DNA from: Gemmatimonadales bacterium
GTDB lineage: Bacteria; Gemmatimonadota; Gemmatimonadetes; Palauibacterales; Palauibacteraceae
Direction: 5' to 3'
NCBI GenBank assembly: GCA_030636765.1
Contig: DAOVWI010000003.1
Coordinates: 1 to 43,932 of the forward strand
Length of the DNA stretch: 43,932 nt
In this document: piece by piece, positions 1 to 43,932 of the stretch
Layout of the letters: each line of letters starts with the position of its first letter
Numbering within the stretch: the first letter of the stretch is position 1
Translations under genes and position numbers: made by a program
Notes under the pieces: model-generated
Seen by the model: the letters and a program-made list of their open reading frames with translations, nothing else
Databases searched by the model: none
What the model was told of the DNA's origin: nothing

Positions 1-582
1 GAGGAAGAGGTCGACTCCACCGTCGGCCTCGTCGACGCCGTCACCGCCTCGTGCTCGGTGCCGACCTTCTATCCGCCGGTCAAGATCGGCGACGCCTACT
101 ACGTGGATGGAGGCGTTCTGGACACGTTCGCGCTGCGCCGGGCCGCCGAGCTCGGCGCGACGCGGATTATCGCCGTGGACGCCACGCGGGACGGGACGGG
201 GGAGGACCCGGAGGGCACGATCAAGGAGGGGATGCTGGCGATCAACGAGCGCGTGTTCGGAATCGTGGCAGGGGCGCGCCGGCGCTCCTTGCTCGAAGAG
301 TGGTCGGACCCGCCGCTGACGCTCATCCGGCCGGCTGCCTCCGCCATCCCGGCGTTCGATTTCGGCTTCAACGACTACCTGGTGGACGAGGGGTACCGGG
401 CGACCCACGAGGCCCTGGCTGGGGCTGCCGCCGCAGAGCCCGCCGGCGCCGCGACGGAGGAATCTTCCACCGCGGCCAAGTCCACTGGTGCCGAGCTGGC
501 CGCCACCGCAGCCGACCCCGCCACTGCGGCCGAATCGACGGCTGCCCCCGGCTCCGAATCGGGCGCCCTCCAGGCCTCCTGA
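1..582 (+). CDS. Patatin-like phospholipase, C-terminal part (5' end outside window)
   Basis: The open frame runs in from base 1, so only the last 193 residues are visible. They read through the end of a patatin-type acyl hydrolase domain. The stretch 'SCSVPTFYPPV' precedes 'YYVDGGVLDTFALRRA', where the Asp of the DGG motif would be the second member of the Ser-Asp catalytic dyad. The nucleophile motif GxSxG must lie upstream of the window. After about residue 135 the protein becomes an Ala/Thr/Glu/Ser-rich tail with no recognisable fold, probably disordered. Family knowledge suggests lipid acyl hydrolysis; the substrate cannot be read here. A well-formed promoter starts 31 bases after the stop, so it is not co-transcribed with the next gene by necessity. 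Confidence 0.8.
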   Translation, partial: EEEVDSTVGLVDAVTASCSVPTFYPPVKIGDAYYVDGGVLDTFALRRAAELGATRIIAVDATRDGTGEDPEGTIKEGMLAINERVFGIVAGARRRSLLEEWSDPPLTLIRPAASAIPAFDFGFNDYLVDEGYRATHEALAGAAAAEPAGAATEESSTAAKSTGAELAATAADPATAAESTAAPGSESGALQAS

Positions 583-613
583 ACTCTCGCTCCAGGCCGC
601 GCTTCCCGCAGCC

Positions 614-642
614 TTGACACTGTTAACTTAACGATGTTATCT
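614..642 (+). promoter_or_regulatory. Sigma-70-type promoter of the tetR-RND operon
   Basis: A consensus -35 TTGACA (614-619), a 17-bp spacer and a -10 TTATCT (637-642) lie about 130 bases upstream of the TetR start. The -10 region is covered by the paired operator described separately, so repressor binding would block this promoter directly. Confidence 0.72.
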
Positions 643-654
643 TAACGGTGTTAA
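627..654 (+). promoter_or_regulatory. Paired operator for the adjacent TetR repressor
   Basis: Two direct 14-bp copies, CTTAACGATGTTAT (627-640) and CTTAACGGTGTTAA (641-654), abut each other. Each contains the dyad TTAAC-N3-GTTAA, perfect in the second copy and one base off in the first. They overlap the -10 box and stand out as AT-rich in a GC-rich region. Position and symmetry fit autorepression by the TetR protein encoded just downstream; binding itself is inferred. Confidence 0.62.
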
Positions 655-772
655 TCGACCGCCTCCGTTGGGAAACCAACGGCGTGGCGGGCACGTACTC
701 TTAGGTACGGCCACGGACCGATCGCGGCCCGAATCCGATCCGAGTCCGGGCCAAGGAACCGGCGGGAGAGCC

Positions 773-1495
773 ATGCCCAAAGTAGCCGACCCACAGCGCG
801 CTGCGGAGACCGAGGCGACGATCATCGAGGCCGCCAAGAACATCCTGGCGGAGAACGGTCTGGAGGCGTTGTCGATGCGGGCGGTCGGCGCCCGCGTCGG
901 GCTCAGCGCCACGGCGCTTTACAACTACTTCGAGAACAAGCAGGCGCTGGTCGATCGAGTCGTGGCCCGCGGCTTCCGCCGTTTCGAGAGCTACCTGTGG
1001 AGCGCCGTGGAGAGCATTCCGGCGGGCCGACTCGAGCGCGTACGAGCGCTCGGCGCGGCGTACATCCGGTTCGCGATGGAGAACGAGCAGTACTTCAAGA
1101 TCATGTTCACGATCCAGCCCGAGGATCCGAGGGAGATCGAGGAGCTGCCAGGGCAGGGGGGGCGCCGGATCCTTCGGGACAGCGTGGCGGATGCGATCGC
1201 CGCCGGCGAGATCCGGGAGGCCGATCCCGATCTGGTCACCCTCTATCTGTGGTCGAGCGTGCACGGCCTGGCGACGCTCTCGCTCGCGTGCGACTTCACC
1301 GGTGAGTGCCTGTGCGGCGATCACGAATGGGCCAGGGACGGCCTCACCGTCGAGGGGCTGTACGACCTGTTCGGCGGCTTCCTCGCGGACGGACTCAAGC
1401 CCCGCGATACGGGGCGGGTTGACGGTGCAGGGAAGAGGCGGATGGACGGAAAGGGAAACGGAAGAGATGCTGAGCATAGAGATGGGACGACGTAG
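773..1495 (+). CDS. TetR/AcrR-family transcriptional regulator
   Basis: This 240-residue repressor-type regulator has its helix-turn-helix at about residues 14-58, ending in the family hallmark 'GLSATALYNYFENKQAL'. The rest is an all-helical ligand/dimer domain with 'YIRFAMENEQYFKIMF', a common TetR C-terminal pattern. I chose ATG 773, preceded by GGCGGGAGAG, over the upstream GTG/TTG-type starts in the same frame because the family's N-terminus begins close to the HTH. The 3' end overlaps the adaptor gene by 29 bases, so translation is probably coupled. With the operator over its promoter and an RND pump downstream, it most likely senses a pump substrate and controls the whole operon. The ligand is unknown. 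Confidence 0.9.
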   Translation: MPKVADPQRAAETEATIIEAAKNILAENGLEALSMRAVGARVGLSATALYNYFENKQALVDRVVARGFRRFESYLWSAVESIPAGRLERVRALGAAYIRFAMENEQYFKIMFTIQPEDPREIEELPGQGGRRILRDSVADAIAAGEIREADPDLVTLYLWSSVHGLATLSLACDFTGECLCGDHEWARDGLTVEGLYDLFGGFLADGLKPRDTGRVDGAGKRRMDGKGNGRDAEHRDGTT

Positions 1496-2579
1496 GGGTG
1501 CCCGCGGGAGAGCGGCGTTTGGGCTGACGGCCGCTCTGGCGGTCTCAGTCTCGGCGGCGGCGTGCGGCGCCGGCCAGGCGGGGGAGCCTGACCAAGCCGC
1601 CGACGAGACGTATCGGCGCACCGTCAACGTGGAGGTCATCGAGGTGCAGCCGTCTCAGTTCTCGACGGCCGTGCGCCTCATCGGGGTTGTCGAGGCCATG
1701 AACGACGTCACGGTGAGCGCCGAGGAAGACGGCGTGATAGAGCGGTTCTTCGTCGAGAAGGGCCAGGTGGTCCGCCGCGGCCAGCCGCTGGCGAAGATCG
1801 ACGATAGGCTCCTGAGGGCTCAGGCGGCGGAGGCCGAGGCCGACGCCAAAGCCGCTCGTGACCGATACGAGCGCAGGCGGCGTCTCTACCAGGAGGAAGG
1901 GATCGGCACGGAGGCCGACTTCGTAGCCGCCGAGGCCGAGGCGGAGGCTGCCGCGGCGCGCGAAGCGGCGCTGCAGGCACGGCTGGATCGCACGACGGTG
2001 CGAGCCCCGATCTCCGGAATCTTCGATGAGCGCTACGTGGATGCCGGCGAGATGGTGGGATCGGGCGATCAGGTCGGGCGCATCATCGACGCCGCCCGGG
2101 TCAAGATCGTGGGCGGTGTTCCCGAGCGGTACGCGGCGGACGTGCGCGTGGGCGGCCGCGCCGAGATCACGCTGGACGTGTACCCCGGGCAGGTGTTCGA
2201 GGGCGAGATCGCGTTCGTTGGCGCCTCGGTCGACCTGCGAAGCCGGACGTTCCTCATCGAGATCCTGCTGGAGAATCCGGGGGGACTGATCAAGCCTCAG
2301 ATGGTCGCCGGCGTTGAGCTCGCGACGCGCACCCTCGAGAACGTGCTCGTCGTGCCCCAGGAGGCGTTGCTGCGCGTGGAGGATGGCTACCAGATCCTCG
2401 TAGTGACCGAGGTTGGGGACGAGCTGCAGGCCGACGTGCGCCGCGCTGTCCTCGGGCCATCGGCCGCGAACCGGGTCGTGATCGAAAGTGGCCTGGAGTC
2501 GGGAGACCGGGTCATCATCCGTGGTCAGGAGCAGGTGGATCCGGGGGACCGCGTCCAGCTGGTCGGCGGGTCGGCCTGA
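1467..2579 (+). CDS. RND efflux periplasmic adaptor (HlyD/MFP family), lipoprotein
   Basis: This 370-residue membrane-fusion protein would bridge the inner-membrane RND pump to an outer-membrane channel. The N-terminus is basic, then hydrophobic, then a lipobox 'SAAAC' with Cys at residue 33 (28 if the second ATG, 1482, is used), so it is likely a lipoprotein. A lipoyl/barrel-sandwich half ('GVIERFFVEKGQVVRRGQPLAKID') is followed by an Ala/Glu/Arg-rich helical hairpin (about 115-170), the second barrel-sandwich half ('TTVRAPISGIFDERYVDAGEMV'), then beta-barrel and membrane-proximal domains. ATG 1467 has a GGAAGAG ribosome site inside the tetR 3' end. The TolC-type partner is not in this window. 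Confidence 0.92.
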   Translation: MLSIEMGRRRGARGRAAFGLTAALAVSVSAAACGAGQAGEPDQAADETYRRTVNVEVIEVQPSQFSTAVRLIGVVEAMNDVTVSAEEDGVIERFFVEKGQVVRRGQPLAKIDDRLLRAQAAEAEADAKAARDRYERRRRLYQEEGIGTEADFVAAEAEAEAAAAREAALQARLDRTTVRAPISGIFDERYVDAGEMVGSGDQVGRIIDAARVKIVGGVPERYAADVRVGGRAEITLDVYPGQVFEGEIAFVGASVDLRSRTFLIEILLENPGGLIKPQMVAGVELATRTLENVLVVPQEALLRVEDGYQILVVTEVGDELQADVRRAVLGPSAANRVVIESGLESGDRVIIRGQEQVDPGDRVQLVGGSA

Positions 2580-2607
2580 GCCTCCGATGAGCCTGAGCCT
2601 CCGATGA
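2574..2607 (+). repeat. 17-bp tandem duplication at the adaptor/RND gene junction
   Basis: GCCTGAGCCTCCGATGA occurs twice back to back (2574-2590 and 2591-2607). Each copy contains a TGA and an ATGA. The first TGA ends the adaptor gene and the second ATG starts the RND gene. The first-copy ATG (2587) opens a six-codon frame, MSLSLR, that stops inside the RND start codon region as ATGA. This looks like a recent slippage duplication that separated two genes that were 7 bases apart. Confidence 0.85.
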
Positions 2608-5600
2608 AGATGAAGGGTTTCCGCCTCACCACGCTGGCCGTCGATCATCCCACCAGCGTCCTCGTTCTGACGGCCATCATCATCCTCGCCGGGCTCGTCT
2701 CCTACTTCAGCATTCCGAAGGAGTCCATGCCGGAGATCACCGTGCCCTTCGTCGCGGTGAACACCGTCTACTCCGGCGTGGCGCCGGAGGACATGGAGAC
2801 CCTGATCACGCGGCCGCTGGAGGAGGATCTCAACGAGATCGCCGATGCGGAGGAGATCCAGTCGACGTCGGTCGAGGGCTACTCGAGCATCGTCATCGAG
2901 TTCAGGGCGGGCATGGACATGACCGAGGCGCTCCAGCTCGTTCGGGAGAAGGTGGACATCGCCAAGGCGGATCTTCCCTCGGCGGCCGAGGAGCCGACCA
3001 TCGTCGAGTTCAACCTCTCCGAGTTCCCGATCATGCAGGTGAACGTCTCCGGGGAGTACAGCCTACGCCGGCTGAAGGAGGTCGCGGAGCGTCTGCAGGA
3101 CCGGCTCGAGCTCATTCCCTCGATCCTCGAGGTCACGCTGTCGGGCGGACTGGAGCGCGAGGTGCAGGTGAACGTCGACCTCGCGAAGTTGCAGTTCTAC
3201 AGGCTCGCTTTCGACGACGTGATAGACGCGATCCGGGAAGAGAACCTCACGATCCCGGGCGGGACGATCGACGTCGGCGAGCGGGAGTACCTGGTTCGGG
3301 TGCCGGGCGAGTTCGAGGACACGCGGCTTATCTCGGACATCGTCATCGCGTCGCCGAACGACAGGCCCGTGTACGTCCGGGACGTGGCCGAGGTGGAGTT
3401 CGGCTTCAAGGAGCGGGAGAGCTTCGCGCGCCTGGACGGCAACCCGGTCGTCACGCTTGGCATCGTAAAGCGCACGGGCCAGAACATCATCGAGACCTCG
3501 GACGCGGTGAAGCGTGTCATCCAGGAGGCGCAGGCGAGCTTCCCGCCGACGACGGTCGTGAAGATCACCTCCGACCAGTCGGAGGACATCCGAAGGATGG
3601 TGTCGAACCTGGAGAACAACATCATCTCCGGGCTGATCCTGGTGGTGGCGGTCCTGCTCTTCTTCCTCGGCATCGCGAACGCGTCGTTCGTCGGCATCGC
3701 GATACCGCTCTCGATGCTGCTCTCCTTCAGCATTATGCAGCTCATCGGTTTCACGATGAACATGGTGGTGCTCTTCAGCCTCATCCTGGCGCTCGGGATG
3801 CTGGTGGACAACGCGATCGTCGTCGTCGAGAACATCTTTCGCTTCCTGGAGCAGGGATACGACCGGAAGGAGGCGGCGAAGCTGGCCACCGCGGAGGTCG
3901 CCATGCCGGTAATCGCCGCGACGGCTACGACCCTGGCGGCGTTCGCTCCGATGGCGTTCTGGCCCGGCCTGATCGGGGAGTTCATGGCGTACCTGCCCCT
4001 CACCCTGATCATCACGCTGAGCGCCTCGCTCTTCGTGGCGCTCGTCGTCAACCCGACGATCTGTTCGCTCTTCATGCGACTGGACGGCGATCGGGCGCCG
4101 GGCCTCACACCCGCGGCCCGCTGGTCGCTGATCGGTCTTGGCGCGCTCTCGTTTGCGGTCGTGTTCGCCATGCGGCCGCTCACGGCGGTGCTGCTGGCCC
4201 TGATGGCGGGGCTGCTTTGGGCCTTGCATCGCTGGGCTCTGTATCCGGCCGGAGGTTGGTTCCAGCACACGGCGCTCCCCACCGTGCTCCGGCGCTACGA
4301 GCGGTTCCTCCGCTGGGCGCTGGCGCACCGGGCGCGGGTGATGGGCGCGACCGCCGGGGTCCTGGTCGCTTCGGTATGGGCGTTCGCGGCGTTCAACGCG
4401 GGGATCGAGTTCTTTCCCGAGGACATCCCTCCCGAGACCGTGTACGTCCAGATCGAGATGCCGCCCGGAACGCGGGCCGAGGCCACCGACCAGGTCGTCC
4501 GCCGGATCGAGCGGGAGCTGGCCGCGCTCCCGACCCAGGCGGACTTCCAATCGGTCGTCGCCACGGTCGGGTCGAGCGGGGACGGCGGCTCCCGCTCGGG
4601 CGCGAACGAGGGAACGGTGGCGGTGAACTTCGTCGATTTCGAGCTGCGCGAGCGGGATTCTTTCGAGACGCTCGAGCTGATGCGCGGCACGGTCGGGAGG
4701 CGGATCGCCGGAGCGGAGATAACGGTCGAGAAGCCGCAGGATGGACCGGGGTCGGGCCCGCCGGTCAGCGTCGAGATCGCCGGCGAGGATGACGAGGTGC
4801 TGAAGCGGTTGGCGGATGAGGCGTACCGGACCCTCGCCAACGCGCCCGTGGCCCGGAAGCTGGAGGGGCTCGACAGTGACATCGCGGATGCGCGGCCGGA
4901 GCTGCGCATCGAGGTGGACCGCGAGCGGGCAAGGCTGTTCGACCTGAGCACGGCGGAGATCGGAGCGACGGTGCGGAGCGCGATCAACGGCACCGAGGTC
5001 TCCGAGTTCCGATTCGGAGAGGAGGAGTACGACATCGTCGTGCGGCTCGCCCCCCGCTACCGGGAGGACCTGGACGCGCTTGCCGACCTGATGATCGTGA
5101 CCGAGGACGGGGACCAGGTGCCGCTCTCCTCGCTCGCCAACTGGAGGGTGGACGAGAGCTATAGCGGGATCAACCGGAAGAGCCTCGAGCGCGTCGCGAC
5201 GATCTCGGCCGACGTGCGGTCGGCGTACAACGCGAACCGGGTGCTCGAGGAGGTGCGGACCGAGCTCGCCGGCTTCGCGCAGTCCCTGCCGGCGGGCTAT
5301 ACGCTGCAGTACACCGGCCAGCAGGAGGATCAGGCCGAGTCGGAGGCGTTCTTGTTCGGGGCGTTCCTGATCGCGCTGATGCTCATCGCCCTGATCCTGG
5401 TCTCGCAGTTCGACTCGGTGGTCCGGCCGCTCATCATCCTGAGCTCGGTCCTCCTCTCGACGGCGGGGGTGTTGATCGGACTGCTCGTGTTTCGCATGCC
5501 GTTCGGGATCATCATGACCGGTGTCGGCGTGATCAGCCTGGCCGGCATCGTCGTCAACAACGCCATCATCCTGGTGGACTACATCGGGGTCCTGAGGAAG

Positions 5601-6029
5601 AGGGACGGCATCGACGCGCACGAGTCGCTGGTCGTCGGCGGGATGACCCGCTTCCGGCCCGTCACGCTGACGGCGGTCACGACGGTGCTGGGGCTCACGC
5701 CGCTGGCGATCGGGCTCAACTTCGACTTCGCCGGTTTCTTCACGCGCCTCAGCCCGAACCTCTTTTGGGGCGGTGAGCAGGCGGCGTGGTGGGGTCCGAT
5801 GGCGATCGCGGTCATCGCCGGGCTCACCTTCGCGACGTTCCTCACGCTCGTGCTCGTGCCCGTGATGCACTCGCTGACCGACGACCTGACGACGTTCCTC
5901 GACCGGCATCTGCGGCGGAGCGAGCAGGAGTCACCGGACGAGTCGGGCTCATCGGACGAGCGAGGAGCGGGCTCGCGGGAGCCGGAGGTACGGCCGGAGA
6001 AGCGGGAGCCGGAGCTCGTTACGGCTTAG
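2604..6029 (+). CDS. RND-family multidrug efflux permease (HAE1/AcrB type)
   Basis: At 1141 residues this is an inner-membrane proton-driven exporter that works with the lipoprotein adaptor just upstream. The usual two-fold layout is present: TM1 ('TSVLVLTAIIILAGLVSYF'), a large periplasmic loop, a TM block with the proton-relay segment 'GMLVDNAIVVVENI' (Asp at about 402 with Asn following, where AcrB has Asp-Asp), then the second half ending in a charged Glu/Ser/Arg tail. Between the halves (about residues 500-550) there are two additional hydrophobic stretches ('LIGLGALSFAVVFAM' and 'LTAVLLALMAGLLWAL'), predicting about 14 rather than 12 TM segments. ATG 2604 and the ATG two codons later are both possible starts. 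Substrates cannot be deduced. Confidence 0.95.
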   Translation: MKMKGFRLTTLAVDHPTSVLVLTAIIILAGLVSYFSIPKESMPEITVPFVAVNTVYSGVAPEDMETLITRPLEEDLNEIADAEEIQSTSVEGYSSIVIEFRAGMDMTEALQLVREKVDIAKADLPSAAEEPTIVEFNLSEFPIMQVNVSGEYSLRRLKEVAERLQDRLELIPSILEVTLSGGLEREVQVNVDLAKLQFYRLAFDDVIDAIREENLTIPGGTIDVGEREYLVRVPGEFEDTRLISDIVIASPNDRPVYVRDVAEVEFGFKERESFARLDGNPVVTLGIVKRTGQNIIETSDAVKRVIQEAQASFPPTTVVKITSDQSEDIRRMVSNLENNIISGLILVVAVLLFFLGIANASFVGIAIPLSMLLSFSIMQLIGFTMNMVVLFSLILALGMLVDNAIVVVENIFRFLEQGYDRKEAAKLATAEVAMPVIAATATTLAAFAPMAFWPGLIGEFMAYLPLTLIITLSASLFVALVVNPTICSLFMRLDGDRAPGLTPAARWSLIGLGALSFAVVFAMRPLTAVLLALMAGLLWALHRWALYPAGGWFQHTALPTVLRRYERFLRWALAHRARVMGATAGVLVASVWAFAAFNAGIEFFPEDIPPETVYVQIEMPPGTRAEATDQVVRRIERELAALPTQADFQSVVATVGSSGDGGSRSGANEGTVAVNFVDFELRERDSFETLELMRGTVGRRIAGAEITVEKPQDGPGSGPPVSVEIAGEDDEVLKRLADEAYRTLANAPVARKLEGLDSDIADARPELRIEVDRERARLFDLSTAEIGATVRSAINGTEVSEFRFGEEEYDIVVRLAPRYREDLDALADLMIVTEDGDQVPLSSLANWRVDESYSGINRKSLERVATISADVRSAYNANRVLEEVRTELAGFAQSLPAGYTLQYTGQQEDQAESEAFLFGAFLIALMLIALILVSQFDSVVRPLIILSSVLLSTAGVLIGLLVFRMPFGIIMTGVGVISLAGIVVNNAIILVDYIGVLRKRDGIDAHESLVVGGMTRFRPVTLTAVTTVLGLTPLAIGLNFDFAGFFTRLSPNLFWGGEQAAWWGPMAIAVIAGLTFATFLTLVLVPVMHSLTDDLTTFLDRHLRRSEQESPDESGSSDERGAGSREPEVRPEKREPELVTA

Positions 6030-6455
6030 CGCGGACGGTCGACCTCTGCACGTAAGGGGAGGGTGGAGGTTCCTCCGCGCGCCCGCAAATCGCTTGCAGC
6101 ACCACAGCTCGCGGGATCCGGGAGCGACTTATGCGCGCTCCGAAATCCTCCGCCTCCCCTGGGAGAGGTCGACGTGCGGTGACGGGGAGCACGGTCCGCC
6201 ACGCCCCTCGGCAACCGAGACGCTTGTGGCGGGGCCGTCCTCATCAAGAGGGCTGCTGGTGGGCCGCCAGCAGCAGCCAGTCGGCAAGCCTTCGCGATCT
6301 CCCGGGCGCCCATCTCCGCGTTCGCCCTTCCGGCCAGCCGCTTGACCAGGACCAGGCGGCTCCCGTCGACAGAGTGCCCTCCCGTCCGTACGATATCCGA
6401 ACCTCCGTCACAGGATTCCGTCGAACAAGTCTTTTCACTGACAGCCGAGGTCGAA
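6030..6455. other. 426-bp gap: palindromic element plus two further stem-loops
   Basis: No convincing gene lies here. It holds the left palindromic repeat (6038-6173). Next comes a branched hairpin at 6196-6232, with outer stem CCGCCAC/GTGGCGG and inner CTCGG-CAA-CCGAG. A third hairpin, GCTGCTGG-N7-CCAGCAGC, lies at 6252-6274. The hairpins lack a T-tract but sit where transcription of the RND operon should end. A minus-strand ORF across the gap has no recognisable protein character. Confidence 0.6.
6038..6173 (+). repeat. ERIC/MITE-like imperfect palindrome, copy 1
   Basis: This 136-bp element is bounded by GTCGACCTCT on the left and AGAGGTCGAC on the right, so its ends are inverted repeats. 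The two arms remain partly complementary for about 60 bases each (left GGTGGAGGTTCC..GCGCGC, right GCGCGC..GGATTTCGG read on the other strand). A near-identical copy in the opposite orientation is at 8708-8841. The shared core includes CCGCAAATCGCTTGCA and GGGAGCGACTTATGCGCGC. Size and symmetry resemble ERIC sequences or a miniature inverted-repeat element. No transposase is present. Confidence 0.8.
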
Positions 6456-8387
6456 ATGACATGCCTGCTGAGACTCGCGGCTATCTCTCTCCTTCTTCTC
6501 ATCGCTGGTCCCGCTTCCGCGCGGTCCCAGGTTCCCCCGCCACCTGACGGTGCCGCGGCGCTGAACGACGTCTACCGGGGCAGCACGTACTCGCCCTACG
6601 CCGGCCGCAACTTCCCGAGCCGCGTGTTCTGGGGCGACACGCATCTGCACACCGCGTTGTCCATCGACGCCGGGGCATTCGGCAACCGGCTGGGACTGGA
6701 CGACGCCTACCGGTTCGCTCGGGGAGACGAGGTGACCACTTCGACCGGACTGAAGGCCCGGTTGTCCCGACCTCTAGACTTTCTGGTGATCGCGGACCAC
6801 TCGGACATGATGGGCTTCTTCCCTGATCTGTTCGCGGGCGCCGATCATATCCTCAGCGACCCGCTCGGCAGGGACTTCTACGATCGGATCCAGGCCGGTG
6901 ACGGTGTCAGCGTGGCGCTGGAGATCATCAGCATGGCCTCGCAAGGGGACCTCCCCGAGTTCATGGAGGTGGGCTACAGCCCCGACTCGAAGCCCTACAG
7001 GAATGCCTGGCAAGCGACCGTGGACGCCGCGGAGGCGTTCGACGATCCTGGCCACTTCACGGCGTTCATCGGCTACGAGTGGACCTCCCTGGTCCGCGGC
7101 AACAACATGCACCGTGTCGTGATCTACCGGGACGGCGGCGACAAAGGGAGCCAGATGGTTCCCTTCACGATGACCCCCCCGGGAAGCACGAATCCTCGTG
7201 ACCTGTGGCGGTGGCTCGAGACGTACGAGGAGCGGACGGGGGGCGAGGTCCTGGCCATCGCGCACAACGGCAACCTGGCCAACGGCATCATGTTCCCACT
7301 CGAGGCCCAGTACGACGGCCGGGTCCTGGACGAGGAGTACGTCACGACGCGCGCGCGTTGGGAACCCCTCTACGAGGTGACCCAGATCAAGGGCGATGGC
7401 GAAACGCATCCCTTCCTCTCGCCCGACGACGAGTTCGCGGACTACGAGACGTGGGACGTCGGCAACCTGGACGTGTCGGAGGCCAAGACCGACAACATGT
7501 TGGCAGGGGAGTACGCCCGCGAAGCCCTCAAGCGGGGACTGGTGATCGAGGACCGCTTCGGCACGAACCCCTATGAGTTCGGGATGATCGGATCCACCGA
7601 CAGCCACACGTCGCTGGCTACTGCCCAGGAGGACAATTTCTTCGGCAAGCACTCCGGCTACGAGCCCAGTCCGGAACGCATGACTCACCCCTTCATGGCG
7701 ACCGCGAGCGGTACGATCTACGCCTGGCAGCAGGTCTCGTCGGGGCTTGCTGCGGTGTGGGCCACGGAGAACACTCGCGAGGCCATCTTTGACGCCATGG
7801 AGCGGAAGGAGGTCTACGCGACCACCGGCTCGCGGCTGGCTGTCCGCTTCTTCGGCGGTTGGGACTACACCGAACAGGATATGAACAGCCGACAGCCGGC
7901 GTTCGCCGGCTACGAAAAGGGCGTGCCAATGGGCGGCACGCTACGCGCCAGGCCTGCCGGCGCGGGAGCACCCACGTTCATGGTCTATTCCCTTCGGGAC
8001 GTCCAGGGCGCCAATCTCGACCGCATCCAAATCATCAAGGGCTGGCTGGGCGACGACGGTCAGACCCACGAAGTGGTCTACGACGTCGCGTGGTCCGGAG
8101 ACCGGCAGCCTGGGTCCGACGGCAGGCTGCCCCCGGTGGGTAACACCGTGGACGTCGAAAACGCCAACTGGACCAACACGATCGGCGCCGCCGAGCTCGG
8201 TACCGTGTGGACCGATCCGGACTTCGATCCGGATCAGAAGGCGTTCTACTACGCCAGAGTCATCGAGATCCCGACGCCCCGGTGGTCGACATACGACGCG
8301 TTCCGCTTCGGAATCGACCTCCCGGAGGGTGCACCGACGTCGACCCAGGAGCGAGCGTATACGTCACCGATTTGGTACGCGCAGTAA
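6456..8387 (+). CDS. DUF3604 domain protein, exported, PHP-like metal-site motifs
   Basis: This 643-residue protein starts at ATG 6456 (GAGG six bases upstream) with a signal peptide '[21 protein letters not shown]', so it acts outside the cytoplasm. The DUF3604 family resembles PHP-type metallohydrolases. Metal-ligand candidates are visible: 'FWGDTHLHT' (His63, His65), 'VIADHSD' (Asp114, His115), 'IAHNGN', and 'GSTDSHTS' (Asp382, His384). The reaction is not established for this family, so no substrate is assigned. The gene stands alone, flanked by inverted copies of a palindromic element and followed by a perfect stem-loop. That suggests an independently acquired single-gene unit. The earlier in-frame start at 6342 would bury the signal peptide and was rejected. 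Confidence 0.88.
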
Positions 8388-8440
8388 CCGAACAACCGCC
8401 GAGGCTAGTAGACACAGGTTCCAAGCAGTAAGTAGCGGCA

Positions 8441-8479
8441 AGAGGGCAAAGCCCGCGATTCTCGCGGGCTTTGCCCTCT
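8441..8479 (+). terminator. Perfect 18-bp stem-loop after the DUF3604 gene
   Basis: AGAGGGCAAAGCCCGCGA (8441-8458) pairs without a mismatch to TCGCGGGCTTTGCCCTCT (8462-8479) around a TTC loop. It begins 53 bases after the stop codon. The AAAGCCCGCG/CGCGGGCTTT core is typical of intrinsic terminators in GC-rich bacteria, although no T-run follows. Being symmetric, it could also end transcription from the opposite side. Confidence 0.82.
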
Positions 8480-8603
8480 ACAGGGCGAACTTCCTGGGCG
8501 AGGATAGGCGCGATCCGGGCTCTCACGGAAAACACGGAGGTGTGGGACGACGTGCCCACGGCACAAGACGCTGCGGCACAAGCGCTCATTCCCGTCCTGT
8601 CAA

Positions 8604-8618
8604 CTACTGTTATAGTAG
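8604..8618. promoter_or_regulatory. Orphan operator-like palindrome
   Basis: CTACT-GTTAT-AGTAG is a short AT-rich dyad in a GC-rich convergent gap. A TTGACA reads away from it on the minus strand (8598-8603). Winged-helix repressors of the BlaI/PadR kind bind dyads of similar size, but no regulator is adjacent and neither direction leads into a gene start, so function is doubtful. Confidence 0.3.
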
Positions 8619-8707
8619 ATCGATCGCCGTGGCGACGGTCCAAACGACAGGACCGACCCGGTGGCTTCCAGCGGCGCAGTAGACGGCGCGGCTATCCGGC
8701 GCGGTGG

Positions 8708-8841
8708 GTCGACCTCTCTCAGGGAAGGCGGAGGATCCCGGAGCGCGCATAAGTCGCTCCCGGATCCGGCGGGCCGTGGTGATGCAAGCGATTTGCGGGC
8801 GCGCGGAGGAACCTCCGCCTCCCCCACAAGAAAAGGTCGAC
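8708..8841 (-). repeat. ERIC/MITE-like imperfect palindrome, copy 2 (inverted)
   Basis: This 134-bp element is bounded by GTCGACCTCT and AGGTCGAC. Its reverse complement aligns along its full length with copy 1 at 6038-6173; the blocks GGAGGTTCCTCCGCGCGC and GGGAGCGACTTATGCGCGC are identical, and most differences lie near the ends and centre. The two copies face each other across the DUF3604 gene. Confidence 0.8.
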
Positions 8842-8856
8842 GTACGGACGGTCAGG

Positions 8857-10194
8857 CTAGTCGATCGGGAGGGTTGCGACCACGGTGCGGACGGTGCCGT
8901 CGGGGCCCGTGTCCGTCCACGCCAGGATCACGTCGTTGCCCAGCGCCGCCATGCGGGGAAAGCCGCTCGCCCGGCTCACGTCAGTGATGGCGACGGTCGC
9001 CGGAAGGCTCGCCTCGCCGTCCGGCCGGACACGCCGGGCCCTCACGTCGGCGCCCCGATCCGTGGTCTCGAGCCACACGACCAGCGCCGCCCCGTCCTTG
9101 AGCAGCATGACGTCGACGCGGCCCAGGGGTCTTCCCTCGTCCACCCGGCTCGGCTCGCCGAACGTCTTCCCTGCATCGCCGGAGAAGGCGACCTGCACCT
9201 TCGGCTCGTCGTTCGCGGCGGTGTACCACGCGACGGCGACCCGTTCTTTCTTCGCGGCGACCGCGGGGCCGTTCACGGGGCACGCGGGCATGTACCACCC
9301 ATCGGCGTGGATCGTGGAGGGAGCCGTCCATTCGCTCCCGACCAGGCGGACGACGGAGATGTCCCGGATCTCGCTCTCCGACCGATCCCGGTACACGAGG
9401 ACCGGCCCCTCGGAGGTGAGCGCGGCGGAGGTCTGACAACAGTCGCAGGAGCGGGCATCGAGGAGGGTCTGGCTTCCTGGGGCGCCATCGACGCCGATCT
9501 CCGCGTACCGGAGGGACATGTCGCCCTCGAGCGGTCCGCCCTCGGCCACCTCCGCGAAGTCTCGTCCGTCGAGCCACACGGCCGCCAGAGCGCCATCCGC
9601 CGCCGGGAAGAGGGATACGAAGCCGTGCTCCGTCAGAGTCCCGTCAACGTGGGGCGTCACGGGGTCGCTCCACGAAAGCCCCCCGTCTACGGAGCGGGCG
9701 ATCCGAACGCCGTACGCGTACGTGCCCGGACCCTCGCGCTGGAGCCAATGCGCCGCGAGAGTGCCGTCTGGGAGCTCCACGATGGACGGGAAGTCGGCCC
9801 AGTTCACGAAGAAGTCCTCGCCGCGCGCGATCGTGTGCGGCTCGCTCCACCCTGATGCGCTCAGCTCGGCCATCCGGACGGCATGGCCGCTCTCATCGGG
9901 CTCCTGCCAGCTCATGTAGACGGTGCCCTCGCGGCCTGCCCACAGGTAGGGCGTCATGCTGCCCCGGCCGGTCGGGGGTGGCACCTCCCGCAGCCCCGTG
10001 AAGGTGGACCCGAGCGCGGGGCCCTCGGTCTCGTCCGGGCCGTCGGCCCCGATCCGCCGTTCGCCAGAGGCTTCGCCGCTCGCCTCCGGCCCACACGAGA
10101 GGAGAGCGACGGAGGTCACGAGGATCGCCCCGGCTTGGCTGAGCGGTTGATTCACGGAGAAAAGGCACCTGCGGCACTTCCTGAAGAACGGCAT
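8857..10194 (-). CDS. BNR/sialidase-fold exported lipoprotein
   Basis: This 445-residue protein starts at ATG 10194 with a signal sequence ending in a lipobox 'SVALLSC', so it is probably membrane-anchored outside the cytoplasm. The body is a six-bladed-propeller-like repeat protein with Asp-box-type turns: 'SVDGGLSWSDP' and 'SGDAGKTFGEP'. A central cluster 'SCDCCQT' is distinctive and could bind a metal or form disulfides. It is annotated elsewhere as sialidase/exo-alpha-sialidase-like by fold, but I do not see enough catalytic detail (Arg triad, Tyr/Glu pair) to claim sialidase activity. A TTG start at 10230 in the same frame is possible but would lengthen the signal region. It reads toward the palindromic repeat and has no partner genes nearby. 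Confidence 0.8.
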   Translation of the reverse strand: MPFFRKCRRCLFSVNQPLSQAGAILVTSVALLSCGPEASGEASGERRIGADGPDETEGPALGSTFTGLREVPPPTGRGSMTPYLWAGREGTVYMSWQEPDESGHAVRMAELSASGWSEPHTIARGEDFFVNWADFPSIVELPDGTLAAHWLQREGPGTYAYGVRIARSVDGGLSWSDPVTPHVDGTLTEHGFVSLFPAADGALAAVWLDGRDFAEVAEGGPLEGDMSLRYAEIGVDGAPGSQTLLDARSCDCCQTSAALTSEGPVLVYRDRSESEIRDISVVRLVGSEWTAPSTIHADGWYMPACPVNGPAVAAKKERVAVAWYTAANDEPKVQVAFSGDAGKTFGEPSRVDEGRPLGRVDVMLLKDGAALVVWLETTDRGADVRARRVRPDGEASLPATVAITDVSRASGFPRMAALGNDVILAWTDTGPDGTVRTVVATLPID

Positions 10195-10259
10195 GGAGAA
10201 CAACTTGCCGGCAGCTGCCGTCGGCCGCAATCAGCGCGCGGGCTACACGGAGGGGGAGG

Positions 10260-11273
10260 TCAGCTCGCGTTGGCGGCGCGTGCGGTCGTCACTTCCTCCA
10301 TGGACCATGGGCCGGCGACGACCGCCCGGTTTCCGCCTTCCCGCTTCGCGGAGTACAGGGCGATGTCTGCCGCCAGAAGGAGATCGTCCTGGTCTTTCGT
10401 CGACGAGTTGGAGACGGCGATTCCGCAGCTCATCGTCACGGGAATGGCGAAGTTCCGATAGCGCGCGGCCACCGTCTCGAGCACCCGGTCCGCGAAGATG
10501 AGGGCGCCCTTCACGCTCTCGCCCGGAAGGAGGGCGAGGAACTCATCGCCGCCGAACCGGCCGCTGAGGTCCGAGCGGCGGGTGTTCATCTCGAGGGCCT
10601 GGGCGACAGCGCGGAGCACCTCGTCTCCGGCCTGGTGGCCCTCGGAGTCGTTGATCCTCTTGAAGTTGTCGATGTCCAGCAGGATGATCGCGCATGGCCG
10701 GCCGCGTGCTACTCCCGCGAACTCCTGTGCCAGGAAGAGCTCCAGCACGCGCCGGTTCGGCAGGCCCGTGAGGGGATCCGCGTAGGCGAGCTTCAGTGCG
10801 TCGGCCGTCGTCCTTCGGTGCGCTTCGGAGACGAGACCCGCGCCCAGGCTGACGCCGATGAGGACGGCCGTGACGCCGCCGACCAACCACCAGGCCACCG
10901 GCTGGGTGAGCAGGAGGGAGATGCCCACCTCGAGGGCGGCGAGGAGAATCATCGTCGCCACCAGGGAAATCGTTGCGCCCCGCCAGCCCTTGTAGTAGGC
11001 CAAGAGGAACGCCGGGATGAGGGCGAGCAGCCAGACGAGAGCGGAGTAGTCGCCCATCGACTCCGGCCACAGGAGGCTGGCGGTTGCAGCCGCGGCGAGG
11101 GAGAGGGAGCTCAGGACGAGCGCCTTCGTCGGCACTCGACCCGGAAGGATGTTGACGGCCGACGTCAGCGGGCCCTCGACTTCGCTCCCGCCCCATGAGG
11201 GTGAGTCGGGCACGCCGACCGCTCCCCCGCGCATCGACCCTCGGTCCGCCAGCTGCCTATAAGATGTATTCAT
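10260..11273 (-). CDS. Membrane-bound GGDEF diguanylate cyclase
   Basis: This 337-residue protein makes cyclic di-GMP from two GTP. Four hydrophobic segments fill roughly residues 45-145 (e.g. 'YSALVWLLALIPAFLLAYY', 'VAWWLVGGVTAVLIGVSLGAGLV'). A cytoplasmic GGDEF domain follows: 'DPLTGLPNRR', 'ILLDIDNFKRINDSEGHQAGDEVL', and the active site 'RFGGDEFLALL'. Five residues before GGDEF is 'RRSD', a fit to the RxxD inhibitory I-site, so product feedback is expected. ATG 11273 follows AGGTCAAGG; the longer frame to 11330 lacks support. No recognisable sensory domain other than the membrane part is present. The stop is 65 bases from the sialidase-like gene start, so the two may be co-transcribed. Confidence 0.92.
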   Translation of the reverse strand: MNTSYRQLADRGSMRGGAVGVPDSPSWGGSEVEGPLTSAVNILPGRVPTKALVLSSLSLAAAATASLLWPESMGDYSALVWLLALIPAFLLAYYKGWRGATISLVATMILLAALEVGISLLLTQPVAWWLVGGVTAVLIGVSLGAGLVSEAHRRTTADALKLAYADPLTGLPNRRVLELFLAQEFAGVARGRPCAIILLDIDNFKRINDSEGHQAGDEVLRAVAQALEMNTRRSDLSGRFGGDEFLALLPGESVKGALIFADRVLETVAARYRNFAIPVTMSCGIAVSNSSTKDQDDLLLAADIALYSAKREGGNRAVVAGPWSMEEVTTARAANAS

Positions 11274-11602
11274 CCTTGACCTGATTGCATTCAAACCATG
11301 GCCTTTGGCGAATCCGGCCGGCGGCCGCACGGGCGACCAGCCGGCGCCTCATGCGCCATTGCGTACGGTCGTACTCCGTTGTGCGTTCACGGCTTAACCT
11401 GTTTTCGCGGGTTGTACCGGTCGCCGCTCCCGCCGTAGCGATGCACGACACATGAGTGCACTTTCGGTGCCGGACGGTGTAGCGAGCGAGGTTCCGTACG
11501 GAAGCGCAGGGTGCAAAGCGGAAACCCGGCCGGCCGCAACGCTGTTCTTGATGGCGGTGCGGCGGGTCAACACCGGGCGTAAGAGACGCGTGGGAGCGAA
11601 CT
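11274..11602. other. 329-bp divergent intergenic region
   Basis: This region separates the minus-strand GGDEF gene from the plus-strand TlpA-like gene and must hold promoters for both. I could not pick out a convincing -35/-10 pair. Short ORFs on both strands lack protein-like composition. No riboswitch consensus could be matched by eye. Confidence 0.4.
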
Positions 11603-12214
11603 TTGAGCAGCACGGGTAGATCGAAGGGTCTGTTGTGGGCCGTGGCGGTGCTCGTCGGCATCGGGGGCCTGGTCGTCGCGTTTTCCGGCGGCTTGATGCG
11701 TTCCGCGGGCGCGGAGGCTGGAGGGGCTCCATCGCGTTGGCTCGAGGTGGAGGCGCCCGTGGCCGAGTTCGCTACGCTGGACGGCGGAATGGCCTCCCTG
11801 GCGGATTACCGAGGGCAGGTCGTGATCCTCAACATGTGGGGCACCTGGTGCCCGCCGTGCCGGCGCGAGATACCGGAGCTCGTCCACCTGCAGGAGGCAC
11901 TGATCGGCCGGGGAGCGACGGTGGTCAGCATCGCCGTGGACTCGGGAACGGAGGAGGGCATTCGGAACTTCGCCGACGAGTTCGGGATGAACTACCCGAT
12001 CTGGATCGCGGGCACGGACGCCGTCGTCTCGCACTTCCACGCGATCGGGTTTCCGTTTTCCCTCTTGATCGATCGGGAGGGGCTCATCCGGAAGGAGTAC
12101 CTGGGGCCTCAGACCTACGAGTCGCTGCTCGCCGATGCTGACGTATGGATCAACGGTGGGAGCGACGTGGACACGCCGACGTACACTCCGGTGTCGGCGG
12201 TCGGTTCGAAGTAG
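11603..12214 (+). CDS. TlpA/ResA-like membrane-anchored thiol-disulfide oxidoreductase
   Basis: At 203 residues the protein has one N-terminal membrane anchor ('LLWAVAVLVGIGGLVVAFSGG') and a periplasmic thioredoxin fold with the redox motif 'GTWCPPCRREIPEL'. The AhpC/TSA-like pattern 'FSLLIDREGLIRKEYLG' includes the cis-Pro loop region at 'GFPFSLL'. Family members reduce disulfides for cytochrome c maturation or related envelope chemistry. The start is TTG 11603, seven bases after GGGAG; no ATG is available before the anchor. The 3' end overlaps the opposite-strand TonB receptor by 100 bases, so its last 30 or so residues ('GGSDVDTPTYTP..') are shared antisense sequence and may be a run-on tail. 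Confidence 0.88.
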   Translation: MSSTGRSKGLLWAVAVLVGIGGLVVAFSGGLMRSAGAEAGGAPSRWLEVEAPVAEFATLDGGMASLADYRGQVVILNMWGTWCPPCRREIPELVHLQEALIGRGATVVSIAVDSGTEEGIRNFADEFGMNYPIWIAGTDAVVSHFHAIGFPFSLLIDREGLIRKEYLGPQTYESLLADADVWINGGSDVDTPTYTPVSAVGSK

Positions 12215-14295
12215 CGTCCGCCGAACGCGTTCGGCACTACCGAACCGTTGTACCGGGTCGAGAAGAGGTTGTCCACGCCGACGTAGGGCAGGAGCTCCCA
12301 CCCCCCCGGCCGCACGCGGGCGGACAGCCGCAGGTCGACCACCGCGTAGGACCAGTTGAACGCCGTGTTGGCGTCGTTCACGGCGAACGCGTCCACCCAG
12401 CGAAGCCGTCCAACCGCCAGCCACCCCTCCCGGGCATAGGAGAGCTCCAGGTCCAGCTGGTGCACGGGCACGCCCGGCTCTCGGTTCCCCGAGAAGTCCC
12501 CTTCGATGGTCTCGAACTGCTCGAGGATGAAGTCCTGATACGTGTAGGCGAGCCGGGCATCCAGTCCCGGCAAGGCCGTCCAGACTCCCTGCAACTCGAT
12601 CCCTCGGCGCGTCACCTCACCGGCGTTTCGGAAGAACACTTGCTCACCGGGCCCCTGGAACGGGAGGATCGCGTCGTCCACGTCGGACACGTACACGGCG
12701 AAGTCGTACGTAACTCGTGAACGGACTATTTGGCCCTTCGCGCCGATGGAGAAGCTCAGCGTCGTCTCCGGCCCGAGGAGCGGGTTGAAGCCACCCTCGC
12801 CGGTGGGCCGGTTGGACAGCTCACTGGTCGTCGGCGTCTGAAAGGCCGTGGCGACGTTCGCGTAGAGGTTGACCGATGGCGCCGCGGCCAGGTCGATCCC
12901 CAGCATCGGGCTGAAGTGCGTGAACGTCCGGGTTCCCGAGTCGTCGCCGTCATCCAGCAGCCGGTCCGTGGCCCGGAAGTCGTAGAGGTCGAAGCGGCCG
13001 CCCGCGGTCAGGCGTACTCGCCGGCTGGGCGCGTACGCCAGCTCGACGAAGGGCCCGATCGCCACGACTTCCTCGCGCTGGTCCACGAGGACCGCGCCCT
13101 CCCGTGCGCGCCCACCCTCCTCGCCCACTCCCAGGTTCTCGAACTCCTCCCTGTCATCGCCCAGGTAGGAGATGTCGGTACCCGCGACCCATGTGATGGG
13201 AGTTCGTCCGATGCGCTCTCCCTCCTCGTAGGTCGCCCGCAGGCCGCCGGAGAAACGGCCGAGGGCGATGATCCGGCCCGGGATGGGGTTCCAGACGTCC
13301 CGCACCAGCCCCCATCCGGAGATCTGAAGCGTGCGGCCCTCCGAGAGCTCTCCCTCCAGCGCGACGCCGAACTGTCCCTGCTGGATCTCCTTGCCGGCGC
13401 CCTGTGCGATGATGAAAGGTCTCACGAAGCGAGGCCGGTCCCGCGCGTCCTCTTCGTTCAGCGAGCTCGGGTTCTCGGCGAAGGGCATCGAGAAGAAGCT
13501 CCCGGTGCCGCGCAGCTCGAACCGCCGTGAGAGCGGGACGCGCGTCGTCACGTACAGCCGGTAGAACTCCGCCTCGCCGTACTCGCGAAAGCCGGTCCAG
13601 TGCGTGCCCTCGAAGTCGGCCAGGTACCCTGTGCTCCCCGCGGTGCCGGACAGCTTCACCCGGGCCATGGCGTATCCGTAGGCGCCGACGGCCGCTTGCG
13701 GCCGCATGGTGAGCGGGGTCGGAGGGAAGTCCTCGGTCTGGAAGCTGATGACGCCCCCGGCGGCGTTTCCGTACAGGGACGACGCGGGTCCGCGAATCAC
13801 CTCGGTCCGGCCCACCGCCAGGAGATCCAGGTTGCTCAGGGTCGCCTGGCCGTCCGGAAGCGTGAGCGGAATGCCGTCGGCGATGATCATGATCCCGCGG
13901 ACGCCGAACTGGGCCCGGGCCCCCGCGCCACGGATCATCACCCTGTCACCCAGGGAGAAGTTCTGCCGGTTCTGCACGGTGACGCCCGGCACTCCCCGCA
14001 GCGCCTGGTCGAGCGACAGGCCGCGCTCGCCGCGCTGGATTCGCTCGCCCGGGACGAGGGAGAGCGCGTACGGGACCCGCGCCCAGTCCCGGCTCGAGCG
14101 GGTGACGGTCACGCGCAGATCCTCGAGCCGGTAGCCCGGGGGCACGTCGAGCGTGTCGGCCTGGGCCTCGAGGGTGTCAGCCTGGGTCCCGTGCGGATCC
14201 GCCTGGGCCGCGTGCGCTTCCGCGGGCGGGATGGCGACGGCGACCAGGAGGGTCGCCGCTGTCGAAAAGGGCCGGAGGGGCCCGAGGCGGATCAA
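12115..14295 (-). CDS. TonB-dependent outer-membrane receptor
   Basis: About 726 residues from TTG 14295, whose TTGA overlaps the stop of the ABC exporter gene. The signal peptide 'TAATLLVAVAIPPAEAHA' precedes a plug domain with 'GLSLDQALRGVPGVTVQNR', 'DRVMIRGAGARAQFGVRGI', 'IADGIPLTLPDGQ' and 'EVIRGPASSLYGNAAGGVI'. A 22-strand-type barrel follows, ending near 'GRYFEPTADTGVYVGVSTSL'. The plug resembles iron-siderophore/FecA-like receptors, but the ligand is inferred only at class level. The ORF track's 1385-residue call fuses this gene to a shadow of the ABC gene and is wrong upstream of 14295. The C-terminus runs about 15 residues past the last barrel strand into the antisense of the TlpA-like gene. 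Confidence 0.88.
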   Translation of the reverse strand: MIRLGPLRPFSTAATLLVAVAIPPAEAHAAQADPHGTQADTLEAQADTLDVPPGYRLEDLRVTVTRSSRDWARVPYALSLVPGERIQRGERGLSLDQALRGVPGVTVQNRQNFSLGDRVMIRGAGARAQFGVRGIMIIADGIPLTLPDGQATLSNLDLLAVGRTEVIRGPASSLYGNAAGGVISFQTEDFPPTPLTMRPQAAVGAYGYAMARVKLSGTAGSTGYLADFEGTHWTGFREYGEAEFYRLYVTTRVPLSRRFELRGTGSFFSMPFAENPSSLNEEDARDRPRFVRPFIIAQGAGKEIQQGQFGVALEGELSEGRTLQISGWGLVRDVWNPIPGRIIALGRFSGGLRATYEEGERIGRTPITWVAGTDISYLGDDREEFENLGVGEEGGRAREGAVLVDQREEVVAIGPFVELAYAPSRRVRLTAGGRFDLYDFRATDRLLDDGDDSGTRTFTHFSPMLGIDLAAAPSVNLYANVATAFQTPTTSELSNRPTGEGGFNPLLGPETTLSFSIGAKGQIVRSRVTYDFAVYVSDVDDAILPFQGPGEQVFFRNAGEVTRRGIELQGVWTALPGLDARLAYTYQDFILEQFETIEGDFSGNREPGVPVHQLDLELSYAREGWLAVGRLRWVDAFAVNDANTAFNWSYAVVDLRLSARVRPGGWELLPYVGVDNLFSTRYNGSVVPNAFGGRYFEPTADTGVYVGVSTSLPPLIHTSASASSDS

Positions 14296-16001
14296 GCCAC
14301 CGGGTCGAGGACGAGCTGTCCGCGGTAGAGGCGGGCGTACAGGCCGTCCTGCACGAGCAGCTCCTCGTGCGGGCCGTCCTCCACGATGCGGCCGGCTTCG
14401 AGGACCAAGAGACGGTCGGCCCGCAGCACGGTCCGGAGGCGGTGGGCGATGATCAACGTCGTGCGTCCCTGCATCAGGGTCGTCAGCGCTTCCTCGACGA
14501 GCCGCTCGCTCTCCGTGTCGAGGCTGCTCGTCGCCTCGTCCAGGATGAGGATGCCGGGGGCCTTGAGCACAACGCGTGCGATCGCGAGACGTTGGCGCTG
14601 GCCTCCGGACAGACGCACCCCCCGCTCGCCCACGAGCGTCTCGTAGCGATTCGGCAGGCGCTCGATGAACTCGTGCGCGTACGCCGCCCGAGCCGCTTCC
14701 TCGACCTCCTCCGCCGTGGCGCCCGTCCGGCCGTAGGCGATGTTCTCGTACACGGTTCCCGAGAAGAGGGTGGGTTCCTGTGGCACGAAGCCGATCGATC
14801 CCCGGAGGTCCGCCAGGCGCACGTCCCGGATGTCCAGGCCGTTCCATGTGATTCGGCCCCTTTCGGGATCCCAGAATCGAAGGACGAGCGCGGCGAACGT
14901 GGACTTGCCGGCGCCACTCGGCCCGACGAGGGCGACGACCTCGCCCTGCCGCAGCGTGGCGGTGACTCCGCGGAGCGCCCACGGCTCTTCCGGTCCGTAC
15001 CGGAAACTGACATCCTCGAAGGCGATCTCGGGGATCTCCAGCGTGGGGATCGGGGCCGGCTCCGGCGGGTCGGCGATCTCCGGGCGCTGCTCCAGGAGGT
15101 CGAAGACACGGCGCGCCGCTCCCTGGGCCTGCTGGTACGAGCCCCAGAGTGAGGCCATGGCCGTGATCGCGGCGGCGACCTGGACGGCGTAGAGGAGGAA
15201 GGAGACGAGCTCGCCCGCGGTAATCTGGCCCGCCAGCACGAGACGGCCGCCCTGCCAGAGGACGACCACGATCCCCCCGAAGGCGACGAACGCGAGAATG
15301 CCAAAGAACAGCCCCCGGGCGAAGGCGCGGCTGATGGCGGCGCGCAGCGACGCATCGATGCGCGCGCCGTAGCGAGCCGCCTCCCACGCCTCCCGGACGA
15401 AGCTCTGCACGATGGGGATCTGGCCGAGGGCCTCCTCGGCCACCGCGTTGGCCTCGGCAATCCGATCCTGCACCTCCGTCGATTTGCGCCGGACGTAGCG
15501 GCCAAAGGCTATGGCGATAAAAACGACCAGCGGCGCGACCGCCGCCGTCGTCACCATGAGCTGCGGGTGCAGGAACGCGAGCAGCGTGAGCGCGCCGACC
15601 AGGTACATCGCCTGCCGCAACAGCTCCGCGATCTGGTGGCCGAGCACCGCCTGGAGGGTCGAGCAATCGGAGGTGAGCCGGCTCGTCAGCTCTCCCGAAG
15701 TGCGCTCCGTGAAGAAGCCTGGGGAAAGGTCGAGGAAGTGGCTGAACAGGTTCTTTCGAAGGCGCGCGATCACCTGCTCCCCGGTCGCGCCGAGCAGGTA
15801 GACCTCGAAGAAGTTCAGCACGCCCTTGATCGCGAACAGCCCGAGCAGGCCGAGGGCGATGGCGTTCAGATTGTAGAGGTTCCGCGTGACGAACGCGGCG
15901 TCCATCAAGTACCGTACGACGAGTGGGAAGGCGAGCCCGATCGCCGAGCTGAACACCAGGGCCACCATGGCCCCCGCTACCTTTCCCCGATGGGGGCGCA
16001 C
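14292..16001 (-). CDS. ABC exporter, fused membrane and ATPase domains (ABCB/MsbA type)
   Basis: From GTG 16001 the product is 569 residues: a six-TM exporter domain (to about 310) and an ATPase. The ATPase has Walker A 'GPSGAGKST', Q-loop 'IGFVPQEPTLFSGT', signature 'VRLSGGQRQRLAIARV', Walker B 'ILILDEATSSLD' and H-loop 'IIAHRLRTV'. Such half-transporters dimerise to export lipids, drugs or peptides. The true start is uncertain. Upstream in-frame codons encode 'FSLFAIRKLAPL', which is exactly the N-terminal pattern expected of this family, so GTG 16001 is probably internal. An in-frame ATA at 16082, seven bases after GGAGG, would give 596 residues. The gene is coupled by TTGA to the TonB receptor and divergent from ctaA. 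Confidence 0.9.
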   Translation of the reverse strand: MRPHRGKVAGAMVALVFSSAIGLAFPLVVRYLMDAAFVTRNLYNLNAIALGLLGLFAIKGVLNFFEVYLLGATGEQVIARLRKNLFSHFLDLSPGFFTERTSGELTSRLTSDCSTLQAVLGHQIAELLRQAMYLVGALTLLAFLHPQLMVTTAAVAPLVVFIAIAFGRYVRRKSTEVQDRIAEANAVAEEALGQIPIVQSFVREAWEAARYGARIDASLRAAISRAFARGLFFGILAFVAFGGIVVVLWQGGRLVLAGQITAGELVSFLLYAVQVAAAITAMASLWGSYQQAQGAARRVFDLLEQRPEIADPPEPAPIPTLEIPEIAFEDVSFRYGPEEPWALRGVTATLRQGEVVALVGPSGAGKSTFAALVLRFWDPERGRITWNGLDIRDVRLADLRGSIGFVPQEPTLFSGTVYENIAYGRTGATAEEVEEAARAAYAHEFIERLPNRYETLVGERGVRLSGGQRQRLAIARVVLKAPGILILDEATSSLDTESERLVEEALTTLMQGRTTLIIAHRLRTVLRADRLLVLEAGRIVEDGPHEELLVQDGLYARLYRGQLVLDPVA

Positions 16002-16204
16002 AAGCGGCGCCAGCTTGCGGATGGCGAACAGGGAAAAGCGTCGTCGTCCCCTCTCGTGGCGCTGTCCGGTATTCGCCTCTATCTTCCCGCCTCCCGTGGG
16101 TGTGAGGTCCGCGCGAGCCCGACCGGGGCCGGCGCGATCGTGGCCACCTGCCCGCGCAAGCCCGGAACGGGCCCGCGCTTCGTCGATCGTCCGCCAATTG
16201 ATCC

Positions 16205-17119
16205 ATGAACGAGACGACCCGCAACGATACCCGTCGCTGGGGCAGGCTCGCCGCCGCCGCGGCCGTGGCCACCTACGCCCTGATCGTGTTCGGAGGGATC
16301 GTCCGGATCACGGGCAGCGGCATGGGGTGCGGCGACGACTGGCCGCTCTGCGACGGCCGGCTGATCCCACCGATGGACCTGGAGACGATGATCGAGTACG
16401 GCCACCGGTTGGCGGCGGCCGCGGTGAGCGTGCTCGTTGTTCTGCTGGCGGGCCTCGCCTGGTGGCCCGCCCGCCCGCCGGCCTGGAGGCCGCTCCGGCG
16501 GATCGGGGCCCTGGCGCTCGTGATTCTGATCGTGCAGGTGCTGCTAGGGGCCGTGACCGTGTGGCTCGAGCTCCCGCCGAGCAGCGTCGTGCTTCACTTC
16601 GGCACCGGACTGGCGCTCCTCGCCGTGTTGAGCGTCGGTGGGTGCGTGGGGCTGATGGGAGGGTCGCGAAGCGCCCGGCGAAACGACGAGGCGACGCGCT
16701 GGGCCGCCGCCCTCGCCCTCTCCGCCTTCGGGGTCGCCCTGCTCGGAGCCCTGGTGGCAAACCTGGATGCGGGGCCGGCATGCCTAGGCTTTCCGGCGTG
16801 CAACGGCTCGTGGCTCCCGCCGGGCGGCGGCCTCGTGCAGGTGCACTGGATGCACCGCCTGGCGGCCTACATGCTCTTCGCGCTCCTGGCGGCGTTCCCG
16901 TTCCTCGTGCGGCGGTGGCGGCCCGCGGAGCGGCCGGCCCTCGTCGCGGCCTGGCTCGGGCTGCTGTTGGGCGTCGCGCAGATCGTGGTGGCCGCGGCGA
17001 TGGTCCTCACCCTCTTTCCTGGAGCCTTGCGGGTGGCGCACCTGGCGGCGGGCGCCGCCCTCGTGGCGGTGCTGGTGGTGGCGGCGTGGCTGGTGGCGCG
17101 GCCGAGCGACGTGGCCTAG
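16205..17119 (+). CDS. ctaA: Heme A synthase, COX15/CtaA family
   Basis: This 304-residue, eight-TM protein oxidises the heme O methyl group to make heme A for aa3-type cytochrome oxidase. Diagnostic pieces are 'IVFGGIVRITGSGMGCGDDWPLCDG', 'YGHRLAAAAVSV' with an axial His, 'GAVTVWLELPPSSVVLHFGTGL', and in the second half 'DAGPACLGFPACNGSW' and 'VHWMHRLAAYM'. The paired Cys residues in the loops and the conserved His residues are present. ATG 16205 has only a weak ribosome site. It is divergent from the ABC exporter. Its presence implies an aerobic respiratory chain with heme A. Confidence 0.93.
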   Translation: MNETTRNDTRRWGRLAAAAAVATYALIVFGGIVRITGSGMGCGDDWPLCDGRLIPPMDLETMIEYGHRLAAAAVSVLVVLLAGLAWWPARPPAWRPLRRIGALALVILIVQVLLGAVTVWLELPPSSVVLHFGTGLALLAVLSVGGCVGLMGGSRSARRNDEATRWAAALALSAFGVALLGALVANLDAGPACLGFPACNGSWLPPGGGLVQVHWMHRLAAYMLFALLAAFPFLVRRWRPAERPALVAAWLGLLLGVAQIVVAAAMVLTLFPGALRVAHLAAGAALVAVLVVAAWLVARPSDVA

Positions 17120-17164
17120 CAAGGTCTCGCGACGACGAGCCTGCCAGCGGCCGAGCGACGTGGC
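17098..17164. repeat. 18-bp direct repeat at the ctaA/tnaA convergent ends
   Basis: GCGGCCGAGCGACGTGGC occurs at 17098-17115 (end of ctaA) and again at 17147-17164, reaching the stop of the opposite-strand tryptophanase gene. The copies are 49 bases apart start to start, which points to a local duplication of the gene end. Confidence 0.8.
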
Positions 17165-18534
17165 TACAGCGGCTTCAGCCGAGCGGTAAAGTGTCGGAGG
17201 TGGGCGGGCTCCTCGACGATGCGGAGTCCCCTCAGACTCTCCCGCCGTTCGGCGACGGCCGTCGCCACGTCGAGGACGTAGTCGATCTGGCTCTTGGTGT
17301 ACGTGCGCCGGGGGATCGCCAGCCGGAGTAGCTCCAGGGGCACGGTCCGCTCCTCGCCCGTCGAGGGGTCGGTGCCGCCGAACATGAGCGTCCCGATCTC
17401 CACGCCGCGGATTCCGCCCTCGGTGTAGAGCGCGCACGCCAGGGCCTGGGCCGGGAGCTCCCTGGGTCCGATGGCGGGCAGGAAGCTTCCCGCGTCGATG
17501 TAAACCGCGTGTCCGCCGGGCGGCCGCACGATCGGGTAACCCGCCTCCATCAATCCCTCCCCCAGGTACGCCACCGACGCCACGCGGTAGCGCAGGTAGT
17601 CCTCCTCGACGACTTCCCGGAGCCCGATGGCAATCGCCTCCAGGTCGCGGCCGGCCAGACCACCGTAAGTGGGGAACCCCTCGGTGAGGATGAGGAGCTC
17701 CTGCTCACGGCGTGCCAGCCGGTCGTCGTTGGATCCCAGGAACCCGCCGATGTTGGCGAGGCCGTCCTTCTTCGCGCTGAACGTGGCCCCATCCGCCAGG
17801 GAGAAGGTCTCCCGCGCGATCGATTCGACCGTGCGCTCGGCGTATCCCTTCTCGCGCAGCTTGATGAAGTAGGAGTTCTCGGCGAACCGACAGGCGTCGA
17901 GATAGAACGGAACGTCGCGAGAGCGGCAGAGCTCGCTGGCCGCCCGGATGTTGGCCATTGAAGCCGGCTGCCCGCCGCCCGAGTTGTTGGTGATCGTGTG
18001 GATGACACAAGCCACGTCGCTTGCGTCGTCGGAAAGAACGCCGCGAAGCGCATCGAGGTCGATGTCGCCCTTGAACGGATGCTCTTCGTCGGGCCTGAGA
18101 GCTTCGGGCACCGGGATGTCGAGCGCCTGCCCTCCCAGGTACTCGACGTTGGCCCTTGTCGTGTCGAAATGAGTGTTGGAGACGACCAGCTTGCCGGCCA
18201 CATCCAGGCAGGAAAAGAGAATTCTCTCGGCCGCGCGTCCCTGGTGGGTGGGTACGATGTGCTCGAAGCCGGTCAGCTCCCTGACCCGGTCCCGGAAGCG
18301 GTACCAGGATTCCGCTCCGGCGTACGACTCGTCGCCCCTCATGATGCCGGCCCACTGCTCCGACGACATCGCCCCCGTCCCGGAATCCGTGAGGAGGTCG
18401 ACGAGAATATCGCGGGCGCGGATGCGAAAGAGGTTCCAGTCGGCCGCGACGATAATGCGTTCGCGTTCCTGCCGCGTCGTCATCCGAAGCGGCTCGACCA
18501 CCTTGATCCGAAACGGCTCGATGATCCTCGGCAT
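17164..18534 (-). CDS. tnaA: Tryptophanase (beta-eliminating lyase, PLP-dependent)
   Basis: The 456 residues match the tryptophanase/tyrosine phenol-lyase family end to end: 'EPFRIKVVEPLRMTTR', 'DLLTDSGTGAMSSEQWAGIMRGDESYAGAESW', 'VPTHQGRAAE', 'ITNNSGGGQPASMANI' and the PLP lysine in 'GATFSAKKDGLANIGG'. Tryptophanase cleaves L-Trp to indole, pyruvate and ammonia; tyrosine phenol-lyase is the close alternative and cannot be excluded by eye. No TnaC-like leader or tnaB permease is adjacent; the next gene upstream is a thiolase on the same strand. The ATG at 18534 starts precisely where the family begins. Confidence 0.9.
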   Translation of the reverse strand: MPRIIEPFRIKVVEPLRMTTRQERERIIVAADWNLFRIRARDILVDLLTDSGTGAMSSEQWAGIMRGDESYAGAESWYRFRDRVRELTGFEHIVPTHQGRAAERILFSCLDVAGKLVVSNTHFDTTRANVEYLGGQALDIPVPEALRPDEEHPFKGDIDLDALRGVLSDDASDVACVIHTITNNSGGGQPASMANIRAASELCRSRDVPFYLDACRFAENSYFIKLREKGYAERTVESIARETFSLADGATFSAKKDGLANIGGFLGSNDDRLARREQELLILTEGFPTYGGLAGRDLEAIAIGLREVVEEDYLRYRVASVAYLGEGLMEAGYPIVRPPGGHAVYIDAGSFLPAIGPRELPAQALACALYTEGGIRGVEIGTLMFGGTDPSTGEERTVPLELLRLAIPRRTYTKSQIDYVLDVATAVAERRESLRGLRIVEEPAHLRHFTARLKPL

Positions 18535-18567
18535 GCTAGTGTACCGTCTCAGAAGTCACGAGCCCTG

Positions 18568-19857
18568 CTAGACCGCTTCGAGGAGTGCTATGTGGCCGAG
18601 CCCGCCCGCCGCGCAGATGCTCACGATGGCCCGGGAGCCGGCCGGCAGATCGGCCAGCTCGAGCACGGCCTGGGAGAGCAGACGAGCGCCGGTGGCCGCG
18701 AACGGGTGGCCGAGGGCCAGGCTCCCGCCGTTAGGGTTCATCCGGTCGATCGGGAACCGGCCCAGGTCGCCCTCCACGCCCGCTCGCTCCCGCAGCCACG
18801 TGTCGTCCTCCAGGGCTCGCAGGGTGCATAACACCTGGGCGGCAAACGCCTCGTGGATCTCCCAAAGGTCGATGTCCTCGTAGCCTAGGCCGTGCCGCGT
18901 GAGGAGCCGGGGGATGGCGATCGCCGGCGCCATGAGGAGCCCGTCTCGGGCGATGTCCACCGCCGCCTGCTCCCAGTCGAGGAGCTGCGCGCGGGCCACC
19001 TCTTCGCTCAGTCGGGACAGACCCTCCTCGCTCGCCACCCAGCATGCCGCGGCCCCGTCGGTGAGCGGCGTGGAGTTGCCGGCCGTGAGCGTGCCGTCTT
19101 CCCCGAAGGCGGGCCTCAGGTCCGCGAGACGGTCGAGCGACGTATCGCCGCGAGGGATCGTGTCCGCGTCGATCGGAAACGTGCCCGGCGAGACCAGCAG
19201 CTTCCGGAAGAAGCCCTTTTCCGCCGCGGAGACGGCCCGACGGTGGCTGGTGAGGGCGAACCGGTCCTGCTCCTCGCGGGAGATGTTCCAGACCCTGGCC
19301 ATCTCCTCGGCATGCTGGCCCATGGTCTTGCCGGTTTTCCGTTCCTTCGCCTGCGGGACCGAGATCCGGACGTCCGAGGCCCGGACACCGGCGAGGGTGC
19401 GCATGATGGCGCCGGCCCCCCGGGCGGCGGCCGCTCGGCGGATCGTCCGGCTCAGTGCCTTCGAGAGCCCGACCTGCGTGAAGCTCATCGACTCCACGCC
19501 CCCGCAAAGAACGAGGTCGGCTCGGCCGACCCGCACCTGCGCGGCGGCGTACGTGGCGGCGGCGAGGCTGGTCGCGCACTGCTGGACGATCGTGAGGGCC
19601 GGTACCTGCTGGTCGAGCGCGGCATCGAGCCACACCTCCCGCCCCCAGTTGCTCACCGCCAGGACGGGGATCACCGAGCCCCAGATGGCGAGATCGACGT
19701 CCCGGTCGCGGCCGGGGCCCACGCCCCTATCGCCCACGACGGTCTGCTGCGTAACCGGCACGGAAAGCTCCAGGGCGTCCAGGGCCTCGACCCCGCGATC
19801 GATGCGAGCGAACGGGCTGCGCAGACCCTGTACGATGTAGGCGGTCTTGCTTGGCAT
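18568..19857 (-). CDS. Acetyl-CoA acyltransferase (thiolase, FadI/FadA-like)
   Basis: This 429-residue thiolase performs CoA-dependent cleavage or condensation of 3-ketoacyl-CoA. The nucleophile is Cys94 in 'TIVQQCATSLAAA'. The other active-site pieces are 'WEIHEAFAAQVL', 'NPNGGSLALGHPFAATGARL' (His) and 'VSICAAGGLGHIALLE' (Cys). ATG 19857 has a strong GAGAGGAGG ribosome site, so the longer ORF-track version that reaches into gltX antisense is a shadow. The gene is divergent from gltX and 33 bases upstream of tnaA, so tnaA may be expressed with it. It could serve beta-oxidation; no other fad genes are in view. Confidence 0.92.
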   Translation of the reverse strand: MPSKTAYIVQGLRSPFARIDRGVEALDALELSVPVTQQTVVGDRGVGPGRDRDVDLAIWGSVIPVLAVSNWGREVWLDAALDQQVPALTIVQQCATSLAAATYAAAQVRVGRADLVLCGGVESMSFTQVGLSKALSRTIRRAAAARGAGAIMRTLAGVRASDVRISVPQAKERKTGKTMGQHAEEMARVWNISREEQDRFALTSHRRAVSAAEKGFFRKLLVSPGTFPIDADTIPRGDTSLDRLADLRPAFGEDGTLTAGNSTPLTDGAAACWVASEEGLSRLSEEVARAQLLDWEQAAVDIARDGLLMAPAIAIPRLLTRHGLGYEDIDLWEIHEAFAAQVLCTLRALEDDTWLRERAGVEGDLGRFPIDRMNPNGGSLALGHPFAATGARLLSQAVLELADLPAGSRAIVSICAAGGLGHIALLEAV

Positions 19858-20037
19858 GGCCTCCTCTCGGCTGGCGGGGACTCGAGTCTCGGTGCAAGAT
19901 GCACGGCGCGCCGACCGCGTCGCAACGCGCCAAAGCCGGACGAGCGAGCTTGGACCAGGAGCGACACGAGGGACTTGGGGCGGGACGGAATAGAGGATCC
20001 GGTGGAACGGAATGAACGATCCGACGAGCGAGAGCGC

Positions 20038-21549
20038 ATGAGCCCCCCCGGCGCTCCGGACACCGCGGGACACCGCGCCGCACGCCCCCCGCGGGTGCGC
20101 TTCGCGCCGAGCCCGACGGGCCACCTGCACGTGGGAGGCGCCCGTACCGCTCTGTTCAACTACCTCTTCGCCCGGAACGCCGGCGGTACGTTCGTGCTGC
20201 GAATCGAGGACACGGACCGGGCGCGTTCGAGCGACGAGATGACGCGCTCGATCCTCGACGCGATGGAGTGGCTCGGCCTGGATTTCGACGAGGGTCCGTA
20301 CCATCAGGCCGACGGACTCGAGCGCCACCGCGCCGACGCGCATCGGCTCCTCGAGCTGGGGGCGGCGTACCGCTGCTTCTGTCCGCCGCCGCCGGGCAGA
20401 GCGGGCAGGCCCGACGCCGCGGGATGCGGCTGCGCGACCCTGTCGCGGGCCGAGGAGAAGACGCGGGCCGCAGCCGGGGAGGCGTTCGCCCTGCGCTTTC
20501 GGGTTCCGGAGGGCGAGACCGCATGGGACGACGCCGTCCACGGTCGCAGGGCCGTGGCGAACGAGCACGTACAGGACTTCGTGCTCCTCCGCTCCGATGG
20601 AACTCCGGTGTACAACCTGGCCGTCGTGTCGGACGACATCGAGATGGGCATCACGCTCGTTCTCCGCGGCGACGACCACCTGTCGAACACGCCGAAGCAG
20701 ATTCTCCTCTACCGGGCGCTCGGCGCGCCGCTTCCCACCTTCGCCCACGTGCCGATGATTCTCGGACCGGACGGCAGGCGCCTCTCCAAGCGTCACGGGG
20801 GGACGTCGGTGGAGGCCTACCGGGAGCAGGGGATCCTTCCGGAAGCCCTCTTCAACTTCCTTGCCCTCCTCGGCTGGTCTCCCGGCGACGACCGGGAGGT
20901 GATGGATCCCGGCGAGCTGATCGAGGCGTTCAGCCTGGGACGCATCCTGAAGAAGAGCGCGGTCTTCGATCCCGAGAAGCTCACATGGCTGAACCGGCAG
21001 CATATCGCGCGCATGCCAATCGACCGGCTCGTGGAGCTGGCGAGCGAGCCTCTGCGGGCGCTCGGGGTCCCGCTGACGGCGCTGGAGGAGCGGCCGGAGC
21101 GCGTGCGCGAGGTTCTCGACGTCGTGCGCGAGCGCGGGGTCACGGTGGAGGCCGTGGCCCTCCAGGCGGCCCCCTTCTTCCTGGAGGAGGTGGCCTACGA
21201 GGAGGCGGCGGTGGCGAAGTTCTGGAAGCGGCCGGCCGGGGCGGCGGAGCTGCTGCGTGCGGCGCGGGACCGATTGGCCGAAGTGGCCTCGTTCGAGCCA
21301 GATGCTCTGGAGCATGCTATCAGACAACTTGCTGCAGACAAAGACGTTGGGGCTGGAAAGATAATCCATCCTCTCAGGGTAGCGCAGATGGGAACGAGCG
21401 TCAGTCCCGGGATCTTCGTCGTGCTCTCCCTGATGGGTCGCCAGCGAGCGCTGGAGCGGATCGATCGGGCGCTCGGCTACCTGGACGCGATGGCCGCCAC
21501 GGAGGGGACGGGCGCAGAGGACGAGGCAGCGGGCGCGGAGGCCGAGTGA
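20038..21549 (+). CDS. gltX: Glutamyl-tRNA synthetase (class I)
   Basis: The 503 residues charge tRNA with glutamate. HIGH box: 'RFAPSPTGHLHVGGARTALF' (29-33). KMSKS equivalent: 'RRLSKRHGGTSV'. 'CFCPP' and a later 'CGC' look like the zinc-binding insert, with a shorter spacer than in E. coli. The C-terminal anticodon-binding domain ends with 'VAQMGTSVSPGIF' and an acidic Ala/Glu tail. ATG 20038 fits the family N-terminus; the 885-residue ORF upstream is a thiolase shadow. A roughly 80-bp patch (21301-21380) has much lower GC and unusual codons. The stop overlaps the tadA GTG. Confidence 0.95.
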   Translation: MSPPGAPDTAGHRAARPPRVRFAPSPTGHLHVGGARTALFNYLFARNAGGTFVLRIEDTDRARSSDEMTRSILDAMEWLGLDFDEGPYHQADGLERHRADAHRLLELGAAYRCFCPPPPGRAGRPDAAGCGCATLSRAEEKTRAAAGEAFALRFRVPEGETAWDDAVHGRRAVANEHVQDFVLLRSDGTPVYNLAVVSDDIEMGITLVLRGDDHLSNTPKQILLYRALGAPLPTFAHVPMILGPDGRRLSKRHGGTSVEAYREQGILPEALFNFLALLGWSPGDDREVMDPGELIEAFSLGRILKKSAVFDPEKLTWLNRQHIARMPIDRLVELASEPLRALGVPLTALEERPERVREVLDVVRERGVTVEAVALQAAPFFLEEVAYEEAAVAKFWKRPAGAAELLRAARDRLAEVASFEPDALEHAIRQLAADKDVGAGKIIHPLRVAQMGTSVSPGIFVVLSLMGRQRALERIDRALGYLDAMAATEGTGAEDEAAGAEAE

Positions 21550-21992
21550 TCGAGGAGCGGTGGATGCGGCGGGCGCTCGAGCTCGCGGAGGAGGCCGGAC
21601 GGCTCGGCGAGGTTCCGGTGGGAGCCATCGTCGTCGCGGAGGACGGGTCCGCGTTCGAGGCGCACAATCGAACGAGGGAGCTCTCCGATCCAACGGCTCA
21701 CGCCGAGGTGCTGGCGCTGCGCGAAGCCGCCGCGTCCGTGGGCGATTGGCGGCTCACCGGGCACACGCTCTACGTGAGCCTCGAGCCGTGCGCGATGTGC
21801 GCCGGCGCGATCGTCCTCGCCCGCGTACCGTGCCTCGTGTTCGGCGCGGCCGACCCGAAGGCGGGCATGTGCGGCTCGCTCGGAAGCCTCGTTCAGGATC
21901 CCCGCCTCAACCACCGCGTCGAGCTGCTGGGGGGGCTGCTGGCCGACGAGGCGGGCGAGCTCTTAAGGCGCTTCTTCCGCCAGCGGCGCTAG
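21546..21992 (+). CDS. tadA: tRNA-specific adenosine deaminase
   Basis: TadA (148 residues) converts the wobble adenosine of tRNA-Arg(ACG) to inosine. Zinc-site motifs are 'TAHAEVLALREA' (His and catalytic Glu) and 'SLEPCAMCAGAIV' (two Cys). The GTG at 21546 overlaps the gltX stop as GTGA and gives 'MIEERWMRRALELA', matching TadA N-termini. ATG 21564, six bases after GAGGAG, is the alternative. The stop codon shares CTAG with the stop of the opposite-strand NhaC gene. Confidence 0.93.
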   Translation: MIEERWMRRALELAEEAGRLGEVPVGAIVVAEDGSAFEAHNRTRELSDPTAHAEVLALREAAASVGDWRLTGHTLYVSLEPCAMCAGAIVLARVPCLVFGAADPKAGMCGSLGSLVQDPRLNHRVELLGGLLADEAGELLRRFFRQRR

Positions 21993-23929
21993 AGGCTCGG
22001 CTCGGCGCTCGGCCGGCCGACGAAGCGCACGAGCGCGAACAGGATCCCCGCTCCGAGGAGATACGAGATCCCCGGATGCATCCCGAAGGCCGTGGGCAGA
22101 TTGCCCACGGCGAGCGCTGTAGCGGCCACGACCAGGGCATACGGGAGCTGGGTCCGCACGTGGTCCACGTGGTCACACGCGGACGCGAGCGAGCTCATCA
22201 CGGTCGTGTCCGAGATCGGCGAGCAGTGGTCTCCGAAGATGGACCCGGCGAGGATCGAAGCGATCGCGCCCAGGGTCAGCGTGTAGTGCCCTCCGGACTC
22301 GAAGCCGATGCCGCCTCCGAGCGCCACCGAGAGCGGGACCACGATCGGAAAGAGGATCGCCATGGTGGCCCACGAGGTACCGGTGGCGAACGCGATCACC
22401 GACGCGATCACGAAGACGAGTGCGGGCAGGAGCTGCGGAAGCAGGTTCTCGCTCAGCACCTGGGTCACATAGGCCGCCGTCCCGAGCACGGACGTCACCT
22501 CGCCGAGCGACCACGCGAGCGTGAGGATGACGGCCGCGAGCATCATCGCCTTGAGCCCGCCGAGCCACGCGCTGATCGCCTCCCCCGCCGGAAGGATCTG
22601 CTGACCGACGGCCAGCGCGAACGCCGTCAGGCACCCCGCCAGGGAGCCCCAGAGCAGGGCCTTGAACGGGTCGGCCGCTCCGAACACGTCCCATAGGGAC
22701 CCATCTCCGGCCGCCGCCAGGCCATCGAAGTAGAGTCCCAAGAGAACCACGAGGACCACGGTCAGCACGGGCACGGCCGCGTTGTACCACCGCGGCGGCT
22801 TTCCCTCCGGAGGCGTCATCTCCAGGGCGGTGGTGTCGACCATGAGCTCGGCGCCTTCACGGTAGAGGCCATCCCCGCGGCGGGCACGACGCTCCGCGCC
22901 GAGCATCGGGCCGAAGTCCCGTTGGGTCAGGACGAGCAGCCCGACCATCAGGATGGCGAGGATCGGGTAAAAGAGGTACGGGATCGAGTGCAGAAAGACC
23001 GTGAACGGGCTCGCCGCCAAGAGCTCCGCCGCGACCTCGGGTGACGTGCCCGGCTGGGCCGCCGCGATCTCCAGCGCGTCGCGGATCAGCGAGATCTGAA
23101 AGCCGACCCAGGTCGACACGAACACGATCGCCGCCACGGGGGCTGCCGTGGAGTCGACCAGGTACGCGAGCTTCTCCCGGGAGACTCTCACGCGGTCGGT
23201 GATCGGACGGAAGGTGTGTCCGACGATCAGGGTGTTGGCGTAGTCGTCGAAGAAGATGGCGAGACCGGCGAGCCACGTGGCGAGCTGCGCCCGGCGCGGC
23301 GACCCGGACAGCGGCCGGAGCGCGTCCACGATCCCCTGCGTGCCGCCGCTCCGTCCCATGATCCCGACCATGCCGCCGAGAAGGAGGGAGAAAACGAGGA
23401 TCGAGGCGTGGCCACTGTTCGCCAGCGCCGGGACGATGAAGCGGTCGATGGACCTCCAGAGCGCGGCCAGCGGGTTCAGGCCCGCGAAAAAGAACGCGCC
23501 CAGCCAGACGCCGAGAAAGAGCGATATCACGACCTCGCGGATGAGCATGGCCAGAAGAATCGCCACCAGGGGAGGGAGCAGGCTGACCCAGCCGGGCAGC
23601 CACCGGATGTCGATGGCCTGCGAGGTGGCGGCGTACTCGAGCTGGAGCGGCAGGTCGCCTCCACCGGCCAGGAGGAGGCCTCCGATCGTCCTCTCCTCGC
23701 CGGGCTCGAGCCGCCCGGAGGCCAGATCGTCGCCCCGCGCCGTGCGGAGGAGGAAATCCACCGGCGCGCCCTCCTCGGGAACGCGGAGCGTGAGTGAGAG
23801 CGGCACGCCGGAGAGAGCGATGGAGGGTGCATCGATCAGGATCTCGGGAGGTTCTTGGGCGGTCGCCGGGCCGGCAAGCGGGCCGGCGCCGAGGCTCAGG
23901 GCGATGAGAGGAAGCGCAAGGCGAATCAT
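21989..23929 (-). CDS. NhaC-family Na+/H+ antiporter with exported N-terminal domain
   Basis: The 646 residues contain an unusual arrangement. A cleavable-looking signal peptide ('MIRLALPLIALSLGAGPLAGPATAQE') and about 100 residues of beta-rich Ig/Big-like sequence precede a polytopic antiporter. The transporter has roughly 11-13 TM segments with NhaC motifs such as 'GWVSLLPPLVAILLAMLIREVVISLF', 'FFDDYANTLIVG', 'SREKLAYLVDSTAAPVA', 'ATGTSWATMAILFPIV' and 'GSIFGDHCSPISDTTVMSSLAS'. It would exchange sodium for protons or act on organic cations. ATG 23929 is the only start that includes the signal peptide. The stop overlaps that of tadA, so the two gene ends are fully convergent with no terminator space. 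Confidence 0.9.
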   Translation of the reverse strand: MIRLALPLIALSLGAGPLAGPATAQEPPEILIDAPSIALSGVPLSLTLRVPEEGAPVDFLLRTARGDDLASGRLEPGEERTIGGLLLAGGGDLPLQLEYAATSQAIDIRWLPGWVSLLPPLVAILLAMLIREVVISLFLGVWLGAFFFAGLNPLAALWRSIDRFIVPALANSGHASILVFSLLLGGMVGIMGRSGGTQGIVDALRPLSGSPRRAQLATWLAGLAIFFDDYANTLIVGHTFRPITDRVRVSREKLAYLVDSTAAPVAAIVFVSTWVGFQISLIRDALEIAAAQPGTSPEVAAELLAASPFTVFLHSIPYLFYPILAILMVGLLVLTQRDFGPMLGAERRARRGDGLYREGAELMVDTTALEMTPPEGKPPRWYNAAVPVLTVVLVVLLGLYFDGLAAAGDGSLWDVFGAADPFKALLWGSLAGCLTAFALAVGQQILPAGEAISAWLGGLKAMMLAAVILTLAWSLGEVTSVLGTAAYVTQVLSENLLPQLLPALVFVIASVIAFATGTSWATMAILFPIVVPLSVALGGGIGFESGGHYTLTLGAIASILAGSIFGDHCSPISDTTVMSSLASACDHVDHVRTQLPYALVVAATALAVGNLPTAFGMHPGISYLLGAGILFALVRFVGRPSAEPSL

Positions 23930-23972
23930 CGCGCCAAGCTAGAGGGGGCCGAGATGGTCGACAAGCAGCACG

Positions 23973-24001
23973 TTGATCGGTCTCCAGCGGCTACGTATAC
24001 T
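23973..24001 (+). promoter_or_regulatory. Promoter of the pyr operon
   Basis: TTGATC (23973-23978), 17-bp spacer and TATACT (23996-24001) form a good sigma-70-type promoter. Transcription would begin near 24008 and leave a leader of about 75 bases before pyrR. Confidence 0.65.
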
Positions 24002-24006
24002 GCGGC

Positions 24007-24036
24007 TCGACGGCTTTTTCTCCGTCAGGGCGTCGA
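24007..24036 (+). promoter_or_regulatory. Possible pyr leader with alternative hairpins
   Basis: GACGG (24009-24013) can pair with CCGTC (24022-24026) around a U-rich loop, or TCGACG (24007-24012) can pair with CGTCGA (24031-24036). The two overlap and exclude each other. PyrR proteins regulate their own mRNA leaders in other bacteria by attenuation or by covering the ribosome site. I see no classic terminator here, so regulation is a suggestion. Confidence 0.3.
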
Positions 24037-24081
24037 AGCATTACACCGAAGAGGAGTCACGCCATAGCGGCGAAATCGAGC

Positions 24082-24639
24082 ATGTCGGTGGCTTCCGGGA
24101 CCGAGGTGCTCCTGGACCGGGAGCAGACGGACGTGACGCTCCGGGACCTCGCACGCCAGATTCTGGAGCGAGAGCCGGAGACGGGCGACCTGCTGCTCAT
24201 CGGCATCCGCCGCCGCGGCGTCGAGCTGGCGGAGCGCCTGGCGGCGCACATCGAGAGGCAGAGCGGCGCCCGGATACCGACCGGCTCCCTCGACATCACG
24301 CTGTACCGCGACGACTTCCACCAGATCGGCCCGAAGCCCGTGATCGGTTCCACCGAGCTCCCGGTCGAGATCACGGGCCGGCGGGTCGTGATCGTCGATG
24401 ACGTGCTTCACACGGGCCGCACCATAAGGGCGGCGCTGAACGAGCTGGCCGACTTCGGGCGGCCGCGCCGCGTCGAGCTCTGCGTGCTCGTGGACCGTGG
24501 CGGCCGGGAGCTGCCGATCCAGCCCGACTACGTGGGCCGTAGCTTCGAGGTGCGGGCGGGCCAGGAGATCGCCGTGAGCGTGCGGGGCCTGGACGGAGAG
24601 CTGCTCGTTCGGCGGGTGCCGGTCGCGGGAGTCCGATGA
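24082..24639 (+). CDS. pyrR: PyrR, pyrimidine operon regulator / uracil phosphoribosyltransferase
   Basis: At 185 residues from ATG 24082 this is a type I phosphoribosyltransferase with PRPP loop '[20 protein letters not shown]', '[18 protein letters not shown]' and '[10 protein letters not shown]', all typical of PyrR. Known PyrR proteins bind pyr mRNA when UMP/UTP is high and may also make UMP from uracil; leading the pyr operon supports this. ATG 24082 has no ribosome site. Eighteen bases upstream an in-frame ATA (24064) lies seven bases after a perfect GAGGAG and would add 'MAAKSS', so translation may start there. The stop overlaps pyrB as ATGA. Confidence 0.92.
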
Positions 24640-25670
24640 GCGCGTCCCGCGGGGATCCGGTGAGCGCGGGCCGCGGGGGCTCGGCGAGCGCCGCCCGCGC
24701 GAACGGAGGCTCGGGCGGGCTCGGTCTGGGCAAGGACCTCACGGGGCTCGAGTCCCTCACCGGGGCGCAGATCGAGGCGATCCTCGACACGGCCGAGCCG
24801 TTCAAGGAGATCAGCGAGCGCCGCATCAAGAAGGTGCCCGTCCTTCGGGGCAAGACGATCGTGAACCTCTTCTTCGAGCCCTCGACCCGAACGCGCATCT
24901 CCTTCGAGTTCGCCGAGAAGCGACTGAGCGCCGACACGGTGTACATTGGGGCGTCCGACTCCTCCGTGGAGAAGGGTGAGAGCCTCGTGGACACGGCCCG
25001 CAACCTCGAGGCGATGCGGATCGACATGGTGGTGATCCGGCACGGCTCCTCCGGCGCGGCCGCGTTTCTCGCCGATCGCATCCCGTCCAACGTCGTGAAC
25101 GCGGGAGACGGCCAGCACGAGCACCCGACGCAGGGGCTGCTCGACCTCCTGACGATCCGCGATCGGTTCGGCTCGCTCGCCGGTCGGCGGGTGTGCATCA
25201 TCGGCGACATCCTCCACTCGCGCGTCGCCCGCTCCAACATCTGGGGTCTCCTCGCCTGCGGAGCGGAGGTCGCCGTGTGCGGGCCGAAGACCCTCATCCC
25301 GCTCGGCATCGAGGAGCTGGGCGTGACGGTTCTGTCGCGACTGGAGGAGGCGATCGAGTGGGCCGACGTGCTGTACGTTCTCCGGCTGCAGCTCGAGCGG
25401 ATGAGCGCGGGATTCGTCCCGTCCTTGCGCGAGTACAACCGCGTCTTCGGTGTGAGCCGAGCCCGGCTGGAGCGAGCACCGAGGGAGATGGTGGTGCTGC
25501 ACCCCGGGCCGATGAACCGCGGGGTCGAGATCGACTCGGACGTGGCCGACGGCCCCTGGTCGCTCATTCTTCCCCAGGTCACAAACGGTGTGGCCGTGCG
25601 GATGGCCGTCCTCTACCTGCTCGCGGGCGGCGCTCCCGAGCTGGCCGAGGCCGCCAAGGAGGGCGCGTGA
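24636..25670 (+). CDS. pyrB: Aspartate carbamoyltransferase catalytic chain
   Basis: This 344-residue enzyme makes N-carbamoyl-aspartate from carbamoyl phosphate and aspartate. Key motifs: '[19 protein letters not shown]' (carbamoyl-phosphate binding), '[12 protein letters not shown]', '[18 protein letters not shown]' and '[13 protein letters not shown]'. The first 35 residues are a Gly/Ser/Ala-rich extension absent from most family members; GTG codons further in (e.g. at 'VSAGRGG') are alternative starts, but the ATGA overlap with pyrR favours 24636. It is coupled to pyrC by GTGA. No regulatory chain pyrI is visible. Confidence 0.95.
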
Positions 25671-27028
25671 GCAGACCGTTCCTGCTCACCGGCGGCCGCC
25701 TGGTGGATCCCTCTCAGGAGCTGGATGGCCCGGGCGACATCCTGGTACGCGACGGGCGGATAGAGGCGTGCGGCGACGGGATCGCCGGTCCGGAGGAAGC
25801 GGAGGTCGTGGACGTGGGCGGCCTCGTCGTCGCTCCCGGCTTCATCGATGTTCACGTTCACCTCCGGGAGCCGGGTGGGGAGCACAAGGAGACGATCGAA
25901 AGCGGAGCGCGGGCTGCCGCGGCCGGCGGCTTCACGACGGTGTGGACGATGCCGAACACGGATCCGCCGATCGACGATCCCGCGGCCGTAGGATACGTGA
26001 GGGCCGCCGGAGAGAGAGCCGAGGGAGCCCGGGTCTTTCCGATCGGCGCCGCCTCCTGCGGGCTGGCGGGCGAGCGGATGACCGAGGTGGGCGAGCTGGT
26101 CGCGGCGGGAGCCGTGGCTGTTTCGGACGACGGATGCCCGATCTGGGATGCCGACCTGCTGCGTCGCCTGCTCGAGTACACGCAGACCTTCGGCATCCCC
26201 GTCCTCCAGCATTCGGAGGACACGGCGCTCTCGCGGCACGGCGTGATGAACGAGGGGAAGGTGGCCACGGCGCTGGGTCTGCGCGGCAGCCCGAACGTGG
26301 CCGAGGCCGCCATGGTGGCGCGCGACTGCTACCTCGCCGAGCTCACGGGAGGCCACCTGCACGTGTGCCATGTGTCGACCCGTGAGGCGGTCGAGCAGAT
26401 CCGAAGGGCGAAGGATCGCGGCGCGCGGGTTACCGCGGAGGTCACGCCGCACCACCTGGCCCTCACGGAGGATGCGGTCCGCGGGTACCGGACCGAGGCG
26501 AAGATGAACCCTCCGCTTCGCACGCAAGAGGATCGGGAGGCCGTGACCCAGGCCCTCGTCGATGGCACGATCGACGTCATCGCGAGCGACCACGCGCCGC
26601 ACCATTACGAGGAGAAGGAGCGGGAGTTCGACGACGCGCCGTTCGGCGTCGTGGGTCTCGAGACGACGCTCGGGGTGGCGATGCGGGAGCTCGTCGAGCC
26701 GGGGAGGCTCACGCTATCGGGGCTCGTGGACCGGCTCTCGTGCGCGGCGGCCAGGACCATGGGTTTGGAGAGCGGCACATTGCGGCCGGGCAGCCCGGCC
26801 GACATTGTCGTCTTCGACCCCGAGGAGTGCTGGATCGTGGAGCCGTCGTCCTTCCTCTCCCGAGGCCGGAACACACCGTTCGCGGGTGTGGAGATGATAG
26901 GCCGCGTGCGGCACACGTGGGTGGGAGGCCGGTTGCGATACCGGCTGCCCAGGGAAGGGCAGGCTAGGAGCGGCGCGCTGGCAGCAGCGGGCTCGGAACC
27001 CATGAAGGGCAAGGTGTTCAGCCGATGA
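25667..27028 (+). CDS. pyrC: Dihydroorotase
   Basis: The 453 residues (GTG start overlapping the pyrB stop) form a class I-type amidohydrolase that closes carbamoyl-aspartate to dihydroorotate. Metal and substrate motifs are '[20 protein letters not shown]', 'WTMPNTDPP', '[10 protein letters not shown]', '[10 protein letters not shown]', '[14 protein letters not shown]' and '[15 protein letters not shown]'. The 25 residues after '[12 protein letters not shown]' are a species-specific tail. It ends in ATGA, shared with the start of the coiled-coil gene. Confidence 0.95.
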
Positions 27029-27759
27029 ACCAGAAGACTCGACCGGAACCGGTCATCCCGAAGGAGATCGTGCGGCTACTCGACCGGCGTGCCACGCTCG
27101 GCGGGTGGCTCGCCAAGCTGAACGAGTTGCGGGGGACCGTGCGCCCCGAGGTCTACGAGAAGGTTCGGGGCGACTACGAGGAGCGCCTCCGCGCCCAGGA
27201 AACGGAGCTGGCGGCGCACCGGTCCGACATGGAGGCGGCCCTGGCGGAGCGCCGCGCCCGGGTGCTTCAGCTCGAGGCCGATCGTGATGAGAGGGCCGCC
27301 GAGTTGGAGGAGGCGGAGCTTCGCTTCGCGGTCGGCGAGTTTAAGGAGGGCGAGTACGAGAAGCGCAAGGAGCAGCACGACCACACACTGGCCCAGCTGG
27401 ACGCCGAGCTCGAGGCCGATCGGGCGGCCCTGGCGAAGCTGGATGAGGTCGTTGGTGTGTTGAGTCGCCTGGGCGAAGAGACTCCCGGCGCCGAAACGGG
27501 CCCTCTCACGACGGAAGCGCTTCCGCCCGTGGCCGAGCCGCCGCCGCCCGTCGACCAGGAGCCCGATGCGGTCGAGTCAGCTGAAGCCGAGGCGGTGGAG
27601 GTGCTGCCCGAGAAGGCGCCGGCAGTCGCCGACGACGCGGACTACCTGGACGATCTGGAGTTTCTCGAGTCTCTCTCCCTGGACGACGCTACGGGCTTCG
27701 ACAGAATGTCGGCCCTGCTTGATGCAGAGGCCGAGAAGGAGGGGAATGCGGAGGCGTAG
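27025..27759 (+). CDS. Coiled-coil protein of unknown function, coupled to pyrC
   Basis: I do not recognise this 244-residue protein. Residues about 10-150 are charged heptad-like coiled coil ('EERLRAQETELAAHRSDMEAALAERR', 'LEEAELRFAVGEFKEGEYEKR'). A Pro/Glu/Ala-rich linker (about 150-200) follows, then a short acidic C-terminal motif 'DYLDDLEFLESLSLDD' that could be a partner-binding segment. There is no signal peptide or TM segment, so it is cytoplasmic. The ATGA overlap with pyrC means it is translated with the pyrimidine genes, although nothing in it suggests an enzyme. A GC-rich inverted repeat follows the stop. Confidence 0.8.
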   Translation: MNQKTRPEPVIPKEIVRLLDRRATLGGWLAKLNELRGTVRPEVYEKVRGDYEERLRAQETELAAHRSDMEAALAERRARVLQLEADRDERAAELEEAELRFAVGEFKEGEYEKRKEQHDHTLAQLDAELEADRAALAKLDEVVGVLSRLGEETPGAETGPLTTEALPPVAEPPPPVDQEPDAVESAEAEAVEVLPEKAPAVADDADYLDDLEFLESLSLDDATGFDRMSALLDAEAEKEGNAEA

Positions 27760-27761
27760 GG

Positions 27762-27796
27762 CCGGGGCGTCAGACCCGCCGGCGGGCGGGCCCCGG
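27762..27796. terminator. Candidate bidirectional terminator hairpin
   Basis: CCGGGGC (27762-27768) pairs with GCCCCGG (27790-27796), enclosing the perfect palindrome CCCGCCGGCGGG (27775-27786). It lies in the 48-base space between the convergent coiled-coil gene and rpsT. No T-run follows on either strand. Confidence 0.5.
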
Positions 27797-27807
27797 ACGT
27801 TGGTTCC

Positions 27808-28065
27808 TCAGGCGGATAGCTGCCGGACGTGACGCGCGAGCCGGGCCTTTCGGCGAGCCGCCGTGTTCGGGTGGAAGATGTGCCGCGCGGCAGCCCGATC
27901 CAGCATCGTGTAGAGTTCGCGAAGGGCGGTCTGTGCCTCCTCGGCGGAATCCATCTCGAACAGCTTGCGCATCCGCGTCCTGATCGCGGACCTGGCAGCG
28001 CGATTGCGCTCCCGTCGCTTTATCGACTGGCGCAGCCGCTTAACGGCACTCCTTGAATTCGGCAC
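27808..28065 (-). CDS. rpsT: Small ribosomal subunit protein bS20
   Basis: S20 has 85 residues here and binds 16S rRNA early in 30S assembly. The sequence is basic and helical, with 'PNSRSAVKRLRQSIKRRERNRAARSAIRTRMRK' and 'AAARHIFHPNTAARRKARLARHV' matching the family. The start is GTG 28065, eight bases after AAGGA. The ORF track's longer version adds 15 unrelated residues from the intergenic region. Confidence 0.94.
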   Translation of the reverse strand: MPNSRSAVKRLRQSIKRRERNRAARSAIRTRMRKLFEMDSAEEAQTALRELYTMLDRAAARHIFHPNTAARRKARLARHVRQLSA

Positions 28066-28162
28066 GTGGTCTATCCTTGTCGTCTGGGCTCGCGCCTCGA
28101 GGGCGGGCAAGAGAGCGGCAGATTATACGATTCCGGCGCAACGAGATCAAGAATACCTCCGG

Positions 28163-28825
28163 ATGATGCCCTCCTACGACGCACTGCTCCTGTTCGTTCC
28201 CGTCCTTCTCCTCTCCGTCGTCGCGCACGAGTATGCGCACGCACGCGTCGCGGTCTCACAGGGGGATCTCACTCCGGTGATGTTGGGGCGGCTCACGATG
28301 AACCCCGTCCCCCACATCGATCCCGTCGGGACGGTGCTGGTTCCGCTTCTCCTCTTCTTCAGTCAGGCGGGCTTTCTTTTCGGATGGGCGAAGCCGGTTC
28401 CGGTCAATACCCGGAACTTTCGCGACTACCGGAGGGGCGACGTCCTGGTTTCTGTGGCCGGTGTCGCGGCCAACTTCCTTCTGGCGCTGGCCTTCTTCCT
28501 GGCGGCGCTCGCGCTGGCGGCGGGCGGGGTGACCGCGAGCTCCCCCGGCGTGCCGGGCGCGCTACGGCGAATGGCGCAGTTCGGCCTCTTCTTCAACCTG
28601 CTGCTCGGCGTCTTCAACCTGATACCGATACCGCCGCTGGACGGATCGCACGTCCTCTACCATCTCCTTCCCCCGGCGCTTGGGGCACGCTACCGAGCTT
28701 TGGGTCGTTACGGGATCCTCATGCTCTTCCTGGTGCTCATAGTGCCCGGAGGCCTCGACGTTCTGCTCGTTCCCGTTCGCTTTCTCATGGCTGTGGCGCA
28801 GGGCGTCATCGATGGTGTGGCGTGA
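28163..28825 (+). CDS. Site-2 protease-like membrane protein (peptidase M50)
   Basis: The product has about 220 residues from ATG 28163 (28166 equally possible). This polytopic protein carries the intramembrane metalloprotease motif HExxH in 'SVVAHEYAHARVAV' and the third-ligand motif in 'NLIPIPPLDGSHVL'. Short M50 proteins without PDZ domains are found widely; their substrates are mostly unknown, and some sit beside scpA as here. The ribosome site is poor. scpA begins 13 bases after the stop, so they are probably in one operon. Confidence 0.88.
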   Translation: MMPSYDALLLFVPVLLLSVVAHEYAHARVAVSQGDLTPVMLGRLTMNPVPHIDPVGTVLVPLLLFFSQAGFLFGWAKPVPVNTRNFRDYRRGDVLVSVAGVAANFLLALAFFLAALALAAGGVTASSPGVPGALRRMAQFGLFFNLLLGVFNLIPIPPLDGSHVLYHLLPPALGARYRALGRYGILMLFLVLIVPGGLDVLLVPVRFLMAVAQGVIDGVA

Positions 28826-28838
28826 GGGTGATGATCTG

Positions 28839-29630
28839 ATGGGCACGGCCGCTCCGTCGCAGCCCCGCCCGCGCCCGCGCGATCTGCTCGGCCCGGAGCC
28901 CTTCGTCGTCGACCTCGAGAGGTTCAGCGGTCCTCTGGACCTCCTCTTGCACCTGATCCGGTCACAGGACATCGATATCCTGGACATCCCCATTGCCCGG
29001 ATCACCAACCAGTTCCAGGCCGTGCTTGACGAGGGGATCCAGCAGATGGACCTGGACCGGGCCGGCGAGTTCCTGGAGATGGCTGCGACCTTGATTCGGA
29101 TCAAGGTTCACCTCCTGCTACCGCGCTCGGGCGACCTCGAATGGGATGAGGATCCTCGGGCCGAGTTGGTGCGGAGGCTTCTCGAGTACGAGCACTTCCA
29201 GGAGATCTCGCACCTTCTTTCCCGTGCGGAAGGTGATCGCTCCCGGCACTTCGGCAAGGGGTTCAGCCCGCCGCGACCGGAGGCGACGACAGTGGAGCGG
29301 AGAATCGAGTTCGGAATCATCGACTTCATGGAAGCCGCCCGACGTGCGCTCGAGCGGGCGGCGCAGCGAGTTCACACCGCGCCCGTTCCAGGCGTCAGCG
29401 TCAGGGAAAAGATCGCCCTCGTCCGCCGGCTGATCGGGAAGGCACGGCGCGTTGCGTTCAGGAAGCTGTTCGAGCCGTGGGGAACCCGACAGCACGCCGT
29501 CGCCGCGCTGCTTGCGTGCCTGGAGCTGGCGCGCCGACAGGTGATCCGCGTGGAGCAAGCTGCACCGTTCAGCTCCATCTTCGTGCTGAGAGGAAAGCGA
29601 GTGGGCGATCCCGCCCAGGAGGAAACATGA
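28839..29630 (+). CDS. scpA: Segregation and condensation protein A
   Basis: ScpA (263 residues) is the kleisin that bridges the SMC heads of bacterial condensin. The N-terminal SMC-contacting region is 'VDLERFSGPLDLLLHLIRSQDIDILDIPIARIT', then 'AGEFLEMAATLIRIKVHLLLP'; the C-terminal winged helix contains 'VAALLACLELARRQVIRVEQ' and 'FSSIFVL'. I start at ATG 28839 because it removes nine residues that are antisense noise. scpB follows with an ATGA overlap after GAGGA. smc is not in the window. Confidence 0.94.
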   Translation: MGTAAPSQPRPRPRDLLGPEPFVVDLERFSGPLDLLLHLIRSQDIDILDIPIARITNQFQAVLDEGIQQMDLDRAGEFLEMAATLIRIKVHLLLPRSGDLEWDEDPRAELVRRLLEYEHFQEISHLLSRAEGDRSRHFGKGFSPPRPEATTVERRIEFGIIDFMEAARRALERAAQRVHTAPVPGVSVREKIALVRRLIGKARRVAFRKLFEPWGTRQHAVAALLACLELARRQVIRVEQAAPFSSIFVLRGKRVGDPAQEET

Positions 29631-30313
29631 GGCCCACGCAGATCGTGGAGGCCACTCTGTTCGCGAGCCAGTCCCCGCTCACGCCGAGTGAGTTGGCGCG
29701 CGCCGACGGGTCGCTGACGCCGGAGATTGTCGAGAGGTCCCTGGGCGAGCTCAGGGAGGAGTACGAGAAGGAGGACAGAGCTTTCCAGGTCTACAACCTA
29801 GGCGACGGCTACCAGATCCTGACCCGGCCCGAATACGCTCCGTACCTGGAGCGCTTCGATTCGGTGCCGCGCACCCTCGGCCTCTCCGCCGCCGCCCTGG
29901 AGACTCTGGCCATCATCGCCTACCGGCAGCCGATGAGCCGCGTCGATATCGAGGAAATCCGCGGTGTCGGATCCACGACCGTCCTTCACACCCTTCAGGA
30001 GTGGGAGATGATCGACGTGGTCGGACGCGGCGAGGGACTCGGTCGTCCGCTCCTGTACGGCACGACGCGGCGCATGCTGGATCACTTCGGCCTGCGCGAC
30101 TTGGCCGACCTGCCGAGGCTGGAGGATCTTCCGGTAACCCTGCAGGCCGAGCGGACGCTCGAGGTGCCGCTCGAGGAGGGGCCCGTGGAGGCCGAGAGGC
30201 CTGTGGAGGCCGAGGGGCCCGCAGAGGTCGAGGAGCCTGCAGAGGCCGAGGAGCCAGCGGAGGCAGAGGAGCCTGCGCAGGCCCGGCCAGACGCCCAGCC
30301 CGCGACCGTTTGA
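29627..30313 (+). CDS. scpB: Segregation and condensation protein B
   Basis: ScpB (228 residues) binds ScpA as a dimer and stabilises the condensin. Two winged helices are visible: 'IVEATLFASQSPLTPSELA' and 'LSAAALETLAIIAYRQPMSRVDIEEIRGVGST', ending with 'GRPLLYGTTRRMLDHFGL'. After about residue 180 the protein becomes a disordered tail with five near-exact hexapeptide repeats (P-[VA]-E-[AV]-E-x). The ribosome site AGGAGGAAAC is strong. It joins rluB by TTGA. Confidence 0.94.
   Translation: MRPTQIVEATLFASQSPLTPSELARADGSLTPEIVERSLGELREEYEKEDRAFQVYNLGDGYQILTRPEYAPYLERFDSVPRTLGLSAAALETLAIIAYRQPMSRVDIEEIRGVGSTTVLHTLQEWEMIDVVGRGEGLGRPLLYGTTRRMLDHFGLRDLADLPRLEDLPVTLQAERTLEVPLEEGPVEAERPVEAEGPAEVEEPAEAEEPAEAEEPAQARPDAQPATV
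30182..30271 (+). repeat. 18-bp coding minisatellite in scpB
   Basis: Five tandem 18-bp units, roughly CCNGYRGAGGYCGAGGRG, encode PVEAER, PVEAEG, PAEVEE, PAEAEE, PAEAEE. The phase is kept, so copy-number change would not break the frame. Confidence 0.75.
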
Positions 30314-31092
30314 CCGAAGAGGGCGTCCGGCTCCAGAAGTACCTGGCGCGAGCCGGCGTCGCGTCGCGCCGCGCGTGCGAGGAGCTGATCGCGGAAGGGC
30401 GCGTGCGGGTGGACGGCCGACTCGTCACGGAGCCGGGCACGCGGGTTCGATCAGGAAGCCTGGTCGAAGTGGACGGCCGTCGGGTGCAGCCTGCACCGGC
30501 CCGGTGGGTGGCCCTCCATAAGCCTCCCGGCTATGTCTGCACGCGTGAGGACCCCCAGGGCAGGCCGACCGTCTACAGCCTCTTGCCCGAGCGCATGAGC
30601 CAGCTGTTTCATGTCGGGCGGCTGGACCTCATGACGGAGGGTCTGCTCCTTCTCACGAACGAGGGGGAACTGGCCCACCGCGTGCTGCACCCGAGCCACC
30701 GAACGCCGCGGCGGTACGAGGTCGTCTTGCATGGGCAACCACCTTCCCATCTACTGGATCGCTTGCTGCGCGGTGTCGAGCTGGAGGACGGAATGGCGAC
30801 CGCCGACGCGGCGAGCTTGGCTCCGGGGCCGGACGCCGGTGCGCCGCTGCTGGTGATCGAGATCCACGAGGGACGAAACCGGGAGATCCGGCGCATGATG
30901 GACGCGCTCGGCGTGAAGATCCGGTCCCTGAAGAGGGTGACGCTCGGGCCGATCGAGCTCGGGGACCTGTCGTTGGGAGGCTGGCGCGAGCTTTCGGTGG
31001 AGGAGGTGAACGCGCTTCGAGCGATCGCGACGACCGGCGGCGAACGGAGTGCGGAACAGGAAGGCACGGCTGGGAGTGAAGCTTGGACATAG
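30310..31092 (+). CDS. rluB: 23S rRNA pseudouridine synthase, RluB/RsuA family
   Basis: 260 residues from TTG 30310 (TTGA overlap with scpB). An S4 RNA-binding domain ('VRLQKYLARAGVASRRACEELIAEGRVRVDG') precedes the catalytic domain with the active-site Asp in 'HVGRLDLMTEGLLLLTNEGELAHRV' and 'EIHEGRNREIRRMMDALGVKIRSLKRV'. Position after scpAB is the standard location of rluB. The final 25 residues are low-complexity. The next gene starts 10 bases before its stop. Confidence 0.93.
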   Translation: MTEEGVRLQKYLARAGVASRRACEELIAEGRVRVDGRLVTEPGTRVRSGSLVEVDGRRVQPAPARWVALHKPPGYVCTREDPQGRPTVYSLLPERMSQLFHVGRLDLMTEGLLLLTNEGELAHRVLHPSHRTPRRYEVVLHGQPPSHLLDRLLRGVELEDGMATADAASLAPGPDAGAPLLVIEIHEGRNREIRRMMDALGVKIRSLKRVTLGPIELGDLSLGGWRELSVEEVNALRAIATTGGERSAEQEGTAGSEAWT

Positions 31093-32735
31093 CTGATCGC
31101 GTGACCGTCATCCTCGGCGGCTCGGGTCTCGTCGGCTCGGCGATCGCCCGCCGCCTGATCCCCCTGCGGCCGGCCCGGATCGTCATCGGCGGCCTCCGCG
31201 AGGCTGAGGCTCGAGACACCGTCGAGGAGCTTCGCCGGGTACCGGGAGCCGACGAAATAGAGATCATCCCCGAGTGGGGCGATATCTTCGTTCGGCGGGA
31301 GCACCGCGAGCTTTCCCGCAGCGCCATGCTCGAGTCCAAGGAGCGCCGGGGAGAGCTGCTCGAAGATATCTTTGGGGAGCTGAACGAGGAGGCGTTCGCC
31401 AACTCGACCCTCTTCTCGCTCCTCCAGCGGCACCGCCCGCACATCGTCATCGACTGCATCAACACCGCCACGGCGATCGCCTATCAGGAGCTCTACGCGT
31501 CCGCACAGCGCCTGCGGGAGGCCGCCGCGGGCGGCCAGGTCACGCCGGACGACGTGGAGACTCACCTGACGATGCTGTACCTCCCACAGCTCATCCGGCA
31601 CGTGCAGCTGCTTCTGGAGGGCATGCGAAGGGCGGGCACGCGGATCTACGTGAAGATCGGCACCTCCGGCACGGGCGGCATGGGCCTCAACGTCCCGTTC
31701 ACGCACTCCGAGGAGCGTCCGTCACGCTCCCTGCTCGCCAAGGCCAGCGTGGCCGGTGCGCAGTCGCTGCTGCTCTTCCTCATGGCCAGGACGCCGGATG
31801 CCCCGGTCGTGAAGGAGGTGAAACCCACGGCGGCCATCGCCTGGCGGCGCGTGGCGTATGGACCCGTGATGCGGGGAGGACGGCCGATTCCGCGTTACGA
31901 TGCGGTGGCGCCGGTCGTCCTTGAGGAGATGCTGGACGTGCCGGTGGCGGAGGCGTGCCGGCCGCTGGGGGAAGCGATCGAGTCGGTGTATCTGGACGCC
32001 GGAGAGAACGGTCTCTTCAGCCTGGCGGAGTTCGAGACGATCTCGGAGCTCCGGATGATGGAGATCATCACGCCCGAGGAGATCGCGAAGACCGCGATCG
32101 ACGAGATCGAGGGCAGGCCGACCGGACGCGACATCGTGGCCGCGCTCGATGCGTCCAGCTCCGGCCCGACGTACCGCGGCGGGATCATGCGAGAGGCGGC
32201 CCTCCGCCGCATGGAGGAGCTCGAGGGGGAACACGGCGTCCGGTCGATTGCGTTCGAGATGCTGGGGCCCCCGCGGCTCAGCAAGCTGCTCTTCGAAGCG
32301 GCGATCCTGAGGGAGCTCTTCGAGGACGTACGAACCGCCGGCCAGCTCGAGGAAAAGGAGACGGCGGAGCGGGCGGCCGAGCTGATCGAGGTCGACCGGG
32401 ACTTGCGGTCCGCGATCGTGTCGATCGGGCTGCCGATCCTTCTGCCCGATGGCCGGCACGTCCTGCGGGGCCCGGATGTCAAGGTGCAGCCGCCGGAGGG
32501 TCAGGTGCTGCACGATGCTCGCTTGGCGAGCCAGGGATGGGTGGACCTTCGTGCCGTTTCTTGGGTCAAATGGCGAGAGCGGTGCACGGCCTTCATCCAG
32601 GACCAGGTGGACGGCGCGGGAGCGGATGCGGGGTCGGGTCGCGATCTCGATCCGCGGGCGCGTACCGGCCAGATCCGGCCGGGGGCGCTCGCGGCTTTCG
32701 TCTTTCGTGTGGAGGACGAGGGCGAGCGAGCGTAG
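31083..32735 (+). CDS. Unrecognised 550-residue Rossmann-fold protein (SDR-like N-terminus)
   Basis: The N-terminus 'VTVILGGSGLVGSAIARRLI' is a dinucleotide-binding Rossmann motif of the GGxGxxG type. 'HIVIDCINTATAIAYQELY' looks like the usual later beta-strand, and 'RIYVKIGTSGTGGMGLNVPF' may hold active-site residues. There is no clear Tyr-x3-Lys. Beyond about residue 250 I cannot match the sequence to a family. The length is twice that of a classical SDR. TTG 31083 overlaps rluB by 10 bases, so it is translated with the condensin/rluB genes. NAD(P)-dependent sugar- or lipid-modifying oxidoreductase is one possibility; the function is unknown. Confidence 0.8.
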   Translation: MDIADRVTVILGGSGLVGSAIARRLIPLRPARIVIGGLREAEARDTVEELRRVPGADEIEIIPEWGDIFVRREHRELSRSAMLESKERRGELLEDIFGELNEEAFANSTLFSLLQRHRPHIVIDCINTATAIAYQELYASAQRLREAAAGGQVTPDDVETHLTMLYLPQLIRHVQLLLEGMRRAGTRIYVKIGTSGTGGMGLNVPFTHSEERPSRSLLAKASVAGAQSLLLFLMARTPDAPVVKEVKPTAAIAWRRVAYGPVMRGGRPIPRYDAVAPVVLEEMLDVPVAEACRPLGEAIESVYLDAGENGLFSLAEFETISELRMMEIITPEEIAKTAIDEIEGRPTGRDIVAALDASSSGPTYRGGIMREAALRRMEELEGEHGVRSIAFEMLGPPRLSKLLFEAAILRELFEDVRTAGQLEEKETAERAAELIEVDRDLRSAIVSIGLPILLPDGRHVLRGPDVKVQPPEGQVLHDARLASQGWVDLRAVSWVKWRERCTAFIQDQVDGAGADAGSGRDLDPRARTGQIRPGALAAFVFRVEDEGERA

Positions 32736-32760
32736 GGCTGAAAAGGAGAAGGGTCCGCCG

Positions 32761-32778
32761 ATGCGTGAAGACGGATGA
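32761..32778 (+). other. Five-codon micro-ORF overlapping the moxR start
   Basis: ATG CGT GAA GAC GGA TGA follows the purine-rich GGAGAAGGG at a workable distance, whereas moxR's own ATG (32775) has no ribosome site. The micro-ORF stop and the moxR start overlap as ATGATG, an arrangement suited to termination-reinitiation coupling. Confidence 0.4.
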
Positions 32779-33797
32779 TGGAGCAGGCGGGAGTGGCAGA
32801 GCGACTGTCGGAGGCGGAGCTCGAGCGGCTGGCAGGTGAGATCGGCGACGCCTCCTCGTTCCTGACGGACATCCGAGAGGCCGTCGCGCGCCGCGTCGTC
32901 GGGCAGCGCGAGATGATCGACCGGCTGCTGATCGGCCTGCTCACCGGAGGGCACGTCCTGCTGGAGGGCGTGCCGGGGCTCGCCAAGACGCTGACCGTGC
33001 GCACGCTGGCTGACGCCCTCCATGTCGTCTTCCGGCGCATCCAGTTCACTCCGGACCTCCTGCCCGCCGATCTGATCGGCACGCTCATCTGGGACGAGGG
33101 ATCGGGCGACTTCGTGCCGAAGCGAGGCCCGATCTTCAGCAACCTCGTGCTGGCCGACGAGATCAACCGCGCACCGGCCAAGGTCCAGTCCGCTCTCCTG
33201 GAGGCGATGCAGGAGCGTCAGGTCACGATTGGTGACACGAGCTACGAGCTCCCGGCGCCGTTTCTGGTGCTGGCCACCCAGAACCCGATCGAGCACGAGG
33301 GCACGTATCCGCTCCCGGAGGCCCAGGTCGACCGCTTTATGTTCAAGGTGCGGGTGGACTACCCGAGTCGTGAAGAGGAGCGGGAGGTGATGAGGCGGAT
33401 GACGAGCGACCGACTGAAGCCGATCGAGGCGGTGATCCGGCCGGAGCGGATCCTGGAGATCCGCGAGCAGCTTCAAGAGATCTACCTGGACGACCGGGTG
33501 GAGAACTACATCCTGGACCTCGTGCTCGCGACGCGCGATCCGGCGGCTGCGGGACTCTCCGACCTCGAGGAATGGGTGGAGTACGGGGCCTCGCCTCGCG
33601 CGAGCATCTATCTGGCGCGGGCCTCCCGCGCCCACGCCTTCATGGAGGGACGGCCGTTCGTTCTCCCGGAGGACGTACAGCAGGTAGCCCGGGACGTGCT
33701 GAGGCACCGCGTCATCCTCACCTTCCAGGCCGAGGCGGAGCAGATCAGCCCGGAGGTCGTGCTGGACCGCCTGCTGGAGACCGTTCCCGTGCCGTGA
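32775..33797 (+). CDS. MoxR-family AAA+ ATPase
   Basis: At 340 residues the protein has Walker A 'LLEGVPGLAKT' (about 63-72), Walker B 'SNLVLADEINRAPAKVQSALLEAM', sensor 'FLVLATQNPIEHEGTYPLPEAQVDRF' and the C-terminal lid. MoxR ATPases act as chaperone-like partners of von Willebrand A proteins, and here five such partner genes follow directly. ATG 32775 or 32778 are both possible. It is coupled to the DUF58 gene by GTGA. Confidence 0.94.
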   Translation: MMEQAGVAERLSEAELERLAGEIGDASSFLTDIREAVARRVVGQREMIDRLLIGLLTGGHVLLEGVPGLAKTLTVRTLADALHVVFRRIQFTPDLLPADLIGTLIWDEGSGDFVPKRGPIFSNLVLADEINRAPAKVQSALLEAMQERQVTIGDTSYELPAPFLVLATQNPIEHEGTYPLPEAQVDRFMFKVRVDYPSREEEREVMRRMTSDRLKPIEAVIRPERILEIREQLQEIYLDDRVENYILDLVLATRDPAAAGLSDLEEWVEYGASPRASIYLARASRAHAFMEGRPFVLPEDVQQVARDVLRHRVILTFQAEAEQISPEVVLDRLLETVPVP

Positions 33798-34723
33798 TTC
33801 GGCTCTGGCGCAGGGACGCCGTCGAGGGTGGCGCGCAGATGCTGTCGAGTGCCGAGCTGGCCGCTCGAGCCAGGCGACTCGAGCTGAAGGCGCGGCGGCT
33901 CGTAGACGGCCGCGCGCTTGGAGCCTACGACTCGGTGTTTCGAGGGCACGGCATCGAGTTCTCGGAGGTGCGCGCCTACCAGTCCGGCGATCCGTTCAGC
34001 TCGATCGACTGGAAGGTGACGGCCCGGATGGGCAAGCCGTACGTCAAGCGCTTCGTCGAGGAGCGCGAGCTCACCGTTCTTCTCGTCGTCGATCTTTCCT
34101 CCTCCACCGACTTCGGGACCAGGCAGCGGCTGAAGCGGGAGCTGGCGTTTGAGGTGGCGGGTGTGCTGGCCCTCGCGGCGGCTCGCAACAACGATCGGGT
34201 CGGTCTGCTGCTCTTCACCGACAAGGTGGAGCGGTTCGTGCCTCCGCTGCGCGGCCGCGGCCGCGTCCTTTGCCTTCTCTACGATCTGCTCCGGTTTCGG
34301 CCGGAGGGGAAGGGGACCGACCTGCCGCAGGCGCTCGATGCGGCGAACCGCTACCTCAAGGTCCGGTCGCTGATTTTCGTGATCTCGGATTTCCAGGGAA
34401 CGGGACCGCCGCGCGCGCTGCGCGCTGCCTCGGGACGGCATGACGTCGTGGCGATCGAGATTCACGATCCGGCGGAGTTCGAGCTGCCCAGGTCGGGACT
34501 CATCGAGGTCGAGGATCCGGAAACCGGCGCCCGTGAGATCGCGGACCTGGCTGACGGCGTGACACGCAGGCGCCTCCGGGGCCTGGCGGAGGCGGAGCAC
34601 GAGAGGACGGTGCGGGCGATCCGCGGTGCGGGCATCGACCGAGTGGAGCTGCGCACGGACCAGCCGTACGCCGCCGAGCTTGCCGCGTTCTTCGGGGCTC
34701 GGGCGAGAGCGAGGCGACGGTGA
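33794..34723 (+). CDS. DUF58 protein with vWA-like fold
   Basis: 309 residues from GTG 33794; an internal ATG at 33840 ('MLSSAELAARARRLE') is the alternative start. The DUF58 signature 'EFSEVRAYQSGDPFSSIDWKVTARMGKPYVKRFVEERE' leads into a vWA-type domain with the metal-site motif DxSxS as 'VVDLSSSTDFG'. DUF58 genes nearly always follow moxR. No TM segment is seen, so this is a cytoplasmic MoxR partner. Confidence 0.92.
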   Translation: MIRLWRRDAVEGGAQMLSSAELAARARRLELKARRLVDGRALGAYDSVFRGHGIEFSEVRAYQSGDPFSSIDWKVTARMGKPYVKRFVEERELTVLLVVDLSSSTDFGTRQRLKRELAFEVAGVLALAAARNNDRVGLLLFTDKVERFVPPLRGRGRVLCLLYDLLRFRPEGKGTDLPQALDAANRYLKVRSLIFVISDFQGTGPPRALRAASGRHDVVAIEIHDPAEFELPRSGLIEVEDPETGAREIADLADGVTRRRLRGLAEAEHERTVRAIRGAGIDRVELRTDQPYAAELAAFFGARARARRR

Positions 34724-35643
34724 GGATCCTAACGGCCGCCGCAGGCGCCCTCGGGGCGGCGTTGCTCGGCGCGTCGATCCCAGCGACGGTGCACGGGCAG
34801 GCTTCGCCGCCCTCGCAGGTACGTGCCGCCGCCGCCCTGCTTCCGGACACGGTCCTGGTGGGCCAGCCGTTCCGCCTCGGCGTGACCGTCCAGGCGCCGC
34901 GCGGCCTGCGGATCCGGTTTCCCGGCGCGCTCGAGCTCACCGATGACCTCGAGCAGGTGGGAGCCGTGGAGCTCGGCCATCGGCGGCCGAGAACGGGCGT
35001 CATGCGCGCCTACTACCGCGTGGTCGCCTGGACGGCCGGCGAGCACTCGGTTCCGCCGATTCACGTCAAGCTGTACGCGGACCCGGCGGTGGGCGATCCG
35101 TTGGACCTGGCCGTCGCCGTGCCCCCGCTCATCGTCCGGACGGTGCTTCCGGCGGACGCTCGGGGGCTGGAGCTCCGGCAGGGGCTCCCGTTCCTCGACC
35201 CGTCGCCGTTTCCGTGGATCGCCCTCCTCCTGCTGATTGCGATCCTCGTGGGCCTGTGGGCCTACTACCGGTATCGAAAGCGTGATGAAACGGCCGATGA
35301 GGCCGTGCGCGTCCTCACGCTGTGGGAGAGTGCCCTCGAGGAGCTGCGGGCGCTGGCGGAGGAGTGGAGGACCGGTCGCCTGACGCCGGACGCCTTCGGC
35401 GATCGGCTGGAGGGCATTCTGTGGGGATACCTGGCCGCGACCGACGGATGGGTGCCGGGCAGACCCGTTCGCGCCGCGGTCAACGGGGATAGGCGCTTCG
35501 CCCGGGCGCTTGACTACTCGGCCCGCGTACGCTTCGCGCGCCTCGAGGGCGGGTACGGCGGTCCGATCGAGGCGACCGATGCCTGCGAGGCGTGGATCCT
35601 CTCGCGCCACGAGCCGGCCGGCGCTCCGGAGGAAGGCCCGTGA
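34720..35643 (+). CDS. BatD-like membrane protein of the MoxR-Bat operon
   Basis: 307 residues (GTG start overlapping the DUF58 stop). A signal peptide 'MRILTAAAGALGAALLGASIPATVHGQ' is followed by a periplasmic beta-rich domain (to about 160), one TM segment 'WIALLLLIAILVGLWAYYRY', and a cytoplasmic helical domain ('LWESALEELRALAEEWRTGRLTPDAFGDRLEGIL'). The layout matches proteins annotated BatD or DUF4381 in Bat operons. Sequence recognition is weak, so the name rests mainly on position and topology. Confidence 0.72.
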   Translation: MRILTAAAGALGAALLGASIPATVHGQASPPSQVRAAAALLPDTVLVGQPFRLGVTVQAPRGLRIRFPGALELTDDLEQVGAVELGHRRPRTGVMRAYYRVVAWTAGEHSVPPIHVKLYADPAVGDPLDLAVAVPPLIVRTVLPADARGLELRQGLPFLDPSPFPWIALLLLIAILVGLWAYYRYRKRDETADEAVRVLTLWESALEELRALAEEWRTGRLTPDAFGDRLEGILWGYLAATDGWVPGRPVRAAVNGDRRFARALDYSARVRFARLEGGYGGPIEATDACEAWILSRHEPAGAPEEGP

Positions 35644-36632
35644 GCGCCCTCTCCTTCACCGGCTGGCCGTATCTCGCGCTGCTTCCGCTGATCCCGCTGG
35701 GCTGGTGGTGGGCCGCTCGCCGCCGCGTGCGCGTGCCGTATCCGGGCACCTCTCTGCTCCGATCGGCGGCCCGTCCCTCTCGCTGGATCTGGTGGTACTG
35801 GCAGCCAGCGTGGAGGAGCGCGGCCCTCGTCCTCATCCTGCTGGCCCTCCTCCAGCCGCAGAGGCTCTTCCAGAGAGTGGAAGAGGTGACCGAGGGCATC
35901 GCAATCATCCTGGTGGTGGACATCTCGAGCTCCATGCTCGCCGAGGACTTTCGGCCCCAGAACCGCCTCGCGATCGCGAAGCGCGAAGTGCAGCGCTTCA
36001 TAGAGGGGCGGGAGTCGGACTGGATCGGGCTCGTCAGCTTCTCCGGCGAGGCGCTCACGGTGATCCCGGGAACGCTGGACCACGATCTGGTGGTGAAGGC
36101 GGTCGAGCAGCTCGACGTGGGCCAGCTCCGGGATGGGACGGCGATCGGGGTCGCCCTCGCCACGGCGGCCAACCGTCTACGGGGTCTCGAGTCGAGCTCG
36201 AAGGTCGTGGTCCTCCTGACCGACGGGGACAACAACAGCGGCACGATCGCGCCGCTCGATGCGGCGGGTGCTGCGGAGGCGCTGGGGATCCGGGTGTACA
36301 CGGTCGGGATCGGACGCGACGGCGTGGCGCCGGTGCCGATCGCTCGCACCGCCTATGGTTACCAGTACGCGAACGTCCAGGTGCGGGTGAACGACGAGCT
36401 CCTGCAGTCGATCGCCGATGGAACCGGCGGCCTTTACTTCCGGGCGACGGACCCGGAGGCGCTCGGCCGCATCTACCGGCGGATAGACGAGCTCGAAACG
36501 GCCCCGATCCGGGAGGTGAGGACCGTGGACCGCGTGGCGCTCCGGCCCGAGCTGCTCTGGCTCGCGGTGGGCGCGCTACTCCTCGAGCTGGCCGGAGCGG
36601 CGACCCGCGGCCTGAGGATGCTGCAGGTATGA
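35640..36632 (+). CDS. batA: BatA-like vWA membrane protein
   Basis: 330 residues with two N-terminal TM segments ('WPYLALLPLIPLGWWWAARRR', 'RSAALVLILLALLQPQRLF') and a vWA domain: metal-site motif 'ILVVDISSSMLAEDF', then 'IGLVSFSGEALTVIPGTLD', 'DGTAIGVALATAANRL' and 'VVLLTDGDNNSG'. A C-terminal TM anchor ends it. Bat proteins were named for aerotolerance in Bacteroides; the mechanism is unresolved. GTG 35640 has the strong site GGAGGAAGG. Confidence 0.92.
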   Translation: MSALSFTGWPYLALLPLIPLGWWWAARRRVRVPYPGTSLLRSAARPSRWIWWYWQPAWRSAALVLILLALLQPQRLFQRVEEVTEGIAIILVVDISSSMLAEDFRPQNRLAIAKREVQRFIEGRESDWIGLVSFSGEALTVIPGTLDHDLVVKAVEQLDVGQLRDGTAIGVALATAANRLRGLESSSKVVVLLTDGDNNSGTIAPLDAAGAAEALGIRVYTVGIGRDGVAPVPIARTAYGYQYANVQVRVNDELLQSIADGTGGLYFRATDPEALGRIYRRIDELETAPIREVRTVDRVALRPELLWLAVGALLLELAGAATRGLRMLQV

Positions 36633-37615
36633 CCGGGGCGCTCGTCTTCCTCGCCGTCTTTCTGGTGCTCGCCTTGCGGGCCGCCGCGGTGCTGCGTGCG
36701 CGACAGGAGCGGGAGCGCTTCGCGGACCGCCGCGTGCTGGGGCTGATGGTCGGGGAGCCATCCCCGGCTCTGATCGTGCTGCGGGCGGTCGCGCTGGCCC
36801 TCGGGGCCGCGGCTCTCGGGCTGACGGTGTTCGGCGCCTCCGGGGAGGCCGGGGAGCGACCGGATTCGGCGGGCCTCGAGACGGTTCTCGTGCTGGATGC
36901 GTCGAACTCGATGCTCGCCGGCGACATCGTGCCCAACCGGCTGACCCTTCAGCAGGAGATCGCTCAGGGTCTGATCGCGTCCCTGCCGGGTCGGATCGGC
37001 ATCGTCTACTTCGCGGGCCGGGGCTACGTGCTCTCACCGCTGACCACGGACCGGGAGGCCGCGCTCATGTACGCGGAGAGCGTGCACCCCGCCGTCGTCG
37101 GCCGTGGCGGCTCGGCGCTCGCCTCGGGGCTCGTGCAGGCGCTGCAGGTGCTCGAGGGCGGAGAAGGGACCGAGCGCCAGGCGATCGTGCTCATCACGGA
37201 CGGGGAGTCCACGGCGGGAGAGAACCAGGAGCTGCTGGATGCGACGGAGCGTGCGGCGCGCGCCGGCGTGCCGGTTCATGCGGTCGGCCTCGGAACGCCC
37301 GAGGGCGGCCGGATCGCCGCGGCGGCCGCCGTGGGCCTCGCGGGGCGGCGTGCGGGCCCCGAGGGCAGCTTCCTCCGGGGGCCGGACGGCGAGATCGTCG
37401 TGACCAGGCTCGAAGACGACGTGCTCAAGAGCATCGCTCGGGAGACGGACGGATCCTACGAGGTCGCGGACGAGAACACGGTGAGCCGGATCGTCTTTCG
37501 TCTGAGCCTCTCCGGCAGAGAGGACGGCCCGGCGAACGCCGGCTCCGCCAACCTCTTCCTCGTGCTGGCTTTTCTCGCCCTCTGGGCCGAGGGCTTCGTG
37601 GCGGTGCGATCGTGA
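36629..37615 (+). CDS. batB: BatB-like vWA membrane protein
   Basis: 328 residues, coupled to batA by ATGA. Two N-terminal TM segments surround 'RARQERERFADRR'. The vWA domain carries 'TVLVLDASNSMLAGDIVPNRL', 'IGIVYFAGRGYVLSPLTTD', 'GGSALASGLVQAL' and 'AIVLITDGESTAGENQE', with a C-terminal TM 'LFLVLAFLALWAEGF'. It pairs with BatA in the membrane in the accepted model. batC follows with GTGA. Confidence 0.92.
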   Translation: MTGALVFLAVFLVLALRAAAVLRARQERERFADRRVLGLMVGEPSPALIVLRAVALALGAAALGLTVFGASGEAGERPDSAGLETVLVLDASNSMLAGDIVPNRLTLQQEIAQGLIASLPGRIGIVYFAGRGYVLSPLTTDREAALMYAESVHPAVVGRGGSALASGLVQALQVLEGGEGTERQAIVLITDGESTAGENQELLDATERAARAGVPVHAVGLGTPEGGRIAAAAAVGLAGRRAGPEGSFLRGPDGEIVVTRLEDDVLKSIARETDGSYEVADENTVSRIVFRLSLSGREDGPANAGSANLFLVLAFLALWAEGFVAVRS

Positions 37616-38280
37616 CGCTGCCTCGCTCTCTCCTCCTCGTGGTCGCTCTTACGGTCCTCGGCGCCGCTCAGGTCCCGACGGAGGGCCCGCCTCCGCCGGC
37701 TGCGGATTCGCTGATCGCGGTCTACCGGGAGCGCGCGGCCGACTCCGAGAACCCTCGAGACTGGTACAACCTCGGCACGGCCTACCTGGAGGCCCGGATG
37801 TGGCCCGATGCCCGGGGCGATCTCACCCGGGCCTCGGAGGAGGGTGAGGGCAAGGTAGCGCGCTTCTCCCGCTACAACCTCGGGGTGGCGAACGCCATGG
37901 AGGGGCATCCGGAGGGTGATGCCCCGGCCGAGGAGCGCCGCGGCCGCTTGTTGGCCGCCCGGGATGCGTTCCGCGCCGTGCTCGGGGAGGACGCGGAGGA
38001 CCCGAACGCCCGCTGGAACCTGGAGCTGGTGAACAAGTGGCTCGAGGAGACGCAGTCCGAGGGCGGAAGCTCCGACCAGGACGAGGAGCAGCAACAGGGC
38101 GGTGCGGGTGGATCCTCCGGCCAGCAGGGTCCGGCCGACCCCGGTGGCGAGGCGCCCTCGCTGACCCGGGAGGAGGCGGAGCGCCTCCTGCAGCAGGCGG
38201 CGGGCGCCGAGGAGGATGTCCGCAACAAGACGCTTCGGCGCGGACGGCTTCGAGACCCGGTGGTCGAGCGAAACTGGTAG
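37612..38280 (+). CDS. batC: BatC-like TPR protein
   Basis: 222 residues: signal peptide 'LPRSLLLVVALTVLGAAQV', TPR-like repeats at about 35-140 ('ENPRDWYNLGTAYLEARMWPDARGDLTRA', 'RYNLGVANAMEGHPEGDA'), a Gln/Gly/Ser-rich linker, and a basic tail ending 'RDPVVERNW', which resembles the '..EKDW' end seen in BatC proteins. As the periplasmic partner of BatA/B it closes the operon. Confidence 0.8.
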   Translation: MTLPRSLLLVVALTVLGAAQVPTEGPPPPAADSLIAVYRERAADSENPRDWYNLGTAYLEARMWPDARGDLTRASEEGEGKVARFSRYNLGVANAMEGHPEGDAPAEERRGRLLAARDAFRAVLGEDAEDPNARWNLELVNKWLEETQSEGGSSDQDEEQQQGGAGGSSGQQGPADPGGEAPSLTREEAERLLQQAAGAEEDVRNKTLRRGRLRDPVVERNW

Positions 38281-38320
38281 GCAGGCCTGGGACCTGGCAG
38301 CCGGCCGGGGCGGCGGCCGC

Positions 38321-38992
38321 TTACTCCTCGCCGACCTCGCTTTCGATGAGGGGGACGAAGCGCGCGCCCTCCACCGCTTCCCGCTCGAGCTCACCGTCCA
38401 CCTTCCTGTAGCGGTAGATGGTCTGTAGGCCGTAGCCGCCGACCGGGGCGACGATCACGCCGCCGGGGGCAAGCTGCTCGATCAGCGGGGGCGGCACGTC
38501 GGGTGCTCCCGCCGTGATGATGATCCGATCGAACGGCCCCTCCTCGGGCCACCCTTTGCTGCCATCCGCGACCCGCAGGCGCACGCGGTCGAGGTAGCCT
38601 GCCGCCGCGAGGTTTTCCCGGGCCAGCTCCGCGAGCTCGGGGATCCGTTCGATGGAGTAGACCTCCATCCCGCACGCGGCCAAGACGGCAGCCTGGTATC
38701 CGGATCCGGTGCCGACCTCGAGCACCCTGAGCCCCCGCTTCGGCTCGAGCACCTTGGTCATCAGGGCGACGATGTAGGGCTGGGAGATCGTCTGTCCGTG
38801 GCCGATGGGCAGCGCGTGGTCGCCGTACGCCTCGACGACGGATCGGGCGCGGACGAACTCGTGGCGCGGGACCTCGAGGAGCGCTCGCAGCAGCGGCTTC
38901 TCGGTAAGGCCGCGGGCGCGGATCTGACCCTCCACCATCTGCTTTCGCAGGCTGGCCGGCTCATCGGGCGCCCGGTTCCTGAACCACCTCAC
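38321..38992 (-). CDS. pcm: Protein-L-isoaspartate O-methyltransferase
   Basis: The 223-residue enzyme repairs isoaspartyl damage using S-adenosylmethionine. Motifs are 'VPRHEFVRA', 'GHGQTISQPYIVALMTKVLEP', the SAM loop 'VLEVGTGSGYQAAVLA', 'VYSIERIPELAELAREN', and 'DRIIITAGAPDVPPPLIEQLAPGGVIVAPVG'. The GTG at 38992 fits the family length. It faces the end of batC and is divergent from selD. Confidence 0.95.
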   Translation of the reverse strand: MRWFRNRAPDEPASLRKQMVEGQIRARGLTEKPLLRALLEVPRHEFVRARSVVEAYGDHALPIGHGQTISQPYIVALMTKVLEPKRGLRVLEVGTGSGYQAAVLAACGMEVYSIERIPELAELARENLAAAGYLDRVRLRVADGSKGWPEEGPFDRIIITAGAPDVPPPLIEQLAPGGVIVAPVGGYGLQTIYRYRKVDGELEREAVEGARFVPLIESEVGEE

Positions 38993-39124
38993 GTAGCGGA
39001 TTCTCGATCTGGGGAACCGCCCCGAAGCGGCAGCCCGCCGAAGTCATCCAGGATAGCGAGCGATCGGCGAAACCCGCCTCGCGGCGTAGTTGCAGGCGCC
39101 TCCGCGGCGCCCGTAGCTTCCCGC

Positions 39125-40177
39125 ATGAACACGCCCACGGCTGAAAGGGTCCGGCTCACTCAATATTCCCACGGCGCCGGCTGAGCGTGCAAGCTGGGTC
39201 CGGAGGACCTGCGGCACGTGCTGGGATTCGTGGAGCTGAGGGAGGACCCGAAGCTCCTGATCGGGCTGGAGACGCCCGACGACGCCGCGGTGTATCGGCT
39301 GGGGGAGGACCAGGCGATCGTCGCGAGCTTGGACTTCTTCGCGCCCGTGGTGGACGATCCGGCGGACTTCGGGGCGATCGCCGCGGCGAATGCCCTCAGC
39401 GATCTGTACGCGATGCGGGCGCGTCCCCTCTTCGCGCTCAACATCCTGGCGGTGCAGCTCGAACAGCTTGGGGGCGAAGTGGTCGGTGCGATTCTGCGCG
39501 GCGCGTCGGAGACCTGCGCCGAGGCGGGCATCTCGATCGCCGGCGGCCACTCCATCGACGACCCGGAACCGAAGTTCGGGCTGGTAGCGCTGGGCACCGT
39601 GAACCCCGAAACGCTCTGGAGGAAGTCGAGCGCCCGGCCAGGGAACGCGATCATCCTGGGAAAGGCTCTCGGGACCGGAGTCATCACGACCGGGCTCAAG
39701 CAAGGGACGGCCTCGCCGGGGTCCGTGGCGGCCGCCGTGGGCTCCATGCGACGGTTGAACCAAGAGGCTGCTGCCGTGCTCGCCCGGTACCGCGTGGATG
39801 CCGCCACGGACGTCACGGGCTACGGGCTCCTCGGCCACCTTGCGGAAGTCTGCCGTGCCTCGGGCGTGGCAGCTCGCGTGCGCGCCTCCGCGCCGGAGCT
39901 GCTGCCGGGCGCCATCGAGCTTGCCGCCGAAGGGATCCGGCCGGGCGGCACGGATCGGAACCGGCGCTGGGTGGAGGAGATCGTGACCTGGGCCGATTCG
40001 ATCGAGGAGGCGCGGCGGGTGCTGCTGTGCGATGCGCAGACATCGGGCGGGCTGCTGGCGTGCCTGCCCGAGGAGGAGGCGGAGTTGGCGGCCGACGAGC
40101 TCCGGGAAGCTGGGTACGCGGCGGCCGTCGTCGGGTCGATCGAGGAGGGAGAACCGCACATCTTCGTTGAGGAATGA
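39125..40177 (+). CDS. selD: Selenophosphate synthetase SelD with in-frame UGA (selenocysteine)
   Basis: From ATG 39125 the frame reads 'RLTQYSHGAG', then TGA (39182-39184), then 'ACKLGPEDLRHVLGFVELRED', and continues to 40177 for 350 residues. The TGA stands exactly where E. coli SelD has catalytic Cys17; the second Cys (22) and the essential Lys (23) follow. Downstream are 'DDAAVYRL', 'SLDFFAPVVDDPADFGAIAAANALSDLYAM' and 'DVTGYGLLGHLAEV', all canonical. A hairpin right after the TGA could be its SECIS. SelD makes selenophosphate from selenide and ATP. Sec-containing SelD is known in other bacteria. The ORF track splits it into a false 39184 end and a truncated 39218 start. No good ribosome site is visible. 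Confidence 0.93.
39186..39222 (+). ncRNA. SECIS-like hairpin in selD
   Basis: Starting one base after the TGA, CGTGC (39186-39190) can pair with GCACG lying about 25 bases further on. An inner stem TGGGTCC/GGACCTG (with U-G pairs) closes a GGA loop, and a short internal loop AAGC/CG separates the stems. Bacterial SECIS elements lie in exactly this place. The tight triloop is not a textbook E. coli fdhF loop, so SelB recognition is inferred. Confidence 0.55.
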
Positions 40178-40178
40178 C

Positions 40179-40820
40179 GTGAGCTCCGAACTGCCCAACC
40201 TGACCATCATCGATCACCCGCTCCTGCGTCACAAGGTGTCCCTGCTCCGGGACGTGAGCACGGAGAAAAAGGAGTTCATGGAGCTGGTCGATGAGATCGC
40301 GATGCTCATGGCGTACGAGGTGACGGCCGACCTGGAGACGGAGGAGTACGAGGTCGAGACCCCTCTGGAGTACACCCGAGGCTACCGGGTGCGGGGGCGG
40401 AAGCTCACGCTGATTCCGATCCTCCGGGCGGGGCTCGGGATGGTGGAAGGGGTCATGCGCCTTCTGCCGACGATGCGGGTGGGGCACATCGGGCTCCAGC
40501 GGGAGCATGAAACGCTTCAGCCCGTGGACTACTACTTCAAGATTCCGCCGCACGCGCAGGAACGGCAGTTCATCGTGACCGATCCGATGTTGGCCACCGG
40601 GGGCTCGGCGAGCGCGGCGATCGCCTTCCTCAAGAACAGCGGTGCGCTGAGCATACGCCTCATGTGCATCGTGGCCGCGCCCGAGGGCGTCCGGAAGCTC
40701 CTGCACGATCACCCGGACGTTCCGGTCTTCACCGCGTCGTTGGACCGGGAGCTGAATGAGCACGGCTACATCCTTCCGGGGCTGGGCGACGCGGGGGATC
40801 GGCTGTTCGGTACGCTCTAG
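40179..40820 (+). CDS. upp: Uracil phosphoribosyltransferase
   Basis: The 213-residue salvage enzyme makes UMP from uracil and PRPP. 'IDHPLLRHKVSLLRD', 'TLIPILRAGLGMVEGVMRLLP', the PRPP loop 'IVTDPMLATGGSASAAI' and the C-terminal uracil-binding 'YILPGLGDAGDRLFGTL' are all present. GTG 40179 begins one base after the selD stop and uses the GAGGA at the selD end, so the two are co-translated. Confidence 0.95.
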   Translation: MSSELPNLTIIDHPLLRHKVSLLRDVSTEKKEFMELVDEIAMLMAYEVTADLETEEYEVETPLEYTRGYRVRGRKLTLIPILRAGLGMVEGVMRLLPTMRVGHIGLQREHETLQPVDYYFKIPPHAQERQFIVTDPMLATGGSASAAIAFLKNSGALSIRLMCIVAAPEGVRKLLHDHPDVPVFTASLDRELNEHGYILPGLGDAGDRLFGTL

Positions 40821-40930
40821 CGGGCGGCTGCGGCGGCCGGTCGAGCGGTCGCACGCGCGAGGGAGCATGCCCGCCGCCCAACCCCTCTATAGGTTGGAGT
40901 GCCCTTCTTCCCTCACGGCGACAAGGAGAA

Positions 40931-42337
40931 ATGACCATGACGTTGCGACCCGACCCCACGTTCTATCCCTCCCCACAGCTTGCCACAGAGGCCCCTCCCG
41001 AGGAGCTGGCCTATGTCGTTCTCCTGAGCCCCGACGGCACGCGGCCGGACGCGATGGCGGTCGTCGACGTTGACCCCGAGTCCTCGAGCTACGGGCAACA
41101 GGTCGGACAGACCGATATGCCGAACGTCGGCGACGAGCTGCATCACTTCGGTTGGAACGCGTGCAGCTCGCATCTCTGCCCCTGGGCATCGCACGCTCAT
41201 GTGGAGCGCCGGTTCCTCGTCGTGCCCGGGCTCAACTCCTCGCGGATCCACATCCTCGACACGAAGGGGGATCCGAGGAATCCAGAGATCGTGAAGGTGA
41301 TCGAGGCCGACGAGCTGGCGAGCAAGACGGGTTACGCGTCTCCGCACACGGTCCACTGCGGACCGGATCGGCTTTACATCAGCGCGCTGGGGGCGCCCGA
41401 CGGAGAAGGCCCGGGCGGGATCTTCACGATGGACCACGAGACGTTCGAGCTCGAGGGTGTCTGGGAGGCCGACCGCGGTCCCCAGTACCTGGCGTACGAC
41501 TTCTTCTGGCACCTGGGTCACGACGCGCTGATCACCAGCGAGTGGGGCACGCCGAGCATGGTGAAGGAAGGCGTGAATCCAGAGATCCTCCTGGCAGGCG
41601 GGTACGGGCACCAGATCCACGTGTTCGATCTCAAGTCGCGTCAGCACCGGCAGGCGCTCGATCTGGGCGCCGAGCAGCAGATGGTGCTGGAGCTCCGCCC
41701 CGCACACGATCCGCGCAAGGCGTATGGTTTTGCGGGAGTCGTCCTGTCGCTGGAAGACCTCTCGGCTTCGGTCTGGCTGTGGTACCTCGATGGGAACGGG
41801 GACGGCGAGTGGAAGACGAAGAAGGTGATCGAGATCCCGGCCGAGCCCGCGGACGCCGACAATCTGCCCGAGCTCCTCAAGGGCTTCGGCGCCGTCCCTC
41901 CGCTGATCACCGACATCAACCTCACTGTGGATGACCAGCAGCTGTACGTTGCGTGCTTCGGCACGGGCGATATGAAACAGTACGACGTGTCCGACCCGTT
42001 CGAGCCCATACTGACCGGCTCGGTGCGGATCGGGGGCATCGTCGAGCGAGCGGCCCACCCCAGGGCACCCGGCACGCCGCTGAACGGCGGGGCGCAGATG
42101 GTGGAGGTGAGCCGCGACGGCCGGCGGGTCTACTTCACCAACTCACTGTACTCGCCATGGGACGCGCAGTTCTACCCCGATGGAATCGATGGCTGGATGG
42201 TGAAGCTCGACGCGAATCCCTCAGGGGGCATCGCGTTCGACGAGCGCTTCTTCGCCACCTTCAGCGAGGGCCTGCGCCCGCATCAGGTCCGGCTACAGGG
42301 CGGTGATGCCTCCTCGGACTCGTTCTGTTTTTCCTAG
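40931..42337 (+). CDS. Methanethiol oxidase / selenium-binding protein (SBP56 family)
   Basis: At 468 residues this seven-bladed-propeller-type protein matches SBP56/MtoX throughout: 'DELHHFGWNACSSHLC', 'RFLVVPGLNSSRIHILD', 'SPHTVHCGPDRLYISALG', 'ALITSEWGTPSM', 'GYGHQIHVFDL', 'TDINLTVDDQQLYVACFGTGDMKQYDV' and 'RPHQVRLQGGDASSDSFCF'. Family members oxidise methanethiol to H2S, formaldehyde and H2O2, probably with copper; the name selenium-binding comes from the eukaryotic homologue. There is no signal peptide. ATG 40931 has AAGGAG. Proximity to selD is suggestive but the enzyme itself does not need Sec. Confidence 0.92.
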   Translation: MTMTLRPDPTFYPSPQLATEAPPEELAYVVLLSPDGTRPDAMAVVDVDPESSSYGQQVGQTDMPNVGDELHHFGWNACSSHLCPWASHAHVERRFLVVPGLNSSRIHILDTKGDPRNPEIVKVIEADELASKTGYASPHTVHCGPDRLYISALGAPDGEGPGGIFTMDHETFELEGVWEADRGPQYLAYDFFWHLGHDALITSEWGTPSMVKEGVNPEILLAGGYGHQIHVFDLKSRQHRQALDLGAEQQMVLELRPAHDPRKAYGFAGVVLSLEDLSASVWLWYLDGNGDGEWKTKKVIEIPAEPADADNLPELLKGFGAVPPLITDINLTVDDQQLYVACFGTGDMKQYDVSDPFEPILTGSVRIGGIVERAAHPRAPGTPLNGGAQMVEVSRDGRRVYFTNSLYSPWDAQFYPDGIDGWMVKLDANPSGGIAFDERFFATFSEGLRPHQVRLQGGDASSDSFCFS

Positions 42338-42361
42338 ACCTGTCTTCTTCGAGGCGAGGTG

Positions 42362-42383
42362 GGGTCCGCCCTCGGGCGGGCCC
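42362..42383 (+). terminator. GC-rich stem-loop after the SBP56 gene
   Basis: GGGTCCGCCC (42362-42371) pairs with GGGCGGGCCC (42374-42383), with one U-G pair, 24 bases past the stop. No T-run follows and the next gene starts at 42407, so it may only partially terminate. Confidence 0.45.
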
Positions 42384-42406
42384 GACTCCTCTCGGCGGGC
42401 CGGCGG

Positions 42407-43075
42407 ATGAACCTGGAAACGGCGTGGCCATGGCTGGCCCTGCTCCTGCTCGGGTCGCTGCACGGCCTGAACCCTGGCATGGGTTGGCTGTTCGCCGTCG
42501 CGCTCGGACTTCAGGAGGAAGACCGGCGCGCCGTGTGGCGGTCCTTGCTCCCGCTCGGCCTGGGGCACGCGATCGCGATCGCCGTCGCGCTCGTGGCCGT
42601 CGGCCTCCTCGGTCTCGTCGTATCGCTCTCGGCGCTCAAGTGGCTGGTGGCGGCGATGCTCATCGGGATCGGCGCCTACAAGTTCGCGCGCCTGCGACAC
42701 CCGAAGTACGGCGGGCTGCGCATGTCGTTTCGCCAGCTCACGATCTGGTCATTCCTCATGGCGTCGGCGCACGGCGCGGGTCTCATGGTGCTTCCGATCG
42801 TGCTGGGCGCGGCCCCGGGCGCTGGCGCATCCACTGGACCTGGCACCCACTCGTCTCACGGGACGAGCTTTGCGGGGCTGCTCTCCGACGGGCAGCTGGC
42901 GGGCGTGATGGCGACCCTGGTCCACTCAGGAGCCTATCTTTTCGTGTGCGGCTTGATCGCCGTCATCGTATACGAGAAGCTGGGTCTGCGACTCCTCCGC
43001 TCGGCGTGGGTGAATCTCGACTCGATCTGGGCGATCACCTTGATTGCCACAGGCATTGCCACACTGCTGCTCTGA
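42407..43075 (+). CDS. Small polytopic membrane protein, possibly a UreH/NicO-like transporter
   Basis: 222 residues with about six TM segments from ATG 42407. The first carries '[25 protein letters not shown]', a conserved His/Asn/Pro motif reminiscent of metal- or sulfur-compound exporters of the NicO/UreH/TauE kind. A second His lies in '[18 protein letters not shown]', and a His-rich loop ('GTHSSHGTS') sits between later TM segments. Metal transport is possible given these His residues and the neighbouring copper-type methanethiol oxidase, but this is inference. The GTG at 42359 is a less likely start because it would add a basic stretch ahead of the first TM. Confidence 0.65.
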
Positions 43076-43076
43076 G

Positions 43077-43932
43077 ATGCTCGACCCACACGAGGCCCTC
43101 CACAAAGAGCTGAGCGACCGCTACGAGCTCCAGGACGTGCTGGGCGAGGGCGGTATGGGGACCGTCTACCTCGCCCGGGATAGGAAGCACGACCGGTCGG
43201 TCGCCATCAAGACCATCCATCCGGACGTATCGAGCGGGATCGGGCCAGAGCGCTTCGAGCGCGAGATTCGCGTTACCGCCAGCCTCCAACATCCGCACAT
43301 CCTTCCTCTGATCGATTCCGGCGTTGCCGGGGAAACCCTCTACTATGTCATGCCCCATGTGGAGGGTGAATCACTCCGAAACCGGCTGGCCAGAGATGAG
43401 CGACTCCGGATCGATGAGGCAGTGAGAATAGCCTCTGATGTCGCCGAGGGGCTGGAGTATGCCCACCGGAACGGCGTGATACACCGAGACATCAAGCCGG
43501 CCAACATCCTGCTCACGTCGGACTACGCGCTGATCGCGGACTTCGGGATCGCGGCTATTGCGGACGCGGGGGGTGGGGAGACGCTGACGCAGACCGGGCT
43601 GGCCATCGGCACGCCGGCATATATGGCGCCCGAGCAGTTTGCCGGAGTGGCGACGCCGCGCAGCGACCTTTACTCCCTGGGTGCCGTGATGTACGAGGCG
43701 CTGGCGGGGCGGCGCTGGAACCTTGGTGCGGGCGCCGAGAAGACCGACTGGATGGGCGTTCCTCCGGCGCTAAGGCTCGTGCTGCAAAGGGCGCTCAGCG
43801 TCGGTACCCCCTTCTACATGAGTCCCGAGCAGGCCATGGCGGACCGGGAGCTGAGTCCGCGAACCGACATCTACTCCCTGGGGTGTGTCCTCTACGAGAT
43901 GCTGGTCGGACACCCGCCATTCACGGCCGGCA
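43077..43932 (+). CDS. PknB-type Ser/Thr protein kinase with duplicated C-lobe block (3' end outside window)
   Basis: The 285 visible residues are uninterrupted: '[14 protein letters not shown]' (glycine loop), 'VAIKTI' (Lys45), '[12 protein letters not shown]' (catalytic Asp138), 'IADFGIAA' (155-157), '[10 protein letters not shown]' and '[20 protein letters not shown]'. After '[10 protein letters not shown]', where such kinases normally end the fold with a '..P..RW' helix, the sequence returns to '[13 protein letters not shown]' and '[21 protein letters not shown]', a second activation loop and helix F-G region. This is either a real fusion/recombinant kinase or an assembly join between paralogues. 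The gene was missing from the ORF track because it runs off the end. Confidence 0.9.

Follow-up and report, generated by a model that had tools for sequence, protein, structure and literature searches.

Inverted hairpin elements framing a DUF3604 gene are members of an apparently uncatalogued hairpin repeat family of Gemmatimonadota

A DUF3604 gene between two inverted hairpin elements

The window, the whole 43,932-nt stretch of DNA that was analysed, comes from a draft genome (G000) of 2.3 Mb that is 83% complete, and all of the genomes compared with it belong to Gemmatimonadota. In this window, an RND efflux gene (ACR_tran in Pfam; 2604–6029, plus strand) ends 8 bp upstream of a 136-bp hairpin element, L (6038–6173, minus strand), the GGA/GGA core of which lies at 6073–6141 on the minus strand. 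A second element of 134 bp, R (8708–8841, plus strand), has its core at 8740–8808 on the plus strand, and 15 bp past R lies the stop of a convergent gene (8857–10230, minus strand) with a weak BNR_2 match below the Pfam cut-off. With the model R2, L and R gave E values of 6.7e-14 and 6.4e-13, respectively. The sole gene inside the block is a DUF3604 gene (PF12228, Pfam E 1.3e-245) on the plus strand at 6456–8387, with its probable ATG start at 6456 and its stop at 8387. A terminator-like hairpin on the same strand (8441–8479), read directly from the sequence as AGAGGGCAAAGCCCGCGA / TCGCGGGCTTTGCCCTCT, lies 3' of this gene.

In a repeat search, the top inverted pair of the 43.9-kb window was 6056–6190 / 8691–8825 (135 nt, 86% complementary), and the runner-up was just 44 nt long at 70%. 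When L and R were aligned, 120 of 136 positions were identical in the inverted orientation (88%), compared to 95 of 143 in the direct orientation. These results indicate that the inverted relation is real despite the palindromy of each unit, each of which is an imperfect palindrome with GTCGAC at both ends. The arms are common to both elements, i.e., they are copies of one another. L and R fold more stably than shuffled sequences, with z values of -2.8 to -4.1 as DNA, and of -4.3 and -5.4 as RNA. Together with the Pfam assignments, the repeat search and the alignment bear out the sequence-only reading that an inverted pair of about 135 bp surrounds the DUF3604 gene and its terminator only.

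In addition, the 9-bp direct repeat CGGACGGTC occurs on the plus strand on both sides of the block, at 6032–6040, where its last three bases lie within L, and at 8845–8853, beginning three bases past R. The chance of any shared 9-mer between the 20-nt flanks was 0.0013, and the repeat is found on both sides of the block in G002, a congener described below, as well. Given its offset from the element ends, a target duplication is at most suggested.

The junction in congeners

In G002, which represents a sister species (contig JAPULH010000006.1), the block lies at the orthologous place in the same orientation, and the DUF3604 protein is 97% identical. L and R differ from each other by 12%, whereas each differs from its counterpart in G002 by 6–7%, indicating that the pair predates the species split and that its two copies were not homogenised afterwards. 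The leader between L and the DUF3604 gene (window 6182–6456 versus L010 7995–8579) differs from that of G002 by about 300 bp, and the flanks are about 93% identical.

The RND gene, together with the convergent BNR-like and GGDEF genes, forms a neighbourhood that is partly conserved in the genus. A comparison of sister genomes had been proposed in search of an empty site, and such sites were found: in G003 and G005, the RND/BNR-like junction has neither element nor gene, with 96 bp between the coding ends in G003, although both sites are too diverged for a base-level comparison. In G004, the junction (L061 345–1800, G004:C80) contains one diverged element oriented like L, followed by an LtrA-family gene. 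The arrangement that would have counted against the cassette idea of the sequence-only reading, both repeats at this site in a relative lacking the gene, was not encountered; the nearest approach was this single element of G004 with its other gene. The block of L, R and the DUF3604 gene is restricted to the two sister species among the congeners examined.

The presence of the DUF3604 gene in two species and of the LtrA gene in G004 implies that the junction took different single genes, each beside such a hairpin. Judged from these gene contents, the RND/BNR-like junction looks like an intake site for single genes. In a tree of 18 homologs, the DUF3604 proteins of G000 and G002 grouped with the copy of G006, which belongs to another genus of the same family (support 98/96), and not with the paralogs of G001, G004 and G005. 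This placement would be compatible with acquisition and equally with ordinary paralogy. A PADLOC search for a defence role gave no match for either the DUF3604 or the LtrA protein, and no relative of DUF3604 was found in the PDB at E 0.01.

The hairpin repeat family

With a first model, based on four copies, the G004 element was recovered together with a candidate in G051, which belongs to another family of the class. The second round consisted of a pattern search followed by a covariance model from 18 members. Two first-model matches were set aside: one in G004:C6, which by eye resembles coding sequence, and one in G001:C195. The latter is a perfect fold-back at a contig end (L111 3571–4022), where inverted arms of 155 bp enclose a GC-rich hairpin, and is probably an assembly artefact at a palindrome. 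The plain pattern GGAGCGCGCN{40,70}GCGCGCGGAG gave many chance matches in coding sequence, and the reversed control matched too; pattern matches were retained only when they had a palindromic context.

With nine candidates scored per genome and E values up to 0.001, the family was detected in at least 17 of the 394 genomes of the class, in at least 11 genera. At least 52 copies are present in G382, eight each in G155 and G327, seven in G068, and six in G272. In the 83% complete 2.3 Mb of G000, no copy was detected besides L and R. The suggestion that the two elements are chance insertions of a family abundant in their own genome is therefore not supported, the abundance being found elsewhere. 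In G000, G002, and G004, every good-scoring copy lies at this one junction; the congeners G001 and G003 have weak matches elsewhere, in which the plan is kept and the GC helix is altered (GCGAGC/GCTCGC and GCGAAC/GTTCGC).

In 1.16 Mb of other loci, no match was obtained at E < 1. Rfam gave no match at the gathering score in the window, and a G382 copy resembled only miRNA-like long hairpins, at sub-threshold scores. The family had no match in plasmids or phages, and a plasmid or phage origin was set aside. A literature search, confined to open-access articles, did not turn up any description of a comparable Gemmatimonadota repeat. These results indicate that L and R are members of a class-wide, apparently uncatalogued family of dispersed hairpin repeats of Gemmatimonadota.

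The members share a common plan, in which an outer stem is combined with a GGA/GGA internal loop, a GCGCGC/GCGCGC helix, an inner stem, and a tip that varies. Few features are as steady as the purine loop, with A in 77 and G in 76 of the 79 matches at two of its positions. In the structure-fitted alignment, double changes occurred at all 14 pairs of the outer stem, with a covariation of 0.616 compared to 0.156 for shuffled and 0.08–0.13 for slid alignments. In an unfitted alignment of 18 rows, double changes were seen at 13 of the 14 pairs, and the covariation was 0.280 compared to 0.113 for shuffled alignments.

In G382, the identity between copies is about 84% (median) in the inner part, about 58% in the adjoining 12 nt, and 30%, approximately the random level, in the arm 21–40 nt from the core. 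In an ungapped count, as many as 37 of the 40 arm positions are paired within a single copy. Local alignments of the arms of 71 copies contained 1734 Watson-Crick pairs, 55 G.T, 31 A.C, and 109 other mismatches; local alignment favours matches and flatters these pairing percentages, whereas the ungapped count is independent of that effect. Whole-element copying does not fit arms that are unrelated between copies yet almost perfectly paired within them, since the arms would be copied as well, and slow compensatory drift fits poorly, since many G.U and mismatched intermediates would be expected. The pattern, which rests mainly on this one draft genome of 310 contigs, fits the insertion of the core into existing palindromes, the copying of the flank as an inverted duplication, or template switching that corrects imperfect palindromes. 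Core-less long hairpins, several of them built of short repeats, also occur in G382, and at least one of them shares AGCGGCAG with the arms of core-bearing copies, making existing hairpins possible as targets. The arms of L and R are alike, so that the unrelated-arm feature is absent between them.

Among the intergenic core-less hairpins of G382, those at L289 135–203, L291 9760–9834, and L296 212–294 consist of inverted runs of short tandem repeats (e.g., GTGAGACGTGAGAC / GTCTCACGTCTCAC).

Paired copies were found in several genomes. In G068, four of the five sites fetched are inverted pairs that share the polarity of L and R and have a spacing of 65–93 bp. Between two of these pairs, which are oppositely oriented and differ in their gene contexts, 87% identity extends over about 340 bp, indicating that the pair was duplicated as a unit. 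The unit ends in GGCTCCGTG-like and CACGGAGC sequences. These two-hairpin units of about 335 bp (L324 5010–5344; L334), found at several sites in both orientations, look like a non-autonomous mobile unit. In G117, an inverted pair of this kind has a spacing of 218 bp. In G155 (L280, G155:C219, 1191–2458), a gene for an MBL-fold hydrolase lies between inverted copies that are identical at 105 of 111 positions (95%), with a polarity opposite to that of L and R, and several close pairs in G382 are direct. The opposite polarity in G155 and the direct pairs in G382 indicate that the paired arrangement is optional. Single genes between inverted copies are therefore present in at least two independent cases.

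When genes were called heuristically, the closest gene boundary was a 3' end in 33 of the 44 copies (p 0.001), and the median distances to 3' and 5' ends are 33 bp and 77 bp, respectively. Divergent gaps are depleted (6 of 44 versus 44 of 153, p 0.05). The orientation of the core relative to the neighbouring gene is mixed.

Origin of the block and relation to known repeats

REP, BIME, and REPIN sequences (the GTAG and CGTC families) are dispersed intergenic palindromes located mainly downstream of coding regions, between tandem or convergent genes (PMC3733652). REPs are 20–40 bp long, with stems of 5–13 bp and an unpaired GTAG or CGTC tag at the foot; they often form inverted dimers with spacers of 20–100 bp, and some families have no known transposase (PMC3733652). 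The present family resembles REPs in its placement, being dispersed and mostly behind coding regions. In contrast, its unit is about 110–150 bp long, with stems of about 15 to more than 40 bp and a median aligned arm of 25 bp. Its foot bears no tag: the feet of L and R are paired through GTCGAC, and the conserved GGA lies inside the hairpin. The Y1 transposase of REP/RAYT systems (PF01797) is absent from G000, G002, and the copy-richest genomes (G382, G327), all possibly incomplete drafts. The family works like REPs and MITEs, yet it departs from REPs in both size and tag.

In TIME-COMPs and mobile insertion cassettes, two copies of a short non-autonomous element, commonly inverted, frame a gene, and a short direct repeat lies outside them (PMC13367494, PMC4133298). 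TIMEs have Tn3-type terminal repeats and direct repeats of 5–6 bp (PMC13367494, PMC4133298). L and R likewise are two inverted, 88% identical copies around a cargo gene, whereas the block ends in long hairpins that show no recognised transposon end, and the direct repeat is 9 bp long and slightly offset. No autonomous transposon with matching ends was found: the family had no match in plasmids or phages, and none of ten genes adjoining or between copies encodes a transposase. As a lead only, mitochondrial double-hairpin elements are reportedly mobile palindromic units of adjacent hairpins, like the G068 units; these are organellar.

We consider it probable that this is a REP/MITE-like hairpin family, and that the DUF3604 cassette, framed by the inverted pair, entered the convergent junction before the sister species split. 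In such a scheme, the family would be a non-autonomous DNA element that depends on an enzyme working in trans, and its copies would settle at or within hairpins close to gene ends. The DUF3604 gene may have entered the junction between, or along with, an inverted hairpin pair, and the hairpins would have remained thereafter as structures at the 3' ends of the RND and BNR-like genes. The mobilised cassette proposed in the sequence-only reading thereby stands in part: the block occurs in two sister species, the junction is empty in two congeners, and 9-bp repeats flank the block, with the hairpin elements themselves as no more than possible movers. Several points count against the cassette explanation, namely that no enzyme is linked to the family, that the 9-bp repeat is slightly displaced from the element ends, that pairs elsewhere can have the opposite polarity (G155) or be direct (G382), that L and R share their arms, and that the G003 and G005 sites are too diverged to be compared base by base.

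The arms shared by L and R, unlike those of the dispersed G382 copies, make a local inverted duplication possible, although we regard it as the less probable course. One ancestral hairpin, such as that of G004, would have been copied in inverted orientation during the repair or rearrangement that brought in the DUF3604 gene, and no repeat would have transposed. The confinement of the good-scoring copies of G000, G002, and G004 to this junction agrees with such an event, whereas the dispersal of the family in other genomes, the same-polarity pairs duplicated as units in G068, and the weak copies elsewhere in G001 and G003 argue against it.

It is rather doubtful that the hairpins are mere 3'-end structures, either terminators or protectors of mRNA ends, of the RND and BNR-like genes, with the DUF3604 gene as an unrelated insertion. 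The closeness of L and R to the two stops is what would be expected, family copies elsewhere hug gene 3' ends, and the G004 hairpin adjoins the RND stop with a different gene beside it. The excess of G.T over A.C in the arms (55 versus 31) is a weak hint of strand-specific RNA pairing. However, L and R are homologous inverted copies, which independent terminators would not be, the core faces either way with respect to the neighbouring gene across the family, and the G068 pairs moved as units.

We tentatively add, as an unlikely course, that the core spreads while making its own arms, through inverted duplication of the flanking target or through entry of the core into the tip of a gene-end hairpin, which would leave every copy within an almost perfect palindrome of the local sequence, and that inverted pairs can carry a gene. 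In the literature searched, no such mobility mode was described for bacterial repeats.

An invertible segment, in which recombination between L and R would flip the DUF3604 gene and switch its expression, is very improbable. A single gene with inverted repeats at both ends would suit such a switch, but the sequence-only suggestion of inversion finds no indication in its favour. The orientation is the same in G000 and G002, a repeat divergence of 12% is unusual for an active switch, and the leader and terminator of the DUF3604 gene lie inside the segment, so that a flip would not obviously switch the gene. That the palindromes arose by fold-back or chimeric assembly, as the G001:C195 contig end illustrates, has a negligible chance, since L and R are present in two species whose genomes were assembled separately, which largely refutes this for both elements, copies lie mid-contig in long assemblies (G272, a single contig; G327, six contigs), and the core is conserved across genera.

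Overall, starting from a pair that seemed a mere local oddity, these results give a phylum that has received little study a large family of structured repeats. The DUF3604 pair, the G155 pair, and the duplicated units of G068 suggest that such repeats may help to frame single genes. If the arms are made on insertion, the family would offer a testable new way for a repeat to spread, and if the core targets terminators, it would be a natural probe of transcript ends.
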